From positions 62,001 through 126,000 of the forward strand of contig NZ_JAUSXT010000001.1 in assembly GCF_030816235.1 (NCBI RefSeq): a DNA stretch of 64,000 nucleotides, written 5' to 3'. Below, one piece after another: positions 1 to 64,000 of this stretch. This DNA is from Microbacterium sp. W4I4. GTDB taxonomy: Bacteria; Actinomycetota; Actinomycetes; Actinomycetales; Microbacteriaceae. Made by a program: the position numbers and the translations under genes. The first letter of the stretch is position 1, and every line of letters starts with the position of its first letter. A model generated the notes under the pieces. The model saw only the letters and a list, made by a program, of their open reading frames with translations, searched no databases and was not told where the DNA came from.

Positions 1-462
1 GGTGACTCCGTCCGGTACGGCGTCGCGCAGATCGGAGGAGAGCGCGGAGGAGACCTCGCCGACGTCGGCATCCGCGTCGATGGGTACGAACGCCTGCGCC
101 GCGAGACCGTCCTCGGAGACGATCACGGGGGAGGTGTCATCCTTCACGCCCTCCGCGGTGACCGCGTCGTCCAGCGCCGTGCTGAGCTTCTCCTTCAGCG
201 CGTCATCGATGGTCGCATCCGATTCGAAGACGACCACGGCGGGCAGCGAGTCCGCGCCGAGGAAATCGCCGAGCGCCTTCTGCACCTCGGTGGCCTGCGC
301 CGAGTCGGGCAGGTAGGCGGTGCGGTCGTTGGAGGAGACCTCGTCGATCTTGCCGAACAGCGGCCCGCCGAGCCCGGCTCCCGCCAGCCACAGCAGAATC
401 AGCAGGACGGACAGGAGCGTGCGTGGCCAGGTTCGGCGGGTGTTCTCAGTGCGACGCGACAT
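1..462 (-). CDS. MMPL-family membrane exporter, N-terminal part (cut by window edge)
   Basis: The first 154 residues of a transporter of the MMPL/RND superfamily, whose members export lipids or drugs from the cytoplasmic membrane. Visible are a basic N-terminus, one membrane helix at about residues 14-34 (LLSVLLILLWLAGAG), and the start of a large extracytoplasmic loop with the typical 'AYLPDSAQATEVQ' segment. The rest of the protein lies beyond base 1. The ATG at 462 has a good ribosome site (GGAAAGG) just upstream. The gene is divergent from a MarR regulator, a common arrangement for a repressor and the pump it controls. The substrate cannot be told. Family call is firm. Confidence 0.85.
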   Translation of the reverse strand, partial: MSRRTENTRRTWPRTLLSVLLILLWLAGAGLGGPLFGKIDEVSSNDRTAYLPDSAQATEVQKALGDFLGADSLPAVVVFESDATIDDALKEKLSTALDDAVTAEGVKDDTSPVIVSEDGLAAQAFVPIDADADVGEVSSALSSDLRDAVPDGVT

Positions 463-548
463 GCTGGCCTTTCCGGAAGAATCTATAGAGAAGCGTATTG
501 CTAGCCAAGCGAGAAAGCAACGAGGCGTGAGTTCGCTATGATGACGAC
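463..548. promoter_or_regulatory. Divergent promoter region with candidate MarR operator
   Basis: The 86-base gap holds both promoters. For marR, TATGAT (537-542) is six bases before the ATG, so its mRNA is probably leaderless. For the exporter, TATAGA on the minus strand (488-483) is a likely -10. Between them lies TTGCTAGCCAA (498-508), an imperfect inverted repeat around GCTAGC and similar to many MarR sites. Operator function is inferred. Confidence 0.5.
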
Positions 549-1109
549 ATGGGTGAGGATCAGGACGTCTCGGTGTACGACGTCGACTCCAGCGATCCTC
601 AGCAGATCCTCATCGATCGCACCGGAATGGCTGCTCCTGACATCCGTCAGATCAGCGAGCTGATGGCGGCGCTGGGGCAGCTCCGCGAAGCCGAGGAGCA
701 CCTCTCCGAGGCCTCCCGGCGCTACATGCGGCTCAATGAGACCGACATGCGGGCGCTGCACTATCTGATCGTGTGCGCCCACCAGAACTTCATCGCGACC
801 CCGGGCGGCATCTCGCATCATCTGCGAATATCGTCGGCATCGACCACCAAGCTCCTGGACCGACTCGAACGCGGAGGGCACATCATCCGCGCGCCTCACC
901 CGACCGACCGGCGGGCGCTCGCGATCTCCATCACCCCGGAGACGCACCAGGCGGCGATGGAGACGGTGGGACGCCAGCAGGCCAAGCGCTTCTATGCGGC
1001 CGCACGCCTCACCCCGGCGGAACGCGATGTCGTCATCCGCTTCGTCCGGGACATGGCGCAGGAGATCGCGCCCGGAGATGAGCCCTGGGCGCAGCCCACG
1101 GAGGAGTGA
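549..1109 (+). CDS. MarR-family transcriptional regulator
   Basis: A 186-residue winged-helix regulator. The HTH is near residues 84-108 (GGISHHLRISSASTTKLLDR) and the wing carries the family's DRR motif at 120-122, followed by the C-terminal dimerisation helices. The first 30 or so residues are an acidic extension. The ATG at 549 is chosen because a -10 box (TATGAT, 537-542) ends six bases before it and there is no Shine-Dalgarno site. The likely role is repression of the divergent MMPL exporter and of itself, relieved by a small ligand. That link rests on gene position and a candidate operator in the shared gap. Confidence 0.9.
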   Translation: MGEDQDVSVYDVDSSDPQQILIDRTGMAAPDIRQISELMAALGQLREAEEHLSEASRRYMRLNETDMRALHYLIVCAHQNFIATPGGISHHLRISSASTTKLLDRLERGGHIIRAPHPTDRRALAISITPETHQAAMETVGRQQAKRFYAAARLTPAERDVVIRFVRDMAQEIAPGDEPWAQPTEE

Positions 1110-1151
1110 CGATCCCGCCCGCCGGCACTCAACCGTGCCTAGAGTGTGGTC

Positions 1152-1313
1152 ATGGACAAGAAGCGACCGGGGGAGCCCGAGCGGCCGGCGGCCGTCGAGG
1201 CCGAGGAGGCGCTGCGCGATGCCGACACCGCGGTCGACGCGGCCAAGGCCGAGGCGCGGCGCTGGGGAGGCTCCGACAAGAAGCCCACCGAGCCGAAGGA
1301 TCGCTTCTGGTGA
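1152..1313 (+). CDS. Small charged hypothetical protein (53 aa)
   Basis: A 53-residue open frame starting MDKKRPGEPERP and ending KKPTEPKDRFW. It is highly charged, with an Ala/Glu/Asp-rich stretch likely to be helical and no membrane segment. It has its own promoter: TAGAGT (1140-1145) lies six bases before the ATG. Its stop overlaps the GTG start of the acetyltransferase gene (GTGA), so the two are probably translated together. I do not recognise a family. The promoter spacing, codon pattern and coupling make it a real gene; its function is unknown. Confidence 0.7.
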   Translation: MDKKRPGEPERPAAVEAEEALRDADTAVDAAKAEARRWGGSDKKPTEPKDRFW

Positions 1314-2179
1314 GTTGGATTCCGGTGACCGAACCCGCCCGTCGGCGTGAACTGCTCACGGCGGCGGTCGGGCGCGCCCATGCCGCGAAGGCGTCGGCGG
1401 AGCGCCGCGAACTCGCGGTCCCCGAGACGGATCAGGGCGAGATCTGGACGACCGAGGACGGCGCCACGATCGTCTGGGCGATGCCCGACGAGTACCGGAT
1501 CGTGCTGGCTGATCTGCTCACGCACGAGACCGACCCCGCGGCGGTGTGGCGCCTGCTCGAGGAGCTCGCGGGAGAGGCCGGCTGGTCGGGGGCCTGGAGT
1601 GTCAGCGCCTATGCGGGCCAGGGCAGGGTGGCGGCGCTCGTCGGGGCCGCGCGCGCCACGCGCGTGGCGACGAAGATGCGTGTCGCCGTGGCCGGCGTCC
1701 CTGCACCTGAGGGCATCCGGCTGCATCCGATGGGCGACGCGGACTACTCGGCCTTCCGGGCCGTCGCCGACGAGGAGTACGCGCAGGAGCGATTCGATTC
1801 GGGCTCGGAGCCGACGATCGAGGCCGCCCGACGCGTCGCGGAGGAGCAGATGTTCGAACTGCTGCCGGAGGGCCCGCGGACACCGGGCCACAGGCTGTGG
1901 GTCGTGCGCGATCGCGACGATCGGCGAGCGGGCATGCTGTGGGTGCATTTCGGCGAGGGTGTGGCGTTCATCTACGACATCGCCATGGACGAGGACCGCC
2001 GCGGGCAGGGTCTGGGCACGCAGACCCTGCGTGCGGCCGCCGAGGAGACGGCGCGCGCCGGAGCGGACGTGTTGGCGCTGAACGTCTTCGGCAGCAACGA
2101 GAACGCGCGACGGCTGTACACACGCGAGGGCTACCGGGAGACCGAGACGATCTGGTCCGTGCCGATCGTGGCGCGCTGA
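1310..2179 (+). CDS. GNAT-family N-acetyltransferase
   Basis: A 289-residue protein whose C-terminal half is a GNAT acetyltransferase, transferring an acetyl group from acetyl-CoA to an unknown amine. The acetyl-CoA binding motif is DRRGQGLGT at about residues 229-237, and the late strand/helix 'LNVFGSNENARRLY' follows. The first 120 residues match no family I know and may set substrate choice. The GTG start at 1310 overlaps the stop of the 53-residue gene. The gene ends 16 bases from the convergent dnaE2 stop, with no clear terminator between them. Confidence 0.85.
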   Translation: MSWIPVTEPARRRELLTAAVGRAHAAKASAERRELAVPETDQGEIWTTEDGATIVWAMPDEYRIVLADLLTHETDPAAVWRLLEELAGEAGWSGAWSVSAYAGQGRVAALVGAARATRVATKMRVAVAGVPAPEGIRLHPMGDADYSAFRAVADEEYAQERFDSGSEPTIEAARRVAEEQMFELLPEGPRTPGHRLWVVRDRDDRRAGMLWVHFGEGVAFIYDIAMDEDRRGQGLGTQTLRAAAEETARAGADVLALNVFGSNENARRLYTREGYRETETIWSVPIVAR

Positions 2180-2195
2180 CCAGGGCATCCGCGTG

Positions 2196-5100
2196 TCACC
2201 GGAAGTCCCGCGAACGGTGCGCGAGGCCGGTGCGCAGGTCCTCGAAGGCATCCGCCAGCACGTTCGCGACGCCCTCGGGTGAGCGCTCCAGGATGCCGCG
2301 GACGATGAGTGCTGGGGAGTCGCGGGCGACCCGCCGGTAGCGGGCCCATACGCCCGTCGTGCAGATCACGTTCACCAGCCCGTGCTCGTCCTCCAGGTTC
2401 AGGAAGGTGACGCCGCTGGCCGTGGCCGGCCGCTGCCGGTGGGTGACGACGCCGGCCACCTCGATGCGCCGTCCCTCCTCGTGGCTGCGCAGGTCGGCCG
2501 AGGTCAGCACCCCGCGCTCGGTCAGCGCGGCGCGCAGGTGCGCCATCGGGTGGTCGTCGGTGGACACCCCGGTGGCCCAGAGATCCGCGGCCAGCCGTTC
2601 GTACCCGCTCTGATCCGCGAACAGCGGCGGCTGCACGGCCACGGCCGTGCCGGGCAGGAAGCGCGCGCGGTCCTCGGCGGCGGCTCCCGCCAGCCAGATC
2701 CCCTCGCGCCTGCTCAGGCCCAGGCACTCGAACGCCCCGGCGGTGGCCAGCGCCTCCAGCTGGCTCGCGGTGGCATCCGTGCGCCGCACCAGATCGTGCA
2801 GGTCGCGGAACGGCCCCTGCTCGTCCCGTGTGGAGACGATCCGCTCGGCCAGCTTCGCACCGATCCCGCGGATGCCGCTGAGCCCCAGCCGCACGGCGAA
2901 CCGGCCGTCGCGGCGGTGCGCGGCCGACTCGTCGGGCGCTGTGCGGTCGAACGCGCCCACCGGCGGCTGCGGCACGAGCAGGCAGGAGTCCAGGCCGGTG
3001 GGTTCCGTGCCGTCTTCCATCCGCTCCAGGCCGTCCAGGGTTGCGGAGGCGTGCAGGTCCGGTCGCAGCACCTGCACGCCGTGATGGCGGGCGTCGGAGG
3101 TGAGCGAGGACGCCGAGTAGAACCCCATCGGCTGAGAGCGCAGCAGCCCCGCCAGGAACGCCGCCGGGTAGTGCAGCTTCAGCCAGGAGCTGGCGTAGAC
3201 GAGCAGCGCGAAGGACAGCGAGTGCGACTCGGCGAACCCGAAGTTCGAGAACGCCTGGATCTGCGCGTAGATGCGGTCGGACATCTCCTCGCTCAGGCCC
3301 TTCTCGCGCATCCCGGTGTACAGGGACTCCCGGATCTTGTCGATCTTCTCCAGCCCGCGCTTGGAGCCCATCGCCCGGCGCAGCAGATCGGCCTCGTCGG
3401 CGGTGCAGTCGCCGAGCACCGTCGCCATCTGGATCAGCTGCTCCTGGAAGACCGGGATGCCCAGGGTGCGCTCCAGCACCGGCTCGAGCACCGGATGTGC
3501 ATAGGTCACCGTGTCCTGGCCCAGCTTGCGCCGCACGAACGGGTGCACCGCCCCGCCCTGGATGGGTCCGGGGCGGATCAGCGCGATCTGGATGGCCAGC
3601 TCGTAGAACTCCCGCGGCTGCAGGCGCGGCAGCAGCCCCATCTGCGCGCGGGACTCCACCTGGAACACCCCGATGGAATCGGCCCGGCAGAGCATGTCGT
3701 ACACCGCGGCCTCCTCCTTGGGGATGCCGTCCAGCGTCCACACCTCGCCCGTCGTCTCTTCGATCAGATCGAAGCAGTGCCGCAGTGCCGACAGCATCCC
3801 GAGCCCCAGCAGGTCGAACTTCACCAGGCCCATCCAGGCGGCGTCGTCCTTGTCCCACTGGATGACCGTGCGGTCCTGCATGCGGGCGTGCTCCACCGGC
3901 ACCACCTCGCCGACCGGCTGGGCGGTGAGCACCATCCCGCCGGAGTGGATGCCGAGGTGCCGCGGCGCCTTCAGCAGCTCGCCCGCGTACGTCAGCACGT
4001 CGGCGGGGATGTCATTGCCCTCCGCGGCCTCGATCCCCGCGCCCCAGCCGTCGACCTGCTTCGACCAGGCGTCCTGCTGACCGGGGGAGTGCCCCAGCGC
4101 CCTGGCCATGTCGCGCACGGCGTTCTTCGGCCGGTACTGGATGACGTTCGCCACCTGCGCCGCGCGCTCGCGGCCGTAGGTGCGGTAGACCCACTGGATG
4201 ATCTCCTCACGACGGCTGGAGTCGAAGTCCACATCGATGTCCGGCTCCTCGTTGCGGGTGGTGGCGAGGAAGCGTTCGAACGGCAGGCCGTACAGGATCG
4301 GATCGACCGCGGTGATGCCCAGCAGGTAGCAGACCGCGCTCGCCGCGGCCGATCCGCGACCCTGACAGAGGATGCCGCGGCGCCTGGCCTCTTCGACGAT
4401 GCCGTGCACGATGAGGAAGTAGCCGGGGAAGTCCTTCTCGGCGATGACGTTCAGCTCGCGCTCGATGCGGCGGCGCCCCGCGTCGTCGATGCGCGGGTAC
4501 TTGGCCGGGACCGCCGCCCAGACCAGCGCGCGCAGATGACTCATCGGCGTCTCGCCCGCCGGCACCTCCTGCTGCGGCAGGGCGGGTTTGGCCCTGCGCA
4601 GCGGGAAGGCGCTCTCGGCGGCGATGCGCAGCCCGTTCGAGATCGCGCCGGGATAGCGGCGGAACCGCGCGGTCATCTCGGCGCCGCTGCGCAGGTGCGC
4701 GGCGGCATGCACGGGCAGCCAGCCGTCCAGGTCGTCCATGCTGCGGGTGGCCCGCACCGCGGCGATGGCCTCGGCGAGTCCCGCCTTCTCGGGCGTCGCA
4801 TAGTGCACGTTGCCTGTCGCGACGACCGGCAGGTGCAGTTCTCCGGCGAGGCGTGCGAGAGCGTCGTTGCGGCGACTGTCCAGCGGGTCGCCGTGATCGA
4901 GCAGCTCGACGGCCACCCTGTCCTGCCCGAACAGGTCGACCAGCCGGCGCAGCGGCGTGCCGGGATCGCCCTGGTCCAGTCCGCGGCGCACACCGCCCTT
5001 GCGGCATCCGGTCAGGATCGTCCAGTGCCCTCCGGCGCTGGCGACCAGATCGTCCAGGTCGTAGCGCGGTCGTCCCTTCTCGCCGCCGCGCAGCTGGGCG

Positions 5101-5651
5101 CGGGTGATGGCCCCGGCCAGCCGGTGATACCCCTCCACACCGTCCGCCAGCACGAGCAGATGCTCGCCCACCGGGTCGGGAGTGCCCGTGCGGCCCAGCC
5201 CCTTCGACAGGCTCAGGCCCTTCGACAGGCTTAGGGACCCATCAGCAGGCTCGCCGAGCGACAGCTCCGCGCCGAAGACGGTCTGCACGCCGGTGAGCTC
5301 GGCGGCCTCGGCGAAGCGCGCCGCACCGTAGAAGCCGTCGTGGTCGGTGATCGCCAGTGCCGTCAGCCCCAGACCCTCGGCCTCGGCCAGCAGGTCGTCG
5401 GGGGAGGAGGCCCCGTCGAGGAAGGAGTACGACGAGTGCGCGTGCAGCTCGGCGTAGGGCACCGCGTCCTCGGGGCGTACGACGGCGGGCCGGGATGCCG
5501 GCGGCCGGTGCCTGCTCAACGGGGTGGGCGTCTCGCGATGCGCGGCGGGCTCGGCGGATGCCGGTATCGGATCCGCCAGTGCTGGATCGGTGGGGGCGCT
5601 CAGCGTCCGCGCCAGCTGGGACCAGGGCAGCTTCGGGTTGTCGAAGCCCAT
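2196..5651 (-). CDS. dnaE2: Error-prone DNA polymerase DnaE2 (ImuC)
   Basis: A 1151-residue C-family polymerase alpha subunit of the error-prone type, used for translesion synthesis and damage-induced mutagenesis with ImuA and ImuB. A PHP domain follows a proline-rich 65-residue leader (HAH at 70-72, ITDHDG at 101-106). The polymerase active-site motif PDIDVDFD is at about 470-477, and an OB fold is near the C-terminus. The start is the ATG that overlaps the imuB stop (TGATG), so translation is coupled. Residues 139-151 (SLSLSKGLSLSKG) are encoded by two copies of a short genomic repeat (5199-5240) lying in frame in the PHP domain. A second, replicative dnaE is present at 55904. Confidence 0.95.
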   Translation of the reverse strand: MGFDNPKLPWSQLARTLSAPTDPALADPIPASAEPAAHRETPTPLSRHRPPASRPAVVRPEDAVPYAELHAHSSYSFLDGASSPDDLLAEAEGLGLTALAITDHDGFYGAARFAEAAELTGVQTVFGAELSLGEPADGSLSLSKGLSLSKGLGRTGTPDPVGEHLLVLADGVEGYHRLAGAITRAQLRGGEKGRPRYDLDDLVASAGGHWTILTGCRKGGVRRGLDQGDPGTPLRRLVDLFGQDRVAVELLDHGDPLDSRRNDALARLAGELHLPVVATGNVHYATPEKAGLAEAIAAVRATRSMDDLDGWLPVHAAAHLRSGAEMTARFRRYPGAISNGLRIAAESAFPLRRAKPALPQQEVPAGETPMSHLRALVWAAVPAKYPRIDDAGRRRIERELNVIAEKDFPGYFLIVHGIVEEARRRGILCQGRGSAAASAVCYLLGITAVDPILYGLPFERFLATTRNEEPDIDVDFDSSRREEIIQWVYRTYGRERAAQVANVIQYRPKNAVRDMARALGHSPGQQDAWSKQVDGWGAGIEAAEGNDIPADVLTYAGELLKAPRHLGIHSGGMVLTAQPVGEVVPVEHARMQDRTVIQWDKDDAAWMGLVKFDLLGLGMLSALRHCFDLIEETTGEVWTLDGIPKEEAAVYDMLCRADSIGVFQVESRAQMGLLPRLQPREFYELAIQIALIRPGPIQGGAVHPFVRRKLGQDTVTYAHPVLEPVLERTLGIPVFQEQLIQMATVLGDCTADEADLLRRAMGSKRGLEKIDKIRESLYTGMREKGLSEEMSDRIYAQIQAFSNFGFAESHSLSFALLVYASSWLKLHYPAAFLAGLLRSQPMGFYSASSLTSDARHHGVQVLRPDLHASATLDGLERMEDGTEPTGLDSCLLVPQPPVGAFDRTAPDESAAHRRDGRFAVRLGLSGIRGIGAKLAERIVSTRDEQGPFRDLHDLVRRTDATASQLEALATAGAFECLGLSRREGIWLAGAAAEDRARFLPGTAVAVQPPLFADQSGYERLAADLWATGVSTDDHPMAHLRAALTERGVLTSADLRSHEEGRRIEVAGVVTHRQRPATASGVTFLNLEDEHGLVNVICTTGVWARYRRVARDSPALIVRGILERSPEGVANVLADAFEDLRTGLAHRSRDFR
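5199..5242 (-). repeat. Two tandem TTCGACAGGCTCAG repeats inside dnaE2
   Basis: Two copies of the unit CCCTTCGACAGGCTCAGG (second copy with TTAGG) lie head to tail in dnaE2. The same unit fills the def/fadD gap at 23427-23525. In this reading direction they encode SLSLSKG twice, a patch unrelated to PHP-domain sequence. Confidence 0.85.
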
Positions 5652-7231
5652 CAGCGGTACCGCCCCTCGGCCCACCAGCCGTCATCGGAGTGCAGCACCA
5701 GCCAGGCGCGGTGCTGGGCGTCCAGCAGCTGGAAGCGATGTCCCGATCGGCTGCGCGCGGCATCCCAGCGGTGCTCGTGCACGGGCCAGGGGCCGGCCCA
5801 GCCGATCACCTCGCTGTCGTCGATGAGAGCGGGCGGATGCGGCATCTCGCCGCGCTCGCCGATGACGACGGCAGCGCCCTCGGCATCCGTCACCCGCACC
5901 GGGCGCAGGGGAACGAAGATCTCGGCGGGCAGCGGATCCGGCAGGCTCCCCGGCCAGGGCTGGGCGGGGTCGCGCTCCATGACCGGACGCTCGCCCCACG
6001 GCGTCATCACCTGCCGATCGGCGAGCAGACGGCCGCCCGACACAGCGGCGGTCGTGACGGCCATGTGCCCGAGCATCGTCTGCACCCGCGAGACGGCATG
6101 GTGCAGGCGCTCATCCGTCCCGGAGCCGAACAGGCCGATCTGGTGATGCGCGGCATCGTCCACCGCCACCGGGACGATGCGCACGGCGACGATCCCACGG
6201 AAGGCGTGCGCGGCATCGGCATCCTCCCCGGACTGCGCCGCCCGCGCGGACTCCGCCGCGAGCGCCTCGAGCTGCCAGCGGACCCGGTCGACGAGGTCGC
6301 CCTCGTCGAAGCAGGTCGGATGCAGCCAGGTGCGCGAGGACACCGCCCCGTCGTCGTCGGTGAGGTCGATGCGCACCTCGGTGCACACCACGGAGGCGTC
6401 GGCGAGGGCGAGCATCACGGCATCCGCCGTCTGCCGCACGGCGAAGGCGATCTGATCGGACTGCCCCAGCGGCGTCTCGAAGGCGGCCTCCCTGGCCAGC
6501 TGCGGGTCGGGAGGACGCGGGGTCAGCGGCCGGGAATCCGCGCCGCGGGTGAGGGCGTGCAGACGCGCGCCGTGCTCGCCGAAGCGCTCCCGCACCGCCG
6601 TGGTCTCCAGTGCGGCGAACTCGCCGAGCGTGGTGATCCCCAGTCGGCGCAGCAGATCCGCCAGCTCCGGCTCGCCGAGCACCTGCAGGGGCAGCGGGGC
6701 CAGGAACGCCCTGGCCTCGCGTGAGGGGATCACCGACCAGGCGTGCTCCGCCGTGGTCGCGCGCGCGGCCAGCTCGGCGGTGAACATCCCGTCGGCGACG
6801 CCGATCCGCGTCTCGGCGTACCCGGCCTCGGCGAGGATGCCGCGCAGCGCGGCGGCGGCTCCCTCCTCGCCCCCGTGATAGCGCGAGATGCCGCGGGAGC
6901 GGAGCGCGGCGAGCCCCGGACGCAGCAGGTGCACGCCGGGAGCATGCTCCTCGATCAGACGCAGCACGGGCAGGAAGGCCCGCTCATCCTGCGAAGGGTC
7001 GTGCGGCAGCATCCGCAGCGACGGCATCCTGCTCTGCGCGAGTCGGCGGCGCTGGCCGACGCGCACGCCGTGCGCCCGTGCGGATTCCGTGCAGGCGGTG
7101 ACGACCCCGCCGTGCACGAGGGCAGTGGGCGGATGCGGCGGGGCGGCGCCCAGTGCCGCACGCAGCGGCCAATCCGGAAACCACAGCACGTGCATCCGCA
7201 CGGGTTCTGCGGCATCCACGCTGGCATCCAT
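5651..7231 (-). CDS. imuB: ImuB-like Y-family DNA polymerase homologue (mutasome subunit)
   Basis: A 526-residue Y-family polymerase relative. The N-terminal 'HVLWFPDWPLRAA' stands where active enzymes have the catalytic Asp in a DMDAFF-type motif, and the later SIDE motif is replaced by a stretch near 'LRPGLAALRSRG'. The catalytic acids therefore appear lost, as in known ImuB proteins, which act as the hub that joins DnaE2 to the beta clamp. A DUF6504-like C-terminal tail is plausible. The ATG at 7231 overlaps the imuA stop (TGATG); a GTG one codon upstream is an alternative. The order imuA-imuB-dnaE2 supports the call. Confidence 0.9.
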   Translation of the reverse strand: MDASVDAAEPVRMHVLWFPDWPLRAALGAAPPHPPTALVHGGVVTACTESARAHGVRVGQRRRLAQSRMPSLRMLPHDPSQDERAFLPVLRLIEEHAPGVHLLRPGLAALRSRGISRYHGGEEGAAAALRGILAEAGYAETRIGVADGMFTAELAARATTAEHAWSVIPSREARAFLAPLPLQVLGEPELADLLRRLGITTLGEFAALETTAVRERFGEHGARLHALTRGADSRPLTPRPPDPQLAREAAFETPLGQSDQIAFAVRQTADAVMLALADASVVCTEVRIDLTDDDGAVSSRTWLHPTCFDEGDLVDRVRWQLEALAAESARAAQSGEDADAAHAFRGIVAVRIVPVAVDDAAHHQIGLFGSGTDERLHHAVSRVQTMLGHMAVTTAAVSGGRLLADRQVMTPWGERPVMERDPAQPWPGSLPDPLPAEIFVPLRPVRVTDAEGAAVVIGERGEMPHPPALIDDSEVIGWAGPWPVHEHRWDAARSRSGHRFQLLDAQHRAWLVLHSDDGWWAEGRYR

Positions 7232-7971
7232 CACGCCACCGCCCAGCGCGGGTAGGCGGGCTCGGACCCTTCGACGAGCTCAGGGGCCCAATCCTTCGCG
7301 GTCACCGGAGCCGCCTCGATCGCTCCGAGCCCACCGGGCAGCTGCACCCGCAGGCTCTGCGGGCGCGGAGTCGACCGGGTCTGGGCGGTGAGCGTCACCG
7401 TGCGCTCCGACAGCAGTCCCCAGCCCTCGCCGAGACCCTCCCAGTGCGGATCGTGCAGGCTGATCAGCCCTTCGCTCTGCGGCCAGGTCGACGTGGTCAG
7501 CACCGTGCAGCCGCGGTCGCGCAACCGCGCGGCCAGCCTGGCGGCATCCGCATCGCGCACCGACGTGCCGGGATGGACCGCGATCAGCGGCACCACCTCG
7601 GCCAGCGCGGAGACCACCGCCAGCCAGCGCTCGGCGGGCGCGGGCACCAGGATCAGCCGCGACAGGTCGATGCCGAAGCCCGCGGCCGCCTCCAGCCCGA
7701 GGGTGGGCATGCCCACGGCGGCGCACCAGCTGCCGCGCTGCGAGACGGCGCTCATCAGTGCGAAGATCAGACTCGGCGAGGGGGAGACCGAGTACACCGC
7801 TCCGGTCTGCAGGCCGCGCTCGGGCAGCAGATCCTGCAGCACGGGATGCAGCGGCAGCGTCGCATCGTCGCTGCGACGACGCTGCATGCGCCCGATCTCC
7901 CGGCGCAGGCGGAGGATGTCCCCCGCCCGCTCATCGGCGGGGGAGAGCGCCGCGATCGTTCCGATCCCCAT
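7231..7971 (-). CDS. imuA: ImuA-like RecA-fold mutasome protein
   Basis: A 246-residue protein with a weak RecA-like fold (GAVYSVSPSPSLIFALMSAV in place of a proper Walker A loop). It matches the ImuA' proteins of actinobacterial mutasomes, which link the complex to RecA. It is the first gene of the operon. I place the start at the ATG at 7971, because GAGGA lies seven bases upstream and the longer frame reads through the SOS boxes. About ten residues from the end is WAPELVEGSEP, encoded by another copy of the TTCGA-type repeat (7267-7289). Direct LexA control is very likely from the two boxes upstream. Confidence 0.85.
   Translation of the reverse strand: MGIGTIAALSPADERAGDILRLRREIGRMQRRRSDDATLPLHPVLQDLLPERGLQTGAVYSVSPSPSLIFALMSAVSQRGSWCAAVGMPTLGLEAAAGFGIDLSRLILVPAPAERWLAVVSALAEVVPLIAVHPGTSVRDADAARLAARLRDRGCTVLTTSTWPQSEGLISLHDPHWEGLGEGWGLLSERTVTLTAQTRSTPRPQSLRVQLPGGLGAIEAAPVTAKDWAPELVEGSEPAYPRWAVA
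7267..7289 (-). repeat. TTCGACGAGCTCAGG repeat inside imuA 3' end
   Basis: CCCTTCGACGAGCTCAGGGGCCC is a variant of the unit found in dnaE2 and beside def. On the coding strand it yields PELVEG, in frame, near the ImuA C-terminus. Confidence 0.75.
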
Positions 7972-7981
7972 GCATCCATCC

Positions 7982-7997
7982 TCGAAGAAATATTCGA
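7982..7997. promoter_or_regulatory. LexA (SOS) box 1 upstream of imuA
   Basis: TCGAAGAAATATTCGA: half sites TCGAA and TTCGA separated by six bases. It fits the actinobacterial LexA box TCGAAC-N4-GTTCGA except for the two inner bases. It lies 10 bases before the imuA start, where a bound repressor would block transcription. Confidence 0.8.
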
Positions 7998-8001
7998 ATA
8001 A

Positions 8002-8017
8002 TTCAAGTCCACTTCGA
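8002..8017. promoter_or_regulatory. LexA (SOS) box 2 upstream of imuA
   Basis: TTCAAGTCCACTTCGA, a weaker match with one perfect half (TTCGA) and one changed half (TTCAA). Its centre is exactly 20 bases, about two helical turns, from the centre of box 1, so two LexA dimers could sit on the same DNA face. Confidence 0.6.
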
Positions 8018-8072
8018 AGACTAGATCGCACATCCGACATCGAGAGTGCGCGGTGCGGGCTAGGCTGGAAGG

Positions 8073-8363
8073 ATGCAGATCGAGTTCGAGAGCGAGGTCA
8101 CGCTCTGGGATGCCCGGACGGAATCCTGGTTCTTCGCGACGCTGCCCGAGGAGCTCTCCGGCGAGATCCGCGAGCTGCCCAGTCCGCGGCGCGGCTTCGG
8201 CTCGCTGCGGGTGCAGGCGCGGATCGGGCTCACGGTCTGGACGACCTCGATCTTCTTCAGCGGATCCGCGTTCGTGCTGCCGCTGAAGAAGCAGGTGCGC
8301 CAGGCGCAGGGGATCGCGGCGGGGGACGTCATCACGGTGGATCTCGACATCCTCGACGTGTGA
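8073..8363 (+). CDS. DUF1905 domain protein
   Basis: A 96-residue protein matching DUF1905: a start like 'IEFESEVTLW', a middle 'GFGSLRVQARIG', and an end 'AGDVITVDLDI'. The family is a small beta-rich fold of unknown function, sometimes joined to a YdeI/OmpD-associated domain that is absent here. TAGGCT (8061-8066) lies six bases before the ATG, so it is probably expressed as a leaderless, single-gene transcript. It is divergent from imuA, about 100 bases away and beyond both SOS boxes. Whether it is part of the SOS response cannot be told. Confidence 0.85.
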   Translation: MQIEFESEVTLWDARTESWFFATLPEELSGEIRELPSPRRGFGSLRVQARIGLTVWTTSIFFSGSAFVLPLKKQVRQAQGIAAGDVITVDLDILDV

Positions 8364-8381
8364 GGGTCTCTGCGCCCGAGG

Positions 8382-8390
8382 TTATCCACA
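8382..8390 (+). promoter_or_regulatory. Consensus DnaA box (TTATCCACA)
   Basis: A perfect 9-base DnaA box in the short gap before the prepilin peptidase gene, about 30 bases ahead of its -10. There are no sister boxes nearby, so it is not an origin. It could be a DnaA-controlled promoter element or chance. Confidence 0.4.
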
Positions 8391-8431
8391 GCCCTCCGCG
8401 GAAGGTGCGGGCTTTCGCCTAGCCTGCGATC

Positions 8432-8902
8432 ATGACCCTTCACGCCGTCGCCGTGCTGATCGTGCACCTGGCGCTGGTCGCGGTGGGGGTGTGGCTGATC
8501 GTCGTCGACGCCCGCACGCACCGGCTGCCGAATCGCATCGTGCTGCCGACGCTCGGCGCCCTGATCGTGCTGGTGATCGTCGAGGCACTGGCGACGGCGG
8601 ATGCCGGGCGGATGCTGCGCGCCCTTCTGGGAGCGCTCGTCCTCGGGGCCTTCTACGCGGCGATGCACCTGGCGTCCCGGCAGGGGATGGGCGGTGGAGA
8701 CGTGAAACTCGCCGCCGTGATCGGCCTGGTGCTGGCCTGGCACGGCTGGTGGACCCTGCTGCTGGGGGCGGCTGCGGCCTTCCTGCTCGGGGCGCTCTTC
8801 GCACTGGTGCTCATGCTCCTGAAGAAGGCGAACCGGTCCACGCGGATCGCGTTCGGGCCGTGGATGATCCTCGGCGCGGTCCTTGCGATCTCGATGACAT
8901 GA
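8432..8902 (+). CDS. Type IV prepilin peptidase (A24), short form
   Basis: A 156-residue integral membrane aspartyl protease of family A24. Such enzymes cut the leader of type IV pilins or Tad/Flp pilins at the inner face of the membrane. The two catalytic aspartates are visible: Asp26 in VDARTHRLPN and Asp90 in GMGGGDVKLA (GxGD type). It lacks the N-terminal methylase half of PilD and is close to CpaA/TadV in size. Five or six membrane helices make up most of the chain. The mRNA is probably leaderless (TAGCCT, 8420-8425, six bases before the ATG). No pilin genes lie in the window. Confidence 0.88.
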   Translation: MTLHAVAVLIVHLALVAVGVWLIVVDARTHRLPNRIVLPTLGALIVLVIVEALATADAGRMLRALLGALVLGAFYAAMHLASRQGMGGGDVKLAAVIGLVLAWHGWWTLLLGAAAAFLLGALFALVLMLLKKANRSTRIAFGPWMILGAVLAISMT

Positions 8903-8956
8903 CATCGGACGGCATGCGATCCCGACGGCGTCGACGCGGAGGGCTAGGGTGAGCAC

Positions 8957-9187
8957 ATGGCACTCGCACGACTTCACGGCGGCCCGCTCGACGGGCAGAT
9001 CATTCCGCTCGACGATGAGACGCGGGACTCTCTGATCCTGCCCTACAGCGAGACTCAGCTCAGGTATCGGCGCGAGGGCGACGCGTCGAACACGGGCGCG
9101 CACGACGGGCCGACCCAGGTGGCGTTCCGCTTCATCGAGTCCGAGGACGACATCTCGCCGAATGCGAACCAGAACCACGACGGCTGA
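8957..9187 (+). CDS. Small hypothetical protein (76 aa)
   Basis: A 76-residue protein beginning MALARLHGGPLDGQIIPLDD. 'GGPLDG' near the start is common in short actinobacterial and phage hypothetical proteins, but I know no function for it. There are no membrane segments, cysteines or HTH; the tail is acidic and polar. TAGGGT (8945-8950) sits six bases before the ATG. The last 26 bases overlap the start of the CYTH gene, which suggests co-expression. Confidence 0.7.
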   Translation: MALARLHGGPLDGQIIPLDDETRDSLILPYSETQLRYRREGDASNTGAHDGPTQVAFRFIESEDDISPNANQNHDG

Positions 9188-9827
9188 GCAGGTGGCGACC
9201 GATCCCACGGCATCCGGCGACCCGCAGCGCACCTTCGAGGTCGAGCGCAAGTACGACGCCGATGCCGACACGTCTCTGCCGGACTGGGGGAGCGTCCCCG
9301 GGGTGACCGCGGTGAGCGAGGGAGAGCCTCGCGAACTGGACGCCCGCTACCTGGACACCGCACAACGGACCCTGGCGCTGAACGGCGTCGCGCTGCGTCG
9401 TCGCACGGGCGGACCCGACGCCGGCTGGCACATCAAGGGACCTCGACAGGGCGACGGCCGGCTCGAGCTCGGCTGGCCGCTGGATGACGACGACCGGATG
9501 CCGGATGCCGTCGCGGCGACGGTCGCGCAGTGGACCGCCGAGGAGCTGCATCCGATCGCCCGCATCGAGAACTCCCGCACGGCCTACCAGCTGAGCGGCG
9601 CGCAGGGCGTGATCGCCGAATTCGTCGACGACCGGGTGCGTGCGACCGACCTGGGCAGCGGCATCCGCCGGGAATGGCGCGAGTGGGAGATGGAGCTGGG
9701 GCCCGCGGCCCCGGTCGATGACGCGGGGCGCGAGGAGTTCTTCGCCGCCGTCGAGCGGGCCGTGCTCGCCGCCGGTGGTCGTCCGCCGTCCTCCGGCTCG
9801 AAGCTGGCGCGCGCGCTCGGGCTCTGA
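9162..9827 (+). CDS. CYTH-domain protein (triphosphate tunnel family)
   Basis: A 221-residue CYTH protein. The signature ExExK is FEVERKYD at residues 25-32, followed by the tunnel strands with alternating charges (RYLDTAQRTLALNGVALRRR; WHIKGPRQGDGRLE). The family hydrolyses triphosphates such as thiamine triphosphate, tripolyphosphate or nucleotides with a divalent metal. The actual substrate cannot be read from sequence. No CHAD domain is attached. The ATG at 9162 overlaps the preceding gene; a GTG at 9192 is a possible later start that would leave the domain intact. Confidence 0.85.
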   Translation: MRTRTTTAEQVATDPTASGDPQRTFEVERKYDADADTSLPDWGSVPGVTAVSEGEPRELDARYLDTAQRTLALNGVALRRRTGGPDAGWHIKGPRQGDGRLELGWPLDDDDRMPDAVAATVAQWTAEELHPIARIENSRTAYQLSGAQGVIAEFVDDRVRATDLGSGIRREWREWEMELGPAAPVDDAGREEFFAAVERAVLAAGGRPPSSGSKLARALGL

Positions 9828-9897
9828 GCCCGGATCCTCAGGACGCCTCGCAGAACAGGGGTGCTTCGCAGAGCGGACCCCACGGGCGCAAGCCCCT

Positions 9898-9925
9898 TCC
9901 GCCGGAGTGCGGCGGATGGTGGAAT
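9898..9925 (+). promoter_or_regulatory. Promoter of the type III PKS operon with inverted repeat
   Basis: TGGAAT (9920-9925) lies six bases before the PKS ATG, the same leaderless spacing as its neighbours. Just upstream is a perfect 7-base inverted repeat TCCGCCG-N5-CGGCGGA (9898-9916), placed between the usual -35 and -10 positions. It could be an operator, or the end of the CYTH transcript. Confidence 0.4.
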
Positions 9926-9931
9926 GACCGC

Positions 9932-11089
9932 ATGGGCCCCACCGTGCAGCTTCGTTCCCTGCAGACCATCGTCCCCGACGTCCCGCTCGATCAGGAGACC
10001 GTGCGCGACGTCTTCGCCGGGCAGCCCGAGCTGAGCAGGCTGGCCAAGCGCCTGGTGACCGCATCGTTCAACGGATCGGGGATCGAGACGCGGCACACGG
10101 TGCTCGAGGAGCTCTCGCTGGATGCCGAGACCTCCACGCCGCTGTTCTACGACCGGGCCAGCGGCGAGCTGCTGGCGCCGGGCACCAAGGCGCGCAACGA
10201 GATCTACATCCGCGAGGCGGACCGGCTCTTCATCGAGGTCGCCCGTCGTGCGCTCGACGCCGATCCCGACCTCACCGCGGCCGATGTGACGCATGTCGTC
10301 ACCGTCTCCTGCACGGGCTTCCACGCCCCAGGGCCCGACTTCGAGATCGTGCGGGCACTGGGGATGTCCGATTCCGTGGAGCGCTACCACCTGGGATTCA
10401 TGGGCTGCTACGCCGCGATGCCGGCGCTGCGCGCCGCCCGGCAGTTCTGCCTCGCCGACCCGGATGCCGTGGTGCTCGTCGTGAGCGTGGAGCTGTGCAC
10501 GCTGCACCTGCGCTCCGCGGAGGATCCCGACATGATCATCGCCTCGTCGCTGTTCTCCGACGGCGCGGCCGCGGGCCTGGTCACGGCGCGATCCTTCGAC
10601 TCGGCGGCACCCGCGTTCAGCCTGGACCGCTTCCGCACGGCGATCGCGCTCGAGGGCGAGAAGGACATGGCCTGGACGATCGGCGACAGCGGGTTCGAGA
10701 TGGTGCTGTCCACGGCCGTTCCGCAGATCATCGGCGAGAGCATCCGCGCCGCGCTGCGCCCGCTGTGGAGCGACGACGACAAGCTGGCAGCCGCGTTCGA
10801 CGACGACCGTATCGGGGAACCGGTGGCGCACTGGGCCATCCATCCCGGCGGACGCAGCATCCTCGACCGGGTGCAGGAGCGCCTGCGCCTCAGCGACGAG
10901 CAGCTGCATCCCGCCCGCGAGATCCTGCGGGAGTACGGCAACATGTCCAGCGCGACGGTGCTGTTCGTGCTGCGTCACATCCTCGAGAGCGCCGAGGCCC
11001 GTTCGGGCGACCGGGTCGCGGCGATGGCCTTCGGCCCTGGTCTGACCGCCGAGAGCGCCATGCTCACCGTGCTGACTCCCGGAGCATGA
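9932..11089 (+). CDS. Type III polyketide synthase (alkylresorcinol/pyrone type)
   Basis: A 385-residue chalcone-synthase-fold enzyme that condenses malonyl-CoA units onto an acyl-CoA starter. The catalytic triad is clear: Cys159 in GFMGCYAAM, His304 in WAIHPGGRS, Asn337 in YGNMSSATV. It is the first gene of a tight operon with a methyltransferase (ATGA overlap) and an FAD hydroxylase (8-base overlap). This matches srsA-srsB-srsC of Streptomyces griseus, where SrsA makes alkylresorcinols from fatty starters. The same product class is inferred from the operon; starter and chain length are unknown. Confidence 0.92.
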   Translation: MGPTVQLRSLQTIVPDVPLDQETVRDVFAGQPELSRLAKRLVTASFNGSGIETRHTVLEELSLDAETSTPLFYDRASGELLAPGTKARNEIYIREADRLFIEVARRALDADPDLTAADVTHVVTVSCTGFHAPGPDFEIVRALGMSDSVERYHLGFMGCYAAMPALRAARQFCLADPDAVVLVVSVELCTLHLRSAEDPDMIIASSLFSDGAAAGLVTARSFDSAAPAFSLDRFRTAIALEGEKDMAWTIGDSGFEMVLSTAVPQIIGESIRAALRPLWSDDDKLAAAFDDDRIGEPVAHWAIHPGGRSILDRVQERLRLSDEQLHPAREILREYGNMSSATVLFVLRHILESAEARSGDRVAAMAFGPGLTAESAMLTVLTPGA

Positions 11090-11817
11090 TCCCGGATCTG
11101 ACGGCACGTGCGGTCGGCGCGCGGGAGTTGATGGACGAGCCCGACGCGGATCAGGCCATGCTCGATCGCACCTACGCGCTCTTCCCGCTCGTCAACGCGG
11201 TGGTGTCCGGCTGGCGCGGCGTGTACCGGCGCGACATCCGCCCGCTCGCCCGCCGGAGGAGGCTACGCGTGCTCGACATCGGCGCCGGCGGGGGAGACCT
11301 GACCCGGTTGATCGCCCGGCGGCTGCACCGGGACGGCTGCGATGCGCAGGTGACGGGGCTGGACGTCGATCCACGCGCGGTCCGCTGGGCGTCCGCGCAG
11401 GACGGTCCGCCCGGCCTGCGCTGGCGGTGCGCGTCCACCTCCGATCTGGTCGCGGAGGGTGAGGTCTTCGATCTCGTGATCTCCAACCACGTGCTGCATC
11501 ACCTGACACCGGGCCTGCTCTCGGACGTGCTGTCCGACTCGCTCCGTCTGCGCGCGCCGGGCGGAGCCGTGCTGCACGGCGACATCGCCCGCAGTCGCAC
11601 CGCGTACGCGCTGTTCGCGGCGGCGACCCTGCCGCTGGCCCGCACCGTGCTGGCCGGTTCGTTCATCCGGCCGGACGGGCTCACCAGCATCCGTCGCTCC
11701 TTCACCGCCGACGAGCTGGCAGTCGCCGCCGGAGACGGCTGGAGCGTCGAACAGCGGATGCCGTCCCGCCTGCTGCTGCGCGCCCGCGACCTGCATCCGG
11801 AGAAGAGCGATGCCTGA
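11086..11817 (+). CDS. SAM-dependent methyltransferase (SrsB-like)
   Basis: A 243-residue class I methyltransferase. Motif I is VLDIGAGGGD at 62-71, and the acidic residue ending strand 2 is in 'VTGLDVDP'. 'ISNHVLHHLTP' is a typical motif IV region of UbiE/small-molecule methyltransferases. In the srsABC model the enzyme adds a methyl group to the hydroxyl of the resorcinol ring made by the PKS next door. The ATG overlaps the PKS stop (ATGA). The position of methylation cannot be told. Confidence 0.88.
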   Translation: MIPDLTARAVGARELMDEPDADQAMLDRTYALFPLVNAVVSGWRGVYRRDIRPLARRRRLRVLDIGAGGGDLTRLIARRLHRDGCDAQVTGLDVDPRAVRWASAQDGPPGLRWRCASTSDLVAEGEVFDLVISNHVLHHLTPGLLSDVLSDSLRLRAPGGAVLHGDIARSRTAYALFAAATLPLARTVLAGSFIRPDGLTSIRRSFTADELAVAAGDGWSVEQRMPSRLLLRARDLHPEKSDA

Positions 11818-12910
11818 CGCGATCATCGCCGGCGCGGGTCCGGTCGGGCTGCTCCTCGGCTGCCTGCTCGCCGGCCGTGGCGCGGAGGTGCTCATCATCG
11901 AGAGGCGACGCGGAGCGGACGAGCGCTCCCGCGCCATCGGCATCCATCCGCCCGGGCTCGCGGCTCTCGATGCCGCGGGGATCGGTGCGGCGGTGCGTGC
12001 CGAGGCCGTCGCGCTCGATGGCGGCGAGGTGCACGCCCGAGGGCGGATGCTGGCCGCCGTGCCCTTCGGAGCCGCACGCCCGGTGCTGACCCTGGCGCAG
12101 CACCGCACGGACGCCCTGCTGCGTGCCCGGCTGCACGCGCTCGGCGGCACGATCCGGTCCGGCACCGCCGTCGTCGGATTCCGGGACGAGGGCTCCCGCG
12201 TGCGCGTGCGCACGACCGACGGGGAGCTGCCGACACCGTTCCTCGTCGTCGCGGACGGCGTGCGCAGCGCACTGCGGCGGGCCGCGGGCGTCGGCTGGAT
12301 CCGTCGGGGCCGTTCCGCGCACTACGCGATGATCGACATCCCGGATCCGGGGGAGGACCGACTGGCGCGCATCCACTGCGAACCCGGGGGCCTGGTGGAG
12401 TCGTTCCCGCTGCCTGCGGGACAGCGTCGATGGGTGATTCGCCGGACGGACGGCGGTGACGCGGTGACGTCTGAGGTCTTCGCCGAGGCGATCCTGGCCC
12501 GTACGGACATCGGCATCCGCATCCCGGACGGCCTGGCGCCTACGGCGTTCACCGCCGCGCAGCACCGAGCCGACCACCTGGCTCGGGGGAGGGTCGCTCT
12601 GCTCGGCGACGCCGCGCACGAGGTCAGCCCGATCGGCGGGCAGGGCATGAACCTCGGCTGGGCGGATGCCGTGATGCTCGCGCCGCTGCTGATCGACGGT
12701 CTGCACGGCACAACGGTCGATCTGCGGGGCTATGCACGTCGTGCATCCGCACGCGCCGCCGGAGCGCAGCGCCGCTCCGCGTTCTACATGGACATGGGCT
12801 CGCCCGCGTCACGACCGGCGCAGCGTGCCAGGGAGGTCGCCATCCGCGCGCTCGGATCGGTGCCGCTGCGCGAGCGTGCGGCCGCACTGGTCACCATGGG
12901 AGGCCTGTGA
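11810..12910 (+). CDS. FAD-dependent monooxygenase (SrsC-like hydroxylase)
   Basis: A 366-residue flavoprotein aromatic hydroxylase. The Rossmann FAD loop GAGPVG is at 8-13, the DG region is 'LVVADGVRSALRR', and the second FAD motif GDAAHEVSPIGGQGMNLG begins near residue 266. In the srs pathway such an enzyme hydroxylates the methylated alkylresorcinol to a hydroquinone, which can oxidise to a membrane quinone. It overlaps the methyltransferase gene by eight bases and is followed by a strong terminator, so the operon has three genes. Confidence 0.88.
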   Translation: MPDAIIAGAGPVGLLLGCLLAGRGAEVLIIERRRGADERSRAIGIHPPGLAALDAAGIGAAVRAEAVALDGGEVHARGRMLAAVPFGAARPVLTLAQHRTDALLRARLHALGGTIRSGTAVVGFRDEGSRVRVRTTDGELPTPFLVVADGVRSALRRAAGVGWIRRGRSAHYAMIDIPDPGEDRLARIHCEPGGLVESFPLPAGQRRWVIRRTDGGDAVTSEVFAEAILARTDIGIRIPDGLAPTAFTAAQHRADHLARGRVALLGDAAHEVSPIGGQGMNLGWADAVMLAPLLIDGLHGTTVDLRGYARRASARAAGAQRRSAFYMDMGSPASRPAQRAREVAIRALGSVPLRERAAALVTMGGL

Positions 12911-12920
12911 GCCGGAACGA

Positions 12921-12952
12921 CGAGAGCCCGGTCCGTGCGGACCGGGCTCTCG
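12921..12952. terminator. Bidirectional terminator between the PKS operon and lpdA
   Basis: Perfect 14-base stem CGAGAGCCCGGTCC / GGACCGGGCTCTCG with a GTGC loop, followed by TTCTGTGT. It lies 10 bases after the hydroxylase stop and 36 bases beyond the convergent lpdA stop, so it can serve both. Confidence 0.9.
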
Positions 12953-12987
12953 TTCTGTGTCTGTCGTATGTCAGAGGCTGAGCGAGC

Positions 12988-14385
12988 TCACATGTTGATC
13001 ATGTGGCCGGCGAGGCCGTGGAAGCCCTCCTGCAGCGCCTCCGACAGCGTCGGGTGGGTGTGCACGTTGCGGGCGGCCTCGAGTGCCGTCAGATCCCACT
13101 TCTGCGCCAGCGTGAGCTCGGGCAGAAGCTCGGAGACATCCGGTCCGATCAGGTGACCGCCGATGAGCTCCAGGTGCTCGGCATCCGCGATCAGCTTGAC
13201 GAAGCCGACCGGCTCGCCGAGGCCGTTCGCCTTGCCGTTCGCACTGAACGGGAACTTCGCGACCTTGATCTCGCGTCCCTCGGCCCTGGCCTGCTCCTCG
13301 GTGAGACCGAAGCTGGCCACCTGCGGCTGGCAGAACGTGGCGCGCGGCATCATCCGGTAGTCGCCCAGCGTCTGCGTCTCGGCGCCCGCGATGGTCTCGG
13401 CGGCGACGACGCCCTGGGCCTCTGCGACGTGCGCCAGCTGCAGCTTGGCGGTCACATCGCCGATGGCGTAGATGCCCTCGACGTTCGTGCGCATGTGGTC
13501 GTCGATGTCGATCGCACCGCGCTCGGTGAGCTTCACGCCCGTCTTGTCGAGACCGAAGCCCTCGATGTTCGGCGCGAAGCCGACCGACATGAGCACCTTG
13601 CCCGCGTCGAGCTCGCCGGCCTTGCCGTCGCGGGTCTCGTACGTGATGTGCACCGAGGAGCCGTTGTCGGTCACGGTCTTGACCGCGGTCGAGGTGAGGA
13701 TGTCGACGCCGAGCTTCTTGTACTGGCGCTGGATCTCCTTGGAGACCTCGACGTCCTCGTTCGGCAGCGCACGGTCGAGGAACTCGATGATCGTGACCTT
13801 CACGCCGTAGTTCACCAGAACGTACGCGAACTCCATCCCGATGGCACCGGCGCCGACGATCGCGATCGACTCGGGCAGCTCGCGGGCGAGGATCTGCTCC
13901 TCGTAGGTGACCACGTTCTCGCTCAGCTGCACGCCCGGCAGCAGACGCACGGCGGAACCCGTGGCGATGATGGCGTTGTCGAAGGTGACCTCTTCGGTCG
14001 TGCCGTCCGACTTGGCGACCGAGATGGCCTTGGGTCCCGTGAAGGTTCCGCGACCGTCGTACTCGGTCACCTTGTTCTTCTTCATCAGGAAGTGGATGCC
14101 CTTGACGTGGGTCTCCGAGACCTTGCGGCTGCGGTCGAACGCGGCGCCGAAGTCGAAGTGCACATCACCCGAGATGCCGAAGAACTCGGCCTTGTGGGTG
14201 AACGTGTGCGCGACCTCCGCGTTCTTGAGGAGCGACTTGGAGGGAATGCACCCGACGTTCAGGCACACACCGCCCCAGTACTTCTCCTCGATGATCGCGG
14301 TGGACAGGCCGAGCTGGGCGCTGCGGACGGCGGCGACGTATCCGCCAGGGCCCGCGCCGAGGATGACGACATCGTAATGTGGCAT
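12988..14385 (-). CDS. lpdA: Dihydrolipoyl dehydrogenase
   Basis: A 465-residue E3 flavoenzyme that reoxidises dihydrolipoamide with NAD+ in the pyruvate, 2-oxoglutarate and branched-chain dehydrogenase complexes. The FAD loop is GAGPGG at 10-15, the redox disulfide is Cys41/Cys46 in [13 protein letters not shown], and the His-Glu pair is His444/Glu449 in HTHPTLSEA. On the minus strand TAGGCT (14397-14392) sits six bases before the ATG, so the mRNA is leaderless. It is divergent from garA, whose product restrains 2-oxoglutarate metabolism, a sensible neighbourhood. Confidence 0.96.
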
Positions 14386-14391
14386 GCGTAA

Positions 14392-14500
14392 AGCCTATCC
14401 TCTGCGCGAGGGCGCGAGCCGTCCGCCGATGACGAAGAACAGGCAGATCGGCCTCCCGAGCACCCGACCCGATCAGATAGGCTGAAGGACCGGAGGAGGG
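14392..14500. promoter_or_regulatory. Divergent lpdA / garA promoters
   Basis: Leftward: TAGGCT (14397-14392) six bases before the lpdA ATG. Rightward: TAGGCT (14478-14483), then a short leader with GGAGGAGGG (14492-14500) six bases before the garA GTG. One gene is leaderless, the other has a strong ribosome site. Confidence 0.65.
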
Positions 14501-14506
14501 AGAACC

Positions 14507-14983
14507 GTGACAGATGACAGCACGATCGGCGCCGGAGGCGCGATCCACCGCAGCGGTGAGCAGCGGCACGATGCGACACAGACGTTCGGTCACGAATCGG
14601 ACCTCTCCTTCGTGCCCTTCGGCGCAGACCTGACCGAGACCGAGAGCGCGGCGATCGCCGCGCTGCCGTCCGGCTCCGCACTCCTGCTGGTTCGCGCCGG
14701 CGCACTCGCCGGCGCCCGCTATCTGCTCGACGCGGACGTGACGACGGTGGGTCGTCACCCCGAGGCCGACATCTTCTTCGACGACGTGACGGTGTCGCGT
14801 CGTCACGCCGAGATCACGCGATCCGGCTCGGTCTTCGAGATCATCGACCAGCGTTCGCTGAACGGCACCTACGTCGATGGCGAGCGCGTGGACCGCAGCG
14901 AGCTGAAGAACGGCTACGAGCTGCGCATCGGCAAGTTCCGGATGAACTTCTTCGCCTCCCCGATCGACCTGGCGAACAACTGA
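14507..14983 (+). CDS. garA: FHA-domain regulator GarA/OdhI
   Basis: A 158-residue protein with a flexible N-terminus and a C-terminal FHA domain (GRH at 82-84, SRRH at 97-100, NGT at 119-121). GarA/OdhI binds and inhibits 2-oxoglutarate dehydrogenase until a Ser/Thr kinase phosphorylates an N-terminal threonine; the FHA domain then folds onto it. Candidate threonines here are Thr24 and Thr26 (DATQTFGH), a divergent form of the usual ETT motif. The GTG start has an excellent Shine-Dalgarno site. It overlaps ftsR (TGATG), as in corynebacteria and mycobacteria. Confidence 0.9.
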   Translation: MTDDSTIGAGGAIHRSGEQRHDATQTFGHESDLSFVPFGADLTETESAAIAALPSGSALLLVRAGALAGARYLLDADVTTVGRHPEADIFFDDVTVSRRHAEITRSGSVFEIIDQRSLNGTYVDGERVDRSELKNGYELRIGKFRMNFFASPIDLANN

Positions 14984-15672
14984 TGCCGGCGGCTGGTGCC
15001 GCCCGCGAGCGCTCCGCGCCCAAAGGGCTTCTCAGCATCGGGCAGGTCCTCGCCCGTCTCACGCCGGAGTTCCCCCAGTTGACCTCCAGCAAGCTGCGCT
15101 TCCTCGAGGTGCAGGGGATCGTCAGCCCGTCGCGCACGGAGTCCGGCTACCGCAAGTTCTCGGCATCCGACCTGGATCGGCTGCGCACCGCGCTCACCCT
15201 GCAGCGCGACCACTATCTTCCGCTCAGCGTCATCCGCGAGCAGCTGGACGAGGCCGAGGCGAAGGGGGAGGGCTGGGGCGACATCGCTCCTCCTTCGATC
15301 ACCCCGCCCCCGCGGCGTCATCGCCGCGACGAACTGATCGCCCGCACCGGCGCCACGCCGCAGCTGCTGAACGACGCGATCAGCGCCGGTCTCATCGCGG
15401 CGTCCGAGCATTACTCCGAGCAGGCGTCGTCCCTGCTGGCGGGCCTCGTCACGCTTGCGCGGCACGGCATCGAGCCACGGCACCTGCGGAGCCTCCGTCA
15501 GAACGCCGAGCGCGAGGCCGCGCTGATCGAATCCGCGCTGTCCACGCTGCTGCGTCGCACCGATGCCGCATCTCGCGGACGTGCCGCAGAGCTCGCCCCG
15601 GAACTGGCCACGCACATCGACGAGGTGCGCAGCCTGATGGTGCGTCAGGCACTGGATCGAGCCCTTTCGTAA
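14983..15672 (+). CDS. ftsR: MerR-family regulator FtsR
   Basis: A 229-residue MerR-type regulator. The N-terminal winged HTH reads LLSIGQVLARL, then 'SKLRFLEVQGIV' and 'GYRKFSASDLDRLR', followed by a long helix and a C-terminal helical domain in place of a metal site. It corresponds to Rv1828 and to FtsR of Corynebacterium, which activates ftsZ. Position directly after garA, with one-base overlap, is the conserved order. An effect on the ftsZ gene at 46025 is inferred from the family only. Confidence 0.9.
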   Translation: MPAAGAARERSAPKGLLSIGQVLARLTPEFPQLTSSKLRFLEVQGIVSPSRTESGYRKFSASDLDRLRTALTLQRDHYLPLSVIREQLDEAEAKGEGWGDIAPPSITPPPRRHRRDELIARTGATPQLLNDAISAGLIAASEHYSEQASSLLAGLVTLARHGIEPRHLRSLRQNAEREAALIESALSTLLRRTDAASRGRAAELAPELATHIDEVRSLMVRQALDRALS

Positions 15673-15713
15673 CGAACGGGTTGCGACACACCTTCCCGAC
15701 GGTGCGGATGTCA

Positions 15714-15742
15714 TTGCCGGGTCGGGGGTGCTGCTCTAGCGT
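15714..15742 (+). promoter_or_regulatory. Promoter of the second MerR gene
   Basis: TTGCCG (15714-15719), 17 bases, TAGCGT (15737-15742), followed by GGGAGAGGA ahead of the ATG at 15773. A conventional promoter with a leader, unlike many others in the window. Confidence 0.6.
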
Positions 15743-15772
15743 TGAGGTAATCGTTCAGGGAGAGGACAACGC

Positions 15773-16318
15773 ATGAATGCGGATGAGCTGACAGGCGACC
15801 CGCGGTTCGTCACCGAACTCCTCTTCACCGACGGGCTTCCCGCGATGGACGACGAGGTCGGCTATCGCGGTGCGGTGGCCGCGCGCGCGGCAGGCATCAC
15901 CTACCGCCAACTGGACTACTGGGCGCGCACCGAGCTCGTGGTTCCCACGGTCCGCGGCGCATCCGGCTCTGGATCGCAGCGGCTCTACGGCTTCCGCGAC
16001 ATCCTCGTCCTCAAGCTCGTCAAGCGGCTGCTGGACACCGGCATCTCGCTGCAGCAGATCCGGACCGCTGTCGAGCAGCTGCGCGTCGCAGGCATCCGTG
16101 ATCTCGCCGGAACGACGCTGATGAGCGATGGCGCATCCGTCTACCTGTGCACCTCGAACGACGAGGTCATCGACCTGGTCAGCCGCGGGCAGGGCGTCTT
16201 CGGCATCGCCGTGGGCAAGGTCCTGCGCGAGGTCGAGTCCACGCTCGTCGACTTCGACTCGACTGCACCTGACCCGGTGGACGAGCTCGCGGCGCATCGC
16301 TCCAAGCGCACCGCCTGA
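15773..16318 (+). CDS. MerR-family regulator (Rv1830/ResR-like)
   Basis: A 181-residue MerR-type regulator: 'GYRGAVAARAAGITYRQLDY' is the HTH, with 'QRLYGFRDILVLKLVKRLLD' as wing and helix, and a C-terminal effector-like part. In mycobacteria the order is garA-Rv1828-Rv1829-Rv1830; Rv1830 (ResR/McdR) affects division and growth. Here the bifunctional-nuclease gene Rv1829 is missing and this gene has its own promoter. The match to Rv1830 is by position and fold. Confidence 0.85.
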   Translation: MNADELTGDPRFVTELLFTDGLPAMDDEVGYRGAVAARAAGITYRQLDYWARTELVVPTVRGASGSGSQRLYGFRDILVLKLVKRLLDTGISLQQIRTAVEQLRVAGIRDLAGTTLMSDGASVYLCTSNDEVIDLVSRGQGVFGIAVGKVLREVESTLVDFDSTAPDPVDELAAHRSKRTA

Positions 16319-16330
16319 TCCCCACGCCCA

Positions 16331-16359
16331 CTCAAGGCATCGCTTCGCGCTGCCTTGAG
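16331..16359 (+). terminator. Hairpin after the MerR gene
   Basis: CTCAAGGCA / TGCCTTGAG, 9-base stem with an 11-base loop, 13 bases after the stop. It lacks a T-run; a second, stronger hairpin follows at 16422. Confidence 0.5.
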
Positions 16360-16421
16360 CCTCTGGGCGCGGGGCCCCCTGTTGCGGAACCGACCGTAGC
16401 CGCGACGCCACTCGAAAGAAG

Positions 16422-16445
16422 AAGCCGCACCCGAGGGTGCGGCTT
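16422..16445. terminator. Bidirectional terminator between MerR gene and parA-like gene
   Basis: AAGCCGCACC-CGAG-GGTGCGGCTT, 10-base stem with a four-base loop, flanked by TCTCGTCT on one side and TTCTTTC on the other strand. It separates two convergent genes. Confidence 0.85.
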
Positions 16446-16476
16446 TCTCGTCTGTGCATCTCGGCTGTGCGCGACC

Positions 16477-17298
16477 TCAGGCCTGAGCGCCGGTCTCCGG
16501 AACGGCCACGCGGCCGGCGCGGATGATGCGATCCAGCAGGAGGTCGAAATCGGCGGCCAGCTCCTGAGCGGAGTCGCCGGGCCAGATGTGCAGCGGCTTC
16601 GCCGCGCCCTGCGCCTGCTGCAGCGAGGTGCGCTCGGGCAGCTGGGGTGCCAGCACCAGCGGGCCGAACATGTCGCGCAGCTCCTTGATGCGGAACTGGT
16701 GCTCGATGGACTGCGGGCGCACCCGGTTGACCACGATGCCCAGCGGCTGAAGCCGGGGGGAGAGACCGCGGCGGATCTCCTCGATCGCGCGCAGGGCGCG
16801 GTCGGCGGCAGCGACCGAGAACAGTCCGGGCTCGGTGACGACCATGACGCGGTCACTGGCGGCCCAGGCCGTGCGGGTGAGCGCGTTCAGCGACGGGGCG
16901 CAGTCGATCAGCACGAGGTCGTACTCGCCCTCGACGGTCGCCAGCGCCTCCTCGAGCTTCCACACGTCGCGCACGCTGGGGTGCGGGCCGTCGAAGTTGA
17001 TGGCGGACGGGCTGCCGATCAGCAGATCGATGGTGCCCGGGTGCACCTTCGCCCAGCCGCTGCTGGTGATCGCCTGGCGGACGATCTTCTCCTTGGGGTT
17101 CTCCAGCACGTCGGCGATGTTCAGCCTGCCGGCGATCTGGATGTCCATGCCGGTGGAGACATCCGACTGCGGGTCGAGATCGACCACGAGGGTGCGGATG
17201 CCGCGGGCGAAGGCGGCGGAAGCGAGACCGAGAGTCACGGTCGTCTTCCCGACGCCTCCTTTGAGGGAGCTGACGCTGAGTACGTGCACGTCGTACAC
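16477..17298 (-). CDS. ParA/Soj-family ATPase
   Basis: A 273-residue deviant-Walker ATPase. The P-loop KGGVGKTT is at 13-20, the second motif is 'LVVDLDPQSDVSTG', and 'LIDCAPSLNALTRTAW' is the Walker B. The family positions chromosomes, plasmids or protein arrays. No ParB gene or parS-like palindrome is nearby, so it is probably an orphan ParA with a role outside the main segregation system. The start is uncertain: GTG at 17298 or 17289. Its promoter region is shared with pyc. Confidence 0.85.
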   Translation of the reverse strand: MYDVHVLSVSSLKGGVGKTTVTLGLASAAFARGIRTLVVDLDPQSDVSTGMDIQIAGRLNIADVLENPKEKIVRQAITSSGWAKVHPGTIDLLIGSPSAINFDGPHPSVRDVWKLEEALATVEGEYDLVLIDCAPSLNALTRTAWAASDRVMVVTEPGLFSVAAADRALRAIEEIRRGLSPRLQPLGIVVNRVRPQSIEHQFRIKELRDMFGPLVLAPQLPERTSLQQAQGAAKPLHIWPGDSAQELAADFDLLLDRIIRAGRVAVPETGAQA

Positions 17299-17306
17299 GT
17301 TACCGT

Positions 17307-17378
17307 GCCCTAGTCTGAGGGGACACTCAGCCCCCGCCTTGCGCGTTGCTGTTCGGCGCGCAACAACCTCTGAAGAGG
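17307..17378. promoter_or_regulatory. parA-like / pyc intergenic: promoters and leader hairpins
   Basis: Candidate -10 boxes overlap on opposite strands: TAGGGC (17312-17307) for the parA-like gene and TAGTCT (17311-17316) for pyc. The pyc leader has an inverted repeat TTGCGCG (17339-17345) / CGCGCAA (17357-17363) and then CCTC-TGAA-GAGG (17367-17378). The second hairpin contains the pyc ribosome site AGAGG and could hide it. Confidence 0.45.
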
Positions 17379-17383
17379 TGTGC

Positions 17384-20300
17384 ATGTTCCAGAAGATCCT
17401 GGTGGCCAACCGCGGTGAGATCGCGATCCGCGCATTCCGTGCGGCATACGAAGTGGGAGCGCGCACTGTCGCCGTGTTCCCCTACGAGGACCGCGGCTCC
17501 CTGCATCGGCTGAAGGCCGACGAGGCCTACGAGATCGGCGAGCGCGGGCACCCCGTGCAGGCCTACCTGGACGTAGAGGGCATCATCAAGGTCGCCCTGG
17601 ATGCCGGAGCGGACGCGATCTACCCCGGATACGGGTTCCTCTCCGAGAACCCCGATCTGGCGGAGAAGGCCGCGGCGGCCGGGATCACATTCATCGGGCC
17701 GCCCTCGCACGTGTTGGAGATGGCGGGCAACAAGGTCGAGGCCAAGAGGCACGCCATCGAGGCCGGCGTGCCCGTGCTGCGCTCGACCGATGCATCCGAT
17801 GACATCGACGCGCTGGTCGCCCAATCCGATGAGATCGGCTTCCCGCTGTTCGCGAAGGCCGTCGCCGGCGGCGGCGGACGAGGCATGCGCAAGGTCGACA
17901 CCAAGGGCGATCTCGCTCCCGCGCTGGCCGAGGCGATGCGCGAAGCCGGTGCGGCGTTCGGCGACTCGCGGATGTTCCTCGAGCAGGCGGTGCTGCGGCC
18001 CCGGCACATCGAGGTGCAGATCCTCGCCGACGGGCAGGGCGACACCATCCACCTGTACGAGCGGGACTGCTCGGTGCAGCGCCGCCACCAGAAGGTCGTG
18101 GAGATCGCGCCCGCGCCGAACCTCGACGAGGGCATCCGCCGGGACATGCACCGGCACGCCATCGCCTTCGCGCGGTCGATCGGCTACCAGAACGCCGGCA
18201 CGGTGGAGTTCCTGCTCGAGACCGAGGGGCCGCGCACCGGCGAGTTCGTGTTCATCGAGATGAACCCGCGCATCCAGGTCGAGCACACCGTGACCGAGGA
18301 GGTCACCGACGTCGACCTCGTACGCGCTCAGATGCAGATCGCCGCGGGCGCCACCCTCGCCGAGCTCGACCTCGAGCAGGACGACATCCGGCTGCGCGGC
18401 GCCGCGCTGCAGTGCCGCATCACCACCGAGGACCCGACGCAGGGGTTCCGCCCCGACACCGGCAAGATCACCACCTACCGCTCGCCCGGCGGCGCCGGCA
18501 TCCGCCTGGACGGCGGCACCACGGCGGCCGGATCCCAGATCAGCCCGTACTTCGACTCGATGCTGTCCAAGCTCATCTGCCGCGGACGCTCCTTCGAGAG
18601 CGCCGTGTCGCGTGCGCGCCGAGCGCTCGCGGAGTTCCGCGTGCGCGGCGTCTCGACGAACATCCCGTTCCTGCAGGCCGTGCTGGACGACCCGTCCTTC
18701 GCTGCGGGCGACCTGTCGACGTCGTTCATCGACGAGCGGCCCGAGCTGCTGCGCGGGCGCGTGTCGAAGGACCGCGGCTCCAAGATCCTGAACTGGCTCG
18801 TCGACGTGACCGTCAACAAGCCGAACGGTGAGAACCCGCTGGTGCTGGATCCGTCTCACAAGCTTCCGCAGCTCGACCTGAGCCTGCCGGCTCCGGACGG
18901 CAGCCGGCAGCTGCTGCGCGAGGTCGGCCCGGCGGCGTTCGCGAAGGCCCTGCGCGACCAGGAGGCCCTGGCCGTCACCGAGACGACCTTCCGCGACGCG
19001 CACCAGTCGCTGCTCGCGACCCGGGTGCGCACGCGTGATCTGCTCGCCGTCGCACCGTACGTGGCTCGCATGACCCCGCAGCTGCTCTCCGTCGAGGCCT
19101 GGGGAGGGGCGACCTACGACGTCGCGCTGCGCTTCCTCGGCGAGGACCCCTGGGAGCGCCTGGCCGCCCTGCGGGAGGCGCTGCCGAACATCAGCATCCA
19201 GATGCTGCTGCGCGGGCGCAACACCGTCGGATACACGCCGTACCCGACGCAGGTGACCGACGCGTTCGTCCGCGAGGCCGCAGAGACCGGTGTGGACATC
19301 TTCCGCATCTTCGACGCGCTCAACGACGTGTCGCAGATGCGCCCGGCGATCGAGTCCGTGCTCGGCACCGGCACCGCCGTCGCCGAGGCCGCGCTCTGCT
19401 ACACCGGCGACCTGCTCAACCCGGCCGAGGACCTGTACACGCTGGACTACTACCTGCGCCTGGCCGAGCAGATCGTCGACGCCGGCGCGCACGTGATCGG
19501 CATCAAGGACATGGCGGGCCTGCTGCGACCCGCGGCCGCAGCCAAGCTCGTCACGGCGCTGCGCGAGCGCTTCGACCAGCCGGTGCACGTGCACACGCAC
19601 GACACCGCAGGCGGTCAGCTCGCGACACTGCTCGCCGCCAGTGCGGCGGGGGCGGATGCCGTGGACGTGGCCTCCGCGCCGATGTCGGGCACGACCAGCC
19701 AGCCCTCGCTGTCGGCGCTCATCGCCGCCCTCGCGCACACCGAGCGGGACACCGGGCTCGACCTGCAGGCCGCATCCGACCTGGAGCCGTACTGGGAGGC
19801 CACGCGCCGGCTGTACCGCCCGTTCGAGTCGGGCCTGCCCAGCCCCACCGGCCGCGTGTACCACCACGAGATCCCCGGCGGTCAGCTGTCCAACCTGCGC
19901 CAGCAGGCGATCGCCCTGGGGTTGGCGGATGACTTCGAGCTCATCGAGGACATGTACGCGGCGGCCGACGCGATCCTCGGCCGTGTGCCGAAGGTGACGC
20001 CCTCGTCGAAGGTGGTCGGCGACCTCGCCCTGCATCTGGCGGCCGTCAAGGCGGATCCTGCGGACTTCGCGGAGAACCCCGAGCGCTACGACATCCCGGA
20101 CTCGGTCGTGGGATTCATGGCGGGGGAGCTGGGCGACCTGCCAGGCGGATGGCCGGAGCCGTTCCGCAGCAAGGTGCTTGCGGGACGCGCGTCGAAGGTG
20201 GGCATCACGCCGATCACCGACGCCCAGCAGACCGCACTGCGGGGCACCTCCGCGGAGCGCCGAGGCATGCTCAACGAGCTGCTGTTCCCCGCGCCGACCA

Positions 20301-20791
20301 AGATCTTCCGGCAGGGCCGCGAGGAGTTCGGCGACCTCTCGGTGCTGGACACCGCCGACTACCTCTACGGTCTCGTGCCCGGCGCCGAGCACGCGGTGGA
20401 GATCGAGCGCGGCGTGCGGCTGTACGTCGGCCTGGAGGCGATCGGCGAGGTCGATCCGAAGGGCATGCGGACGGTCATGACCACGCTGAACGGCCAGCTG
20501 CGGCCGGTGGCCGTGCGCGACAGGTCGATCACCGTCGACGTGCACGAGGTCGAGAAGGCCGACACCTCCAAGCCCGGTCAGATCGCCGCCCCGTTCTCGG
20601 GAGCGGTGACCGTGAAGATCGAGGAGGGCGACGTGGTCAAGGCCGGTGACGCCGTCGCATCCATCGAGGCCATGAAGATGGAGGCGGGCATCACGTCACC
20701 GGTGGACGGGGTCGTCGAGAGGCTCGCGATCACCGGTACCCAACAGGTCGACGCAGGCGATCTTTTGGTCGTGATACGTCCGGCGCACTAA
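17384..20791 (+). CDS. pyc: Pyruvate carboxylase
   Basis: A 1135-residue single-chain pyruvate carboxylase, which makes oxaloacetate from pyruvate, bicarbonate and ATP. The order is biotin carboxylase (residues 1 to about 450, starting FQKILVANRGEIAIRAFR), carboxyltransferase (from about 530, 'ETTFRDAHQSLLATR'), and the biotin carrier at the end with Lys1098 in EAMKMEAG. Length fits the family (1120-1150). The start ATG has AGAGG six bases upstream, within a small hairpin. No regulator is next to it; the next gene begins 41 bases on. Confidence 0.97.
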   Translation: MFQKILVANRGEIAIRAFRAAYEVGARTVAVFPYEDRGSLHRLKADEAYEIGERGHPVQAYLDVEGIIKVALDAGADAIYPGYGFLSENPDLAEKAAAAGITFIGPPSHVLEMAGNKVEAKRHAIEAGVPVLRSTDASDDIDALVAQSDEIGFPLFAKAVAGGGGRGMRKVDTKGDLAPALAEAMREAGAAFGDSRMFLEQAVLRPRHIEVQILADGQGDTIHLYERDCSVQRRHQKVVEIAPAPNLDEGIRRDMHRHAIAFARSIGYQNAGTVEFLLETEGPRTGEFVFIEMNPRIQVEHTVTEEVTDVDLVRAQMQIAAGATLAELDLEQDDIRLRGAALQCRITTEDPTQGFRPDTGKITTYRSPGGAGIRLDGGTTAAGSQISPYFDSMLSKLICRGRSFESAVSRARRALAEFRVRGVSTNIPFLQAVLDDPSFAAGDLSTSFIDERPELLRGRVSKDRGSKILNWLVDVTVNKPNGENPLVLDPSHKLPQLDLSLPAPDGSRQLLREVGPAAFAKALRDQEALAVTETTFRDAHQSLLATRVRTRDLLAVAPYVARMTPQLLSVEAWGGATYDVALRFLGEDPWERLAALREALPNISIQMLLRGRNTVGYTPYPTQVTDAFVREAAETGVDIFRIFDALNDVSQMRPAIESVLGTGTAVAEAALCYTGDLLNPAEDLYTLDYYLRLAEQIVDAGAHVIGIKDMAGLLRPAAAAKLVTALRERFDQPVHVHTHDTAGGQLATLLAASAAGADAVDVASAPMSGTTSQPSLSALIAALAHTERDTGLDLQAASDLEPYWEATRRLYRPFESGLPSPTGRVYHHEIPGGQLSNLRQQAIALGLADDFELIEDMYAAADAILGRVPKVTPSSKVVGDLALHLAAVKADPADFAENPERYDIPDSVVGFMAGELGDLPGGWPEPFRSKVLAGRASKVGITPITDAQQTALRGTSAERRGMLNELLFPAPTKIFRQGREEFGDLSVLDTADYLYGLVPGAEHAVEIERGVRLYVGLEAIGEVDPKGMRTVMTTLNGQLRPVAVRDRSITVDVHEVEKADTSKPGQIAAPFSGAVTVKIEEGDVVKAGDAVASIEAMKMEAGITSPVDGVVERLAITGTQQVDAGDLLVVIRPAH

Positions 20792-20832
20792 CCTTGGGCG
20801 GGCGCATGTGCGCCCGGCTTGGAGTAGTGACT

Positions 20833-22935
20833 GTGACCTCGAAGAACAACGTGGACCCCGACGGGGACGATTCGCTGGGGGTGCTCGACGACACCACGTC
20901 GTCCGACATCTCGGCCATCGGCCTGCTCGGCGGCACCGCGCAGGTCAGTGTTTCGCTGCCCACAGGCGGCGAGGACGACGACCTCGTGGACGATGAGGTC
21001 GTCGACGGCGAGATCATCTCTGATCTGATCATCGACACCTCAGCCGTCGCCGACGCCGACACGCTGGCGCGCATTCACCAGGATGCCTCGGAGATCATCA
21101 TCGAACTGCCTGCGGAGGAACCTCAGCCGGAGACGGTCGAGGAGCCACCCGCCGAGGCAGAACTCGTGGATGAGCCGATCGTCGCGGCGACGTCCATCAC
21201 GGGCACGCCCGACTCGGGCGTGGTGGATGCCGAGGTGCTGGCGGAGCCGACGGATGCTGCGGACTCGGCGGATGCTGCGGACTCGGCGGATGCAATGGCT
21301 GCCGCCGCTGCCGTGGCCGCCGCCCCGGCCGCGAAGAGCAGGCCTGCTGCGAAGGCGAAGACCGCCGCGAAGGCCAAGCCCGTCGTCAAGTCGAAGTCCG
21401 CGCCCCGGTCGACGCCCACCGCGAAGACGACGCCGAACCCCGAGACCGGGGCAGCCGCCGAGACAGAGCCTGCTGCGAAGGCAGAGCCTGCTGCGAAGTC
21501 TGAGACGGCGATCGTGCCGAAGAAGTCCGAGCGGCCTGCGGAGAGCAAGCCGGTAACAGGGTCGAAGCCGGTCGCAGTGTCGGAGCAGGTCGCGAAGAAT
21601 GAGCCGGACGCGAAGCGCGAGCCGGTCGCGAAGCGCGAGCCGGTCGTGAAGGAGCCGTCCGCGGCATCCGACGCCCCGTCCAAGGCTGCGGACGCCACGC
21701 CGCCGACGCAGACCTCCGCGGAGCCCGTCATCGAGACGCAGGGACTGTCGGACCTCGAATCCGTGGTGGCCGCGGCCAAGGCGGAGCTGCGGCAGGCCAT
21801 GTCCCCCGCGCCGCCCCGCATCCCAGACGCACCTCGGCCCGCCGCGGCCGAAAGACCAGAGGAGATCCGTCCCGTGGTGACGAACGACCCTGTATCCGCA
21901 TCGCGCCCCGCGACCGAGCGGCAGACCGCCGAGGCCGCTCGACCCGGACTCGAGCTCACCTCGAAGCGTCTCGACGATCTCGGCGACGGAGGCCGCGAGA
22001 GCGCCGATCTGCTCACCGCGGACCGCCTGCTCGACCCCGCGCGGATGTCCAGGCCCGAGCCGGAGGGCACCTGGAGCCACCTGCTCTACACGATCTCGGG
22101 CGGGCGCATCAACGTCGGCGACGGGCGCAAGGCGCGCGAGCGCAAGCAGCTCAGCGCACGCATCGCCGCACCCATGCCGGGCAACGCCCGCTTCGTGCCG
22201 GTGCTGTCGCGCAAGGGCGGCGTGGGCAAGACCACGATCACGGCGCTGCTCGGAATGGCTCTCGCCGACGCTCGCGACGACCGCGTCATCGCTGTCGACG
22301 CCAACCCCGACCGCGGCACCCTCGCCGAGCGCATCGTGGGAAGCCACACGAAGTCCGTCCGCGACCTCGTGCGGGCGCAGCACGACATCCGCGGCTTCCA
22401 CGACCTCTCCGCGCTCGTGGCGCGCGACGAGACCCGCCTCGACGTGCTCGCGTCGGACTCGGATCCGCGCGTGTCCGAGGCGTTCGGCGACGGCGACTAC
22501 CGCGACGTCGCCACCGTCGCCGCGCAGTACTACTCGCTCGTCCTCACCGACTCCGGCACGGGCATCGTGCACTCGGTGATGGGCGCCACCCTCGACCTGG
22601 CCGACCAGATCGTCATCGTGTCCGGACTGAGCGTCGACGAGGCCCGACTGGCATCCGAGACCCTGACCTGGCTGGAGACCAACGGATACGCGACGCTGGC
22701 CCGCGAGGCCATCGTCGTGCTGAACCAGTCCACGCCCGGTGCCCCCCTGGTGCGCCTGAGCGAACTGGAGTCGCACTTCTCCACGCGTGCCAAGCACGTG
22801 CTGCGCGTGCCGTACGACCCGCAGATCGCGGGCGGCGGCGCCATCGACTTCGGCAACCTGCAGCCGGCGACCCGGCGTGCGGCGCGCGAGATCGCCGCGA
22901 CACTGGTCGAGGGACTCCGGGCGAAGGCGGCCTGA
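20833..22935 (+). CDS. MinD/ParA-like ATPase with long repeat-rich N-terminal tail
   Basis: A 700-residue protein. Residues 1-400 are disordered in appearance: first acidic, then Ala/Lys/Pro-rich with repeats such as [11 protein letters not shown] and [11 protein letters not shown]. The last 250 residues are a MinD/ParA ATPase with P-loop KGGVGKTT at 461-468 and '[17 protein letters not shown]' in the switch. A basic tail plus a C-terminal ATPase resembles EspI of ESX-1 loci, though no type VII secretion gene is present. The start is GTG 20833 with GGAG upstream; GTG 20827 is possible. It overlaps def by one base. Confidence 0.75.
21252..21651 (+). repeat. 18-base tandem repeats inside the ATPase tail
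   Basis: Three separate tandem pairs, each with an 18-base (six-codon) period: GGATGCTGCGGACTCGGC at 21252-21287, GAGCCTGCTGCGAAG at 21466 and 21484, and AAGCGCGAGCCGGTCGCG near 21613-21648. They look like recent slippage duplications in a low-complexity tail. Confidence 0.8.
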
Positions 22936-23426
22936 TGGCCGTCCGCGAGATCCGCCTGTACGGCGACCCCGTGCTCAGGCAGGTGTGCGCCCCCATCGAG
23001 AACATCGACGACGGCGTGCGCGCTCTGATCGCCGACCTCATCGACACCGTGCAGCTGCCCGGCCGTGCGGGGGTCGCCGCCAATCAGATCGGCGTCGCCC
23101 TGCGCGCGTTCAGCTACAACATCGATGGGGACATCGGCTACGTCATCAACCCCGTGCTGACCGAGGTGCGCGGCGAGAAGCAGCCCACCGGCGAGGGATG
23201 CCTCTCGGTGCCCGGGCTGTGGCATGACACTCTGCGTCACCCGTGGGCCCGCGTCGAGGGGATCGACCTCGACGGCGAACCGGTCGTCCTCGAGGGCGAC
23301 GGGCTGCTCGCCCAGGCGCTCCAGCACGAGACCGATCACCTGGACGGCATGGTGTACCTGGGCCGTCTGGAGGGCGAGACCCGCAAGCTCGCGATGCGCG
23401 AAGTCCGCGAGAGCGACTGGTTTTAG
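22935..23426 (+). CDS. def: Peptide deformylase
   Basis: A 163-residue metalloenzyme that removes the formyl group from new proteins. The three motifs are GVAANQIG (46-53; Asn in place of the usual Pro), EGCLS (87-91, metal ligand Cys89), and HETDH (131-135, two histidine ligands and the catalytic Glu). The ATG overlaps the stop of the ATPase gene (TGATG), so it is translationally coupled to it. The stop is followed after one base by the repeat cluster that separates it from fadD. Confidence 0.96.
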
Positions 23427-23525
23427 CCCTTCGACAGGCTCAGGGACCCAGCCGTTCGACAGGCTCAAGGACCCAGCCGTTCGACAGGCTCAGAGACCCG
23501 ATGGGTCGCTGAGCCTGTCGAAGCG
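23427..23525. repeat. Cluster of TTCGACAGGCTCAG repeats with long hairpin (likely terminator)
   Basis: Three 25-base units in direct order (23427, 23452, 23477) and one inverted unit (23499-23525). Units 3 and 4 form a 20-base stem with one mismatch and a three-base loop (23480-23499 / 23503-23522). The cluster fills the whole gap between the convergent def and fadD genes, so it probably ends transcription from both sides. Confidence 0.85.
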
Positions 23526-25352
23526 TCAGCCCAGCGGCGTGGTGGTGGTGTGTGTCGACGCATCGTAGATCGCGGTGACCTCGTCGGCGAAGTCGTCCAG
23601 GATCACATTCCGCTTGATCGAGAGCTTGGGCGTCAGGTGCCCGCTGGCCTCGGTCCACTCGATCGGCAGGATCGTGAACTTGCGGATCGACTCGGCGCGC
23701 GAGACGCCCTTGTTGGCGCGATCGACCGCGCGCTGCACCTCGTCGCGGACGGCGGCGTTGCGACTGGCATCCGCCAGCGACATGTCGGAGGGCAGTCCGT
23801 TGTTCGCCAGCCAGGTCGGCAGCATCTCGGAGTCGAGAGTGACCAGGGCCGAGATGAACGGCTTCTGATCGCCCAGGACGACCACCTGGCCGACGATCGA
23901 GTTGGCCCGGATCGGATCCTCGAGCATTGCCGGGGCGACGTTCTTGCCGCCGGCAGTGACGATGATCTCCTTCTTGCGGCCGGTGATCGTCAGGAAGCCC
24001 TCGGAGTCGAAGCTGCCGATGTCACCGGTGCGGAACCAGCCGTCGTGGAACGCGGCCGCGGTGGCCTCCGGGTTGTTCCAGTACTCCTTGAAGACGTTGA
24101 TGCCCCTGACCTCGATCTCGCCGTCCTCGTCGAGGCGGACACCCACGCCGGGCAGCGCGGGGCCGACGGTGCCGATCTTCGACTTGTCGGCGAGGTTCAC
24201 TGTCGCGGGCGCGGTCGTCTCGGTGAGGCCGTAGCCCTCGAGGATCACGACGCCGAGGCTGTGGAAGAAGTGCCCGAGGCGCGCACCCAGGGGAGCGGAC
24301 CCCGACACGGCGTAGGCGACGTTGCCGCCCATGGCTGCGCGCAGCTTGCTGTAGACGAGCTTGTCGAACACGGCGAACTTCACCCGCAGGCCGAAAGGAA
24401 TCTTCCTGCCCTCCTCGAGCAGGGTCGAGTGCTCGACCGCCGCGGCGGCCGCGGCGCGGAAGATCTTGCCCTTGCCGCCTGCCTCGGCCTTCTGCTCGGC
24501 GGAGTTGTAGACCTTCTCGAACACGCGCGGCACGGCGAGCAGGAAGGTCGGCTTGAACGAGCCGAGTGCGGGCAGCAGGTTCCTGGTATCGGGCTGGTGA
24601 CCGGTGCGCACGCCGGCGTGGATGCCGAGGATGGAGATGAACCGGGCGAAGACGTGCGCGGTGGTGATGAACAGCAGCGTCGAAGCGCCGGGCGTCGTGA
24701 CGACGGCATCGAGCGACTTGGCGGAGTTGCGCGACAGCTCGACGAAGTTGCTGTGCGTCAGCACGCAGCCCTTCGGGCGGCCGGTGGAGCCGGAGGTGTA
24801 GATCAGGGTCGCGATGTCCGAACCGACCGCGAGGCTGCGGCGGCGCTGGATCTCGGCATCCTCGACCTCGGCCCCCCGCGCGGTGAGCGTGTCGATGGCA
24901 CCCAGGTGCATCTGCCAGACCTCGCGCACCAGCGGCAGATCGCCGCGCACCTCGTCCACGCGGGCGAAATGCTCAGGCGATTCCACGATGAGCGCGGTCG
25001 CGCCGGAGTCCTCCATGATCCACTGGATCTGCGAGGGGGAGCTGGTCTCGTAGATCGGCACCATCACGGCCCCGGCGTAGAAGAGCGCGAAATCGACCAG
25101 CGACCACTCGTAGGTGGTGCGAGCGATGAAGCCGACCTTCTCGCCGGGCTGGATGCCGGCCGCGACGAATCCCTTCGCCAGGGCGATCACCGCCGTCTCG
25201 AAGTCCTTGGCCGTGATGTCACGCCAGCCGGAACCCTCCGGAACGGAGAAGAGCGCCAGGTTCGGCGTCTGCTGCACGCGGATGGCGAGCAGATCGGACG
25301 TGTTCGCCTCGGGGTCAGCGGGGACGATCGCAGGGACTTCGAACTGGACCAC
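23526..25352 (-). CDS. Long-chain acyl-CoA synthetase (AMP-binding, FadD type)
   Basis: A 608-residue ANL-superfamily ligase that activates fatty acids to acyl-CoA with ATP. The P-loop motif is LIYTSGSTGRPKG; 'EGYGLTETTAPATVNL' and 'GWFRTGDIGSFDSEG' give the A5 and A7-type motifs, and 'GRKKEIIVTAGGKNVAP' is the hinge region. It resembles FadD15-like enzymes. The GTG start has AAGGAG upstream; a -10 (TAGACT, 25395-25390) gives a leader of about 30 bases. It faces an acyltransferase gene divergently, so both may serve phospholipid synthesis. Confidence 0.92.
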   Translation of the reverse strand: MVQFEVPAIVPADPEANTSDLLAIRVQQTPNLALFSVPEGSGWRDITAKDFETAVIALAKGFVAAGIQPGEKVGFIARTTYEWSLVDFALFYAGAVMVPIYETSSPSQIQWIMEDSGATALIVESPEHFARVDEVRGDLPLVREVWQMHLGAIDTLTARGAEVEDAEIQRRRSLAVGSDIATLIYTSGSTGRPKGCVLTHSNFVELSRNSAKSLDAVVTTPGASTLLFITTAHVFARFISILGIHAGVRTGHQPDTRNLLPALGSFKPTFLLAVPRVFEKVYNSAEQKAEAGGKGKIFRAAAAAAVEHSTLLEEGRKIPFGLRVKFAVFDKLVYSKLRAAMGGNVAYAVSGSAPLGARLGHFFHSLGVVILEGYGLTETTAPATVNLADKSKIGTVGPALPGVGVRLDEDGEIEVRGINVFKEYWNNPEATAAAFHDGWFRTGDIGSFDSEGFLTITGRKKEIIVTAGGKNVAPAMLEDPIRANSIVGQVVVLGDQKPFISALVTLDSEMLPTWLANNGLPSDMSLADASRNAAVRDEVQRAVDRANKGVSRAESIRKFTILPIEWTEASGHLTPKLSIKRNVILDDFADEVTAIYDASTHTTTTPLG

Positions 25353-25452
25353 GGCAGCTCCTTCGATACCAGTCGGACGGGTTGCATCGAGTCTAGGTCA
25401 TGACATCGAGTCGCATGAACAATGGAACTCGGTCGCGAAGGTGCGGCGGCGA

Positions 25453-25458
25453 TAGACT
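25453..25458 (+). promoter_or_regulatory. -10 box of the acyltransferase gene
   Basis: TAGACT, eight bases before the ATG at 25467. No ribosome site is seen, so the mRNA has at most a two-base leader. Confidence 0.55.
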
Positions 25459-25466
25459 GCCTCACG

Positions 25467-26165
25467 ATGTTCTACTGGCTGATGAAGTACGTCGCGATCG
25501 GGCCGCTGGTCAAGGCGATCTTCCGCCCCTGGGTAGTGGGGCGGGACAACATCCCCACCACAGGTGCGGCGATCTTGGCGAGCAATCATCTCTCCTTCGC
25601 GGACTCGATCTTCCTTCCGCTCATGATCGATCGTCCGATGTCCTTCCTCGCGAAGAGCGACTACTTCACCGGCCGGGGCCTGAAGGGATGGGCGACGAAG
25701 GTGTTCATGAAGGGCACCGGTCAGATCCCCATCGATCGATCCGGGGGCAAGGCCTCCGAGGCGTCGCTGAACACCGGCCTGCAGATCCTCGGTCGTGGTG
25801 ATCTGCTCGGCATCTATCCCGAGGGCACCCGCAGCCCCGACGGACGCCTCTACCGCGGTCGCACGGGAATCGCACGGATGGCGCTGGAGGCCAAGGTCCC
25901 GGTGATCCCCGTGGTGATGGTCGACACCGATACGGCGATGCCGATCGGCAGTCGCGTGCCGAACATCATGCGCGTCGGCGCCGTCATCGGCGAGCCGCTG
26001 GACTTCTCGCGCTACGCGGGCATGGAGAACGACCGCTACATCCTGCGTGCGGTCACCGACGAGATCATGATCGCCCTGCAGCGTCTGGGCGCGCAGCAGT
26101 ACGACGACGTCTACGCCTCCACGGTGAAGGATCGGCTGCCGCAGAAGAGCGCGAAGCGCGCCTGA
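25467..26165 (+). CDS. 1-acylglycerol-3-phosphate acyltransferase (PlsC family)
   Basis: A 232-residue membrane-associated acyltransferase that adds the second acyl chain in phosphatidic acid synthesis. The catalytic HX4D is HLSFAD at 41-46, the glycerophosphate-binding motif is PEGTRS at about 118-123, and 'VPVIPVVMV' is the fourth block. One hydrophobic stretch near the N-terminus could anchor it. The start is set by TAGACT eight bases upstream. It is divergent from the acyl-CoA synthetase gene. Confidence 0.9.
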   Translation: MFYWLMKYVAIGPLVKAIFRPWVVGRDNIPTTGAAILASNHLSFADSIFLPLMIDRPMSFLAKSDYFTGRGLKGWATKVFMKGTGQIPIDRSGGKASEASLNTGLQILGRGDLLGIYPEGTRSPDGRLYRGRTGIARMALEAKVPVIPVVMVDTDTAMPIGSRVPNIMRVGAVIGEPLDFSRYAGMENDRYILRAVTDEIMIALQRLGAQQYDDVYASTVKDRLPQKSAKRA

Positions 26166-26230
26166 TCGAGGCTCCCCGGCATGCCCGCGGCGGGCCCGTC
26201 ACGCGGCATCCTGGCGGCGATTCCGGACAC

Positions 26231-26236
26231 TAGGCT
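26231..26236 (+). promoter_or_regulatory. -10 box of aroG (leaderless)
   Basis: TAGGCT six bases before the ATG at 26243; no Shine-Dalgarno sequence. Confidence 0.65.
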
Positions 26237-26242
26237 GGGTGG

Positions 26243-27580
26243 ATGCCTCACTCGCACCCCGAACTCGACGCATGGCGCTCGCTTCCCATCAAGCAGCAGC
26301 CGCAGTGGCCGGACGCCGAGCGGGTGTCCGCAGTGTCAGGGCAGATCGCCGCACTGCCTCCGCTGGTGTTCGCCGGCGAGGTGGACAACCTGCGCACACG
26401 GCTCGCTCGCGCGGCATCCGGGAACGCGTTCCTGCTGCAGGGCGGCGACTGCGCCGAGACGTTCGCCGGGGCGACGGCCGACCAGATCCGCAACCGCATC
26501 AAGACGGTGCTGCAGATGGCGGTCGTGCTGACCTACGGTGCGTCGATGCCCATCGTGAAGATGGGACGGATGGCCGGGCAGTTCGCCAAGCCGCGCTCCA
26601 GCGACAACGAGACGCGCGGCGACGTCACCCTCCCCGCCTACCGGGGCGACATCGTCAACGGCTACGACTTCACCGAGAAGTCCCGTGAGGCCGACCCGGG
26701 CCGGCTGCTGCAGGGATACCACACCGCGGCATCCACGCTGAACCTGATCCGCGCGTTCACGCAGGGCGGCTTCGCCGACCTGCGCGAGGTGCACTCCTGG
26801 AACCGCGGCTTCGCGCAGAACCCGGCCAACCAGCGCTACGAGCGGATGGCGGCCGAGATCGACCGCGCCATCAAGTTCATGGAAGCGGCCGGCGCCGACT
26901 TCGACGAGCTCAAGCGGGTGGAATTCTTCACGGGCCACGAAGGCCTGCTGATGGACTACGAGCGCCCGATGACGCGCATCGACTCGCGCACGGAGACGCC
27001 GTACAACACCTCCGCGCACTTCCTGTGGATCGGGGAGCGCACCCGCGACCTCGACGGCGCGCATGTCGACTACTTCTCGCGCATCCGCAATCCCATCGGC
27101 GTCAAGCTCGGTCCGACGACGTCGCCCGAGACCGCACTCGCCCTGATCGACAAGCTCGACCCGAACCGCGAGCCCGGACGACTGACCTTCATCACGCGCA
27201 TGGGCGCCGGCAAGATCCGCGACGCGCTGCCGCCGCTGCTGGAGGCCGTCAAGGACTCCGGTGCGACCCCGCTGTGGGTCACCGACCCGATGCACGGCAA
27301 CGGCATCACCACGCCCACCGGCTACAAGACGCGTCGCTTCGACGACGTGGTCGACGAGGTGCGCGGATTCTTCGAGGCGCACCGCGCGGTGGGCACGTTC
27401 CCCGGCGGCATCCACGTCGAGCTCACCGGCGACGACGTCACCGAATGCCTGGGCGGGTCGGAGCAGATCGACGAGGCCGGCCTCGCGACGCGCTACGAGA
27501 GCCTGTGCGACCCGCGCCTGAACCACATGCAGTCGCTGGAACTCGCGTTCCTCGTGGCCGAGGAGCTCGAGAAGCGCTGA
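26243..27580 (+). CDS. aroG: Class II 3-deoxy-7-phosphoheptulonate (DAHP) synthase
   Basis: A 445-residue plant/mycobacterial-type DAHP synthase, first enzyme of the shikimate pathway (phosphoenolpyruvate plus erythrose-4-phosphate). Family blocks include 'LLQGGDCAETFAG' (metal-binding Cys), 'RMAGQFAKPRS', 'GRLTFITRMGAGKIRD' and 'GGIHVELTGDDVTECLGG'. In mycobacteria the enzyme binds chorismate mutase and is feedback-regulated; no chorismate mutase gene is seen here. It is convergent with the PASTA kinase gene, as in the Rv2176-Rv2178c region. Confidence 0.96.
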   Translation: MPHSHPELDAWRSLPIKQQPQWPDAERVSAVSGQIAALPPLVFAGEVDNLRTRLARAASGNAFLLQGGDCAETFAGATADQIRNRIKTVLQMAVVLTYGASMPIVKMGRMAGQFAKPRSSDNETRGDVTLPAYRGDIVNGYDFTEKSREADPGRLLQGYHTAASTLNLIRAFTQGGFADLREVHSWNRGFAQNPANQRYERMAAEIDRAIKFMEAAGADFDELKRVEFFTGHEGLLMDYERPMTRIDSRTETPYNTSAHFLWIGERTRDLDGAHVDYFSRIRNPIGVKLGPTTSPETALALIDKLDPNREPGRLTFITRMGAGKIRDALPPLLEAVKDSGATPLWVTDPMHGNGITTPTGYKTRRFDDVVDEVRGFFEAHRAVGTFPGGIHVELTGDDVTECLGGSEQIDEAGLATRYESLCDPRLNHMQSLELAFLVAEELEKR

Positions 27581-27599
27581 GCTGTCGCGGTCTTCCGCG

Positions 27600-29546
27600 T
27601 CAGCCCTTGAGCTGAATGGTCAGCTTCACGGTGCCGCCCCTGGGCAGTGTGCCGTCGCCGGGCTTCTGCGCCACCACGATGGCCATGTCCGCGAACCCCG
27701 GTAGATCGCCCCAGCCGGCATAATCGACCTTCAGTCCGACCCCTGTGATCTTGGCCTTGGCCTGGGTGAGGGTCATGTCCACGACGTTCGGCACCTCGAT
27801 CGGGCGCGGCCCCTTCGACACGGTCAGCTTCACGGTGTCATCGGGGCGCCAGCTGCCACCGCCGGGGCGCTCGGTGGTCTGGGCGATCACGCTGCCCTTG
27901 GCGACCGAGTCGCTCCAGTCCTCGGGAGTGTCGCCGTCGACCTTCAGACGGGCGTCCTCGAGGATCTGCTTCGCCTCGTCGAGCGGCTTGCCGACCACGT
28001 TCGGCAGCTCACCGAGCGAGACCTGGATCAGCGCGTCGTCGTCTTCGAACAGCTCGCAGCCGTCTCCGCACGCGTACGTGTCGCCGTCTGCGCGCGGGGT
28101 GATCCGCACGTTCAGGACGAGACCCTTCTCGAGTGCGGCGAAGTACTCCTCGACGTTCTCGGCGACGTTGACGCCGTTGGCGACGAGAGTCTGCCGCGCC
28201 TTCTCCTCGGTGAGGCCGCTGAGCTTTCCCATGGTGTGCTTGGCCGGTCCGGAGGACACGATCAGCGTGACCGTGCTCTCCTTCTCGACGCGCTCGCCCT
28301 CGCCGGGGTCGGTGTCGATGACGTCGCCCTTCGGGACGTCGACGGAGGACTTCTCGGTGGAGGTCGAGGTCAGCCCCTCCGCCTTGATGGCGCTCTGCGC
28401 ATCTGCGAGCGCCATACCGGCGACATGAGGCACGGCGATCAGCGAACCGGGGCCGGAGCCGAACCACCAGCCGACGCCGCCTGCCGCGACGGCCAGCAGC
28501 AGCACCAGCGACAGCAGGAGTGCTCCGCGCGCGCGCCGCGTGGCGGTGCGCCGACGCAGACGGGTGCCGTTGTCGGCACCCTCGGAAGCCGCGGGCGCCG
28601 TCGGGACGGGCAGAATCGAGGTGCTTCCGGGGAGGATCTTGGTGACCGCGCCCGAGTCGTGGTCGGATGGCGATGCCGTCATCGCGGTGGTGACGGGGGA
28701 GACCCCGAGGTCGCGCTCGATCTCGCGGAGCCGGTCGAGCATCTCCTGCGCATTCAGCGGACGGTCGTCCGGGGACTTCTCGGTCGCCCACAGCACCAGT
28801 TCGTCGAGCGGCTCGGGGACTCCGGGATTGCGGACGCTGGGACGCGGGACCTGCTCGGTGGCGTGCTGGAAGGCGATCTGCATCGGCTGCTCGCCCTTGT
28901 ACGGCTGCTCGCCGACGAGCATCTCGTAGAGCATGATGCCCAGCGCGTAGATGTCGCTGCGGGCATCCGCCGTGCCGCGGGTGACCAGCTCGGGGGCGAG
29001 GTATGCGATGGTGCCCAGCAGCTGCGCGCCGGTCGCCGTGTTCGCGGTCGTGGCGCGGGCGAGCCCGAAGTCGCCGATCTTGATGCGACCGTCCTCGGCC
29101 AGCAGCACGTTCTCGGGCTTCACGTCGCGGTGCACGATCCCCGCGCGGTGCGCGGCGGACAGGCCCGAGAGGATGGCATCCATGATCATCACGGTCTGTG
29201 TGACCGTCAGACGCTTCTGCTCGCGCATGAGCTCGCGCAGCGTGATGCCTGGCAGGTACTCCATCACGAGGTACGCGAGCTCGCCGTCCTGCCCCTGATC
29301 GAAGACGTTGACGACGTGCGGGTCCGCCAGGCGGGCGGCGGAGCGGGCCTCCTGGATGAACCTGCTCTGGAAGGCGGAGTCGTCGCTCAGATGCGCGTGC
29401 ATGACCTTCAGCGCGATGCGCCGCTCGAGCCGCATGTCGGTCGCGACGTAGACCGTCGCCATGCCGCCGCGGGCGATGCGCGCCCGCACACGGTACCGAC
29501 CGTCGACAAGCCGCCCGATGAGAGGGTCGGCCTGCGGAGTGTTCAC
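27600..29546 (-). CDS. PASTA-domain Ser/Thr protein kinase (PknB/PknL type)
   Basis: A 648-residue membrane kinase. The N-terminal catalytic domain has Lys47, HRD at 139-141 and DFG at 159-161. A membrane helix at about 341-363 is followed by four PASTA repeats outside the cell, which sense muropeptides or lipid II. The neighbours (aroG, an Rv2175c-like protein, idsA) correspond to those of mycobacterial PknL, though the tail is PknB-like. The GTG start has TAGACT (29558-29553) six bases upstream, so it is leaderless. Likely targets include the Rv2175c-like protein at 30986 and GarA. Confidence 0.92.
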   Translation of the reverse strand: MNTPQADPLIGRLVDGRYRVRARIARGGMATVYVATDMRLERRIALKVMHAHLSDDSAFQSRFIQEARSAARLADPHVVNVFDQGQDGELAYLVMEYLPGITLRELMREQKRLTVTQTVMIMDAILSGLSAAHRAGIVHRDVKPENVLLAEDGRIKIGDFGLARATTANTATGAQLLGTIAYLAPELVTRGTADARSDIYALGIMLYEMLVGEQPYKGEQPMQIAFQHATEQVPRPSVRNPGVPEPLDELVLWATEKSPDDRPLNAQEMLDRLREIERDLGVSPVTTAMTASPSDHDSGAVTKILPGSTSILPVPTAPAASEGADNGTRLRRRTATRRARGALLLSLVLLLAVAAGGVGWWFGSGPGSLIAVPHVAGMALADAQSAIKAEGLTSTSTEKSSVDVPKGDVIDTDPGEGERVEKESTVTLIVSSGPAKHTMGKLSGLTEEKARQTLVANGVNVAENVEEYFAALEKGLVLNVRITPRADGDTYACGDGCELFEDDDALIQVSLGELPNVVGKPLDEAKQILEDARLKVDGDTPEDWSDSVAKGSVIAQTTERPGGGSWRPDDTVKLTVSKGPRPIEVPNVVDMTLTQAKAKITGVGLKVDYAGWGDLPGFADMAIVVAQKPGDGTLPRGGTVKLTIQLKG

Positions 29547-29643
29547 GGAACGAGTCTATGAATAACCGGCTGTGAGGCCCGGGAACGGCGCACCTCAGGC
29601 AGGTTTCGATCCGGTGACGAACCGCGTGTCGCCGTGTTGCCCG

Positions 29644-30834
29644 TCACCGCAGCGATGCCAGCCAGCTGTGCGCCTGCGTCTCCCACTGGCCGTAGCGATC
29701 CGGGTACGCCGAGACCTGCACGGCCTGTGCCGCGTCGGTGAACTTCTTCGACTGCCAGCCGGCGAGGTCCAGCAGACCTCGGCTGGCGGCGCCGTTCGGG
29801 TCGCGGGGGCCGCCGTAGAACACGCGGATGCTGCGATCGGCATCCAGGATCTGCGCGGCCGTGCCCCAGCCCTGGGTGGGTCGCTGCTGGAAGAGCCCCA
29901 GCGAGTCGCGGTCGCCGTGGTCGAGGTTGCGCATCGAGGATTCGACCATGGCCGTGGCCAGGGCGATCGCTATGCCGCGGTCGGGAACGCCGAGTTCGCG
30001 GCCCACGCGGATGATGTGCTGGGCGTGAGCGCGCTGGGTCGCGTCCAGCTTCGCGGAGCGCTGAGCCGGTGCCGGGGGAGCGAGACGCAGCGCCTGCCCG
30101 GGGTAGATGATGCTCCCGTTGCCGAGCCCGTTCGCCTGCAGGAGCGCGGCGACGCTCGTGCCGTACTTCTTCGCGATGGCGAACAGCGTGTCGCCGATGG
30201 CCACTGTGTGGGACGTCGGCGCGGAGGCAGGAGCAGGGGATGCGGCCGGCGTCGTGGTCTTCGGCACGGAGGCCGTCGCCGGTGCGGCGCCGACCTTCAG
30301 CTTCTGCCCGGGGTGGATCATGGCCGAGCCGCCGAGCCCGTTGGCCGCGATGATCTTCGCGACCGTGGTGCGGTACTTGCGGGCGATCGCGTAGACGATG
30401 TCGCCGCGCACGACGGTGTGCGTCGTGGTGCCGGCGGTCGGGGCGGACGCGGGCTTCGGGGTCGGCTTCGCCGCGGCGGGAGCCGCCGTCAGACGCAGCG
30501 TCTGGCCCGGGTAGATCACCGAGCGCCATCCGAGTCCGTTCCAGGCGAGAACATCCGCAGGGCGCAGTCCATTGCGGATCGCGATGGAGGACACGGTGTC
30601 TCCGGGGTTGACGGTATAGGTCGTGCGCGCCGCCGCCGCCAGTCGCACGGGCGCCGCCGTGTGCGGTTGCGCGCCGTTCGGGAGCATCGCGTGGACGGGA
30701 GCGGGAATCGTCCCTGCTCGCGCGGGTTCCGCGGCGTCGGCGGGGGCGGCCGTCAGGACGGTTGCCAGTGCGCCGATGACCGCGACCGGGGCCGTCATGT
30801 GTGCTGCCCGAGTGCGAGCGGAGTGATTATTCAT
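29644..30834 (-). CDS. Secreted LysM protein with lysozyme-like C-terminal domain
   Basis: A 396-residue exported wall protein. A signal peptide ends near 'LTAAPADAAEP'. Three LysM peptidoglycan-binding domains follow (each with a TYTVNPGDTVSSIA-type start and 'IYPGQ' end), joined by Ala/Pro/Thr linkers. The C-terminal 130 residues resemble a lytic-transglycosylase fold, with Glu in 'ALATAMVESSMRNL' and 'LGLFQQRP'. It probably binds and trims peptidoglycan. The ATG at 30834 is preceded by GGGGGAAAG. It lies between the kinase and its presumed substrate gene. Confidence 0.85.
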   Translation of the reverse strand: MNNHSARTRAAHMTAPVAVIGALATVLTAAPADAAEPARAGTIPAPVHAMLPNGAQPHTAAPVRLAAAARTTYTVNPGDTVSSIAIRNGLRPADVLAWNGLGWRSVIYPGQTLRLTAAPAAAKPTPKPASAPTAGTTTHTVVRGDIVYAIARKYRTTVAKIIAANGLGGSAMIHPGQKLKVGAAPATASVPKTTTPAASPAPASAPTSHTVAIGDTLFAIAKKYGTSVAALLQANGLGNGSIIYPGQALRLAPPAPAQRSAKLDATQRAHAQHIIRVGRELGVPDRGIAIALATAMVESSMRNLDHGDRDSLGLFQQRPTQGWGTAAQILDADRSIRVFYGGPRDPNGAASRGLLDLAGWQSKKFTDAAQAVQVSAYPDRYGQWETQAHSWLASLR

Positions 30835-30870
30835 GTCTTTCCCCCTGTTTTCCCTCAGGACACGCTGACA

Positions 30871-30890
30871 CGGTTGTAAACGGATGTCAA
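30871..30890 (-). promoter_or_regulatory. Direct repeat and TTGACA upstream of the LysM gene
   Basis: On the minus strand TTGACATCCG is followed directly by TTTACAACCG, two 10-base direct repeats. TTGACA could be a -35 box, but no good -10 follows. The pattern recalls paired MtrA sites, which control wall hydrolases in relatives; their usual spacing is 11 rather than 10. Confidence 0.35.
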
Positions 30891-30973
30891 CAGAAGTGGC
30901 TGGTGTGACTGGAGTTGTTCGAGGGGTCGAAGCGCGCAGACAGCCCGCGCGCACACGCGCGCCGGTGGGGTGA

Positions 30974-30979
30974 GATAGT
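30974..30979 (+). promoter_or_regulatory. -10 box of the Rv2175c-like gene (leaderless)
   Basis: GATAGT six bases before the GTG start at 30986. No ribosome site is visible. Confidence 0.5.
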
Positions 30980-30985
30980 TGACGG

Positions 30986-31330
30986 GTGCCTGAGAACGTC
31001 TCCGAGAATTCCGCCTGGTTGACCATCCCCGATCTCGTCGAGGTCCTCGACGAGACCCCAGGTCGGGTGCGCCGACTGCTCGACGAGCACTATCTGATCG
31101 GCTCCCGGCGCAACGGGGTCTTCTCGGTGCCGGCGATCTTCATCGTCGACGGGCGTCCGCTGTCGTCGCTGCGCGGCACGGTCATGGCGCTGCAGGACGT
31201 CGGGTTCGACGATGACGAGGTCATCGACTGGCTGATGACCGAGGAGGAGAACCTGGGCAGGACGCCGATCGCCGCCCTGCTCGACGGTCACAAGAGCGCC
31301 GTTCGGCGCATCGCGCGCACGCTCGCCTGA
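30986..31330 (+). CDS. Rv2175c-like DNA-binding protein (kinase substrate)
   Basis: A 114-residue protein with an N-terminal winged HTH (WLTIPDLVEVLDETPGRVRR, then 'LIGSRRNGVFSVPAIFI') and a short helical C-terminus. It matches Rv2175c, a DNA-binding protein phosphorylated by PknL on a threonine near its N-terminus. The region before the HTH here has serines (Ser6, Ser9) but no threonine, so the site may differ. Its 3' part is antisense to the frameshifted reading of the polyprenyl synthase gene, but not to that gene's expected end. Confidence 0.85.
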   Translation: MPENVSENSAWLTIPDLVEVLDETPGRVRRLLDEHYLIGSRRNGVFSVPAIFIVDGRPLSSLRGTVMALQDVGFDDDEVIDWLMTEEENLGRTPIAALLDGHKSAVRRIARTLA

Positions 31331-31360
31331 TCATCGATCGACTCCGATCCGCTTCGACTG

Positions 31361-32438
31361 TCAGGCCGAGCGACTGATCGCCGCCTGCGCCAGCGTTCGC
31401 AGGCCGATCGCGGAGGCCTCGTCGATCGCCGCGGATGCCAGTGCCAGCTCCGCCTGATCGGTGCAGTCCGAGATCATGCTCTCGATGCGCTCGACGGACC
31501 CCTGTGCTCCTGATCAGCCGCTGCAGCGAGGTGACGGTATCGGGGGACAGCTCGGGATCGCCCAGGGCGGCATCGAGCTCCGCGCGGGTCGAATCCGACA
31601 GCTGCTCGCGCGCCACGGCGATCAGCGCGGTGCGCTTGCCCTCGCGCAGATCGTCGCCGGCGGGTTTTCCCGTGACTGCGGGATCACCGAAGACGCCGAG
31701 CAGATCGTCGCGCAGCTGGAAGGCCATCCCGACCGGATGGCCGAATGCGCGCAGCGAAGCGAGCAGCGCCTCGTCCGCCCCGGCCAGGGTCGCGCCCAGC
31801 AGCAGCGGTTCCATCACGCTGTACCGCGCGGACTTCAGGGATGCCACGCGCAGGGCGCGCTCGAGCAGATCCTCCGGCGGACTGACGCTCCACGCCGATT
31901 CCTCGGTGATGTCGAGCATCTGCCCCATGGTCACGTCGCGGCGCATCCGCGCGTACTCGGCACGTGTGGCCGGCGCGTGAGGATGCTCGGAAAGCGCGTC
32001 CTCGAGCAGATCGTCGCTCCACGCGACGAGGAGATCGCCGAGCAGCACCGCGGAGGAGCGGCCGAAGGACTCGGCATCCCCATGCCAACCGGCCGAGCGG
32101 TGCGCGGCCTCCAGTGCGCGGTGGGCGGCGGGGCGGCCGCGCCGAGTGTCGGAGTTGTCGATCAGGTCGTCGTGCACGAGTGCAGCCGACTGGAAGATCT
32201 CCAGCGCCGCGCACAGCCCCCAGAGAGGCTCGAGGTCTGCGTCCTCGTCGGGCGAAGCCGCCTGCCAGCCTGCGTGACAGAAGCGCGCGCGCAGACGTTT
32301 GCCCCCGCCGAGGGTGTCCTTCGCGGCATCGACGAAGAGAGTGGATTCTGCTCCGTACTCGGCACTGTCGGCCTGCAGGGCGGTCAGGAAGGCCGCAAGA
32401 CGTGAGGCGACCGCGTCGCCGACGAAGGAGGAGGGCAC
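31361..32438 (-). pseudogene. Polyprenyl synthetase (IdsA type) with a one-base frameshift
   Basis: A trans-isoprenyl diphosphate synthase. The first Asp-rich motif is DDLID in VHDDLIDNSDTRRG and the second is DD in FQLRDDLLGVFGD; such enzymes make geranylgeranyl diphosphate. The reading frame is normal to 'SLQRLIRSTG', then an extra base in the CCCC run at 31499-31502 shifts it. With three Cs it would continue SVERIESMISD... and stop at 31361, giving 358 residues. As it stands it runs on to 31221 with an Arg-rich nonsense tail over the neighbour. Sequencing error is likely; a true recent mutation is possible. GTG start, TAGGCT seven bases upstream. Confidence 0.8.
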
Positions 32439-32500
32439 GATTCCCAGCCTAGATGCAGGATTCGCGTGGCGTTCGGCTAGCCGGTCGCCCTGAGCGCGGG

Positions 32501-32506
32501 TAGAGT
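32501..32506 (+). promoter_or_regulatory. -10 box of the DUF3040 gene
   Basis: TAGAGT, followed by a leader with GAGGGGG (32521-32527) six bases before the ATG at 32534. Confidence 0.45.
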
Positions 32507-32533
32507 GGATAGACCGAACCGAGGGGGTTGGAC

Positions 32534-32929
32534 ATGCCTCTTTCCGAACAAGAGCAGCGCATGCTCGATGAGATGGAACGCCATCTCCTCCAGCACGATG
32601 CCGACGTCGTGAGCGCGCCGTCAGGAGACCGTGCGCTCAGCTACCGCAATCTGATCTACGGCGCCCTGCTGCTGCTCGCCGGAGTCGGCGGCCTGATCGC
32701 CGCCGTCGTCGCCAGCGGCGACCTCGGAGCCACCTGGAGCATCGTCATCGGCGTCGTCGCGTTCCTCGCGATGCTCGGCGGCGCGATGCTGGCCTTCACG
32801 CCGGTTCGACGCGCCTCGCTGGACGTGCCCCCGGACGCCTCATCAGCCGGGCACAGCACGCGACCGCACGACACCTCTTTCATGGATCGCATGAACGACC
32901 GGTGGGATCGTCGACAGGACGAGCGCTGA
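32534..32929 (+). CDS. DUF3040 membrane protein
   Basis: A 131-residue protein of family DUF3040, found just before mraZ in many actinobacteria. The N-terminus 'MPLSEQEQRMLDEMERHLLQ' is the conserved family start; two membrane helices follow at about residues 41-60 and 66-88, then a polar tail ending DRWDRRQDER. The role is unknown; its constant place next to the dcw cluster suggests a part in the envelope. The ATG is preferred over a TTG two codons earlier because of the ribosome site. A terminator follows. Confidence 0.88.
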   Translation: MPLSEQEQRMLDEMERHLLQHDADVVSAPSGDRALSYRNLIYGALLLLAGVGGLIAAVVASGDLGATWSIVIGVVAFLAMLGGAMLAFTPVRRASLDVPPDASSAGHSTRPHDTSFMDRMNDRWDRRQDER

Positions 32930-32988
32930 CTCAGCACATGGACTGACACGGCACCTGAACGACACAGACGCGAACTGACACAGATACG

Positions 32989-33018
32989 AAGCCCGGATGC
33001 TCAGCATCCGGGCTTTTT
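32989..33018 (+). terminator. Terminator after DUF3040
   Basis: AAGCCCGGATGC-TCA-GCATCCGGGCTT, a perfect 12-base stem running into TTTTT (33014-33018). A textbook intrinsic terminator. Confidence 0.92.
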
Positions 33019-33039
33019 CGTGCTCTGCGGCCACGATCC

Positions 33040-33067
33040 TCCACTTCCCCTCCACTCTCCCTCCACC
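33040..33067 (-). promoter_or_regulatory. Minus-strand GTGGA repeat array upstream of mraZ
   Basis: On the minus strand GGTGGA, AGTGGA and AGTGGA at 33067-33062, 33056-33051 and 33045-33040, with 11-base spacing. They carry the same core as the array at 33148 in opposite orientation, so this may be a second MraZ site. Confidence 0.45.
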
Positions 33068-33097
33068 CCCGTGATCCGCGTGATCACGGGGGTTTTT
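33066..33097 (+). terminator. Second terminator / possible attenuator before mraZ
   Basis: CCCCCGTGATC-CGCGT-GATCACGGGGG, a perfect 11-base stem followed by TTTTT. It comes 48 bases after a complete terminator and ahead of mraZ, so it would act on a transcript starting between the two or reading through the first. Confidence 0.85.
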
Positions 33098-33147
33098 CGA
33101 TTCCATCCCGAGAGATCGCCGAGAATGCGAGCAACTGGTCGTAGGAA

Positions 33148-33173
33148 AGTGGAGCGGAGTGGAGTAAAGTGGG
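33148..33173 (+). promoter_or_regulatory. MraZ box: three AGTGG repeats with 10-base spacing
   Basis: AGTGGA (33148), AGTGGA (33158) and AGTGGG (33168), each exactly one helical turn apart, 41 bases before mraZ. MraZ binds arrays of short TGG-containing direct repeats in its own promoter, so this is the expected operator of the dcw cluster. Confidence 0.75.
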
Positions 33174-33213
33174 GCGCACCTCGAGTTGGCCGGACGAAGG
33201 GGGGTGATGGCCG

Positions 33214-33645
33214 ATGTTGTTGGGAACGCACACACCGAAGCTCGACGACAAGGGCCGTGTCATCCTCCCCGCGAAGTTCCGTGAGGATCTTGCCGGCGGC
33301 ATCGTCGTCACTCGAGGACAGGAGCGCTGCCTCTATGTGTTCAGCACGGCGGAGTTCGAGGCGATGCACGACCGCATCCGCCAGGCGCCCCTGAGCAACA
33401 AGCAGGCTCGCGACTTCCTGCGACTGTTCCTCTCCGGCGCCAGCGCCGAGATGCCCGACAGTCAGAACCGCATCACGCTTCCCGTTCACCTGCGTCAGTA
33501 CGCAGGGCTCGAGAAGGAACTCGTGGTCACCGGAGTCGGCGCCCACGCCGAGATCTGGGACGCGTCCGCATGGAACGCGTACCTGGAAGGCAATGAAGAG
33601 TCCTACGCAGATCTGGAACAGGAGGTGATTCCCGGATTGTTCTGA
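33214..33645 (+). CDS. mraZ: Transcriptional regulator MraZ
   Basis: A 143-residue protein with two AbrB-like half domains: [13 protein letters not shown] at 11-23 and [13 protein letters not shown] at 82-94. MraZ forms a ring that binds direct repeats upstream of itself and represses the dcw cluster in several bacteria. It is the first gene of the cluster here, with AAGGGGGG (33198-33204) as ribosome site and a triple AGTGG array upstream. rsmH follows after 97 bases. Confidence 0.97.
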
Positions 33646-33742
33646 CCACGGCTGTGATGCCTCGCCGCTCCGCCCCGACACACTTCCCCGGTGCCGGGTC
33701 GAGCGGAGAGGAATCAGAGCCGGAGGTCACGGGAAAACGATC

Positions 33743-34681
33743 ATGAGTCTCCGCGACATCCACACCCCGGTGCTCCTCGAGCGCTGCATCGAACTGCTCG
33801 CCCCCGCGCTGGTAGCCGACGGTGCCGTGCTCGTCGACGCGACCCTCGGAATGGGAGGGCACTCCGAGGCCTTCCTCGAGAGGTTCCCGAACATCCGCCT
33901 GATCGGCCTGGACCGCGACACCGACGCCCTCGGGATCGCGGGGGAGCGCCTCGCGCCATACGCCGACCGCATCAGCCTGGTGCACACCGTCTACGACGAG
34001 ATCGGCCTGCATGCGCAGGGCGCATCGGCGATCCTCTTCGACCTGGGCGTCTCATCGCTGCAGCTCGACGAGGCCGACCGCGGCTTCGCGTACTCCAAGG
34101 ACGCACCGCTGGACATGCGGATGGATCAGACCAAGGGGCGCACGGCGGCGACCATCCTCGCCGAGTACAGCGAGGGTCAGCTGCGCCGCATCTTCGAGCG
34201 CTACGGCGAGGAGAAGCTCGCCGGCCGCTACGCTCGCTTCATCATCGCGGCGCGCGAGAAGCAGCCGATCGAGCGCTCCGGTGAGCTCGTCGACCTGCTC
34301 ATCGCCGCCACCCCCGCCGCCGTCCAGCGGGCCGGACATCCCGCGAAGCGCGTGTTCCAGGCGCTGCGCATCGAGGTCAACTCCGAGCTGAGTGTGCTGG
34401 CCGACGCCATCCCCTCGGCGATGGACGCGCTCAACGTCGGCGGCCGCATCGCCGTCATGGCCTACCAGTCGTTGGAGGACCGCCTCGTCAAGCAGGCCTT
34501 CGCCGCGGCAGCCGCCTCCACGGCTCCGGCGGGCCTCCCCGTCGAGCTGCCAGAGCACGCACCGCGATTCCGGATCCTCACCAAGGGCGCCGAGATGGCA
34601 GGAGAAGCCGAGCGTGCGGTCAACCCGCGCGCCATCCCGGTGCGCCTGCGCGCCGCCGAGAAGCTGAGGGAGACGGCATGA
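33743..34681 (+). CDS. rsmH: 16S rRNA (cytosine-1402 N4) methyltransferase
   Basis: A 312-residue RsmH/MraW methyltransferase, which modifies C1402 in the decoding centre of 16S rRNA. The SAM motif is [12 protein letters not shown] at about 32-43; the family block '[20 protein letters not shown]' and the end '[16 protein letters not shown]' are conserved. It overlaps the ftsL-like gene by four bases (ATGA), the usual mraZ-rsmH-ftsL order. Confidence 0.97.
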
Positions 34682-35238
34682 GCCTGACCGCCGCGCGCGT
34701 CCAGCCGCGCACCGACCCACGTCCGGCGCGGACGCGATGGCTGCGTGCCGTCACCGCCCCGGCAGCACGTAGACGCCCGAAGCTCGCCGGCGCCGTGCTC
34801 GCCGTCGGCGGTGCGCTGGCGATCGGCGCAGCCCAGATGGGAATCTCCCTCGCCTCCACCCAGGACGCCTTCGTCCTCGCCGACCTCAACAGTCAGCAGC
34901 ACGAGCTGAACCTGCAGAAGCAGGCGCTGGACGACGAGCTCGTCGGCCTGAACTCCCCGCAGGCGCTGGCCAGCAAGGCCGCCGACCTGGGTCTGGTCGT
35001 GGCGGGGGCCGCCTCGTATCTGCGCCTCAGCGACGGTGCGGTGCTGGGTGCGGGTCACGGCGCGGACTGGATCTCGACCGTCGACCCGAACGGCGCGACC
35101 AAGGTCGGCAACTCCCTCATCGCGCCTCCGGTGACTCCTGCTCAGGACACGCCGGCGGCGGATGCCACCGCGCAGACCGCCGAGCCCGCCCTTCCCCCCG
35201 CGATCACCGACGGACTGCCGTCGCCGACCACCCGCTGA
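34678..35238 (+). CDS. ftsL: FtsL-like cell division protein
   Basis: A 186-residue bitopic membrane protein. A basic cytoplasmic N-terminus leads to one membrane helix (about 36-58), then a short coiled-coil (68-90) with the motif '[17 protein letters not shown]' typical of actinobacterial FtsL. The outer tail is Pro/Ala-rich and longer than usual. FtsL pairs with FtsB/DivIC and activates FtsW-FtsI at the septum. The call rests on position between rsmH and ftsI and on this layout. Confidence 0.85.
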
Positions 35239-35262
35239 CCCGGACAGGATGGAGCCCGCCCC

Positions 35263-37047
35263 GTGAGCACTCGAGCAACGCGCGGAACGAGACGGCGCAC
35301 GGTCGTCGCGCTCGCGGTGATCCTGACCGTCCTGTGCGCCTTCGTCTTCCGGCTGGTCGACATCCAGGTCGTGCACGCCGACGATCACGTCGCCGAGTCG
35401 CTGGGCCAGATGAGCAGCTCCTCGACGGTCCCCGGCGCCCGAGGCGACATCGTGGACGCCAACGGGACGGTGCTCGCCCAGGGAGCGTTCGTCTACGACT
35501 CGCAGCTGGATCCCAAGCTGATCAACGACTTCGAGACCAAGCCGGCCCTGAAGAAGAAGGCGAAGATGCCCTGGTCGGAGGCCAGCGAGAGGATCGCCGA
35601 GATCGTCGGGATGACCGGAGACGAGGTCCGCGCTCTCGTGTCCGCGAAGCTGGCGGCGGATCCGACCAGCCAGTACGCGAAGCTGAAGAACGGCCTGTCG
35701 ACCGATCAGTACCTCGCCCTGCGCGACCTCAAGCTCGCGTACGTCCACAGCACGGCGCGGCCCGTGCGGGTCTACCCCAACGGCGCCGTCGCGGGAAACC
35801 TCGTCGGCTTCCTGAACGGGGCGGGCAAGGCCGAGTACGGTATCGAGCGGATGCAGCAGCAGTGCCTCGCCGCGACGAGCGGCACCAACACGTACAAGCG
35901 CGGCCAGGGCGGCGTGCGCATTCCGGGCAGCGAGCGCACCGTGCCGGCCGTCGACGGCGGCACCGTGCAGCTCACGATCGACAGCGATCTCAACTGGTAC
36001 CTGCAGCAGATGATCGCCGAGGAGGCGCAGCGTCAGGGAGCCATCTCGGGCAGCGTCACCGTGGTCGAAGTGAAGACCGGCAAGATCCGCGCCGCGGCCG
36101 AGTACCCCTCGGTGGATCCCAACGACATCAACGCCGTGGATCCCGAGTACTGGCGCTCCCACATCTTCTCCGACGCGCACGAGCCCGGATCGACCTTCAA
36201 GGCGGTCACCGCCGCGACCATCATCGACCAGGGCAAGGCCACCTGGTCCTCGCACGTCAGCGCGAAGTCACGCGAGAAGCTCCCCAACGGGCAGGTCATC
36301 AACGACGCGTTCCCGCATCCGCAGAACGAATACACCCTCGCAGGTGCGCTGATCGACTCCTCGAACGTGGCGCTGTCGAAGTTCGGCACGATGGTCGACC
36401 CTGTGACGCGAGCCGACTACCTCGAGCGGTTCGGCGTCGGCCACAAGACCGCGATCGGGTTCCCCGCCGAGCAGAAGGGTCAGGTCATCGACCCGGCGAA
36501 GTGGGACGCGCGGACGCTGTACACCACGACCTTCGGGCAGGCGTTCACCGTCACTCCCGCGCAGCTCGCGGGTGCATACCAGGCGCTCGGCAACAACGGG
36601 AAGAAGATCGACCTGTCGCTGGTGGAGTCCTGCACCGACGCGGACGGCACGGTGCACAAGGCGCCGGAGCCTGCGAGCGAGCAGATCATCAAGCCGGGCA
36701 CGGCCAAGGAGGTACTGCGGATGCTGGAGAACGTCGCCGTGCAGGGCGGCAACGCCCGCGCCATCGAGATCCCCGGATACCGGATCGGCATCAAGACGGG
36801 CACCGCAGAGAAGGCCAACGGCCGCGGCGGGTACAAGAAGGGCATCTACTTCACGAGCATGATCGGCATCGCCCCGATCGAGGACCCGCAGTACATCGTG
36901 GAGGTCACTCTCGACGAGCCGACTAAGATCAGAAGTTCGGCAGCGAACGCCGTCGCCTTCCAGCAGGCGATGACCCAGGTGCTCAAGACCTACCGCGTCG
37001 CGCCGTCCTCGCAGCCGATGGAAGAGCTGCTTCCCAAATTCGACTAG
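35263..37047 (+). CDS. ftsI: Septal transpeptidase FtsI (penicillin-binding protein)
   Basis: A 594-residue class B penicillin-binding protein that crosslinks septal peptidoglycan. One N-terminal membrane helix (about 14-33) anchors it. The pedestal domain follows, then the transpeptidase with Ser310-x-x-Lys313 (EPGSTFKAV), Ser366-Ser-Asn368, and KTGT at 511-514. GTG start. The next gene is murF; murE, which usually lies between them, is absent from this place. Confidence 0.96.
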   Translation: MSTRATRGTRRRTVVALAVILTVLCAFVFRLVDIQVVHADDHVAESLGQMSSSSTVPGARGDIVDANGTVLAQGAFVYDSQLDPKLINDFETKPALKKKAKMPWSEASERIAEIVGMTGDEVRALVSAKLAADPTSQYAKLKNGLSTDQYLALRDLKLAYVHSTARPVRVYPNGAVAGNLVGFLNGAGKAEYGIERMQQQCLAATSGTNTYKRGQGGVRIPGSERTVPAVDGGTVQLTIDSDLNWYLQQMIAEEAQRQGAISGSVTVVEVKTGKIRAAAEYPSVDPNDINAVDPEYWRSHIFSDAHEPGSTFKAVTAATIIDQGKATWSSHVSAKSREKLPNGQVINDAFPHPQNEYTLAGALIDSSNVALSKFGTMVDPVTRADYLERFGVGHKTAIGFPAEQKGQVIDPAKWDARTLYTTTFGQAFTVTPAQLAGAYQALGNNGKKIDLSLVESCTDADGTVHKAPEPASEQIIKPGTAKEVLRMLENVAVQGGNARAIEIPGYRIGIKTGTAEKANGRGGYKKGIYFTSMIGIAPIEDPQYIVEVTLDEPTKIRSSAANAVAFQQAMTQVLKTYRVAPSSQPMEELLPKFD

Positions 37048-37077
37048 CCGGCGCTGAGCCGCGCATGGAGATGTCAC

Positions 37078-38490
37078 ATGATCGCTCTGTCGCTCGCCGA
37101 GATCGCCGAGATCCTTCACGGTGAGCTGCGGCTGACCGGTGCGGACACCCCGGAGACTGTGGTGGACGGCTCGGTCGACACGGACTCGCGCGAGATGCGC
37201 CCCGGATCGATCTTCGTCGCCAAGCCCGGGGAGGCCACTGACGGACACCGGTTCGTCGGCGCCGCCGTCGAGGCCGGCGCGGTCCTCGCGATCGTCGAGC
37301 GTCCGGTGGACGACGCGGTCACGCAGATCGTCGTGGACGACGCCGTCGAGGCCCTCGCCGATCTCGCCCGGGAAGTCGTCGCGCTCGTACGCACGGCAGG
37401 AGACCTGCGCATCGTGGGGATCACCGGATCCAACGGCAAGACCACCACGAAGAACTTCCTCGCCCGCATCCTGCAGGACGACGGCGAGACTGTGGCGCCG
37501 GTGCGCTCCTACAACAACGAGGTCGGCGCACCGCTGACCATGCTGCGCGTGACCGAGTCGACCCGGTATCTGGTCAGCGAGTTCGGCGCAGCCGGGCCCG
37601 GCAGCATCGCCCGTCTCGCAGGGCTGGTCGAGCCGGACGTCTCCGTCGTGCTGATGGTCGGGCTCGCGCACGCCGGAGGATTCGGCGGCATCGAAGGCAC
37701 CGCACGCGCCAAGTCCGAGCTGGTGCAGGCGGCCCGCCATGGCGGCGCGGCCGTGCTCAACATCGACGATCCGCGGGTCTGGGCCATGCGCGAGATCGCC
37801 GCCGAGCGCGATCTGACCGTGGTCTCCTTCGGGCAGGCCGAGGGTGCCGACGTGCGCGCCGAGGAGATCGTCGTGACCGCCTCGGGCACCTCGTGCACCA
37901 TCGTGCACGACGGACAGCGGCTGGCGCTGCGCCTCCAGGTGCTCGGCGCCCACCACATCGCCAATGCCCTGGCGGCCATCGCCGCCGCGAGCGTGCTCGG
38001 CGTCTCGGCATCCGATTCCATCTCCCGTCTGGAGACGGTGCAGATCGCTGAGCGCTGGCGGATGCAGCCGATGGGCAGCGACCGCGTGCGCATCATCAAC
38101 GACGCCTACAACGCCAGTCCCGACTCGATGGCCGCAGCCCTGCGCACCCTCGCGCAGATCACCGCACCGGGGGAGCGCACCGTCGCCGTCCTCGGCGCGA
38201 TGAGCGAGCTCGGCGAGGCCGCGGGCGAGGAGCACGACCGCATCGGCCTGCTGGCCGTGCGACTGAACATCCAGCGCATCGTGGTCGTGGGGGCCGAAGC
38301 CCGTCGCCTGTACCTGTCGGTCGTCGGCGAGGGATCGTGGGACAGTGAAGCCGTGCATCTGCTCGATCAGGACGCCGCGTTCGAATACCTGAAGACTGAG
38401 CTGCGCGACGGCGACCGCGTACTCGTGAAGTCATCCAACTCCGTGGGGCTCCGGCATCTCGGCGATCGTCTGGGAGAATGGTTCTCGTGA
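37078..38490 (+). CDS. murF: UDP-MurNAc-tripeptide--D-Ala-D-Ala ligase
   Basis: A 470-residue Mur ligase that adds D-alanyl-D-alanine to the UDP-MurNAc tripeptide. The ATP loop is GSNGKTTT at 117-124, the central motif is 'LVSEFGAAGPGSIARLAG', and 'INDAYNASPDSMAAAL' is the MurF-specific C-terminal block. Length is normal, so murE is not fused to it. It starts 30 bases after ftsI and overlaps mraY by four bases. Confidence 0.96.
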   Translation: MIALSLAEIAEILHGELRLTGADTPETVVDGSVDTDSREMRPGSIFVAKPGEATDGHRFVGAAVEAGAVLAIVERPVDDAVTQIVVDDAVEALADLAREVVALVRTAGDLRIVGITGSNGKTTTKNFLARILQDDGETVAPVRSYNNEVGAPLTMLRVTESTRYLVSEFGAAGPGSIARLAGLVEPDVSVVLMVGLAHAGGFGGIEGTARAKSELVQAARHGGAAVLNIDDPRVWAMREIAAERDLTVVSFGQAEGADVRAEEIVVTASGTSCTIVHDGQRLALRLQVLGAHHIANALAAIAAASVLGVSASDSISRLETVQIAERWRMQPMGSDRVRIINDAYNASPDSMAAALRTLAQITAPGERTVAVLGAMSELGEAAGEEHDRIGLLAVRLNIQRIVVVGAEARRLYLSVVGEGSWDSEAVHLLDQDAAFEYLKTELRDGDRVLVKSSNSVGLRHLGDRLGEWFS

Positions 38491-39596
38491 GGTCCTTGCT
38501 TATGGCGACGGCGATATCGCTCGCCTTCTCGCTCTTCCTGACTCCGGTGTTCCTGAAGGGGTTCCGTCGGATCGGCTGGGGGCAGGTCATCCGCACCCCT
38601 GAGGACATCGCCAACCCGAGCCACGAGGCCAAACGCGGCACGCCCACGATGGGCGGCGTGATCTTCATCCTCGGCACGATCGTCGGCTACTTCGCCGGCA
38701 CGTTCTTCGGCGGCACCACTCCTGCCTTGTCGGCGATCCTGGTGCTGTGGCTCATGGTCGGCTTCGGCGTGGTCGGCTTCATCGACGACTACATGAAGGT
38801 GCGCAGCCAGCGCAGCCTCGGTCTGTCCGGCTGGCGCAAGATCGTCGGCCAGCTCGCGGTGCTGATCCCGTTCGGCGTGGTCGCGCTGAACTTCCCGAAC
38901 TCGCTCGGACAGTATCCGGCCAGCGGCTTCGTCTCCTTCTTCCGCGACATCTCCTGGCTGAACCTGTTCGCCTTCGGAGCCGTGCTCGGCTGGATCCTGT
39001 ATCTGATCTGGATCTCGGTCATCGGCGTCGCGACCTCCAACAGCGTCAACCTCACCGACGGGCTGGACGGCCTCGCGGCCGGAGCCGGCGTCTTCGTCGT
39101 GGGCTCCTACGGCCTGATCGCGTTCTGGCAGTTCAAGCAGTCCTGCGTCGGCGAGGGCATGAACGCGGTGGGCTGCTACGAGGTGCGCGAGCCACTGAAC
39201 CTCGCGACCGTCGCCGCGGCGTTCGCGGGCGGTCTGATCGGGTTCCTCTGGTGGAACGCGCCGAAGGCGAAGGTCTTCATGGGCGACGTGGGGTCGATGG
39301 CCATCGGCGGTGTGGTCACCGCGATGGCGATCCTCACACGCACCGAACTGCTGCTGTTCGTGATCGCCGGCATCTTCGTGCTCTCCTCGGGCTCCGTCAT
39401 CCTGCAGCGGGCGTACTTCAAGATCACCCGCGGCAAGCGACTATTCCTGATGAGTCCCTTCCACCATCATCTCGAGATGCGCGGGTGGGCCGAGGTGACC
39501 ATCGTCGTGCGGCTGTGGATCATCGCCGGGCTGCTGGCGGCATCCGCCGTCGGGCTCTTCTACGTGGACTGGTTCGCCCAGGCCTCGAACGGCTGA
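38487..39596 (+). CDS. mraY: Phospho-MurNAc-pentapeptide translocase
   Basis: A 369-residue polytopic enzyme (about ten membrane helices) that moves phospho-MurNAc-pentapeptide onto undecaprenyl phosphate, making lipid I. Conserved blocks are 'KRGTPTMGG', 'FIDDYMKVRSQRSLGL', 'NLTDGLDGLAAG' and the histidine motif 'SPFHHHLEMRGW'. I choose the GTG at 38487, which overlaps the murF stop (GTGA) and has GGGAG ten bases upstream. An ATG at 38478 is only one base from that site. Confidence 0.95.
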   Translation: MRSLLMATAISLAFSLFLTPVFLKGFRRIGWGQVIRTPEDIANPSHEAKRGTPTMGGVIFILGTIVGYFAGTFFGGTTPALSAILVLWLMVGFGVVGFIDDYMKVRSQRSLGLSGWRKIVGQLAVLIPFGVVALNFPNSLGQYPASGFVSFFRDISWLNLFAFGAVLGWILYLIWISVIGVATSNSVNLTDGLDGLAAGAGVFVVGSYGLIAFWQFKQSCVGEGMNAVGCYEVREPLNLATVAAAFAGGLIGFLWWNAPKAKVFMGDVGSMAIGGVVTAMAILTRTELLLFVIAGIFVLSSGSVILQRAYFKITRGKRLFLMSPFHHHLEMRGWAEVTIVVRLWIIAGLLAASAVGLFYVDWFAQASNG

Positions 39597-39599
39597 CCC

Positions 39600-41135
39600 G
39601 TGACCACGGATCGCCTTGACACGCTGACCAGCTGGCACGCCGACTGGAGCGGGCTCCGCGTCGCGGTGCTGGGGCTGAGCGTCACCGGCTTCTCCGCCGC
39701 GGACACGCTCACCGAGCTCGGCGCCGACGTGCTGGTCCTCTCCGAAGACGCTTCGGAGGAGTACGCCCGTCTCGTGCCCGTCATCGGTGCGCGCCTCGAA
39801 CTCGGCTCCCTTGCGGAGGTCCCCGACTCGCTGCGCGACTTCGCCCCCGAGGTCATCGTCGCGTCCCCGGGATTCTCACCCTCGCATCCGGTGATCGTCT
39901 GGGCGCAGCAGAACGCGATCGCGCTCTGGGGAGACGTCGAGCTCGCCTGGCGGGTACGCGACAAGGTCGTCCGCGCCGACGGCACGCCCGCCGACTGGGT
40001 GCTCATCACCGGCACCAACGGCAAGACGACGACCACCCAGATCACGGCCACGCTGCTGAACGCGGGCGGACTGCGCGCGGCCCCGTGCGGCAACATCGGC
40101 ATCCCCGTGCTGGACGCGGTGCGCGACCCAGGCGGCTTCGATGTGCTCGTGGTCGAGCTCTCCAGCCATCAGCTCTGGTACATCGGACAGTCCGCGCCCG
40201 CAGGCCAGCTGGTGCCGTACGCGGCCACCTGCCTCAATCTGGCCGACGACCATCTCGTCTGGCATGGCAGCGCCGAGGAGTACCGCGCGGCCAAGGCGTT
40301 CGTGTACCGGCACACCCGCGTCGCCTGCGTCTACAACAAGTCCGACCTCGCCACCCAGCGGATGGTCGAGGAGGCGGACGTCACCGACGGCGCCCGCGCC
40401 ATCGGGTTCGACCTCGGCACGCCCGGCCCGAGCGACGTGGGCGTCGTGGACGGCATCCTCGTGGACCGCGCCTTCCACGACGACCGCCGGCACAGCGCGC
40501 TGGAGCTGACCACCGTCGACGAGCTGCGCTCCGCGGGGCTCGCCGCGCCGCACGTCGTGCAGAACATCCTTGCGGCATCCGCCCTGGCCCGCTCGCTCGG
40601 CGTGGAGCCCGCGGCGATCCACGACGCGCTGCAGAGCTTCACGATGGACGCCCACCGCATTCAGATCATCGCCGAACACCGGGGCATCCGGTGGGTCGAC
40701 GATTCCAAGGCGACCAACCCGCACGCCGCCGCGTCATCGCTGCGCGCCCACCCCGGTGCGATCTGGGTCGTCGGGGGAGATCTGAAGGGCGTCGACCTCA
40801 GCGAGCTCGTGTCGGATGCCGGTGCGACGGCCGGCGGCGCGATCGTCATCGGCGTCGACCGGGAGCCCGTGCTGACGGCATTCCGGCGACACGCGCCGCA
40901 CGTGCCGGTCTTCGAGGTCGTCCCTGGCGACACTGAAGGGGTCATGGACCGCGTCGTGGAGCTGGCGACGGGGATGATCGACGGCGAGGGCACGGTTCTG
41001 CTGGCCCCCGCGGCGGCATCCTTCGACCAGTTCTCCAGCTACGCGGACCGGGGAGAGCGCTTCGCCCAGGCGGTGCGCGAATGGATCGGACGGGGGAGCG
41101 CGGATGACGCAGACGGCTCACCCACCGCGCACTGA
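39600..41135 (+). CDS. murD: UDP-MurNAc-L-alanine--D-glutamate ligase
   Basis: A 511-residue Mur ligase that adds D-glutamate. The N-terminal nucleotide-binding fold begins 'LRVAVLGLSVTGFSAAD', the ATP loop is GTNGKTTT at 138-145, and the C-terminal part has 'WVDDSKATNPHAAASSL', the MurD signature. GTG start three bases after the mraY stop. The end overlaps ftsW by 32 bases. Confidence 0.96.
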   Translation: MTTDRLDTLTSWHADWSGLRVAVLGLSVTGFSAADTLTELGADVLVLSEDASEEYARLVPVIGARLELGSLAEVPDSLRDFAPEVIVASPGFSPSHPVIVWAQQNAIALWGDVELAWRVRDKVVRADGTPADWVLITGTNGKTTTTQITATLLNAGGLRAAPCGNIGIPVLDAVRDPGGFDVLVVELSSHQLWYIGQSAPAGQLVPYAATCLNLADDHLVWHGSAEEYRAAKAFVYRHTRVACVYNKSDLATQRMVEEADVTDGARAIGFDLGTPGPSDVGVVDGILVDRAFHDDRRHSALELTTVDELRSAGLAAPHVVQNILAASALARSLGVEPAAIHDALQSFTMDAHRIQIIAEHRGIRWVDDSKATNPHAAASSLRAHPGAIWVVGGDLKGVDLSELVSDAGATAGGAIVIGVDREPVLTAFRRHAPHVPVFEVVPGDTEGVMDRVVELATGMIDGEGTVLLAPAAASFDQFSSYADRGERFAQAVREWIGRGSADDADGSPTAH

Positions 41136-42348
41136 CGCCCGCGGTCTCGCGGCACGCGTCTCGCTCGGCAGGCTCTTCGCCCCGCCGTCCACCGAGTTCG
41201 TGATGATCGCGTCGACCGCGGTGCTGCTCACGATCTTCGGCGTGGTCATGGTGCTCTCCGCCACCAGCGCGAACCCCACCGCACCGCTGGACGCGGCGCT
41301 GAAGCAGGGGGTGTTCGCGCTCATCGGCATCCCGCTGATGATGCTCGTCAGCCGTCTGCCCATCGCGTTCTTCGGCAAGATCGCCTGGCCGGCGCTGATC
41401 CTGGCCGTGCTGTTCCAGCTGCTCGTGTTCGTGCCCGGAGTGGGTGTCTCATCGTACGGCAACCGGAACTGGATCAACCTCGCAGGCATCCAGCTGCAGC
41501 CGTCGGAGTTCCTCAAGCTCGCCCTCGCCATCTGGATCGCGTTCGTGCTGCTGCGCAAACAGAGCAAGCTCGGCACCTGGCACCAGGTCTTCATCCCCGT
41601 CGTACCGGTCTCGATCCTCGCGATCGGCACGGTGATCGCCGGCAACGACCTGGGCACCGTGATGGTGCTCGTGCTCGTCGTGCTGGGCTGCCTGTTCTTC
41701 TCCGGAGCCAAGCTGCGGCTGTTCATCCTGCCGCTGCTGCTCGGGCTGGTCGCGGTGCTGGGTTTCGCGCTGACCAGCGAGAACCGGATGAATCGCATCC
41801 TGTCTGCCTTCTTCCCCAAGGCCTGCGACCCGACCAATGAGTGCTACCAGGCCGTGCACGGCATGTGGGGGCTCGCCAACGGCGGCTTCTTCGGCGTGGG
41901 GCTGGGCAACTCGCAGGAGAAGTACTGGCTGCCCGCCGCCTCGAACGACTACATCTTCGCCATCGTCGGCGAAGAGCTCGGCATGCTCGGCTGCCTGCTC
42001 GTGCTGGCACTGTTCGGCGTGTTCGCCGTCGGAGCGTTCCACATCATCCGCAAGACGAATGATCCGTTCGTGCGCATCGCATCCGGCGGCATCGTGGTCT
42101 GGATCATCGGCCAGGCGCTGTTCAACATCGGCGTGGTGCTGCGCATCCTGCCCGTGATGGGCGTGCCGCTGCCGTTCATGTCGCAGGGCGGCACGTCCCT
42201 GCTGTCGGTGATGATCGCGTGCGGCGTGCTGCTGGCCTTCGCCCGCACCATCCCGGCCGCCGAGAAATCGTCCGCGAAGGCCTCGCCGGCCGCGAAGAGG
42301 ACCGCTGGACGCCCGAGCGCAGGTCGCAAGGGTAAGGTCGCTCGGTGA
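41104..42348 (+). CDS. ftsW: Septal peptidoglycan polymerase FtsW
   Basis: A 414-residue SEDS glycosyltransferase that polymerises lipid II at the septum with FtsI. Ten membrane helices; family blocks 'NRNWINLAGIQLQPSEFLK', 'GNDLGTVMVLV' and 'GVPLPFMSQGGTSLLSVMIA' are present. A loop 'ACDPTNECYQAVHG' has two cysteines. The C-terminal tail is Lys/Ala-rich and cytoplasmic. The ATG at 41104 lies inside murD with a good site (GGGGGAG) upstream. The murG promoter is inside its last codons. Confidence 0.95.
   Translation: MTQTAHPPRTDARGLAARVSLGRLFAPPSTEFVMIASTAVLLTIFGVVMVLSATSANPTAPLDAALKQGVFALIGIPLMMLVSRLPIAFFGKIAWPALILAVLFQLLVFVPGVGVSSYGNRNWINLAGIQLQPSEFLKLALAIWIAFVLLRKQSKLGTWHQVFIPVVPVSILAIGTVIAGNDLGTVMVLVLVVLGCLFFSGAKLRLFILPLLLGLVAVLGFALTSENRMNRILSAFFPKACDPTNECYQAVHGMWGLANGGFFGVGLGNSQEKYWLPAASNDYIFAIVGEELGMLGCLLVLALFGVFAVGAFHIIRKTNDPFVRIASGGIVVWIIGQALFNIGVVLRILPVMGVPLPFMSQGGTSLLSVMIACGVLLAFARTIPAAEKSSAKASPAAKRTAGRPSAGRKGKVAR
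42333..42338 (+). promoter_or_regulatory. Internal -10 box for murG (leaderless)
   Basis: TAAGGT within the 3' end of ftsW, six bases before the murG GTG. It would allow murG and later genes to be transcribed apart from the main operon. Confidence 0.5.
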
Positions 42349-43418
42349 CCACCTATCTTCTGGCCGGTGGGGGAACCGCCGGCCACGTCAATCCGCTGCT
42401 CGCCGTCGCCGACCGTCTGCGCGAGCGCGACGGCGCCGAGGTGCTCGTGCTCGGTACGAAGGAAGGGCTCGAGTCCCGACTCGTGCCCGCCCGCGGCTAC
42501 GAGCTGCTCGTCGTCGACAAGGTGCCGTTCCCGCGGCGCCCGAACCGCGCGGCCGCGGCCTTCCCGATCCGCTTCGGTCGTGCCGTGTCGCAGGCGCGCG
42601 CGCACATCCGCGCGCATGACGTGGACGTCGTCGTCGGCTTCGGCGGCTACGCGTCGGCCCCGGCGTACGTGGCGGCCCGACGCGAGAAGATCCCCTTCGT
42701 CGTGCACGAGGCCAACGCCAGGCCCGGCCTGGCCAACGTGCTCGGGGCGCGTCGCGCGGCAGCGGTCGGCGTGGCCTTCGACGGCACTCCGCTGCGCGGC
42801 GGCGAGGTCGTCGGCATGCCGCTGCGCCGCGAGGTCATGGAGTTCGACCGTGCGGCCCTGCGCGACGAGGCGGCGGCGGAGTTCGGACTGGATCCCGCGA
42901 AGCCCGTGCTGCTGGTCTTCGGCGGGTCACTGGGCGCACTGCGACTGAACAACGCGTTCGCCGATGCCTGGCAGGACGTGCTCGACGCGGGCTGGCAGCT
43001 ACTGCATGTCACGGGCGAGCGCAGCGACCTGACGGCTCCGGATGCCGAGGGCTACAGCCTGCGCCGCTACGTCGACCGGATGGATCTCGCTTTCGCCCTC
43101 GCCGATCTGATCGTCTCGCGCGCCGGCTCCGCGACGGTCAGCGAGATCAGCGCCCTCGGCATGCCCGCGATATACGTGCCGTACTCGGTCGGCAACGGCG
43201 AGCAGAGGCTGAACGCCGGCTCCGCGGTGGCCGCGGGGGCGGCGATCCTGCTGGACGACGAGACCTTCGACGGCGACGTGGTGCGCAGGCAGGTCGTGCC
43301 CATGCTGGGCGACCGCGAGCGCATCGAGCGGATGACGGATGCCGCGCAGCACGTCGGCACGCGCACCGGCACCGAGAACCTGATCGGCCTCATCGATCGC
43401 GCCCTCGCGGAAAAGTAG
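42345..43418 (+). CDS. murG: UDP-GlcNAc transferase MurG
   Basis: A 357-residue GT28 glycosyltransferase that adds GlcNAc to lipid I, giving lipid II. Conserved are 'LLAGGGTAGHVNPLLAVAD' at the N-terminus, 'GFGGYASAPAYVAARR', 'LLVFGGSLGALRLN' and 'LIVSRAGSATVSEISALG' in the sugar-nucleotide site. GTG start overlapping the ftsW stop. The stop codon TAG is also the first half of the likely murC -10 box. Confidence 0.96.
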   Translation: MTTYLLAGGGTAGHVNPLLAVADRLRERDGAEVLVLGTKEGLESRLVPARGYELLVVDKVPFPRRPNRAAAAFPIRFGRAVSQARAHIRAHDVDVVVGFGGYASAPAYVAARREKIPFVVHEANARPGLANVLGARRAAAVGVAFDGTPLRGGEVVGMPLRREVMEFDRAALRDEAAAEFGLDPAKPVLLVFGGSLGALRLNNAFADAWQDVLDAGWQLLHVTGERSDLTAPDAEGYSLRRYVDRMDLAFALADLIVSRAGSATVSEISALGMPAIYVPYSVGNGEQRLNAGSAVAAGAAILLDDETFDGDVVRRQVVPMLGDRERIERMTDAAQHVGTRTGTENLIGLIDRALAEK

Positions 43419-43421
43419 ACT
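43416..43421 (+). promoter_or_regulatory. -10 box of murC built on the murG stop codon
   Basis: TAGACT, whose TAG is the murG stop; nine bases before the murC ATG. Confidence 0.45.
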
Positions 43422-43430
43422 GGTGAAGAC

Positions 43431-44831
43431 ATGATCAGACCCGACCTCACGCTCCCCATCCCCGAGACCATCACCTCCGCGCACTTCATCGGCATCGGCG
43501 GCTCCGGGATGAGCGGACTCGCCAGGATGTTCCTCGACGCCGGCATCCGCGTCTCCGGATCCGACCGCTCCGACAGCGAAAACCTGCGCGCCCTCGCCGC
43601 CGCCGGTGCGACCGTGCACGTCGGCCATGACGCCGCACATCTCGGCGACGCCGACACCGTGATCCACACCGGCGCCATCTGGCCCGAGAACCCTGAATTC
43701 GTCACAGCCAAGCAGCGCGGCCTGCACGTCATCCACCGCTCCCAGGCGCTGTTCTGGCTGATCGGCGGTCGCCGACTGGTCTCCATCGCCGGCGCGCACG
43801 GCAAGACGTCGTCCACCGGGATGCTGGTGACCGCGCTGCAGGCGCTGGGCGCCGACCCGAACTTCGTCAACGGCGGCGTGATCGAGCAGCTCGGCGTGTC
43901 CAGCTCCTCCGGCACGGACGAGCTGTTCGTCATCGAGGCCGACGAGTCCGACGGCACCTTCCTGCTCTACGACACCTCGATCGCCCTGATCACGAACGTC
44001 GACCCCGACCACCTGGACTTCTTCGGCTCGGAGGACGCCTTCTACGACGCCTTCGTGCGCTTCGGCGACGAGGCGAGCGAGGCCGTCGTGATCTCCAGCG
44101 ACGATGCGGGCGCGCAGCGCGTGCACGCCGCACTCAGCCACCGTCGCATCATCACCTTCGGGCGCGCGGCGGATGCGGATCTGCGCGTGGAGGACATCGA
44201 CACCGCCGGCGGGGTCTCCGCAACGCTCGTGCATGCCGGCGAGTCCGTGCGCATGCAGTTGGCGGTCCCCGGTGCCCACAACGCAATCAACGCCGCGGGC
44301 ATCGTCGCCGTGCTGATCACCCTCGGGTACGGCCTGACCGACGCCGCGCATGCGGTGGAGGGTTTCGCCGGAACGGTGCGCCGTCTCGAGCTGCACGGCG
44401 AGGCGCGCGGCGTGCAGGTCTACGACGACTACTCGCACCACCCGACCGAGGTGCGCGCGGCCCTCGAGGCGATGCGCGGCATCACCGGGTCCGGCCGCCT
44501 GATCGCGATCCAGCAGCCGCACACCTACTCGCGCACCCAGCACATGTACCGCGAGTTCGCGGCCGTGCTCGAGGAGCTCGCAGATCACACCGTGATGCTC
44601 GACGTCTACGGTGCACGCGAAGATCCGGTGCCCGGCGTGACCGGCGAACTGGTCAGCGGCGCGTTCGCCGACCCCGCCAAGGTGCACTACGTGCCGGACT
44701 GGCAGGCGGCCGCCGATCACACCGCCGAGGTCGCCCGCGCCGGCGACGTCGTCGTCACCCTCGGCTGCGGCGACGTCTACCGGATCATCCCGCAGGTGCT
44801 CGACTCCCTCCGGCGCACGTCCGAGGACTGA
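43431..44831 (+). CDS. murC: UDP-MurNAc--L-alanine ligase
   Basis: A 466-residue Mur ligase that adds the first L-alanine to UDP-MurNAc. The N-terminal '[19 protein letters not shown]' binds the nucleotide, the ATP loop is GAHGKTSST near residue 122, and '[17 protein letters not shown]' is the MurC C-terminal block. It follows murG by 12 bases and ends two bases before ftsQ. Confidence 0.96.
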
Positions 44832-44833
44832 GG

Positions 44834-45829
44834 ATGCGTCGACCGGCACCGCTCCCGGCATCCGCGGAGGAGCCCGAGAAGGCTGAGACGGAGGCTCCCC
44901 GCGAGCCCCGGTCGCGGCTGTTCGGCTCGCGCGGGCCCACCGCCGAGGCGGGGCGGGCGGATGCCGATGAGCGGCCTGCCGCGGACGATCACGAGGAGCC
45001 CGTCGACGCGCACGCGGAGACCGCCGTCATCGACGACGGCTCCCTGCCGTCCGGGAAGGACGCAGCGACCCCGCTCGTGCGCAGCAGCGACGTGTGGCGC
45101 GCCGCGCGCGCCAGGCGCAAGGCGCTGCGCGCGGAGATCCGCCGCTTCACGCAGCGCTCGCGCCGTCGTCGCATCGTGGTGTGGGGTTCAGTCGGTGCCG
45201 TCCTGGCGCTCGTCCTGGGCAGCGTCATCGCCGCCTACAGCCCGCTGTTCGCGGTGGAGAAGATCACCGTCGCCGGTGCTCACGCCGTCGATGCGGCGGC
45301 CGTGCAGCAGGCGCTCGACGGGCAGATCGGCGCCCCGCTGGCCCTCGTGGACGCGAGTGCGGTCAAGTCCGCGCTGATGAAGTTCCCGATCATCGAGTCC
45401 TACGCGCTGGAGGCCCGCCCGCCGCACGACCTGCTCGTGCGGATCGTGGAGCGCACACCCGTCGGCGTCCTCCGATCCGACGCCGGCTACACGCTGGTGG
45501 ATGCCGCCGGAGTGGTCCTGGCGACCACGCCCGACAAGCCCGAGGGGCAGCCGACCCTGTCCATCAAGGGGGGATCCGATTCGGCGGCCTTCCGCAGCGC
45601 GGGGCTGGTCGTGCGGTCGCTGCCCGCGCAGCTGCGCGCCCAGGTCACGAAGGTGACGGCATCCTCGGCGGACGACGTGACGCTCTCGCTGGGGGACGGG
45701 AAGACCGTCGTCTGGGGGAGCGAGGACGACTCCGTCGAGAAGGCTCTGGTGCTGGTCGCGCTGATCAGGAACGCCCCCGCATCGCGCACCTTCGACGTCT
45801 CCGCTCCGAGCGTTCCCGTCGTCCGCTGA
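44834..45829 (+). CDS. ftsQ: Cell division protein FtsQ/DivIB
   Basis: A 331-residue bitopic divisome protein. A long acidic cytoplasmic N-terminus (about 110 residues) is followed by a basic stretch, one membrane helix (about 117-137), the POTRA domain ('LFAVEKITVAGAHAVDAAAV') and a beta domain. It links FtsK to FtsL/FtsB. The longer cytoplasmic part is usual in actinobacteria. It ends the first part of the dcw cluster, 195 bases before ftsZ. Confidence 0.93.
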   Translation: MRRPAPLPASAEEPEKAETEAPREPRSRLFGSRGPTAEAGRADADERPAADDHEEPVDAHAETAVIDDGSLPSGKDAATPLVRSSDVWRAARARRKALRAEIRRFTQRSRRRRIVVWGSVGAVLALVLGSVIAAYSPLFAVEKITVAGAHAVDAAAVQQALDGQIGAPLALVDASAVKSALMKFPIIESYALEARPPHDLLVRIVERTPVGVLRSDAGYTLVDAAGVVLATTPDKPEGQPTLSIKGGSDSAAFRSAGLVVRSLPAQLRAQVTKVTASSADDVTLSLGDGKTVVWGSEDDSVEKALVLVALIRNAPASRTFDVSAPSVPVVR

Positions 45830-46024
45830 GTCGCTTTCGCCCCCTTGGCGGCGTCGACCGGACGGGTTGTCGCGGAGATCGCCCCGACACGCCGTGTCGC
45901 TGCGCGCCCAGGCCTGGCTTGCGCTTACCGTCGATCACGAGAACGCAATACCGGGAAACAGTTTAACCCTCTCGTAGAGGTTGAAGGTTTATCCCTCGTC
46001 AGGCTCGAATAACGGAGGCCGGCC
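45830..46024 (+). promoter_or_regulatory. ftsQ-ftsZ intergenic leader
   Basis: This 195-base gap probably holds the ftsZ promoter. Seen: a small hairpin CCTCT-CGT-AGAGG (45968-45980) flanked by AA/TT, then TTGAAG (45981-45986), a possible -35, and TCGAAT (46005-46010), a weak -10. The ribosome site GGAGG is at 46014-46018. No protein gene fits. Confidence 0.4.
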
Positions 46025-47173
46025 ATGAGCCAGAACCAGAACTACCTCGCCGTGATCAAGGTCGTCGGCGTCGGCGGTGGCGGCGTCAACGCCGTCAACC
46101 GGATGATCGACCTCGGACTCCGCGGAGTCGAGTTCATCGCCGTGAACACCGACGCGCAGGCGCTGCTGATGAGCGACGCCGACGTGAAGCTCGACGTGGG
46201 TCGTGAGCTCACCCGAGGACTCGGCGCGGGTGCCGATCCCGAGGTCGGACGCCGCGCCGCCGAGGACCACGCCGAAGAGATCGAACAGGCGCTCACCGGC
46301 GCCGACATGGTCTTCGTCACCGCCGGAGAGGGCGGCGGCACCGGAACCGGTGGCGCGCCCGTCGTCGCCCGCATCGCGAAGTCGATCGGCGCCCTGACCA
46401 TCGGCGTCGTCACCAAGCCGTTCTCCTTCGAGGGTCGTCGTCGCCAGAGCCAGGCAGAGGCCGGCGTCGCGAAGCTCAAGGAGGAGGTGGACACCCTCAT
46501 CGTCGTGCCGAACGACCGTCTGCTCGAGATCAGCGACCGCGGCATCTCGATGATCGAGGCCTTCGCCACCGCCGACCAGGTGCTCCTCGCCGGTGTGCAG
46601 GGCATCACGGACCTCATCACCACCCCCGGCCTCATCAACCTCGACTTCGCCGACGTCAAGTCGGTGATGCAGGGCGCAGGCTCGGCACTGATGGGCATCG
46701 GCTCCGCCCGCGGCGCCGACCGTGCGATCAAGGCGGCCGAGCTCGCCGTCGAGTCGCCCCTGCTGGAGGCATCCATCGAGGGCGCGCACGGCGTGCTGCT
46801 GTCGATCCAGGGTGGTTCCAACCTGGGCATCTTCGAGATCCACGACGCGGCCGACCTCGTCAAGGAGGCCGCACACCCCGAGGCCAACATCATCTTCGGA
46901 ACGGTCATCGACGACACCCTCGGCGACGAGGTGCGCGTCACGGTGATCGCGGCAGGCTTCGACGGGGGCTCGCCCTCGACGCGGCTCGAGCCGATGGTCG
47001 TCGAGCGCCCCGTGGCCAGCACGCTGCCCGAGGTGCGCCTCGACAGCGCGTCCGAGGACACGAGCACCGAGCAGGCGAAGCCGGTCGCTCCGGCTCCGGC
47101 TCCCGTGATGTCGAGCATCGAGCCCGCGTTCAGCGACGACAGCGACCTCGACATCCCCGAGTTCCTGAAGTAA
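46025..47173 (+). CDS. ftsZ: Cell division protein FtsZ
   Basis: A 382-residue tubulin-like GTPase that forms the division ring. The tubulin signature GGGTGTG is at 103-109, the T7 synergy loop is '[11 protein letters not shown]', and the C-terminal peptide 'DLDIPEFLK' binds SepF, FtsW and other partners. A strong GGAGG site precedes the ATG. YggS follows directly; pgeF, often found between them, is missing. Confidence 0.98.
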
Positions 47174-47192
47174 AGGGACTCCGACGAGACCG

Positions 47193-47879
47193 ATGACCTA
47201 CGAAGACCTGGCCGCACGGCTGTCGGCGATCGACGAGCGGATCGCCGACTCCGCGCGGGCGGCCGGCCGCGATCCGGGTGAGATCACCCGGATCGTGGTC
47301 ACCAAGTTCCATCCCGCGCAGCTCGTCCGCGACCTGCACGCGCTCGGGGTCGGGGAGGTCGGGGAGAACCGGCAGCAGGAGCTGACGGCGAAACGCGCGG
47401 AGCTCACCGACCTGGACCTGCGCTGGCATTTCATCGGGCAGGCGCAGACCAACAAGGCCGCGGCCATCAGGCGCGCCTCCGATGTCGTGCACTCGGTGGA
47501 CCGCGCACGCCTGGCCGACTCGCTGCACCGCGCGGCGACCGACGATCGCTCCCTCGACGTCCTCGTCCAGGTCAACCTGACCGAGGACGCGGACAGAGGC
47601 GGCAGCACGCTGGCGGATGCCGAGGCGCTGGCCGAGCACGTGCTCGGCCTCGACTCGCTGCGCCTGCGCGGCGTGATGGCCGTGGCGCCTCTCGATGAGG
47701 ACCCCGCATCGGCGTTCACCCGGCTGCGCGAGGTGGCGGATCGCATCCGACTGCTCGCTCCCGACGCCACCTGGATCTCCGCCGGCATGACCGGCGACTT
47801 CGCCGAGGCGATCGCCGCCGGCGCGACACACCTGCGGATCGGATCCGCAATCACAGGACCCCGCCCCGAGCGGGGTTAA
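47193..47879 (+). CDS. PLP-homeostasis protein (YggS/PLPBP family)
   Basis: A 228-residue pyridoxal-phosphate-binding TIM barrel with no known enzyme activity; the family controls free PLP and amino-acid balance. The PLP lysine is in '[10 protein letters not shown]' (about residue 36). Other marks are '[13 protein letters not shown]', '[14 protein letters not shown]' and '[14 protein letters not shown]'. It lies between ftsZ and sepF as in most Gram-positives. Confidence 0.93.
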
Positions 47880-47923
47880 CCTGTGAACCAGACCAACCCG
47901 AACCGTTCGAACCGGAGGACACG

Positions 47924-48394
47924 ATGGGTAACCCGCTGAAGAAGACCATGGTGTATCTCGGCCTCGCCGACGAGGAAGAGGTCTTCGAGGAGGACGCCGC
48001 TCAGGCTCCTGCTCGCGCACCGCGCGACCGCGTCGAGCGTGAGCGCGAAGAGCACGCCACGGCCCCCGTCACCCCGCTGCGACGCCCCACTGCGGTGCGT
48101 CAGCCCACGGCGGGTGCGGTGAACGAGATCCTCACCGTGCACCCCAAGCAGTACCGCGATGCGCAGGTCATCGCCGAGAACTTCCGCGAGGGCGTTCCGG
48201 TGATCATCAACCTGTCGCAGATGAGCGATGCGGACGCGCGGCGTCTGATCGACTTCGCGAGCGGTCTCTCGCTGGGGCTCTACGGGCGCATCGAGCGGGT
48301 CACCAGCAAGGTGTTCCTGCTCTCGCCTGAGAACATCGCGGTATCCGGCCAGGGCGGCCTCGCTCAGGCGGAGTCCGCCTCGTTCGACTCCTGA
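47924..48394 (+). CDS. sepF: Cell division protein SepF
   Basis: A 156-residue membrane anchor and bundler of FtsZ. The N-terminal amphipathic helix ([14 protein letters not shown]) binds the membrane, a Glu/Arg-rich linker follows, and the C-terminal domain from about residue 70 ('[20 protein letters not shown]') is the SepF fold. GGAGG precedes the ATG. It replaces FtsA and ZipA, which actinobacteria lack. Confidence 0.95.
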
Positions 48395-48396
48395 CC

Positions 48397-48696
48397 TTGG
48401 GTGCTGTACTCAGCGTCATCGGCAGCATCGTAGAGCTGGTGCTGACGCTGTACATCTTCGTGCTCATCGCGCGTCTGGTCCTGGACTACATCCCTCTGTT
48501 CAACAGGCAGTGGCGCCCCCGGGGCGCGGGCCTGGTGCTCGCCGAGTTCGCGTACACCCTCACCGACCCGCCGATCCGGTTCTTCCGTCGGGTCGTGCCT
48601 CCGCTGCGGTTGGGCACCATTTCGTTGGATTTCGGGTTCGCACTGACCATGATCGTCGTGCTCATCCTGATCACGATCGTGCGCGCTCTGACGTGA
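48397..48696 (+). CDS. YggT-family membrane protein
   Basis: A 99-residue protein with two membrane helices (about 7-28 and 79-97) and the YggT block 'TDPPIRFFRRVVPPLRLGTISLDF'. Members lie between sepF and divIVA in actinobacteria and take part in envelope or osmotic functions that are poorly known. The only start in place is TTG at 48397, two bases after the sepF stop; GTG at codon 15 would cut the first helix. Confidence 0.88.
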   Translation: MGAVLSVIGSIVELVLTLYIFVLIARLVLDYIPLFNRQWRPRGAGLVLAEFAYTLTDPPIRFFRRVVPPLRLGTISLDFGFALTMIVVLILITIVRALT

Positions 48697-48738
48697 CCCA
48701 CCGGACGCGTGCTCATCGCGGCGCACAGACTGGGGGGC

Positions 48739-48744
48739 TATGCT
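48739..48744 (+). promoter_or_regulatory. Likely -10 box of wag31
   Basis: TATGCT in the 143-base gap between the YggT gene and wag31, giving a leader of about 90 bases that ends with AAAGAGGAG before the ATG. Confidence 0.4.
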
Positions 48745-48839
48745 TGGCTCCCAGGCGCGCGCCCCGGGTACGCGTCGACTGAACACCGTGCCATCGTCTG
48801 ACGACTGGCCGAAAGAACTCACCGAAAGAGGAGCCACCC

Positions 48840-49427
48840 ATGGCACTTACCCCGGATGACGTCGTCCACAAGGAGTTCCAGCACGTCCGGTTCAAGGACG
48901 GCTTCGACCCTGAAGAGGTCGACGACTACCTCGACGAGATCGTCGTCGAATGGCGCAAGACCATCGAGGAGAACAACGAGCTGAAGGCGAAGCTCGCCGC
49001 GTTCGAGTCCGGTGAGGGTGCTGCCGCTCCGACCGCCGCAGCTCCCGTGGCCGAGGCTCCCGCAGCCCCTGTCCAGGCGGCTCCCGTCGCCGAGGCATCG
49101 GCCACCGGCACCTCTGCCGGCATCATCGAGCTCGCTCAGCGTCTGCACGACGAGCACGTCGCCGAGGGTGAGGCCAAGCGCAAGCAGCTCATCCAGGACG
49201 CCGAGTCCGAGGTGGCGCGCATCCGCACCGAGGCCGAGGCCAAGCAGCGCGAGGAATCCGCTCGTCTCGAGCGCGAGCGCAACACGCTCGAGGGCCGCAT
49301 CACCGAGCTGCGCGAGTTCGAGCGCGATTACCGCGGCAAGCTCCGCGCGATGATCGAGGGCCAGCTGCGCGACCTCGACCAGAAGTCGTCGACGGACGCC
49401 ACGCCCGTCTCCGCCATCGGCCTGTAG
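48840..49427 (+). CDS. wag31: Polar growth protein DivIVA/Wag31
   Basis: A 195-residue coiled-coil protein that marks the poles and directs wall growth. The N-terminal membrane-binding domain is 'LTPDDVVHKEFQHVRFKDGF' through about residue 60; an Ala/Pro linker (60-95) and a long coiled coil (95-185) follow. It is the last gene of the dcw/division block. In mycobacteria a kinase phosphorylates Wag31, so the PASTA kinase at 27600 may act on it; no site is assigned here. Confidence 0.95.
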   Translation: MALTPDDVVHKEFQHVRFKDGFDPEEVDDYLDEIVVEWRKTIEENNELKAKLAAFESGEGAAAPTAAAPVAEAPAAPVQAAPVAEASATGTSAGIIELAQRLHDEHVAEGEAKRKQLIQDAESEVARIRTEAEAKQREESARLERERNTLEGRITELREFERDYRGKLRAMIEGQLRDLDQKSSTDATPVSAIGL

Positions 49428-49434
49428 GTCACCG

Positions 49435-50016
49435 TTGGCAGGACGTCGTCCCCTTCGTCGGTCGGCGGCCGGTGCGATCGTTGCGGTTCTCGCAGCGGTG
49501 GTGCTGGCCGCCGATCAGTTTGTGAAGTACCTCACCGTCGAGAACCTGCCGCTGCAGGAGGCCGTCCCGGTGCTGGGGAACTTCCTCCAGCTGTTCTACA
49601 TCCGCAACTCCGGCGCTGCGTTCTCCATAGGCGCCGGGATGACGTGGATCTTCACGATCGCGCTGACCATCGTCGCCGGTGTCATCATCTGGAAGACGCT
49701 GGGCGTGCGCTCCCGGCTCTGGGCGGTCGTGCTCGGCGTTCTGCTCGGCGGAGTGCTGGGCAATCTCACCGACCGGCTGCTGCGTGAGCCCGGGTTCGCG
49801 GTCGGTCACGTCGTCGACATGATCTCGATGCCGTGGATGCTGCCCGCGATCTTCAACGTGGCCGACATCTTCATCGTCACGGGGATGATCTCGGTGGCGC
49901 TGCTCGTGGTCATCGGGCTGCGGTTGGACGGCACTCGCGAGCGCGACCACGCGGCGGGCGACGCGGTGGCTCCCGAGACGGATGCTGCGACCGCCGCGTC
50001 CGCGAACGAGGCCTGA
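49435..50016 (+). CDS. lspA: Lipoprotein signal peptidase
   Basis: A 193-residue four-helix membrane protease that cuts prolipoprotein signal peptides after lipid attachment. The catalytic aspartates are in 'GNLTDRLLR' and 'FNVADIFI'; 'NSGAAFSIG' is also conserved. The C-terminal tail is an Ala/Glu-rich extension. The start seems to be TTG at 49435, seven bases after the wag31 stop, with AGG upstream; no ATG or GTG precedes the first helix. It is followed two bases later by the pseudouridine synthase, the classic lspA-rluD pair. Confidence 0.93.
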
Positions 50017-50018
50017 GC

Positions 50019-50954
50019 GTGCAGAGCCGGAGCCTGCCCGTCCCCGACGGGCTGGAGGGATCACGCGTCGACGCCGCACTGGCGAAGATGCTCGGATTCT
50101 CGCGCACGTTCGCGGCCGAGGTCGCTGAGGCGGGCGGAGTGCAGCTGGACGGTGTCCAACTGGGCAAGTCCGACCGACTGCGCGCCGGCGGCTGGCTCGA
50201 AGTGAGCTGGACGCCCCGCGAGGAGCCGCGCATCGTGCCCATCGCGGTGCCCGAGCTGGGCATCGTGCACGACGACGACGACATCGTCGTCGTCGACAAG
50301 CCCACCGGCGTGGCCGCGCACCCCTCGATCGGCTGGGAGGGCCCCACCGTGGTGGGCGCACTCGCCGCCGCGGGGTTCCGCATCGCGACGAGCGGCGCGC
50401 CCGAGCGTCAGGGCGTCGTGCATCGTCTGGACGTGGGTACCAGCGGCCTGATGGTGGTGGCGAAGACCGAGCAGGCCTACACCGCCCTCAAGCGCGCCTT
50501 CAAGGAGCGCACGGTCGAGAAGATCTATCACGCGGTCGTGCAGGGCCACCCCGACCCGCTCGCGGGCACCATCGACGCGCCGATCGGACGCCACCCGAAC
50601 CATCACTGGAAGTTCGCGGTCGTGCCCGACGGCAAGCCCTCTGTCACCCACTACGAGACGCTCGAGGCGTTCCCCGGGGCGTCACTGCTGGAGATCCACC
50701 TGGAGACGGGCCGCACGCACCAGATCCGCGTGCACATGGCCGCCCACCGGCATCCGTGCGTCGGCGACCCCCTCTACGGCGCGGATCCGACGCTGTCGGC
50801 GAAGCTGGGTCTGACCCGGCAGTGGCTGCATGCGCACCGGCTGGCGTTCACGCACCCCGCGACGGGGGACTGGGTGCAGTTCGAGTCCCCATATCCCGCC
50901 GACTTCCGCCATGCGCTGGAGGTCCTCGATCCCGGGCGCGAGTTCGAGGACTGA
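50019..50954 (+). CDS. RluA/RluD-family 23S rRNA pseudouridine synthase
   Basis: A 311-residue pseudouridine synthase. An S4-like RNA-binding part (residues 10-75) leads to the catalytic domain with HRLDVGTSG, whose Asp is the catalytic residue, and '[14 protein letters not shown]' later. Members modify several uridines of 23S rRNA; which ones is not readable. GTG start two bases after lspA. The gene ends 17 bases from the convergent tetR stop. Confidence 0.93.
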
Positions 50955-50971
50955 GTTCGCGCCGCCGGTGC

Positions 50972-51595
50972 TCAGAGCCGGGCGCTGCGTGCGGCGGTGA
51001 CCACGCCGGTCAGGGTCAGCTCGAGGAAGGCGATCAGGTCCTCAGGGCGGTGCGTGGGGGGTCGCGTCGACACATCGCCCAGCTCAGCGGCCAGCGCGAC
51101 GAAAGTCTCCTCGGCGAACGCCACCCAGGACCGCAATGCCAGGCGCAGCGCGGCGCTGTCGGGCTCACCGAGCTCGATCAGCGCCTCACGCAGCCGTTCG
51201 GCGTTCGCGGCTCTCGCCTCGTCGACGAGGGCGCGCACGGTCGGGTCGCCGCTGGCGGGTCCGCGGACGAGGGAGAAGAACGTGCCGCGGTGGTCGGCGA
51301 CGAAGCTCGTGATCCGCACGAGCACATCGTGCACGCGCTCCTCGGGGTCCAGTTCCGGCCGGGGGAGCGTCGCATGCAGCAGTGCATCGCGTGCGGCCTC
51401 GACGACGGCGCGCTGCATGCCCTGGCGCGTGTCGAAGTAGTGGAAAATCAGTGCGCGCGACACGCCCCCGCGTGCCGCGAGCACATCGATGGTCAGGTCA
51501 TCGAGCGAATGGTCGGCGAGGAAGCTCACCCCGGCGGAGATCAGCTGAGCGCGACGTGCGTCCGGAGTGAGGCGGACGCGACGCTCGACGGACAT
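50972..51595 (-). CDS. TetR-family regulator of the DUF6230/DUF6114 operon
   Basis: A 207-residue TetR-type repressor. The HTH at about 16-62 includes 'LTIDVLAARGGVSRALIFHY', followed by a nine-helix ligand domain. It is divergent from a three-gene operon, and the gap holds a perfect 17-base palindrome (51621-51637) placed over both promoters. TAGGAT (51607-51602) six bases before its ATG makes it a leaderless gene. The ligand is unknown. Repression of itself and of the operon is strongly suggested. Confidence 0.9.
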   Translation of the reverse strand: MSVERRVRLTPDARRAQLISAGVSFLADHSLDDLTIDVLAARGGVSRALIFHYFDTRQGMQRAVVEAARDALLHATLPRPELDPEERVHDVLVRITSFVADHRGTFFSLVRGPASGDPTVRALVDEARAANAERLREALIELGEPDSAALRLALRSWVAFAEETFVALAAELGDVSTRPPTHRPEDLIAFLELTLTGVVTAARSARL

Positions 51596-51620
51596 GAGGC
51601 GATCCTATCGGCCCGTCGGT

Positions 51621-51637
51621 ATTGACTCGGAGTCAAT
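51621..51637. promoter_or_regulatory. TetR operator and operon promoter
   Basis: ATTGACTC-G-GAGTCAAT, a perfect inverted repeat. For the rightward operon TTGACT (51622-51627) is the -35 inside the operator, and TATTCT (51644-51649) is the -10, 16 bases on. A bound repressor would cover the -35 and also the -35 region of tetR itself. Confidence 0.85.
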
Positions 51638-51687
51638 GAACGGTATTCTGGCTACGCGCCGATGACGACGCGAGCACTGGAGGATCG

Positions 51688-52305
51688 ATGAAGTTCCGTA
51701 ACCCGAAGAAGCTGATCACGAAGGCCACCGCCACGCACGCGGGCCGGATCACCCTGGCCGCGGTGCCCGTGGGCATCGTCGCCGCCGTCCTGATGGGCGG
51801 GGTCGCGCAGGGGCAGGTGCCCGTCTCGTTCGCCGTGTCGGGCAGCCAGTTCCAGATCAGCGCGAGCCTGCTGGACGGCACGGGCTTCTCGCAGTACGCC
51901 GGTGTCACGAAGGACACCGAGGGTGGCGAGCACTCGGTCGCCATCGCGAACATCAAGAGCGCCACGCTCGCCGACCTCTGCCAGTCGGTCGTCTCCGAGA
52001 CGCCTCTCGGCAAGGTGGGCGTGCTGATCAAGGCGGGTGGCGGCGGCAACCCCGCGAGCGCCTCGGACCTGCAGATCGGCATGACGGGACTCGGGGGCGA
52101 CGCCTCGTTCGGGAACATCCGCATCGGCGTCGACGCCTCGACGGTGAACACCGGCGCGAAGGGGTCGGCGGGCGACTTCGCGCAGGATGCCGACACCGTG
52201 ACCATCAAGAACCTGCAGCAGACCGCGTGGAGCACCCAGGCATCCGTCTTCACCCTCACGGGCATGACGCTGGAGCTCACGGACGGATCGCAGGGATGCT
52301 TCTGA
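51688..52305 (+). CDS. DUF6230 protein (membrane-anchored, exported domain)
   Basis: A 205-residue protein of DUF6230. A basic N-terminus and one hydrophobic helix (about 20-40, 'ITLAAVPVGIVAAVLMGGVA') lead to an exported domain rich in Thr/Ser/Gly and probably beta, with 'AQDADTVTIKNLQQTAW' near the end and two cysteines. Members are known from Streptomyces and relatives next to DUF6114; function is unknown. GGAGGA lies three bases before the ATG. First gene of the TetR-controlled operon. Confidence 0.8.
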   Translation: MKFRNPKKLITKATATHAGRITLAAVPVGIVAAVLMGGVAQGQVPVSFAVSGSQFQISASLLDGTGFSQYAGVTKDTEGGEHSVAIANIKSATLADLCQSVVSETPLGKVGVLIKAGGGGNPASASDLQIGMTGLGGDASFGNIRIGVDASTVNTGAKGSAGDFAQDADTVTIKNLQQTAWSTQASVFTLTGMTLELTDGSQGCF

Positions 52306-52316
52306 GCGAAGGCGTC

Positions 52317-52799
52317 ATGGCATCCGAAGAGCACACCGTGACCGACGACGGGCAGATCACCGCCCACGGGCAGAAGCCGGAGCGCGCCGAATCGGCGTTC
52401 CGGACCTGGCGACGATCCCGCCCGTTCATCGGCGGAGTGCTGCTGGTGATCTCCGGGATCGAGATGTTCTTCTCGGGCCAGCTGGACTTCGGCGAACTGC
52501 ACATCCAGCTCGGCATCGAAGGTCTGCAGGCGACCATCATCCCGATCCTGCTGGTGCTGCTGGGCATCCTCGCGGTCACCATGCCCGCGCACCACATCTT
52601 CTACGGTGTGGTCGCCCTCGCCGTGGCGCTGTACTCCCTGGTGGGGGTCAATCTCGGCGGCTTCATCATCGGCATGCTCCTGGGCTGCGTCGGCGGGATC
52701 CTCGTGGTGGCCTGGATGCCGAAGGGGTCACGACGGCGCTCGGCTGCGGCTGACGGCACGGATGAGGATGATTCGGATGCAGAGGGGGCCGACGCGTGA
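52317..52799 (+). CDS. DUF6114 four-helix membrane protein
   Basis: A 160-residue protein of DUF6114. The polar N-terminus is followed by four membrane helices at about 36-53, 66-87, 92-110 and 112-133, and an acidic tail with 'DGTDEDDSDAEG'. It could be the membrane partner for the two exported proteins coded beside it. The ATG at 52317 (AAGG upstream) is preferred; an ATG seven codons earlier overlaps the DUF6230 gene. Its stop overlaps the next start (GTGA). Confidence 0.8.
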   Translation: MASEEHTVTDDGQITAHGQKPERAESAFRTWRRSRPFIGGVLLVISGIEMFFSGQLDFGELHIQLGIEGLQATIIPILLVLLGILAVTMPAHHIFYGVVALAVALYSLVGVNLGGFIIGMLLGCVGGILVVAWMPKGSRRRSAAADGTDEDDSDAEGADA

Positions 52800-53530
52800 G
52801 CCGGCGCCCCACACGCTCCATCACCGCGGTCGCTGCGCTGTGCCTGCTTCTCACACCGCTCATGGTCGGTGCGGCCGCCTCCACCGCGGTGCGCCCGGCG
52901 GTGTGCATCCCGCTCCTGTGGTGCCCGAAGCCGTCGCCGACGCCCACGCCGTCGCCGACCACGTCGACTCCCGGCATCCCGCTTCCCGGCATCCCTCTTC
53001 CGACGGCCCCGGCGGTTCCCGGAGTGCCGACGCCGAGCGCCCCTGAGACGACGCAGCCCGATGAGACCGCCCCGGATGCGACGCCCGCGCCGGCCGTGCC
53101 GGATGAGGGCGCCCCGATCTTCACGAAGACGCCGGCGCAGATGTCCTCGAAGGGACTGTCGTTCACCGGTCTGAAGGGCATCAGCCTGGTGACCGTGCCG
53201 ACGATCGACGGGGGCAGCATCCGTGCGCTCAAGATCAGCGCCGACACGATCACCATCACCGGCTTCGCGCTCTCCGTGCGTCCTGCCGGCGGTCCGGGCC
53301 TCGTCACGGACGCCGACACCATGACTCTGCGAGGGCACGTCTCGGTCTATCTCGGCTCGCTCACAGCGACCGCGCAGAACGGGAAGTCGCTCACCATCGG
53401 GGCGGACACACCGCCGTCGCTGGATGATGTGGAGCCCGGGCTGCTGCACGTGGACATGGGCCTGGTCGGCACGATCGCCGACTCGATCTCCTACACGAAC
53501 ACCGATCAGCGCATCGTCGCTGCGAAGTGA
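52796..53530 (+). CDS. Secreted protein of the DUF6230/DUF6114 operon
   Basis: A 244-residue exported protein. A signal peptide (about 1-30) is followed by 'VCIPLLWCP', a two-cysteine motif, a long Pro/Thr/Ser linker (about 40-105), and a beta-rich domain. That domain has 'ISADTITITGFALSV' and 'DADTMTLRGHVSVYLGSL', which resemble the 'DADTVTIKNLQQTAW' of the DUF6230 protein two genes upstream, so the two may share a fold. No enzyme motif is seen. GTG start overlapping the DUF6114 stop. Confidence 0.75.
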   Translation: MSRRPTRSITAVAALCLLLTPLMVGAAASTAVRPAVCIPLLWCPKPSPTPTPSPTTSTPGIPLPGIPLPTAPAVPGVPTPSAPETTQPDETAPDATPAPAVPDEGAPIFTKTPAQMSSKGLSFTGLKGISLVTVPTIDGGSIRALKISADTITITGFALSVRPAGGPGLVTDADTMTLRGHVSVYLGSLTATAQNGKSLTIGADTPPSLDDVEPGLLHVDMGLVGTIADSISYTNTDQRIVAAK

Positions 53531-53545
53531 TGCGACCGGGCCCCG

Positions 53546-54031
53546 TCAGCTCTTGACGCGTCCGCCGCGGAAGTGCGCGGGATCGTCCTCGGCGAGCGCG
53601 AGGGCGATCTTGCGCACGTGCGCATCGTCGACCACATCCATCATCTGGGCGAGGTCGTAGAACCCGACCTCGCTGAGTTCTCCGTCGGCCGGATGCGGCT
53701 CTCCCGACACCCAGGTGCAGCGGAAGGCGATGTCGATGTAGTCGACCTGGTCGCCGTTGACGTAAGTGATGCGCGGCAGCTGCTGCACCGATGCCAGCCG
53801 GTCGACGGAGACCACGACGCCGGCCTCCTCGAGACACTCCCGAGCCGCGGCGTCCGCCGGCTCCTCGCCGGGCTCGACGATGCCGGCGATCGTCTGCCAG
53901 GCTCCGTTGTCGGCCCGCTTGCCGAGCAGAACCTTCTGGTCGCGGAACACCACGGCTGTGGCGCCGACGAGGGGGAGCGGTGCATGCCCGATGTGCTCGC
54001 GCAGGGCGATGACGAAGTCCGGAGTGGCCAT
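53546..54031 (-). CDS. NUDIX hydrolase
   Basis: A 161-residue NUDIX protein that hydrolyses nucleoside diphosphates linked to another group. The full NUDIX box spans residues 50-72, from 'GIVEPGEEP' to 'RECLEEAGV', including REUxEE. The substrate is not evident. The ATG at 54031 is chosen because TACGCT (54043-54038, minus strand) lies six bases upstream, so the mRNA is leaderless. It is convergent with the secreted protein gene. Confidence 0.9.
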   Translation of the reverse strand: MATPDFVIALREHIGHAPLPLVGATAVVFRDQKVLLGKRADNGAWQTIAGIVEPGEEPADAAARECLEEAGVVVSVDRLASVQQLPRITYVNGDQVDYIDIAFRCTWVSGEPHPADGELSEVGFYDLAQMMDVVDDAHVRKIALALAEDDPAHFRGGRVKS

Positions 54032-54147
54032 GAGTCGAGCGTAATCGGCGAGGAGGCGCGGGCCGGATGGCACTCGCCAAGCGCGCACGATTCTGGTTCT
54101 CTGAAAGAAAGCGTGAACCGAATCCCCGCGCAGAGGCAATACCCAGT

Positions 54148-54729
54148 GTGAGCACAGACAGCGAGATCATCGAGCGGTCGATCGAGGATCCGGAGGCGTT
54201 CTCCGGCATCTTCGAGCGGCATGTCCGCCCGGTCGGCGGCTACATCCGGCGCCGGCTGGGCGGTGAGTCCGTGGACGACGTCCTCAGCGAGACCTTTCTC
54301 GTGGCGTTCCGCAAGCGCTCGTCGTACGATCTCACCGCGCACAGCGCGCTGCCGTGGCTGCTGGGGATCGCGACCAGACTGATCCGCTCGCATCGGGGGA
54401 TGGAGGCCAGGCACTGGCGGAATGTGCAGGCTTCGGCTGCAGTCAGCGAGGAGCACGATCCGGAGTCGCCCTACGCGGCCTCTGAGCGGCGGCTCGATTC
54501 GGCGGCATCGCTGCGTCAGATGGGCCCTCGGATCGCGGCGCTGTCGCCGCGGGACAGGGACACGCTGCTGCTGTACGCCTGGGCGGATCTGACGTATGAG
54601 CAGACCGCCGATGCGCTCGGGGTTCCCGTCGGCACGGTGCGCTCCCGTCTGAATCGCGTGCGTCGCAAGCTCGCGCCGGAGGGCGCGCAGACCACACGGC
54701 TGACCTGGATGGCGAAGGTGGAGAGATGA
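54148..54729 (+). CDS. ECF-type RNA polymerase sigma factor
   Basis: A 193-residue sigma-70 family factor with region 2 ('AFSGIFERHVRPVGGYIRRR', 'VDDVLSETFLVAFRKR') and region 4 ('LSPRDRDTLLLYAWADLTYE', then 'ADALGVPVGTVRSRLNRVRR'). The GTG at 54148 fits the usual ECF start; an ATG at 54067 would add 27 basic residues and has GGAGG 11 bases upstream. It overlaps the next gene by four bases (ATGA). Upstream, 'GTGAACCG' (54113-54120) resembles an ECF -35 box, hinting at autoregulation. Confidence 0.88.
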   Translation: MSTDSEIIERSIEDPEAFSGIFERHVRPVGGYIRRRLGGESVDDVLSETFLVAFRKRSSYDLTAHSALPWLLGIATRLIRSHRGMEARHWRNVQASAAVSEEHDPESPYAASERRLDSAASLRQMGPRIAALSPRDRDTLLLYAWADLTYEQTADALGVPVGTVRSRLNRVRRKLAPEGAQTTRLTWMAKVER

Positions 54730-55832
54730 TCATGGATGTTCTCGAGAGTGTGCGCACCGGCGCACCGGATGCTGAGATCGACGACGCGACGGTCGCGAAG
54801 GCCAGACACCGTCTGATGAGCGAGATCTCGGGAAGGGTCTCGGAGACGCGGGCGCCCCGGCGCAGGCGCACGCGGAGCACCGTGCGCTGGACGGTGGGAC
54901 TGGTCGGTGCAGGCGCGGCGGTCGCCGCCGGCGCGGTCGTGATCACGAACCTGCTCCCGACGGAACCCGGCACCCCCGGCGTGCCGCCCGGGCTGATGCC
55001 CCAGCCGGCATCCGCCTCGGAGCTGCTGGAGCAGGCGGCGGATCGTGTCGCATCCAGCGGTGGCGCGGTGCCGGCTGCGGGGCAGTTCCTGCGGATCGAG
55101 GAGACGGACTCCTTCCTGCAGTTCTCGATCCCGGATGCCGCGACGGGGGAACTCACGCCGATGGGCAACCGCGCGAACGCGGAGGCCGCGTTCACGACCG
55201 AGCACACCACCGCGCTGTACGTACCTGCGGATCGGGAGGACGAATGGGTCTGGGATCTGCGCGACCCGTGGACGGTCGGGCAGACGTGGGGCGAGGACGC
55301 CGCGGCGGCGGTGAAGGTCTGGCAGCGGCTGGAACAGGACGGCAGCAGCACCCCGCAGGTATGGCGCCTGCCCGGCGGACGGGATCCGCAGAGCACGGAG
55401 ACCCCGGATGCGACGCTGGACGGGCGGGAGCTGTTCGAGCAGATGCCCCGCGAGCCGCAGGCGCTGCTGGACTGGTTCCGGGAACGCAGCGGTCTCACCG
55501 GCGCCGAGGCGGATGCGGCGGCGGTGTGGAGCATGAGCAGCACGCTCAGCTCGTCGCTGGCGCCCGCCGATCTGCGCGCCGCGATGTTCGACGCACTGGC
55601 GCTCGTCAAAGGCATGCAGGTCGATGACCCGGAGGCCGACCAGGTCACCTTCACCTACTCGGCGACCGGCGCCGACTGGGTCAGGACGACGACTTTCACA
55701 CTCGACACGGAGCGGTCGCTGATCACAGAACTCAGCGACGTCTCCCTGCCCGCGGGTGCTTCGATCGTGCCGGATGACGTGCCGGACGAGCATCGGATCG
55801 TGCGGGTGTCGATCGTCGACGAGGCGCCGTGA
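54726..55832 (+). CDS. CU044_5270-family membrane protein (partner of the sigma factor)
   Basis: A 368-residue protein with a cytoplasmic N-terminus of about 55 residues, one membrane helix (about 56-78, 'VGLVGAGAAVAAGAVVI') and an exported domain. It matches CU044_5270-type proteins, which follow ECF sigma genes in actinobacteria. The layout suits an anti-sigma or signal-sensing role, but there is no zinc-binding anti-sigma motif, so this is inference. Start ATG overlaps the sigma stop; a second ATG lies two codons later. Confidence 0.75.
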   Translation: MIMDVLESVRTGAPDAEIDDATVAKARHRLMSEISGRVSETRAPRRRRTRSTVRWTVGLVGAGAAVAAGAVVITNLLPTEPGTPGVPPGLMPQPASASELLEQAADRVASSGGAVPAAGQFLRIEETDSFLQFSIPDAATGELTPMGNRANAEAAFTTEHTTALYVPADREDEWVWDLRDPWTVGQTWGEDAAAAVKVWQRLEQDGSSTPQVWRLPGGRDPQSTETPDATLDGRELFEQMPREPQALLDWFRERSGLTGAEADAAAVWSMSSTLSSSLAPADLRAAMFDALALVKGMQVDDPEADQVTFTYSATGADWVRTTTFTLDTERSLITELSDVSLPAGASIVPDDVPDEHRIVRVSIVDEAP

Positions 55833-55854
55833 CGGCAGCGGCACCCCTCCCTCG

Positions 55855-55885
55855 AGTCCCGGCACCGGTCCCCGGTGTCGGGACT
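55855..55885 (+). terminator. Hairpin between the sigma operon and dnaE
   Basis: AGTCCCGGCACCGG-TCC-CCGGTGTCGGGACT, a 14-base stem with one G-T pair and a three-base loop. There is no T-run. It ends six bases before the dnaE -10 box, so it separates the two transcripts. Confidence 0.6.
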
Positions 55886-55891
55886 GCCTCG

Positions 55892-55897
55892 TAGACT
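55892..55897 (+). promoter_or_regulatory. -10 box of dnaE (leaderless)
   Basis: TAGACT six bases before the ATG at 55904. Confidence 0.6.
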
Positions 55898-55903
55898 CGA
55901 AGC

Positions 55904-59423
<3,520 letters not shown>

Positions 59424-59470
59424 CCGGTTCACGCGACGACACCTCCCACCGTACGTTCCGGCCGAATCGG

Positions 59471-59526
59471 TAGTATCGGGACTCGCGTGCACGTGCGACA
59501 GCGCACACGCGACAGCGACGAAAGGA
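59471..59526 (+). promoter_or_regulatory. Promoter and ribosome site of the unknown membrane protein
   Basis: TAGTAT (59471-59476) is a likely -10, giving a leader of about 50 bases with AAAGGA (59521-59526) seven bases before the ATG at 59534. Confidence 0.45.
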
Positions 59527-59533
59527 CTGCTCG

Positions 59534-60907
59534 ATGAGCACCGAACAGACGAGCGCCGGCTCGGGCGACGCGCCCGAGCGGAGCATCATCGGCTTCGTGC
59601 CCGAGTTGCGCGTCGACGGCGACGCCACCGGAGGCACGGACCCGACGGCAGACGAAGCCTCGAAGACCGACGAATCGTCCGAGTCGACTCGGACGGACTC
59701 CGCCGATTCCGACGCGGCCACGGACCCCACCGATTCCGCCATCGACACCGAGTCCGACACCGATTCCGCCGCGGACACCGATTCCGCCATCGACGACGAC
59801 GCGGTCTACTACGAGGACCAGGTCGAACCGGAGTACGGCATCCTCGGCTTCACGCTTCGCGAACTGGTGATCGTCGGCGCCTGGGCGCTGATGTTCATCG
59901 TCTCGTTCTTCCCCGTCTTCGGCGGAGGAGCATCCGTGTGGACCAGCGGAATCGACTGGCTCCTGACGGTCGGCGCCCCGACCGCCGCGGTCTTCCTCGT
60001 CGTGCTGCGCCGGTTCTCACCGGAGGGTATCCGGCGTGTCGGGTCGCTGGGCATCGACCAGTTCGCCTCCGTCGCCGCATCGGTAGCCGCGGTGGCCTGG
60101 GCCCAGGTGCTCTGGCACCAGGTTTCGGCAAGCGTCTCCTTGGGAGCCTTCCTGGTCGGCTGGGTGCCGATCGTCGCCGTGATCGGCGCACTGGCGCTGG
60201 TCGTGGCGACCGTCTTCGCCCCGCTGATCCCGCGTCTGCGCGAGGACTTCGAGGGGCGCCTGGAGACTCTCGCGCACCGCAACGCCGATCCGGTTCGCCC
60301 GGTGATCCGCCGCCCTCGACCGACTCCGCCGGCGCCCGCACCTTCTGTCGAAGGGGAACCCGACACGCTCGATCCGACTGCGGACTCCGGTCCCGAGATC
60401 GACGCGTCTGCTCCGCAGGCGGAGGCCGCCGCGGTCGTGGAGGATGACACGGACCAGGACGAGGATGCCGACGCCACCCGTGTGATCGACGTGAGCCCGC
60501 TGGTCGAGGCCCCGGACTCCGAGGCACGCCAGGAGGGCACCTCCTACACCGATCCGATCGGCGCACTCCACGAGATCTTCGAATCGAACGGGACGGTCGT
60601 TCCCGGGTCGAGCGAGGAGGAGGACCACGGGCCCGGCGACACGACTCACTCCCGAGGCGAGGCCGAGGCGCTGCTGCGCCGCAACCGCAGCGAGCACCCT
60701 CGCCCGGTGGACCCCGACGCGCAGCCGTTCTGGATCCTCGCGAGCACGGAGCGCGATGTCCTCGACGAGCGCGGCCAGCCGCTGTACCGCATCGGCCCGA
60801 GCGCCTGGACCCTGGTCATCGAGGACCGCGACGGCGCCTACGTCGTACGCCATGACGACGGCCGCATCGGCTACCTCCACGACCTCACCGACATCACGAA
60901 GGGCTGA
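59534..60907 (+). CDS. Unknown four-helix membrane protein with acidic repeat N-terminus
   Basis: A 457-residue protein I cannot assign. Residues 25-92 are Asp/Ser/Thr-rich with repeats such as [14 protein letters not shown]. Four membrane helices follow (about 109-129, 139-157, 174-195, 200-232). The C-terminal 220 residues are cytoplasmic, acidic, and end in a compact domain from about 395 ('[20 protein letters not shown]') with '[20 protein letters not shown]'. The gene lies between dnaE and hisD, four bases before the latter. A sensor or scaffold is possible; no catalytic motif is seen. Confidence 0.75.
59729..59788 (+). repeat. Short in-frame repeats ACCGATTCCGCC
   Basis: The 12-base unit occurs at 59729, 59759 and 59777 within the acidic N-terminal region of the unknown membrane protein, coding TDSA. 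The repeat is kept at DNA level, which suggests slippage. Confidence 0.75.
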
Positions 60908-60910
60908 CAC

Positions 60911-62254
60911 GTGCGCACCATCGATCTCCGAGGCCGCCGTCTCACACCGGCGGACATGCTCGCGGCCGTCCCCAGGGCGACCGCGGCGCGCGCCGAGGCC
61001 CTCGCCGCGGCGACGCAGATCGTCGACGACGTCCGCACCCACGGCGTGACAGCCCTGCGCGAGCAGGCGGAGCGCTTCGATCACGTGACGGATCACGCGA
61101 TCAGGGTGCCGGCCGAGCACCTCGCGGAGGCGGCGGCATCCGTCGACCCCGAGGTGAGCGCGGCGCTCCAGGCTGCGATCGACCGCGTGCGCCGTGGGTC
61201 CGCAGCTCAGGTTCCGACCCCGCAGACCACGGAGATCGAGCCCGGTGCGCGCATCACCCAGCGCTGGCAGCCGGTCACCCGCGCGGGCGTCTACATCCCC
61301 GGCGGCAAGGCGCCGCTGGCATCCAGCGTCGTCATGAACGTGGTCCCCGCGCAGGTCGCCGGCGTCACGAGCATCGCCCTCGCATCCCCGCCGCAGGCCG
61401 GCCACGACGGCCGGGTGCACCCCACCATCCTCGCGGCCGCAGCACTGCTCGGCATCGACGAGGTGTACGCGATCGGCGGCGCCGGTGCCATCGGAGCGCT
61501 CGCATACGGCGTGGCGGAACTGGGCCTGGATCCGGTCGACGTCGTCTCAGGGCCGGGCAACAACTACGTCGCCTCCGCGAAGCGCGCGGTCGCCGGCGTC
61601 GTGGGCACCGATTCGGAGGCCGGCGCGACCGAGATCCTCGTGGTGGCCGACGCGCACGCCGACGCGGACCTCATCGCCGCGGACCTCATCAGCCAGGCGG
61701 AGCACGACGAACAGGCATCCGCCGTGCTCGTCACCGACGATCCCGAGCTCGCCGAGCGGGTCCTCGCCCGTGTCGCAGACCGTGCGTCAGCGACCACCCA
61801 CGCCGAACGCGTGGCGGCGGCCCTCGCCGGACCGCAGTCCGCGATCATCCTCGTCGAGGACCGGGCGATGGCCGAGGCGTTCAGCAACGCCTACGCTCCC
61901 GAGCACCTGGAACTGCACCTGACCGATGCTGCGGATGCCGCGGAGCGCTTCACCAGCGCCGGCGCGGTCTTCGTGGGAGATCAGACGCCCGTGAGCCTCG
62001 GCGACTACATGGCGGGCAGCAACCACGTGCTGCCGACCGGGGGACAGGCCCGCTACGCGGCAGGACTCGGTGCCTACACCTTCCTGCGCCCGCAGCAGGT
62101 GATCCAGTACGACCACGCGGCCCTCGCCCGTGCGCGCGCCGGGGTCGTCGCGCTCTCGAACGCCGAGATCCTTCCCGCGCACGGCGACGCCGTGCAGGCG
62201 CGGTTCGCGTCGCAGGAGACCGGACGTTCAGGTGGCACGGAGGTCGCCGAGTAG
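60911..62254 (+). CDS. hisD: Histidinol dehydrogenase
   Basis: A 447-residue zinc enzyme that catalyses the last two oxidations of histidine synthesis. Conserved are '[20 protein letters not shown]', '[12 protein letters not shown]', '[14 protein letters not shown]', '[17 protein letters not shown]' and the catalytic Glu-His in 'APEHLELH'. GTG start four bases after the unknown membrane gene. No other his gene is in the window. Its stop codon is the start of the nrdR -10 box. Confidence 0.97.
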
Positions 62255-62257
62255 GCT
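62252..62257 (+). promoter_or_regulatory. -10 box of nrdR built on the hisD stop codon
   Basis: TAGGCT, whose TAG is the hisD stop, eight bases before the nrdR ATG. Confidence 0.55.
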
Positions 62258-62265
62258 GGGCGATC

Positions 62266-62742
62266 ATGCACTGCCCCTTCTGCCGGCATCCGGATTCCCG
62301 CGTCATCGATTCGCGCACCAGCGACGACGGTCTCTCGATCCGTCGCCGACGGCAGTGCCCGGAGTGCGGCGGACGCTTCTCGACGACCGAGACCGCGAGT
62401 CTCATGGTGATCAAACGTTCCGGGGTGCTCGAGTCGTTCAGCCGCGACAAGGTGATCTCCGGCGTGCGCAAGGCCTGCCAGGGACGTCCCGTCACGGATG
62501 CCGATCTGGCGGTCCTCGCCCAGAAGGTCGAGGAGGCCGTGCGGCAGACCGGCGTGTCTCAACTGGACACCAACGAGATCGGTCTGGCGATCCTCGGACC
62601 GCTCCGTGAGCTGGACGAGGTCGCGTACCTGCGCTTCGCGAGCGTCTACCAGGAGTTCGACTCGCTGGACGACTTCGAGCGCTCGATCAGCGAGCTGCGC
62701 GCGGACCACGCGAAGTCGGGAACGGAATCCGCCGACCGCTAA
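62266..62742 (+). CDS. nrdR: Transcriptional repressor NrdR
   Basis: A 158-residue repressor of ribonucleotide reductase genes. The zinc ribbon is Cys3, Cys6, Cys31, Cys34 (CPFC and CPEC), and an ATP-cone (about 49-139, '[20 protein letters not shown]') reads ATP/dATP levels. In many actinobacteria it lies beside nrdJ; here the neighbours are hisD and pyrD. No NrdR box pair was seen in the window. Confidence 0.97.
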
Positions 62743-62745
62743 TCT
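62740..62745 (+). promoter_or_regulatory. -10 box of pyrD built on the nrdR stop codon
   Basis: TAATCT, whose TAA is the nrdR stop, eight bases before the pyrD ATG at 62754 (five before a GTG at 62751). Confidence 0.55.
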
Positions 62746-62753
62746 GGTCAGTG

Positions 62754-63776
62754 ATGTATCCCCTCCTCTTTCGCCAGGCCCTCTCGCGCCTCGATCCCGA
62801 GTTCGCCCACCACGCCGCGATGGCGGTCATCCGCGTGCTCGGTGTGCCACCGTTCTCGTGGGCGGCGCGGGCGCTCACCGCACCCACGCCCGAGCAGAGC
62901 GTGCGGGCGCTGGGTCTGACCTTCCCCTCGCCCTTCGGCGTCGCGGCGGGCTTCGACAAGAACGCCGTGGGCGTGCGCGGACTCGACGCGCTCGGATTCG
63001 GGCACATCGAGGTCGGCACGGTCACGGCCATCCCGCAGGAGGGCAACCCGAAGCCGCGGCTGTTCCGACTGGTCGCCGACCGCGCCGTGATCAACCGGAT
63101 GGGTTTCAACAACGACGGCGCCGAGGCCGCAGCGCGCCGGGTGACGGCGCTGCGCCGCCGTGCACCGCGCGCCGTGATCGGCGTGAACATCGGCAAGAGC
63201 CGTGTCGTCGCCGTCGAGGATGCCATCGGCGACTACGTCGCCTCCGCCACCCGCCTCGCCCCCCTCGCCGACTATCTCGCCGTCAACGTCTCCTCACCCA
63301 ACACGCCCGGTCTTCGCGGACTGCAGGCGGTGGAGACCCTCGCGCCGCTGCTGCGCGCGGTGAAGGACGCCGCCGGCTCGACTCCGCTGCTGGTGAAGAT
63401 CGCCCCCGACCTGCCGGACGACGAGATCACGGGCATCGCCCGTCTCGCCGTCGAGGAGGGGCTGTCCGGCATCATCACGCACAACACGACGATCTCGCGC
63501 GAGGGCCTGCTGACCGACGATGCCGTCGTCGAGGCCGCCGGCGCCGGAGGGCTCTCCGGCGCACCACTGAAGGAGCGGGCGCGCGACGTGCTCGCCGTCG
63601 TGAGGGCCGCCGTGCCGGCCGACTTCTGCGTGATCGCCGTGGGCGGCGTGGAGACGGCGGAAGACGTGCAGCGGCTGCTGGACGGCGGCGCGACCCTCGT
63701 GCAGGGCTACACGGCGTTCCTGTACCGCGGTCCGCTCTGGGCGCGCCAGATCAACCGCGGCCTGCGGCGGCGCTGA
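62754..63776 (+). CDS. pyrD: Quinone-dependent dihydroorotate dehydrogenase (class 2)
   Basis: A 340-residue FMN enzyme of pyrimidine synthesis that passes electrons to membrane quinones. The N-terminal helices (about 1-35) form the quinone site, typical of class 2. FMN-barrel blocks are 'GVAAGFDKNAVGV', 'RLFRLVADRAVINRMGFNN' and 'VNVSSPNTPGLRGLQ' with the catalytic Ser; 'VGGVETAEDVQRLL' binds phosphate. ATG 62754 is preferred; GTG 62751 adds one residue. Confidence 0.96.
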   Translation: MYPLLFRQALSRLDPEFAHHAAMAVIRVLGVPPFSWAARALTAPTPEQSVRALGLTFPSPFGVAAGFDKNAVGVRGLDALGFGHIEVGTVTAIPQEGNPKPRLFRLVADRAVINRMGFNNDGAEAAARRVTALRRRAPRAVIGVNIGKSRVVAVEDAIGDYVASATRLAPLADYLAVNVSSPNTPGLRGLQAVETLAPLLRAVKDAAGSTPLLVKIAPDLPDDEITGIARLAVEEGLSGIITHNTTISREGLLTDDAVVEAAGAGGLSGAPLKERARDVLAVVRAAVPADFCVIAVGGVETAEDVQRLLDGGATLVQGYTAFLYRGPLWARQINRGLRRR

Positions 63777-63818
63777 GCATCCGCAGGCCGGAAGTCCCGC
63801 AGGGATGCCCGCCGGGGA

Positions 63819-64000
63819 TCAGGCGGGGTACTGACCGCGCTTGACCTGCGGCTTCGGCAGACGCATGAACCGCATCTGCAGCGCCCGCATCGCGGCGTAC
63901 CAGCCCAGACCGCGCTCGCGCCGCTCGGCTCCGAACTTCGCGGCGGTCTTGCGCTTGACGCGCGCGCTGAGCAGCACCATGTCGAGGATCGCGATCAGCA
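63819..64000 (-). CDS. DUF3043 protein, C-terminal end (cut by window edge)
   Basis: The last 60 residues of a protein whose 5' part lies beyond base 64000. The ending 'LGWYAAMRALQMRFMRLPKP' followed by QVKRGQYPA is the conserved C-terminus of DUF3043 proteins, small two-helix membrane proteins of actinobacteria. The stretch 'ILDMVLLSARVKRK' would be the end of the last membrane helix. It is convergent with pyrD. Confidence 0.8.
   Translation of the reverse strand, partial: LIAILDMVLLSARVKRKTAAKFGAERRERGLGWYAAMRALQMRFMRLPKPQVKRGQYPA

What the first reader, a model, noticed from the sequence alone, without database searches (positions are those of the whole stretch)
50972..53530. TetR-controlled DUF6230-DUF6114-secreted protein operon: a candidate undescribed envelope system
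Three tightly coupled genes (11-base gap, then a four-base overlap) encode an anchored exported protein, a four-helix membrane protein and a secreted protein. The first and third share 'DADTxT' segments, suggesting related exported folds held by the membrane protein. A divergent TetR gene and a perfect 17-base operator over both promoters indicate ligand-controlled expression. To my knowledge the two DUF families have no assigned function.
Basis: partly seen in the sequence, partly recalled or inferred. Interest (0 to 1): 0.75.

Follow-up and report, generated by a model that had tools for sequence, protein, structure and literature searches.

The report
Conserved lipid-handling surface operon
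Where they occur, in bacteria such as Microbacterium and Streptomyces, a small set of genes nearly always stays together and probably makes a surface system for handling fats or oils; one of its proteins has been labelled a cholesterol-ester enzyme, while its partners have hardly been noticed.

Summary
In detail: TetR gene, 17-base palindrome, DUF6230, DUF6114 and a third exported protein ("P3") lie as described. Linkage is strong. In 80 named relatives fetched by DUF6230, DUF6114 follows in 80 and P3 in 77; the other three contigs end there. In 396 genomes of the phylum, 33 of 35 DUF6114 genes have DUF6230 within 600 bases and the other two a diverged copy. The operator core is present in 56 of 60 loci with adjacent TetR and 2 of 20 without. 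"No assigned function" is not right for DUF6230: at least 10 of 120 listed relatives are named cholesterol esterase, and SCO5420, very likely the Streptomyces orthologue, rises almost 37-fold on Tween. Diverged relatives sit beside beta-oxidation genes (two loci) and resemble alkane-induced Geobacillus proteins (3 of 6 peptides). GxSxG is absent in 73 of 74 sequences and the predicted fold is all-beta, but a histidine shared by 61 of 74 keeps an unusual esterase possible. Best reading: a lipid-responsive surface operon; induction data are mixed, hydrolase versus carrier is open.

The parts
50972..51595 (-). TetR-family regulator, 207 aa, divergent from the operon
   Evidence: Pfam TetR_N and TetR_C_46 over cut-off; adjacent divergent TetR in 60 of 80 named relatives
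51602..51607 (-). possible -10 (TAGGAT) of a leaderless tetR transcript; tentative
   Evidence: read by eye; not found by the consensus scan
51621..51637 (.). operator: perfect palindrome ATTGACTCGGAGTCAAT, core TTGAC-N5-GTCAA
   Evidence: core with at most one mismatch in 56 of 60 relatives with adjacent TetR and 2 of 20 without
51622..51649 (+). promoter TTGACT-16-TATTCT, -35 inside the operator
   Evidence: the only promoter-like site in 51500-53700, shuffles give mean 0.1
51679..51683 (+). GGAGG, likely ribosome-binding site of the DUF6230 gene
   Evidence: sequence, by eye
51688..52305 (+). DUF6230 protein, 205 aa, probably exported; relatives often named cholesterol esterase
   Evidence: 155.2 bits; names
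51748..51813 (+). hydrophobic export signal of the DUF6230 protein (about residues 21-42)
   Evidence: hydropathy; end by eye and by analogy with Geobacillus P21/P16 mature N termini
52317..52799 (+). DUF6114 membrane protein, 160 aa, probably four helices
   Evidence: 113.5 bits; hydropathy shows three segments, two of them long enough for more than one helix
52796..53530 (+). P3: probably exported protein, 244 aa, signal sequence, Pro/Thr-rich linker, C-terminal beta domain; no Pfam family
   Evidence: homologues
53105..53527 (+). C-terminal all-beta domain of P3 (residues 104-244)
   Evidence: AlphaFold2 model, block pLDDT 85-97 except two blocks at 68 and 74

Best explanation
This is a TetR-controlled operon for a cell-surface system that captures or processes long-chain hydrophobic substrates (fatty-acid esters, perhaps alkanes or wax-like lipids). 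Shown: the three genes stay together over great distances, and the divergent TetR goes with a conserved palindrome over the operon's promoter. Inferred: TetR represses its own gene and the operon until a lipid-derived ligand (for example a long-chain acyl-CoA or free fatty acid) releases it. The DUF6230 protein is exported and contacts the lipid, as hydrolase or as binder; DUF6114 is the membrane partner; P3 crosses the cell wall on its Pro/Thr linker and presents a second beta domain next to DUF6114. Freed acyl chains would then enter beta-oxidation. Lipid-related role about 0.6; TetR-operator control about 0.9; whether DUF6230 is truly an esterase is open.
For: Linkage: DUF6114 80 of 80 and P3 77 of 80 named loci (the 3 misses are contig ends), while 55 of 80 show none of seven window neighbours tested, so the cassette keeps together in different surroundings (at least 6 of the 55 are stretches under 10 kb). 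396 genomes: DUF6114 with DUF6230 33 of 35, DUF6230 with DUF6114 33 of 35, P3 with DUF6114 14 of 16. DUF6114-P3 fusion in L114; P0109 also. Control: 56/60 versus 2/20, Fisher p=3.4e-12 (shared ancestry makes it too small), and 0 of 384 control regions. Lipid link: cholesterol esterase names; SCO5420 up almost 37-fold on Tween (PMC7494193), and unnamed Streptomyces-like loci read pfkA-pta-ackA-pyk-P3-DUF6114-DUF6230, which fits pyk2 = SCO5423; a diverged DUF6230-DUF6114 pair with TetR and beta-oxidation genes nearby in the 2 loci of another class that I read; Geobacillus P21/P16, induced by long-chain alkanes (PMC2676291), whose N-terminal peptides and one further peptide match that diverged DUF6230 (3 of 6 peptides).
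Against: Geobacillus P21/P16 were not induced by palmitic acid, tributyrin or trimyristin. The peptides did not match the actinobacterial DUF6230 profile convincingly (lowest p 0.019 among 6), and 3 of 6 failed against the diverged set too. Other genes named cholesterol esterase respond to nitrogen (Sven_0933) or to xylose and xylobiose (SACTE_4612); whether they are DUF6230 was not tested. In S. scabiei one such protein was not specific to suberin. SCO5420 = DUF6230 rests on name and gene order, not on a sequence read here. The window neighbours that I recognise (divIVA, lspA, rluD, a NUDIX protein, a sigma factor, dnaE; not tested) hint at no lipid role. TetR ligand unknown. The unit is patchy: DUF6230 in 22 of 396 genomes, and of four genomes of the window's own genus only in its own. 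4 of 60 TetR-bearing loci lack the operator, and the 16 Brevibacterium loci lack the adjacent TetR.
Confidence: 0.55

Rival explanations
1. DUF6230 is a true, unconventional secreted esterase (the actinomycete cholesterol esterase family), and DUF6114 and P3 help its export, anchoring or substrate access.
For: Names; Xiang et al. [quoted passage not shown] its experiments are recalled, not read: not held); SCO5420 is induced on Tween. Ser51 invariant, Asp138 70 of 74, Ser100 68 of 74, His82 61 of 74, so a Ser-His-Asp set is not excluded.
Against: No GxSxG motif in the mature region of 74 sequences (the one match lies in the signal region); His82 is not invariant; predicted all-beta fold rather than alpha/beta hydrolase; in the diverged relative the stretch that corresponds to Ser51 holds no serine.
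Confidence: 0.35
2. General envelope or cell-wall maintenance unit without a lipid substrate, induced by a toxic amphiphile that TetR senses.
For: Export signals, Pro/Thr-rich linker, multipass membrane partner, TetR control; nitrogen- or sugar-linked responses of some genes named cholesterol esterase.
Against: The lipid and alkane induction data and beta-oxidation neighbours would be coincidence; no efflux or resistance gene recognised in the unit.
Confidence: 0.2
3. The three genes are linked only by inherited gene order and do not work together.
For: Close relatives share the lspA-rluD / dnaE surroundings (25 of 80 loci have at least two of the seven tested neighbours).
Against: 55 of 80 loci show none of those neighbours yet keep the cassette (some are short contigs); the DUF6230-DUF6114 linkage holds into other classes; fusion of DUF6114 with P3.
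Confidence: 0.04

Closest known systems
Actinomycete cholesterol esterase family (S. lavendulae enzyme; SCO5420; Xiang et al. 2007)
   Same: DUF6230 protein with export signal; shared names; one of the two Streptomyces-like locus types carries the same DUF6230-DUF6114-P3 order
   Different: In the library searched I found no paper that describes DUF6114 or P3 as partners; the window's operon has its own divergent TetR and operator; activity of this member untested
Geobacillus thermoleovorans alkane-inducible P21 and P16 (PMC2676291)
   Same: Exported, about 200 aa, N-terminal mature sequences matching the diverged DUF6230 set; induced by long hydrophobic chains
   Different: Firmicute; full sequences not available here; no DUF6114 partner shown; not induced by the fatty acid or glycerides tested
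Lpt lipid-transport beta domains (LptF jelly roll)
   Different: Z far below 8, Foldseek finds nothing at E<=0.001, no Pfam match; a lead only
TetR-type repressors with divergent target operons
   Same: Domain, divergent layout, palindrome over the promoter
   Different: Ligand unknown; closest PDB sequence 2qib, 75.1 bits

Membership tests
DUF6230 (PF19741) | profile score over Pfam's curated cut-off | tested here: met
   155.2 bits against 27.5, residues 51-205 to profile 1-145
DUF6114 (PF19609) | profile score over Pfam's curated cut-off | tested here: met
   113.5 bits against 27.9, full profile
Actinomycete cholesterol esterase family | sequence relationship to proteins bearing that name | tested here: met
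   proteins so named at 39-86% identity; the type protein itself was not aligned
Actinomycete cholesterol esterase family | hydrolysis of cholesteryl esters | not testable with these tools
   needs enzyme assay
Classical alpha/beta-hydrolase lipase/esterase | GxSxG nucleophile motif | tested here: not met
   1 of 74 sequences, and that one in the signal region
Classical alpha/beta-hydrolase lipase/esterase | conserved catalytic His | tested here: inconclusive
   no invariant His column; residue 82 is His in 61 of 74
Classical alpha/beta-hydrolase lipase/esterase | alpha/beta fold | tested here: not met
   model all-beta apart from N-terminal helices in blocks of pLDDT 42-48 and one three-residue turn
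TetR-family repressor with divergent operon | TetR_N domain over cut-off | tested here: met
   28.6 bits against 24
TetR-family repressor with divergent operon | conserved palindrome between the divergent genes | tested here: met
   56 of 60 loci with adjacent TetR, 2 of 20 without
TetR-family repressor with divergent operon | DNA binding and ligand release | not testable with these tools
   needs gel shift
Lpt-type lipid carrier beta domain | LptA/LptC/LptF family profile match | tested here: not met
   P3 has no Pfam family at E<=1; among the 87 rows of A2 no Lpt family at E<=0.1
Lpt-type lipid carrier beta domain | beta-taco / jelly-roll fold | tested here: inconclusive

The most novel reading that the evidence does not exclude
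The so-called cholesterol esterases of actinomycetes (DUF6230) are not hydrolases but surface lipid carriers. With DUF6114 and P3 they form a three-part machine that passes long-chain lipids or alkanes across the wall of Gram-positive bacteria, in function like the Lpt/Lol beta-domain relays of Gram-negatives but of separate origin, with alkane-induced P21/P16 of Geobacillus as far relatives. (Odds lowered from 0.22 to 0.20 on re-checking, because residue 82 is His in 61 of 74 sequences.)
Probability: 0.2. Interest if true: 0.78.

Novelty: new variant of a known kind. Interest (0 to 1): 0.55.

Why it matters
It turns two unknown families and an unnamed one into a single testable unit, gives DUF6114 a first functional context, and puts an old enzyme label to the test: a family named cholesterol esterase that lacks GxSxG, is predicted all-beta, and is nearly always encoded beside a membrane protein. 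If it is a carrier system, it would be an undescribed route for long-chain lipid uptake in soil actinobacteria.

Full report
Observation. Pfam confirms TetR, DUF6230 and DUF6114 above their cut-offs; P3 matches no Pfam or NCBIfam model at E<=1. The perfect palindrome at 51621-51637 is the only site in the window with up to 3 mismatches (9 of 100 shuffles hold at least one such site) and overlaps the -35 of the only promoter-like sequence found in 51500-53700. In the whole genome its 15-base form occurs once perfectly and twice more with two mismatches, so TetR looks like a local regulator.

Is it a unit? Eighty named loci, the best 80 of 108 confirmed, were fetched with DUF6230 as query; they are Microbacterium, Leifsonia, Arthrobacter, Sinomonas, Brevibacterium and others, hold DUF6230 by construction, and are not independent of each other. 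DUF6114 follows in 80 of 80 and P3 in 77 of 80; in the three without P3 (L068, L069, L098) the contig ends. In four loci a match is split over two frames and was counted as present. Fifty-five of 80 loci show none of seven neighbours of the window that I tested (at least 6 of the 55 are stretches under 10 kb), so the cassette is kept in different surroundings. Independently, in 396 genomes of the phylum, 35 DUF6114 hits over the cut-off and 35 DUF6230 hits were compared by position: 33 of 35 in each direction lie within 600 bases on the same strand. The two DUF6114 hits without a partner (G026, G098) do have a diverged DUF6230-like gene next door (L022, L024). Of the two DUF6230 hits without a partner, one (G352) is a 57-position fragment beside a sub-cut-off DUF6114 fragment, the other (G062) is an extra copy. 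P3 was found 16 times, 14 within 2.5 kb of DUF6114; the other two are weak hits (E about 4e-4 and 5e-4). The unit is patchy: DUF6230 occurs in 22 of 396 genomes and, of four genomes of the window's own genus, only in its own.

Regulation. A divergent TetR lies next to DUF6230 in 60 of 80 named loci. The core TTGAC-N5-GTCAA, with at most one of ten fixed bases different, stands upstream of DUF6230 in 56 of these 60 and in 2 of the 20 others (Fisher p=3.4e-12; shared ancestry makes this p too small). Those two (L091, L093) have a TetR about 1.3 kb away. The 16 Brevibacterium loci lack both the adjacent TetR and the core. Four TetR-bearing loci lack the core (L079, L105, L108, L110). With the full 17-mer, 41 of 80 upstream regions have at most 3 mismatches, against 0 of 384 other places in the same loci. 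DNA binding and ligand are untested.

What is DUF6230? Not a blank: at least 10 of the 120 rows listed, and further rows, bear the name cholesterol esterase (most rows have no name or 'DUF6230 family protein'). The library holds one paper mentioning DUF6230, only as an expression-table entry, and none mentioning DUF6114. PMC4098958 cites Xiang et al. [quoted passage not shown] the paper is not held). PMC7494193 reports cholesterol esterase SCO5420 up almost 37-fold on Tween (passages). In unnamed Streptomyces-like genomes (P0266, named Streptomyces, has a longest contig of the same length as G128 contig 1) the genes read phosphofructokinase, phosphotransacetylase, acetate kinase, pyruvate kinase, P3, DUF6114, DUF6230 (enzyme names from recognised N termini, not tested). 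With pyk2 = SCO5423, SCO5422-SCO5420 would be P3, DUF6114 and DUF6230. This rests on order and name, not on the S. coelicolor sequence. PMC2676291 (passages and one section) describes Geobacillus P21 and P16, exported, insoluble, induced by alkanes and more so by longer ones, with N termini like the S. lavendulae enzyme. In another class of the phylum a diverged DUF6230 (39.6 bits, over the cut-off; profile match to DUF6230 score 56.6 against a maximum of 17.7 in 100 shuffles and 13.8 reversed) is followed by DUF6114, then a TetR gene and beta-oxidation genes. I read two such loci; Pfam was run on TetR, 3-hydroxyacyl-CoA dehydrogenase/enoyl-CoA hydratase and acyl-CoA dehydrogenase of L127 and on thiolase and a short-chain dehydrogenase of L128. 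Three of six Geobacillus peptides (both N termini and one further peptide) match this diverged set at p=0.0005 each (2000 shuffles); the other three do not; against the actinobacterial profile none is convincing (lowest p 0.019).

Results against a simple lipid story. P21/P16 were not induced by palmitic acid, tributyrin or trimyristin. Genes named cholesterol esterase respond to nitrogen in S. venezuelae (PMC3087709, passage) and to xylose and xylobiose in SirexAA-E (PMC12772271, passages). In S. scabiei protein C9Z6Y6 was not specific to suberin (PMC4098958, passage), although it held 33-39% of the lipid-class extracellular signal in another study (PMC5158115, table passage). I did not test that those genes are DUF6230.

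Verdict. Confirmed observation, partly supported interpretation. The system is not an unknown in every part: its first gene has a published label and very likely a strong lipid response in Streptomyces. New, as far as the searches named in Closest known systems show, are the constant partners, the P3 family, the operator footprint, the bridge toward alkane-induced Geobacillus proteins, and the doubt about the enzyme label.

Noticed in passing
window 55904-59423: dnaE (by recognition) reads in two frames: the start of the protein is in the ORF beginning at 55904, and the recognisable remainder is in another + strand frame (ORF listed 56640-59423). A frame change in an essential gene, perhaps a sequencing error; not followed up and not mended.
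   Followed up: no
L115, L116, L117, L121, L123, L130 (unnamed Streptomyces-like genomes): A second DUF6230-DUF6114 pair without a P3 match, in variable surroundings: a two-gene paralogous version.
   Followed up: partly
L124 (G062): Three DUF6230-like and two DUF6114 genes alternate in a few kb, with no P3 match: an expanded version of the unit.
   Followed up: no
L111 3080-7747: Mirror-image copy of the three-gene cassette with identical scores, probably an assembly artefact of a metagenome bin.
   Followed up: no
G000 contig 1, 36186-36200 and 784437-784451: Two imperfect operator-like sites outside the window (2 mismatches); possible further TetR targets or chance.
   Followed up: no
B. 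subtilis control genome: DUF6114 rings below its cut-off in B. subtilis, a possible Firmicute relative of the membrane partner.
   Followed up: no
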